9,293 bases of DNA from Bacteroidales bacterium (GTDB lineage Bacteria; Bacteroidota; Bacteroidia; Bacteroidales; F082), in contig JAEEII010000156.1 of the NCBI GenBank assembly GCA_016281295.1, positions 1 through 9,293 of the forward strand. Direction: 5' to 3'. Both the position numbers and the translations under genes were made by a program. Shown piece by piece: positions 1-9,293 of this stretch. The notes beneath the pieces were generated by a model that saw nothing but the letters and a program-made list of their open reading frames with translations, did no database searches and was not told the origin of the DNA. Each line of letters begins with the position of its first letter. Within the stretch, counting starts at the first letter, position 1.

Positions 1-204
1 GAACAGGAAGTGGCTAATCGAATATTGAAGTTCGAGGATATCCCACTGCCTGCCAATTATGATTATTTTACCCTTACGGCTCTCAGTTACGAATGTCGGG
101 AGAAACTAAATAGGTATCGTCCGGTCACGATTGGACAGGCCTCCCGCATTAGTGGCGTTTCCCCTGCAGACGTTTCTGTTTTGTTACTTGTATTTGCCAG
201 ATAA
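1..204 (+). CDS. mnmG: MnmG (GidA) tRNA uridine-5-carboxymethylaminomethyl modification enzyme, C-terminal end (partial)
   Basis: The frame is open from base 1 to the TAA at 202-204, giving the last 67 residues of a protein that starts outside the window. The tail carries the highly conserved MnmG ending: REKLNRYRP, then TIGQASRISGVSPADVS and a short hydrophobic end (LLLVFAR). From family knowledge, MnmG is an FAD protein of about 620 residues that works with MnmE in the cytoplasm to modify the wobble uridine (U34) of several tRNAs. The visible part is the helical C-terminal domain used for MnmE and tRNA contact; the FAD site is not in view. A strong terminator follows 6 bases after the stop, so mnmG is the last gene of its transcript. 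An internal ATG-less start such as GTG at 10 is not a real start because the frame runs through it. The tRNA-Lys genes about 2.6 kb away encode one of the usual substrates of this enzyme, but no operon link is visible. Confidence 0.95.
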   Translation, partial: EQEVANRILKFEDIPLPANYDYFTLTALSYECREKLNRYRPVTIGQASRISGVSPADVSVLLLVFAR

Positions 205-210
205 TAAATG

Positions 211-258
211 AGAAAGCCCCGTTGTTTCACACGAAACAACGGGGCTTTCTTTTTTTTT
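211..258 (+). terminator. Strong intrinsic terminator after mnmG
   Basis: A perfect 18-bp stem (211-228 agaaagccccgttgtttc paired with 233-250) closes a 4-base loop (acac) and is followed by a run of T to 258. It begins 6 bases after the mnmG stop. On the minus strand the same hairpin lies just after the stop of the convergent hydrolase gene (262) and is preceded by an A-run, but the bases after it in that direction (catttatt) form only a weak U-tract. It is therefore a clear plus-strand terminator that may also stop the minus-strand operon. Confidence 0.93.
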
Positions 259-261
259 ACG

Positions 262-1512
262 TCAGGGTCGTTTGATAACGGTTTGTGACGTGGTTCCATT
301 TGTGGTGTGGATTTGAAGTATATAGATTCCTGCGGGAAGGTTTCCAATATCAATTTGGTCGGTGTTGCCAGTAATTAACGTGCATCCGTGGAGGTCATTC
401 ATCTCGAAATGCTGCATTGTGGGGACGTCTACCTTGAGGATTGATGTCGTTGGGTTTGGGTAGACTTTCACTGGAATAATGGTGTGGATGCTATTGATGT
501 TGCTTGGGATTTGTCGGATTTCGACGTCCAATAGGGTTGTGTCGCTCATGCATCGATGATATGCAACAAGCCTCGCCTGGTAAATTCCACTGTCGGCATA
601 GGTGTGACTAAAATGTTGTTCTGTGGCGTCGAGGGAGAGCGTGGCGCCATCGCCAAAATCACAGGTTATACTATCGGTATTGTTGGATGTATTGGTAAAG
701 AATGCGGTATAATTGTCAATTTCGACAGAGAGTCTGGCTTGGGGTTGAGGGCGTTGCCAATGAGTGAGGTTTTCATATACTATCCTTTTTACAACAGTTC
801 GGATTATCCGTGCTGTTGTGTCGTCGAGAGAGGAGTTAAAGGTGATATTATTTGGGTCTCGATGAAAAAACATTACGTAGAATGCACATGCGGCGGCATA
901 TGTTCCGGCTATTGATGGATGGCTGCCGTCGGAGGCATATAATTCAATTCCGTGATGGTTGCTGCGGATGTATCTCCATACCCGTCCTACGGGGCACAAG
1001 CTTGATTCGTTGGCTTCTGCCATATAGGTATAGCGCTCGCACAACATGCTGTCCATGCCCTCATATGTGCCAAGCACCGGGAATTCGTTGGCGTTGCTTT
1101 CATCACCATTCTTGCGCCCCCAGGTCATGTAGAACATTGGCTCGGCACAAGGATTGTTTGCATATATGGAATCCACAAGTCGTTTCGCGTAAGGGAAGCA
1201 TTGCTGTTCTACTTGCCATTGTGGAAACGAAGGCAGTTGACTTTGTTCCTGTAGCACCACAATGTCCCAGATTCCCTCTCGGATCATCGACATGGATTGG
1301 TTGTTGCAATGCTGCATGAAAGTGCATCCACCGGGAGTGTTTGTGCTGTAGGTCATTTGGTCACCCATATTAGTGGCGATGTCTGATACCATTTGGGGAA
1401 GGTTGTTTACTTCGGTATAGCTGTTACCGATAAAGAGCACATTAGGAATGTATTGTGCTCGCAATTGTAGGTGGAGAAGCAACAATAGTATGAAAAAACC
1501 TTTTACTTTCAT
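262..1512 (-). CDS. Secreted SGNH-type hydrolase with PKD domain and type IX secretion sorting tail
   Basis: This 416-aa protein begins with a signal peptide (charged MKVKG, then a leucine-rich core to about residue 19, ending RAQ). The SGNH block I appears as FIGNSYT at 27-33, making Ser31 the likely nucleophile. The block V Asp-x-x-His is D195-G-S-H198, followed by PS. The Asn in GNS in place of GDS, and the layout, recall the DUF4886-like SGNH group of Bacteroidota. Residues about 260-333 form a PKD-like domain (CDFGDG at 284-289). From 347 to the end is a type A sorting domain with YPNP at 351-354 and a final GNLPAGIYILQI strand pattern. Inferred role: an exported esterase or deacylase carried out by the type IX system and held at or released from the cell surface; the substrate is unknown. 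It is the last gene of a three-gene operon, and its start overlaps the stop of the WbqC-like gene (ATGA, 1509-1512). Fold and export are well supported; the reaction is not proven. Confidence 0.88.
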   Translation of the reverse strand: MKVKGFFILLLLLHLQLRAQYIPNVLFIGNSYTEVNNLPQMVSDIATNMGDQMTYSTNTPGGCTFMQHCNNQSMSMIREGIWDIVVLQEQSQLPSFPQWQVEQQCFPYAKRLVDSIYANNPCAEPMFYMTWGRKNGDESNANEFPVLGTYEGMDSMLCERYTYMAEANESSLCPVGRVWRYIRSNHHGIELYASDGSHPSIAGTYAAACAFYVMFFHRDPNNITFNSSLDDTTARIIRTVVKRIVYENLTHWQRPQPQARLSVEIDNYTAFFTNTSNNTDSITCDFGDGATLSLDATEQHFSHTYADSGIYQARLVAYHRCMSDTTLLDVEIRQIPSNINSIHTIIPVKVYPNPTTSILKVDVPTMQHFEMNDLHGCTLITGNTDQIDIGNLPAGIYILQIHTTNGTTSQTVIKRP

Positions 1513-2108
1513 AATGTATTTAGGTAATCTTTTGCCTCTGGCCCTAGATTCATCAGCAAGTCGAGAATGCTGAGATTGGGAACAAATGGTATTCGATCGT
1601 TAAAGACTTGATAGTATGGCGTGAAATGATCGGTAGGGTAGGGTGCTTTTGGAGAAAATGTGTTGCGATAATCTAACGCATACTCCTTTTGGTAGTCATC
1701 TGTCTTTTGTAGTAAACAGTTCGTTTTGAGCAACAGGAGTATCCATTTCAGTATTGCCTCGTTCAGGTCTACCAGTTTGTCATAGCGTTTCATCAATAGT
1801 GCTTCAAGTCCATCTTTGTAATAAAGATAATAGGGTGATGCGCTGTAAGCGGCTGTCAGCGTGCGCAGATGGATGATGTTCCAGCGCTCTTTGTAGTCAA
1901 TGCCTACTTCTTCTGTACGCGAATGGTTGTTGCGAAGCACAGGTACCGATAGTGTTCTCACTCCTCCGGCAGTCATGATTTCCGTCCGGTTGCGGTAGGT
2001 CTGTTTTGGGAACGTTTCCTTTGTCTCAATCAGCGTCTTGGGGTGTTGCAACAGTGTCGCAACATACGCTATGGGAGGCAGATAGGCTGTGCTGAAAATA
2101 GGTGTCAT
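1509..2108 (-). CDS. WbqC-like family protein
   Basis: This 199-aa soluble-looking protein has no signal peptide. It shows the pattern of the WbqC-like family (PF08889): an N-terminal YLPPIAY at 9-15, an E-x-F-P-K-Q-T-Y-R-N-R stretch at 31-41, G-x-x-x-L-S-V-P-V at 49-57, and the later AYSASPYYLYY at 87-97. The family is named after a gene in O-antigen clusters, and its chemistry is not settled; a role in surface glycan synthesis is often assumed. It overlaps by 4 bp with the upstream acidic protein gene (2105-2108) and with the downstream secreted hydrolase gene (1509-1512), so the three should be translated together. In Bacteroidota, type IX cargo is often tied to surface glycans, so pairing with a sorting-tail protein may be functional, but this is inference. 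Family call fairly sure; function open. Confidence 0.8.
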   Translation of the reverse strand: MTPIFSTAYLPPIAYVATLLQHPKTLIETKETFPKQTYRNRTEIMTAGGVRTLSVPVLRNNHSRTEEVGIDYKERWNIIHLRTLTAAYSASPYYLYYKDGLEALLMKRYDKLVDLNEAILKWILLLLKTNCLLQKTDDYQKEYALDYRNTFSPKAPYPTDHFTPYYQVFNDRIPFVPNLSILDLLMNLGPEAKDYLNTL

Positions 2109-2527
2109 GCGCCTAAAATGATGGATACCAGCTCCCCCTTATCGAAGTAAAAGTCAATGTTGCCTTCGTTGAAGGTCACGCGGCGCTCTCCCCAGTCTTC
2201 TTCGTCAACATCCTGTTCGGTAATGCCGTTCTTCACCATCAGCGACACCAATTCGCGTTCATCCATGTCGAACACGTGTGCTCCGAAAAGGGTGCAGTCT
2301 TCATTGGAAATGTCAATACAAGCCAACGTGGGGTTTTCTCCTTCACAGAAAAGCGTCAATCCCAGGTCGTTGTAACGCAGCACCGTGGTACTTTCATCGG
2401 CAGCATTGTCGATGTTTTCCACCTCGTCAGCTATTCCCATCAACCTCACTACCTCTTCTACCGGCATTCCAAAGGCTATGGCTCCCAAACCTTTCTTTAA
2501 TTCAATGGTTAAATCCATGGTTTTCAT
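2105..2527 (-). CDS. Small acidic hypothetical protein with internal duplication
   Basis: I do not recognise the function of this 140-aa protein. It has no signal peptide or membrane segment and is rich in Asp and Glu. Two halves look related: residues 19-73 (FGMPVEEVVRLMG ... VLRYNDLGLTLFCEGE...ACIDIS) and 86-138 (FDMDERELVSLM ... VTFNEGNIDFYFDKGE..SIIL). Each has F-x-M, an acidic amphipathic helix ending L-M, then two or three strands with a turn at G-E. The F-G-M-x-x-E-E-V start is a pattern shared by many small alpha/beta proteins, so it does not define a family. It is the first gene of the minus-strand operon, with a promoter about 40 bases upstream, and its stop overlaps the start of the WbqC-like gene by ATGA. 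Met4 (2516-2518) is a possible alternative start. The start context is A-rich with no Shine-Dalgarno, as is usual in this phylum. Confidence 0.75.
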   Translation of the reverse strand: MKTMDLTIELKKGLGAIAFGMPVEEVVRLMGIADEVENIDNAADESTTVLRYNDLGLTLFCEGENPTLACIDISNEDCTLFGAHVFDMDERELVSLMVKNGITEQDVDEEDWGERRVTFNEGNIDFYFDKGELVSIILGA

Positions 2528-2564
2528 TGTTTTATATTAAATATGCAATGTGCTTTGGATTCTA

Positions 2565-2595
2565 CAAATATACAATTTAAATTTTATTTGGCAAA
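2565..2595 (-). promoter_or_regulatory. Bacteroidota-type promoter of the three-gene minus-strand operon
   Basis: Read on the minus strand, TTTG (2595-2592) is followed after exactly 19 bp by TATATTTG (2572-2565), matching the Bacteroidota consensus TTTG-N19-TAnnTTTG. Transcription should begin near 2559, leaving a leader of about 30 bases before the start codon at 2527. The spacing and position agree with the first gene of the operon. Confidence 0.82.
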
Positions 2596-2761
2596 ATTTT
2601 CTTTTATTAGGTTCTTTTTTATGCCGAAAAATGCTTTCCTATACTCTCAAAATGACTTTTTTCTCATGGTTTTATGTGTAATCCAGTTATTTTTAATCAT
2701 GCTTTATAATGCTATAAATCATTATATTGTAACAAAAAATCAGGTCTCTTTCAGAAAATAT
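2596..2761. other. A+T-rich divergent intergenic region, no gene seen
   Basis: The gap between the start of the minus-strand operon (2527) and the first tRNA (2830) is about 300 bases. Its two ends hold the divergent promoters; this central part is strongly A+T-rich. A 77-codon open frame crosses it (2543-2776, +), but its composition is that of random A+T-rich DNA (many Phe, Ile, Leu), it overlaps both promoters and it resembles nothing I know. I see no further RNA gene or repeat. Confidence 0.6.
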
Positions 2762-2792
2762 TTTGTCCTTTTGTAAAAAAGTTGTACTTTTG
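2762..2792 (+). promoter_or_regulatory. Bacteroidota-type promoter of the tRNA-Lys pair
   Basis: TTTG (2762-2765), 19 bp, then TACTTTTG (2785-2792) fits TTTG-N19-TAnnTTTG exactly. Transcription should start near 2798, about 30 bases before the mature tRNA; that leader contains a small stem (tgggc/gccta around a gata loop, near 2807-2820) and would be removed by RNase P. It is the only clear plus-strand promoter upstream of the TPR-rsmA operon. Confidence 0.87.
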
Positions 2793-2829
2793 CACCCTCA
2801 AATCGTGGGCGATAGCCTATGTTTTGATT

Positions 2830-2902
2830 GACTCAGTAGCTCAGTAGGTAGAGCACAACACTTTTAATGTTGGGGTCCTGGGTTCGAGCCCCAGCTGGGT
2901 CA
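2830..2902 (+). tRNA. tRNA-Lys (anticodon TTT), copy 1
   Basis: This 73-base cloverleaf has acceptor arms GACTCAG (2830-2836) and CTGGGTC (2895-2901) with one T-G wobble, a D-stem GCTC/GAGC, an anticodon stem CAACA/TGTTG around loop CTTTTAA (anticodon TTT), a T-arm CTGGG-TTCGAGC-CCCAG, and discriminator A at 2902. The next bases are CAA, so CCA is not encoded and must be added after transcription. It differs from copy 2 at a single D-loop base (T2845 here, C in copy 2). Confidence 0.97.
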
Positions 2903-2903
2903 C

Positions 2904-2937
2904 AAAACCGATTACAGGCTTTGTCTGTAATTGTTTT
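2904..2937 (+). terminator. Hairpin between the two tRNA-Lys genes
   Basis: A 7-bp perfect stem (attacag 2911-2917 with ctgtaat 2925-2931, loop gctttgt) is extended outward by a G-T pair, a C-G pair, one mismatch and four A-T pairs (aaaa with tttt). It ends in TTGTTTT, so it could act as a weak intrinsic terminator between the copies. It could equally be a spacer hairpin that guides processing of the tandem transcript. No promoter is visible between the two tRNAs, so complete termination here would silence copy 2. Confidence 0.45.
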
Positions 2938-2938
2938 A

Positions 2939-3014
2939 GACTCAGTAGCTCAGCAGGTAGAGCACAACACTTTTAATGTTGGGGTCCTGGGTTCGAGCCC
3001 CAGCTGGGTCACCA
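2939..3014 (+). tRNA. tRNA-Lys (anticodon TTT), copy 2, with encoded CCA
   Basis: Bases 2939-3011 repeat the cloverleaf of copy 1 (anticodon TTT, same stems), with one D-loop change to C. The discriminator A3011 is followed by CCA at 3012-3014, so unlike copy 1 this gene encodes its own 3' end. The two copies should be co-transcribed from the promoter at 2762-2792. Confidence 0.96.
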
Positions 3015-3027
3015 ACCAAAAACGAGG

Positions 3028-3054
3028 ACCGGAACGTATGATTCCGGTTTTTTT
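3028..3054 (+). terminator. Intrinsic terminator or attenuator between tRNA-Lys and the TPR-rsmA operon
   Basis: ACCGGAA (3028-3034) pairs perfectly with TTCCGGT (3042-3048) around a 7-base loop, and six more T follow to 3054. This is a regular intrinsic terminator for the tRNA unit. Unusually, the ATG of the following gene lies two bases after the T-run, at 3057. No separate promoter for that gene is seen, so partial readthrough is probably how the operon is expressed. Confidence 0.82.
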
Positions 3055-3056
3055 GT

Positions 3057-4883
3057 ATGAAACGATTAGGCAACATCCTGGTATTGAGTCTCATGGCACT
3101 GATGCTCTCTCCTACATCTTCTGCCTCTGCCCAACAGTCGCAGGAGCAGATGGCTGCCTATTATTTCGACAATGGTGAGTTTCAGCAGGCTGAACAGCTC
3201 TATGAGTCTCTTTATAAGCGCACTACAAACAAATATTACTATCAGCGCCTTTATGCCACCTATCTCCAACTTGGCGAGTTTAAGGAAGCTGCCAAATTGG
3301 CCGAAAAACGCTTGAAAAACTACCCTAAGGAGCTTCCCCTGTATGTTGACCTGGGTAATGCCTATCTCACCCAGAAACAGGTCAAGAAAGCCGAAAAGTA
3401 CTTTGATCGTGCCATTGATGCCATTTCTGCCGACCTTTCCGTAGTGCCTGATTTGGCTATGGCTTTTGTCAATATTGGACGTCCCGACTATGCAATCCAG
3501 ACTTACCGTACGGCACGTGCCAAGACACGTAATAAACAACTATATTTCAACGAGTTGATAGGTGTTTATCAGACCATGGGCGATTATGCTGCCATGACAC
3601 AAGAGTATTTCGACCTCCTTGACAATTCACCCGGGATTATGCCTTCGGTTCAGATCAGCATGCAGAAAGCCATGCTTGAGGCTCCCGACGACCGTTTGGC
3701 TAATGGCGTAAAAGAAGCTCTTGTACAGCGTGTTCGCGAACATCCGGACAATCAGACATACCTCGAAATGATGATTTGGTTCTCCATCCAGCAGAAGGAC
3801 TTTGAGTTTGCCCTCGTGCAGGCTCAGGCTGTCGATGCCCGTTTCCCCGACAAAGGGGGTGACCAATTGCTCCGGGTGGCCAGGATATCCTATCAGAACG
3901 AGTCTTACGATGTCGCTGCCGAAGCCTACCGCCTTCTGCAGCGCAAGGGCAAAGAGCATCCTCATTATTTCGATAGTCGTGTGGGCGAGCTTGAGGTGGA
4001 GTTCGCACGTATCAACCACAATTATTCCATTGATAACAAGGATTTTCAACGCCTCCGGCAACGCTACGAGGAGGCCATTGCCGAGCTCGGGAAAAACGAG
4101 CGCACTGTGCCGCTCATGCGCAACTATGCCACGCTCATGGCCTATCATGGAGGCGATGCACAGGTGGCTGTCAGCATGCTTGACGACGTGCTCGAAATAC
4201 CTCGGCTTAAACCCGCTGTCCGCGACGAAGTGAAACTCGAATTGGGTGATCTTCTGCTCTTTGCCGGCTCGGTATGGGACGCCTCGCTGCTCTATATGCA
4301 GGTCGAGAAGGCTAATAAGAACGATGTTCTCGGCGCTCAAGCCAAGTTCAAAAACGCCAAACTATCCTATTTCAACCACGATTTCGAATGGGCTAATTCA
4401 CAACTCAAGGTGCTACGTTCCTCCACATCGAAGTTGGTGGCCAACGATGCAATGGAACTCTCACTCTTAATCTCTGATAACATGGAAGATGACAGCACTT
4501 ATGGTATGCTGGAACTCTTTGCCGATGCCGAACTCCTTCTCTATCGCAATCAGCTTGATTCGGCTTGGAATGGTTTCGATGCCATTTCACGTGCCGTTCT
4601 TTCTCATCCTCTCTTCGACGAGATTCTCATGCGAAAGGCGCAAATACGCATAAAACAAGCGCGTTACGTCGAAGCCGACTCGCTTCTGCAACGTCTTGTC
4701 GACTTCTACCCCTACGACATCACGGCCGACGATGCCCTTATGCTACGTGCCGAACTCAACGAGGACCGTCTCGAAAACCCTGCCACAGCCCTCGAATGCT
4801 ATGAAAAACTCCTTCTCGACTATCCCTCCTCGCTCTATTCCGACCGCGCTCGAAAACGATATAACGCATTGAAAGCAAGATGA
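3057..4883 (+). CDS. Exported tetratricopeptide repeat protein
   Basis: This 608-aa protein starts with a signal peptide: MKR, a hydrophobic core to about residue 17, then a likely signal peptidase I site ASA/QQ after residue 25. The rest is almost all helical TPR-like repeats. The clearest are near residues 33-120 (AYYFDNGEFQQAEQLYESL, then YLQLGEFKEAAKLAEKRL, then QVKKAEKYFDRAI) and at the C-terminus (YVEADSLLQRLVDFYP and ATALECYEKLLLDYP), the last ending like BamD/YbgF-type repeats (DYPSSLYSDRARKRY). It should sit in the periplasm as a protein-protein scaffold; no catalytic motif is seen and the partner is unknown. The start is fixed by an in-frame stop at 3039-3041 and by the signal peptide, since later Met codons (13, 16) would destroy it. 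Its stop overlaps the rsmA start (ATGA, 4880-4883). The missing leader room upstream is odd and is treated as a finding. Confidence 0.9.
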   Translation: MKRLGNILVLSLMALMLSPTSSASAQQSQEQMAAYYFDNGEFQQAEQLYESLYKRTTNKYYYQRLYATYLQLGEFKEAAKLAEKRLKNYPKELPLYVDLGNAYLTQKQVKKAEKYFDRAIDAISADLSVVPDLAMAFVNIGRPDYAIQTYRTARAKTRNKQLYFNELIGVYQTMGDYAAMTQEYFDLLDNSPGIMPSVQISMQKAMLEAPDDRLANGVKEALVQRVREHPDNQTYLEMMIWFSIQQKDFEFALVQAQAVDARFPDKGGDQLLRVARISYQNESYDVAAEAYRLLQRKGKEHPHYFDSRVGELEVEFARINHNYSIDNKDFQRLRQRYEEAIAELGKNERTVPLMRNYATLMAYHGGDAQVAVSMLDDVLEIPRLKPAVRDEVKLELGDLLLFAGSVWDASLLYMQVEKANKNDVLGAQAKFKNAKLSYFNHDFEWANSQLKVLRSSTSKLVANDAMELSLLISDNMEDDSTYGMLELFADAELLLYRNQLDSAWNGFDAISRAVLSHPLFDEILMRKAQIRIKQARYVEADSLLQRLVDFYPYDITADDALMLRAELNEDRLENPATALECYEKLLLDYPSSLYSDRARKRYNALKAR

Positions 4884-5647
4884 ATGAAGTAAAAGCTAAA
4901 AAGTTCCTCGGTCAGCATTTTCTCACCGACGAGAGCATCGCTCAACGCATCGTCGACAGTCTCTCCGGCCGCTCTTCCAATGTCATAGAGATAGGTCCCG
5001 GCATGGGTGTGCTGACCAAGTATCTCATTGGGAAACAGGAACTCAACTTCCATGTGGTCGAAATCGACCGCGAGTCGGTGGCCTGGCTCCACGAGCACTA
5101 CCCCTCGCTGGATGTCATCGAGGGCGATTTCCTGAAACTGGACCTAAACGCCTTGTTCCATGATACTTTCGCCGTCATAGGCAACTTCCCCTACAATATC
5201 TCGTCGCAGATACTCTTCCGTGTCTTCGAGTGCAGGAATCAGGCTGTCGAGGTGGTGGGCATGTTCCAGAAGGAGGTGGCCGAGCGTGTGGCCGCAGGCC
5301 CGGGAAGCAAAACCTACGGCATCCTATCGGTCTTGCTATCAGCATTCTATGACATCGAGTACCTCTTCACGGTCCACGAGCACGTCTTCAATCCCCCGCC
5401 CAAGGTCAAATCGGCCGTCATACGCCTTACGCGCAATAGTGTAACATCCTTGGAATGTGACGAGAAGCTGTTCGTCCAGGTGGTCAAGGCGGGCTTCAAC
5501 CAGCGCCGCAAGACCCTCCGCAACGCCCTCCGCTCGGCGGGCCTGCCCATCGAGGCTGTCGACGAATCTTTCCTTGGCAAACGTGCCGAACAACTTTCTG
5601 TTGACGAATTCATCCAACTTACGAAATCCATACAATCATGTCTATAG
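4880..5647 (+). CDS. rsmA: 16S rRNA (adenine1518/1519-N6) dimethyltransferase RsmA (KsgA)
   Basis: This 255-aa protein has the full RsmA signature: KKFLGQHFL near the N-terminus (7-15), the S-adenosylmethionine loop EIGPGMGVLT (37-46), the acidic residue E61 in VVEID that normally binds the ribose, D83 in GDFLK, the catalytic motif N102-F-P-Y105, and the C-terminal FNQRRKTLRNAL. The usual NLPY is NFPY here, a tolerated change. Length is normal. From family knowledge it dimethylates two adjacent adenines near the 3' end of 16S rRNA during small-subunit assembly, using four S-adenosylmethionine; loss gives kasugamycin resistance. It overlaps the TPR gene by 4 bp and the downstream membrane gene by 10 bp, so translation of all three is likely coupled. 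Confidence 0.97.
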   Translation: MNEVKAKKFLGQHFLTDESIAQRIVDSLSGRSSNVIEIGPGMGVLTKYLIGKQELNFHVVEIDRESVAWLHEHYPSLDVIEGDFLKLDLNALFHDTFAVIGNFPYNISSQILFRVFECRNQAVEVVGMFQKEVAERVAAGPGSKTYGILSVLLSAFYDIEYLFTVHEHVFNPPPKVKSAVIRLTRNSVTSLECDEKLFVQVVKAGFNQRRKTLRNALRSAGLPIEAVDESFLGKRAEQLSVDEFIQLTKSIQSCL

Positions 5648-6222
5648 TATCCTTTATTGTCATAGCCATTGCGCTTGGAATCAGCTTCATGCTGCTGATG
5701 CAGCGTTGTGCCGACGCCGCCCCGGTGCCGCTGTCGTCGGGACTCCTCATCTCGCTCACTATGGCCGTTGTCCAGGCGGCCCTGTTCTGTGTGGGCATCT
5801 CGCTGGGCAATATGCTCCGTTTCGAGTTGCCCGGCGACCCCGAGGCTTTTGCACGCCCCAATGCCTTTATCTTCCTGGGAATGTCCCTCTTCGTGGCCGC
5901 CAAGATGCTGTGGCCTTATATGGGACGCAAGACCAAGCCCGCCTCCTTCGACCTCAATGCCGGCATGCTGCGGGTGCTGCTCTTCACCGTGGCCGCGGGC
6001 ATCAACGGCTTTTTGCTGGGCCTGGGAGCCGGTTTCGTGGCTTCGCTGGCCACTCATCTGCACGGCGCCCTGTGGCCCATGCTGGTGGCGGTATTCCTGC
6101 TCTCCTATCTCGGCATCATGTATGGCCGCCAGCATGTCAAACTGCGGCCCCGCCGCTGGATGGTGGCTTCGGCCCTGATCCTCATCGTCACCGCCATCGC
6201 CGCCGTGGTGAATGCAGGCTGA
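5638..6222 (+). CDS. Six-helix membrane protein resembling the MntP family, with acidic residues replaced
   Basis: This 194-aa protein has six predicted membrane segments (about 3-21, 36-58, 76-95, 111-134, 149-168, 174-192), the number and length of MntP-type manganese exporters. Aligned by eye with what I know of E. coli MntP, helices 1, 2 and 4 match in pattern: ALGISFM with ALGMSMD, VVQAAL...G..LG with AVETLT...G..MG, and GINGFLLGLGAGF with SLDAMAVGVGLAF. At the three acidic positions this protein has Met18, Gln46 and Asn123 in place of Asp, Glu and Asp. If the alignment holds, it keeps the fold but not the metal-binding charge. It overlaps rsmA by 10 bp and is the last gene of the operon; only about 50 bases separate it from the convergent ATPase gene. 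Family call moderate; a manganese-export role should not be assigned. Confidence 0.6.
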   Translation: MSIVSFIVIAIALGISFMLLMQRCADAAPVPLSSGLLISLTMAVVQAALFCVGISLGNMLRFELPGDPEAFARPNAFIFLGMSLFVAAKMLWPYMGRKTKPASFDLNAGMLRVLLFTVAAGINGFLLGLGAGFVASLATHLHGALWPMLVAVFLLSYLGIMYGRQHVKLRPRRWMVASALILIVTAIAAVVNAG

Positions 6223-6272
6223 CCGGCTTCTGCCTTTTCAGCATTCCAGTCGTCTTTCTTCGCTGCATAATA

Positions 6273-7382
6273 CTAATCAAGCAAATACTCCGCCAAGTAG
6301 GGGACGGCAAACACCAACTCGCCTCGGCGGGGTGCCTCTATGACTCCGGCATCAAGCAAACGCTTGCGATAGGGCTGTATCGCCGGCCCCCTCCTCCCCA
6401 AAGCCGCCTGCAATTTGGCTGTGGTCACGGTGCCTCCTATTTGTGCCAAAGCTTTCAAAAAAATCTTGTCGTTATCCGACAGTGGCGACAATATCGGTTT
6501 GAAGACGTTATCCTCCATATCACCCATGGCTGCTTTCTCTGCTTTATCCATGATAGCGGCATCGACATTTCCTCCTTCCGGAGTATATTGTATTACATAA
6601 TAGCCAATCAATTGCATCAAATATGGGAAACCTCTGGTGGCAAGAGTTGCCCGATCCAGCATCTCATCCGGAATCTTGATACCGATTGACCTGAACGACC
6701 GCTCATAGTAAGCCCTGATCAGGTTGGTTGAAATCAGCCCCAACTCTACCTTGCAGGCACGATTCAGAAATGTCAGCACGCTGTCGTTCAAGACACTGGA
6801 AACAGCATGCGGCAGACCCGCCATCGCGATGGCCACGTTCTTTCCGTCGCCCACCAACTCCTGGTAGGCCGATGCCACCTCACGCATGGCAGCCGATGTA
6901 CGTACCTCGTCAATCAGAATCAGAGCACCCTTGCCCTTCTCCGCAAGTTTGTCGCAAAGTAGCGACATTTTCGACCGGAACCCGTACTGCCGCTCAGCTG
7001 CCTCGGAAAAAGTAAGACCCAACGAGAACCCTAGCACGCCTGCAGTCATTCCCGTCATCTTCCGTTTCTCTTCCTTGAAGTATTGCGAGCCATTCAATTG
7101 TAACTGCTCAATGATGGCTTTGGGCATTCCTTCATGAGCAGTCACACGTGCCACCACATACCCAGCCTTCGTCGCCCGGTCACTTAGTTCCAGCAACAGA
7201 GCCGTCTTGCCCATACCCCTTTGTCCAAGGAATAGTGTGCATCGGTTGCGGCTTCCTATCGGTTCCTGCAAGCCTTCCATAAACTGCTCTATCTCGCCGT
7301 CACGGCCAATATACTGGTCAGGACGGTTCCCGAACGTGGGCTGAAAAAAGGTATGTGGATTCATCTTGTCAGTCTTCTTCAT
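6273..7382 (-). CDS. AAA-type ATPase with C-terminal winged helix, function unknown
   Basis: This 369-aa cytoplasmic protein has FGNRPDQYIGR at 17-27, Walker A GQRGMGKT at 53-60, Walker B ALILIDE with D158-E159, and a sensor-1-like strand VAIAMAG at 183-189. From about 305 to 369 is a winged-helix-like end (KIFLKALAQIGG, then TAKLQAALGRRG and LLDAGVI). It resembles the archaeal-type/Orc1-like ATP-binding proteins scattered through Bacteroidota and Actinobacteria, whose cellular role is mostly unknown. A conserved family start would fit Met7 (MNP, 7362-7364) as well as Met1. It has its own promoter (7446-7476) and a leader built from tandem repeats. It is convergent with the rsmA operon and lies next to an Rhs remnant, which suggests accessory DNA. 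A DNA-linked or defence role is possible but not shown. Confidence 0.85.
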   Translation of the reverse strand: MKKTDKMNPHTFFQPTFGNRPDQYIGRDGEIEQFMEGLQEPIGSRNRCTLFLGQRGMGKTALLLELSDRATKAGYVVARVTAHEGMPKAIIEQLQLNGSQYFKEEKRKMTGMTAGVLGFSLGLTFSEAAERQYGFRSKMSLLCDKLAEKGKGALILIDEVRTSAAMREVASAYQELVGDGKNVAIAMAGLPHAVSSVLNDSVLTFLNRACKVELGLISTNLIRAYYERSFRSIGIKIPDEMLDRATLATRGFPYLMQLIGYYVIQYTPEGGNVDAAIMDKAEKAAMGDMEDNVFKPILSPLSDNDKIFLKALAQIGGTVTTAKLQAALGRRGPAIQPYRKRLLDAGVIEAPRRGELVFAVPYLAEYLLD

Positions 7383-7390
7383 CGCCCCTT

Positions 7391-7439
7391 TATTTTCTTT
7401 TATTCTTCTTTATTTTCTTTTATTCTTCTTTATTCTTTC
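7391..7439. repeat. Tandem 20-bp repeats forming the leader of the ATPase gene
   Basis: The unit tattttcttttattcttctt occurs perfectly at 7391-7410 and 7411-7430, with a partial third copy (tattctttc) at 7431-7439. On the minus strand this is a purine-rich, C-free sequence between the predicted transcription start near 7440 and the start codon at 7382, so nearly the entire leader is repeat. Copy number could change by slippage or recombination. Confidence 0.92.
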
Positions 7440-7445
7440 AGAATG

Positions 7446-7476
7446 CAAAGATACGAATGTTTTTTGGAATGGCAAA
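7446..7476 (-). promoter_or_regulatory. Bacteroidota-type promoter of the ATPase gene
   Basis: On the minus strand TTTG (7476-7473) is followed after 19 bp by TATCTTTG (7453-7446), an exact TTTG-N19-TAnnTTTG match. Transcription should begin near 7440, giving a leader of about 55 bases. The promoter lies inside the last codons of the neighbouring Rhs remnant, which argues that the end of that frame is not selected as protein. Confidence 0.85.
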
Positions 7477-7548
7477 AATATTTTTTAGGGGTTGGAAAGG
7501 GGGGTAGCAGGGGGCCAGCGGGTCGACACTCAACCACATGGTCATCAA

Positions 7549-7686
7549 CTCGTGGTCCATGTACCTCGCACCGAAGTAGCCATACCCCGTTTCCTCATCC
7601 TTCTCTTTGCCGGTGAAAGCAATGGGGTAAAACCGCATGGTTTTTGTGCGGTTTACCCATTCGGTTTTATGTGCAAGTTGGTTCAA
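7549..7686 (-). repeat. Rhs-core direct repeat, copy A
   Basis: This 138-bp segment is colinear with copy B at 9098-9235. The half encoding the core (7549-7619) matches it at 65 of 71 bases by my count, including 38 identical bases in a row; the outer end (7664-7686) is also near-identical, and the middle is more diverged. Copies A and B are in the same orientation with starts 1549 bp apart. Confidence 0.85.
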
Positions 7687-7809
7687 TCAATCATTCTTTT
7701 CCGTTGTAACAGATACTAGTCTCCAATCGCATTTCCCAGTCCCATTTAATGGCCAATATTGGTGTATTGGTCCAGAACTCTCATTTCATCCTTCAAAACG
7801 GTCACAATC
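7687..7809 (-). other. Spacer between the lipoprotein gene and the Rhs remnant
   Basis: These 123 bases separate the lipoprotein stop from the Rhs remnant. On the minus strand only very short frames occur, for example about 19 codons starting at a GTG soon after the lipoprotein stop, and 10 codons ending at a TGA that overlaps the TTG of the remnant. A 10-bp perfect palindrome (ccaatattgg, 7753-7762) is present, but no terminator-like hairpin with a T-run. Confidence 0.5.
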
Positions 7810-8394
7810 TTATGGTTCAGGTAACGATTGAATAATAGAATCCAATCGTTTTATTTGATTTTCTTGAATGAACTCATAAATGTTTTTTTCGTTGTTTGGT
7901 TCACCCAACTTACTTAACACGAAAACCGCTACGTGAACGGGTTTTGTTGCCGTAATACCACAAAAATCATTCATGGGTCTACTCCCCCGGCAGAACCATT
8001 TACCGTGCATTGCCCAAGTACATCCATGAACAATAAAAATACTTGACCTGTCAGCTGCCCAATCTATCATTACATTAACCGAATCCACATTCGACCCAAT
8101 ATAGTATTTAGGAATCGTAAAAGAAATAGAATCGTCACCACTTACGACACGGAAATAATATGTCTCGTCACGAAAAGAGTGGCTTAAAAAACAAACTTTT
8201 TTTCTGTACGGATTCGCTTCCCCCATATAATATAGTAAAGGAGGATCGATATAACTGGTTTCCGACCAAATAACATTAATTGGTATAGATAATGAAGTGA
8301 AACTGGATTTTGTATTTGTAGTACTGCAAATACAAGATTCTAAAAACACAAACGCAGTAAGCAATAGCGGTATTATATAAAAAAACTTTCTCAT
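7810..8394 (-). CDS. Putative immunity lipoprotein of the Rhs cassette
   Basis: I do not recognise the family of this 194-aa protein. It starts with a lipoprotein signal: MRK, a hydrophobic core, and lipobox L18-E-S-C21, so Cys21 should be lipidated. The bases after the cysteine (ICSTTNTKSS) contain no acidic residues, so it lacks the acidic signal that sends many Bacteroidota lipoproteins to the outer surface; it would then face the periplasm. The mature part looks strand-rich with several further cysteines (68, 125, 135, 145). Its start is 13 bp downstream of the stop of the Rhs C-terminal gene, the position normal for the immunity gene of an Rhs or CDI toxin. An immunity role is inferred from position only. 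If true, the partner acts in the periplasm. Its DNA is clearly A+T-richer than the rsmA operon, as expected for transferred cassettes. Confidence 0.65.
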   Translation of the reverse strand: MRKFFYIIPLLLTAFVFLESCICSTTNTKSSFTSLSIPINVIWSETSYIDPPLLYYMGEANPYRKKVCFLSHSFRDETYYFRVVSGDDSISFTIPKYYIGSNVDSVNVMIDWAADRSSIFIVHGCTWAMHGKWFCRGSRPMNDFCGITATKPVHVAVFVLSKLGEPNNEKNIYEFIQENQIKRLDSIIQSLPEP

Positions 8395-8407
8395 CTGACA
8401 CTAGCAT

Positions 8408-9235
8408 TTATTTCCATTCTGGATACCCTATATTTTTTCTAAAACAATTATCAGGGAACACTGGCAATTTAGGATACAGGGGGGATTGGGGGTAATTTTT
8501 ATCCATGAAGCCGTATTTAAATTCCCATGCTAAAAGATGTGCCTCCATATTATAGATATATCCCATTACAGTCAAACATCTATGCGTGGGGCTAAAGAGT
8601 TTTGTTCCTGGAGCTAAGGCGGAAAATTTCCATGCCAGTGCCTCTGAGTAACATGATGGAACATTGCGATGATCATTTTGCATATATTTCCACGCATGGT
8701 AGGTTTCCTCAAATAGATATTTAAACTCACTCATGCCCAAAATTTCACTCTGAGTACTTCTAGTTTCTCCACTGGTAAATTTAATTATGGCAGTCTTATT
8801 ATTATCCTGAGGGCTAAAATCCCCATCGCTAGATTCACTCCCATTCCAAATTTCAAAAATATAGGTATAACTATCTTTCTTAAGATCCTGAAAAACATCA
8901 GAGAATTCTTTCGAGTAATTATCATTCTCTGAATCTAACAGTTGCAGAATGTAGTTCTCTGCCGCTTTGCTCGCATATTTACATGTGTCCCCCGTTGGAT
9001 CGATTAATTTTATCGGGTTCCAAGCACAATAGGCATACGGAGAAATAGATGGATATTTACTTGCGTATCTGTCAATCGAGAGAAATGAAGTTAAAAGCTC
9101 GTGGTCCATATAGCGGGCGCCGAAGTAGCCATACCCCGTTTCCTCATCCTTCTCTTTCCCGGTGAAAGATAACGATGAAAAAAGCCATGATGAGGTATGG
9201 TTTTTCTGTGCAGTTTTATGTGCCGGATGGTTCAA
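8408..9235 (-). CDS. Orphan Rhs tip: short Rhs core plus unrecognised putative toxin domain
   Basis: This 275-codon frame has three parts. Residues 1-23 are a poorly conserved lead (NHPAHKT...). Residues 24-82 are an Rhs-associated core (FTGKEKDEETGYGYFGARY, then KYPSISPYAYCAWNP and the boundary D79-P-T-G82). Residues 83-275 are a variable C-terminal domain that I do not recognise. In other Rhs proteins the polymorphic toxin follows exactly this boundary. The C-terminal domain contains F-E-E-T-Y-H180-A-W and, 18 residues on, S-E198-A-L-A-W, a layout like a zinc peptidase HExxH...E with the first His replaced by Glu176. There is no ATG before residue 43; the only possible start is TTG at 9233-9235, and an in-frame stop lies at 9269-9271. 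It therefore looks like a displaced tip cassette and not a full Rhs protein. The lipoprotein gene follows 13 bp later. Confidence 0.72.
   Translation of the reverse strand: MNHPAHKTAQKNHTSSWLFSSLSFTGKEKDEETGYGYFGARYMDHELLTSFLSIDRYASKYPSISPYAYCAWNPIKLIDPTGDTCKYASKAAENYILQLLDSENDNYSKEFSDVFQDLKKDSYTYIFEIWNGSESSDGDFSPQDNNKTAIIKFTSGETRSTQSEILGMSEFKYLFEETYHAWKYMQNDHRNVPSCYSEALAWKFSALAPGTKLFSPTHRCLTVMGYIYNMEAHLLAWEFKYGFMDKNYPQSPLYPKLPVFPDNCFRKNIGYPEWK
9098..9235 (-). repeat. Rhs-core direct repeat, copy B
   Basis: This is the start of the Rhs tip cassette and matches copy A (7549-7686) over 138 bp in the same orientation; 9098-9168 matches at 65 of 71 bases by my count. DNA similarity to copy A ends at the inner edge, near 9098, where the encoded cores diverge (LLTSFLSIDR here, LMTMWLSVDP in copy A). 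Confidence 0.85.
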
Positions 9236-9293
9236 CTGGCATTGGAGTTGTGCATGTCCAGACCTGTTTTATATATGGCGCTATGTGTCAAAC
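9232..9293 (-). other. Possible 3' end of an upstream gene running out of the window
   Basis: On the minus strand a frame is open from the window edge to a TGA at 9234-9232, giving 20 codons including the stop (ending DMHNSNAS). The TGA overlaps the TTG that would start the Rhs tip (TTGA), an arrangement that would allow coupled translation. An open frame this short is not significant on its own; it may be the tail of another immunity gene or simply chance. Confidence 0.25.

What the first reader, a model, noticed from the sequence alone, without database searches (positions are those of the whole stretch)
7549..9235. Toxin-immunity cassette bracketed by direct repeats of Rhs-core DNA
The sequence shows two colinear, same-orientation copies of about 138 bp (65 of 71 identical in the core half, 38 in a row) with starts 1549 bp apart. 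Between them lie a variable Rhs C-terminal domain and a lipoprotein gene. From Rhs/CDI biology, core homology upstream of each tip is what lets tips be swapped or lost. Here one recombination between repeats would remove exactly one toxin-immunity pair, and recombination with a full-length rhs elsewhere would install it. The array may continue beyond 9293.
Basis: partly seen in the sequence, partly recalled or inferred. Interest (0 to 1): 0.7.

Follow-up and report, generated by a model that had tools for sequence, protein, structure and literature searches.

The report
Swappable Rhs toxin-immunity cassette array
In a rumen bacterium, a toxin tip and its likely immunity gene sit between repeated pieces of a toxin-delivery gene, and related genomes show that such units are exchanged whole at those repeats; this process was already known in other bacteria, but here many units also carry a conserved hairpin that I did not find described.

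Summary
The repeat is real: 105 of 138 bases match, 38 in a row; 100 shuffles reach 16. It brackets one orphan Rhs tip and one lipoprotein gene. Half is Rhs core coding DNA; the other half is a conserved covarying hairpin without coding constraint, found at the 3' end of units. RUG11699 matches the window at 99.6%: tip and lipoprotein are identical, but sequence diverges at the core end, where RUG11699 has true rhs core. Core occurs in 121 of 190 family genomes; adjacent cores lie about 1.55 kb apart, 91 of 100 intervals holding one gene. In 20 cross-genome pairs sharing a unit, the left border lies in or within 18 bp of the core; in 5 of 9 testable pairs the right border lies in or within 2 bp of the next core; one pair links a full-length rhs tip to an orphan. 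So this is a C-terminal-displacement array, a known kind, turning over by recombination in the core. New: the hairpin, mostly exported partner genes, an ATPase gene moving as a unit. Not shown: toxicity, immunity, the hairpin's role, a full-length rhs in this species.

The parts
9167..9235 (-). Cassette-boundary element, copy 1 (leader 5' of the tip's core); weak stem
   Evidence: Model R1 49.8 bits; stretch 9161-9232 folds with z -1.19, 26 of 200 shuffles fold as well; a 75-nt stretch covering it is identical in the array of G005, L104 9629-9703
8990..9166 (-). Rhs-associated core fragment, 59 codons, upstream of the tip
   Evidence: TIGR03696 50 bits; core HMM 1-59
8408..8989 (-). Variable C-terminal tip (putative toxin); the whole listed ORF is 8408-9235, start TTG
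   Evidence: 43-sequence alignment with invariant E176, E177, H180, E198; confident model for residues ~82-270
7810..8394 (-). Lipoprotein gene, putative immunity protein (194 aa)
   Evidence: S20-C21 invariant in 10 of 10 aligned sequences; 9 homologues found; identical in RUG11699
7618..7686 (-). Cassette-boundary hairpin element, copy 2 (3' of the lipoprotein gene); stem about 7622-7661
   Evidence: R1 86.4 bits; stretch 7612-7683 folds at -17.3 kcal/mol, z -2.97, 0 of 200 shuffles as well; covariation over 29 leaders
7486..7617 (-). Rhs core stub (core HMM 1-44) without a tip
   Evidence: 7 substitutions in 29 bp (7542-7570) against RUG11699 while 7571-9108 is identical
6273..7382 (-). AAA-type ATPase gene; with the stub it forms a core-bounded unit (7617 down to about 6255)
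   Evidence: Unit shared with G011:C10 at 92.9% over 1305 bp; among L001-L067 an ATPase homologue was found only in L001
5638..6222 (+). MntP-like gene (name recalled): conserved chromosomal flank of the array
   Evidence: Found in 60 of 67 relative loci

Best explanation
7486-9235 is one unit, plus the stub that closes it, of an orphan Rhs toxin-immunity array inserted downstream of an mntP-like gene in a rumen Bacteroidales genome. A unit is: Rhs core fragment, variable tip (putative toxin), one exported putative immunity gene, hairpin element, then the next core. The orphan has only the last ~60 codons of the core and no delivery part, so it is probably not delivered by itself; it acts as a stored alternative tip. 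Homologous recombination between the ~180-bp core copies adds, removes or replaces one whole toxin-immunity unit, and can place it on a full-length rhs gene or shunt it back. Shown by sequence: the anatomy, arrays in the family, exchange borders at cores, the full-length/orphan pair in other genomes, and constraint on the partner genes (on tips only in the more diverged pairs). Inferred: toxicity, immunity, RecA-type recombination as the mechanism, lack of delivery as an orphan, and the role of the hairpin (I favour an insulating or RNA-processing element after each toxin-immunity operon; confidence about 0.4).
For: Repeat and anatomy. Window vs RUG11699: 40 mismatches in 9168 bp, none in 7571-9108 (tip plus lipoprotein), 7 in 29 bp of the stub core and 5 in 9109-9158 of the upper core, then divergence at the core end, where RUG11699 continues as true rhs core. 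TIGR03696 in 121 of 190 family genomes; 100 adjacent core pairs with median spacing 1551 bp and one gene between in 91. Sharp repeat block: identity 0.28 outside, 0.5-0.8 from about -80 to +177, about 0.3 after. Borders at cores and the full-length/orphan pair; two adjacent units of G039 match two different genomes, G002 and G088. 135 of 153 tips are followed by an exported-type gene, control ORFs 90 of 254. 169 of 184 complete-core orphans keep a tip of at least 150 aa. In the 8 more diverged of 14 compared pairs nonsynonymous:synonymous differences are 334:236 (tips) and 186:177 (partners), below the ~3:1 expected without constraint.
Against: No full-length rhs was found in RUG11699. The window's own tip was not seen on a full-length gene. 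The RUG11699 junction is near a contig end and could be an assembly chimera. Right borders fall outside a recognised next core in 4 of 9 testable pairs. Among G001-G013 core identity within genomes (0.734) equals that between (0.726), so there is no genome-specific homogenisation among close relatives. In the 6 closest of 14 pairs the tips show 45 nonsynonymous to 12 synonymous differences, no sign of constraint (two pairs have only nonsynonymous ones, 9 and 6), while their partners show 11:8.
Confidence: 0.85

Rival explanations
1. The array is mainly a bank of immunity genes (acquired defence): the tips are along for the ride and the exported lipoproteins protect against neighbours' toxins.
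For: The gene after the tip is of exported type in 135 of 153 cases; partner genes are constrained (w 0.12-0.27 in the 10 of 14 pairs with a computable non-zero ratio), whereas tips in the 6 closest pairs show no constraint (45:12). Passages in PMC3150448 and PMC8125069 propose this role for other arrays.
Against: Tips are kept as open frames: 169 of 184 orphans have at least 150 aa after the core, and the 8 more diverged pairs show constraint on tips (334:236); 91 of 100 intervals hold exactly one gene with its tip rather than strings of immunity genes.
Confidence: 0.25
2. The orphans are decaying relics of earlier displacement with no present role.
For: The window holds a tipless core stub; 11 of 184 complete-core orphans have tips under 100 aa; some cores are interrupted by short insertions; no constraint on tips in the 6 closest pairs.
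Against: Most tips are open and the partner genes constrained; units moved recently between species (e.g. six pairs at 95-98% identity with tip dS of 0.031 or less).
Confidence: 0.1
3. The difference between the window and RUG11699 at the core is an assembly chimera at a repeat, so the local swap is not real.
For: The RUG11699 contig ends within 85 bp of the core and MAG assemblies often break at repeats (recalled).
Against: Protein clusters appear to carry both states in several assemblies: P0001 (rhs-core head, 18 contigs, longest 407,832 bp) and P0002 (annotated from MDHELL, 13 contigs, longest 88,802 bp) (reading P0002 as the orphan-leader state is inference). The cross-genome pairs do not depend on this junction.
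Confidence: 0.2
4. The hairpin is a dedicated recombination site and the units are integron-like cassettes moved by a recombinase.
For: Of 111 non-duplicate hairpin hits (40 bits or more), 82 have a tip unit 5' on the same strand (one, in L272, is an overlap rather than a true unit) and 99 have a tip unit 5' or a core 3'; the structure is conserved with changes on both sides.
Against: Left borders of shared units are spread over ~160 bp at the core, not at one hairpin nucleotide. No recombinase was looked for.
Confidence: 0.1

Closest known systems
Rhs C-terminal displacement arrays of Enterobacteriaceae (PMC2935791; PMC3967940)
   Same: Orphan tips, each with a piece of core, downstream of full-length rhs; core-core recombination, with a circle model, to swap or shunt tips (passages)
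   Different: Here units are ~1.55 kb with a single, mostly exported partner gene, many with a conserved hairpin at the unit's 3' end, only ~60 core codons, and several arrays with no full-length gene in the stretch examined
Orphan cdiA-CT/cdiI modules (PMC3150448)
   Same: A shared module runs precisely from one VENN motif to the next (passages), as here from core to core
   Different: Different delivery protein; motif VENN rather than the Rhs core/DPxG
Long orphan Rhs arrays of bee gut bacteria (PMC8125069)
   Same: Gut symbionts with arrays of orphan tips plus immunity genes, proposed as a reservoir or as defence (passages)
   Different: T6SS-linked there; the two full-length genes examined here carry SpvB, FG-GAP, TcdB-middle and RHS repeats and no PAAR hit
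Neisseria mafB silent cassettes
   Same: Full-length gene followed by displaced C-terminal fragments flanked by conserved domains (described in PMC2935791, passage)
   Different: Not shown to be homologous (same passage)

Membership tests
Orphan Rhs toxin-immunity cassette (C-terminal displacement array) | Core fragment ending at a DPxG motif directly before the variable tip | tested here: met
   TIGR03696 50 bits; D79, P80, G82 invariant in 43 sequences
Orphan Rhs toxin-immunity cassette (C-terminal displacement array) | Tip hypervariable while the core is shared | tested here: met
   Tip in 3 of 190 genomes, one closely; core in 121 of 190; identity falls to ~0.3 after the core
Orphan Rhs toxin-immunity cassette (C-terminal displacement array) | Small partner gene directly after the tip | tested here: met
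   Lipoprotein gene at 7810-8394; one gene in 91 of 100 intervals
Orphan Rhs toxin-immunity cassette (C-terminal displacement array) | Lacks the delivery N-terminus of full-length rhs | tested here: met
   34 open codons before the core
Orphan Rhs toxin-immunity cassette (C-terminal displacement array) | Tips occur on full-length genes elsewhere | tested here: inconclusive
   Met for another unit of the family (G008 full-length vs G098 orphan); not seen for the window's tip
Orphan Rhs toxin-immunity cassette (C-terminal displacement array) | Full-length rhs in the same genome | tested here: inconclusive
   None among 4 core hits of RUG11699; it is a MAG and may be incomplete; the window's own genome is not held
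Orphan Rhs toxin-immunity cassette (C-terminal displacement array) | Toxicity of the tip and protection by the partner | not testable with these tools
Zinc metallopeptidase toxins (Tox-MPTase type) | HExxH motif (as listed in PMC3482391, passage) | tested here: not met
   The invariant residues are EExxH plus a later Glu
Zinc metallopeptidase toxins (Tox-MPTase type) | Gluzincin-like fold | tested here: inconclusive
Bacterial lipoprotein (partner gene) | Signal sequence with invariant lipobox Cys | tested here: met
   S20-C21 invariant in 10 of 10
Intrinsic terminator (hairpin element) | GC stem directly followed by a T-run | tested here: not met
   The consensus scan of 7300-9293 lists no terminator at either element; one tool, simple rule, so the element could still end transcripts
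Integron gene cassette | Exchange at one nucleotide of the hairpin site | tested here: not met
   Left borders from -18 to +144 of the core start in 20 pairs
Integron gene cassette | Integrase gene | not tested
   No search made

The most novel reading that the evidence does not exclude
The ~70-nt element that follows the immunity gene in these units is a dedicated, structure-conserved cassette-boundary element of Rhs arrays (43 of 190 family genomes). It either promotes or guides exchange, or keeps each stored toxin silent, which would make these arrays a purpose-built toxin library rather than a passive heap of displaced tips.
Probability: 0.25. Interest if true: 0.75.

Novelty: new variant of a known kind. 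Interest (0 to 1): 0.5.

Why it matters
It shows in uncultured rumen Bacteroidales, with sequence borders, that toxin-immunity pairs move as whole units between species and between orphan and full-length positions, so neighbours could change weapon and matching shield in one step. The hairpin gives a sequence tag with which such arrays can be found and counted in metagenomes, and a testable question: does it silence, insulate or recombine? The mostly exported partner proteins suggest that these tips act in the cell envelope.

Tried and rejected
Peptide leader: I first read the leader 5' of orphan cores as a short conserved N-terminal peptide starting at TTG/ATG. Rejected: codon positions are about equally conserved in the leader (0.62/0.58/0.62) but not in the core (0.81/0.85/0.52); four other lineages also lack the third-position drop in their leaders.

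Leader as part of the next unit: rejected as the whole story, because 46 of 111 hairpin hits have no intact core 3' while 82 of 111 have a tip unit 5'.

Terminator: the simple scan does not call it one. Rfam: no match to the element in the window. RNAalifold alone predicted no consensus structure on the first 23 sequences; the named structure was then tested by pair counts.

Toxin function: no Pfam family for the window's tip at E 1; among 43 members PF03527 RHS in 3 and otherwise only single-member weak hits; fold matches weak. The lipoprotein model is poor (pLDDT 61) and was not searched. The gene after G096's weak tip relative is not a detectable homologue of the lipoprotein, so linkage of this tip to this lipoprotein is shown only in the window and RUG11699.

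Literature: eight searches listed no paper whose title or abstract start describes a hairpin at Rhs cassette ends or Rhs arrays in rumen Bacteroidales; the library lacks most subscription journals. Papers seen only as passages: PMC3967940, PMC3482391, PMC8125069, PMC3150448, PMC2935791; all others only as search listings.

Full report
Observation. The two copies exist as described: 138 nt, 7549-7686 and 9098-9235, spacing 1549; 105 of 138 bases identical, 63 of 69 in the core half and 42 of 69 in the other half; 38 bases in a row, while the longest direct repeat in 100 Markov shuffles was 16. On the minus strand the upstream copy opens an ORF of 275 codons whose first part is the Rhs-associated core (TIGR03696, 50 bits, cut-off 32.5); the downstream copy is a core stub at 29.8 bits, under the cut-off. 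Between them lie the variable tip and a 194-aa lipoprotein gene; the lipoprotein's Ser-Cys is invariant in 10 aligned sequences.

Where it is. The window's own genome is not held. A scan with the neighbouring TPR protein found RUG11699 (L001), an uncultured Bacteroidetes MAG with a 100% identical TPR protein, whose contig ends inside the feature, and 66 further loci, many titled as rumen MAGs. Many relatives keep the order TPR, rsmA, mntP-like. In L003, L009, L010, L011 and L012 the mntP-like gene is followed directly by a gene starting MKLELLSPAKNL (I recall this as a U32-type peptidase); in RUG11699 the ATPase gene and the Rhs unit, and in L005 other Rhs units, sit there instead. Core hits beyond mntP occur in 4 of the 60 loci with mntP (L001, L005, L012, L042), 3 of them among the 54 loci with at least 2.5 kb held beyond it; in the other 51 of those 54 none was found in the stretch held. 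In L012 the cores lie some 4 kb further on. So the site is occupied in a few relatives, holds other tips in L005, and shows no Rhs unit in most.

Local evidence of recombination. Window and RUG11699 differ at 40 of 9168 positions. From 7571 to 9108, which includes tip and lipoprotein, they are identical, but seven substitutions fall in 29 bp of the stub core (7542-7570) and five in the upper core (9109-9158), and from about 9169, the end of the core, they no longer align: the window has the orphan leader, RUG11699 has true rhs core sequence (QYLPFETPFANQ...). Two protein clusters in several assemblies fit these two states (P0001, P0002; inference for P0002). A chimera cannot be excluded at this one junction because the RUG11699 contig ends 85 bp on.

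Family-wide picture. Of 190 genomes in the family of RUG11699, 121 have the core family, up to 28 copies in one genome. I then chose stretches from the hits listed (the second list is cut by the tool), so the following numbers describe array-rich stretches, not a census. In 81 stretches, RUG11699's copy of this locus and the window both included, I mapped 188 cores: 14 on open frames with more than 600 codons upstream, 150 with at most 150, 24 between. Among 100 adjacent same-strand core pairs (600-3500 bp apart) the median spacing is 1551 bp and 91 have exactly one gene between tip and next core, 7 two, 2 none. After 153 complete tips the next gene looks exported in 135 (49 lipoprotein-like, 86 signal or membrane segment), not in 9, and no gene was found in 9; control ORFs of 150-320 aa outside arrays, spurious ones included, score 90 of 254 (my own simple classifier). 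The window's tip is nearly private: 3 of 190 genomes match, one closely.

Exchange of whole units. Comparing all cassettes of 134 stretches (286 cores, 62 genomes) gave 20 cross-genome pairs sharing at least 500 bp at 80% or more; one locus pair, the window stub with L112, is counted twice because the L112 core is split. The left border of the shared DNA lies between -18 and +144 of the core start in all 20. In 9 pairs both genomes have a recognised next core; the right border lies inside it or within 2 bp of its end in 5, elsewhere in 4. Examples: G002 L102 and G011 L111 share 93.7% from core +73 to next core +176, with an orphan leader upstream in one and rhs core in the other; G061/G086 share from core +0 to the end of the next core; two adjacent units of G039 match two different genomes (G002 and G088); the rhs frame of at least 3004 aa in G008 shares its tip unit with an orphan of G098 at 95.7% over 1638 bp. 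The window's stub plus ATPase gene is itself such a unit, shared with G011 at 92.9%. The spread of borders through the core speaks for homologous recombination. Core identity is higher within than between genomes overall (0.787 vs 0.545, permuted maximum difference 0.028) but not among G001-G013 (0.734 vs 0.726).

Are the units functional? Of 184 complete-core orphans, 169 keep at least 150 aa of tip and 11 have under 100. I compared 14 of the 20 pairs (dropped: the two window/L112 rows, three partial matches and one pair repeating another unit). Summed nonsynonymous:synonymous differences are 379:248 for tips and 197:185 for partner genes, against roughly 3:1 without constraint. This hides a split: in the 8 more diverged pairs tips show 334:236 and partners 186:177, but in the 6 closest pairs tips show 45:12, no sign of constraint, and partners 11:8. 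Single tip ratios range from w 0.14 to 1.24, and two pairs have only nonsynonymous tip differences (9 and 6). So partner genes are constrained throughout, tips only over longer times; relaxed or diversifying change of tips after a move is possible.

The hairpin element. Aligned at the core, 24 orphan cassettes of G001-G013 and G071 show a sharply bounded repeat: background identity 0.28 up to about -95, 0.5-0.6 in the leader, 0.6-0.8 in the core, about 0.3 after +190 (this set was chosen for a start-like codon at -69). Without that choice, 23 of 38 orphan-like cores of G001-G013 plus the window have this leader by likeness to its consensus; its codon positions are about equally conserved (0.62/0.58/0.62) while the core shows the coding pattern (0.81/0.85/0.52). 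So the leader is conserved as nucleic acid. A 15-pair stem tested on 29 leaders pairs in 72.8% of cells against at most 44.0% when slid, with covariation score 0.210 against 0.136 in shuffles (0 of 500) and 30 cells changed on both sides against 13.7 (0 of 500); pairs with a change on both sides, 10 against 6.9, are matched by 19 of 500 shuffles. Around the element at 7618-7686 the window folds at -17.3 kcal/mol (0 of 200 shuffles as well); around 9167-9235 it folds weakly (26 of 200). A model finds the element in 43 of 190 genomes at E 0.01, E-values being rough. Of 111 non-duplicate hits of at least 40 bits, 82 have a tip unit 5' (one, in L272, is an overlap), 65 a core 3', 12 neither (6 of those near a stretch start). 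It therefore marks the 3' end of units, also where no intact core follows. It has no Rfam match and was not called a terminator. Other lineages have other leaders, likewise without a third-position drop. Its role is open.

The tip. The last part of the core matches the C-terminal core region of solved Rhs and Rhs-like proteins (best E 1.9e-9). The tip has no Pfam match. Its model is confident for residues ~82-270 but fold matches are weak and mixed, with several zinc metallopeptidases among them; invariant residues are EExxH and a later Glu, not HExxH. I regard a metallopeptidase-like fold as a lead only. Two full-length genes of relatives carry SpvB, FG-GAP, TcdB-middle and RHS repeats.

Verdict.

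Noticed in passing
L102, L108, L194, L195, L239, L241, L242, L252, L256, L265, L266, L269, L273: A short element with its own CCCC/GGGG-type hairpin interrupts Rhs cores near the same site (FTGK / ERDEETG): 14 copies in 11 genomes; some keep the frame. A second motif near the same site has 5 copies in 4 genomes.
   Followed up: partly
P0001, P0030: Rhs core heads fused to the first ~45 residues of what I recall as an ElaA-type acetyltransferase, with two different tips.
   Followed up: no
window 6273-7382: The ATPase gene travels with a core stub as if it were a toxin unit; among L001-L067 a homologue was found only in RUG11699.
   Followed up: partly
L104/L105, L106, L111, L112: Some arrays have two divergent arms, one headed by true rhs core and one by a second type of leader (e.g. 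KKATAQLS..YTQSISENF).
   Followed up: no
six closest cross-genome pairs, e.g. L116/L112, L244/L239, L270/L105: Recently shared tips differ mostly by nonsynonymous changes (45:12) while their partner genes do not (11:8).
   Followed up: partly
window 2830-3014: Two tandem tRNA-Lys(TTT) genes, 97% identical over 77 nt.
   Followed up: no
window 262-1512: Protein with DUF4886, PKD and T9SS sorting tail.
   Followed up: no
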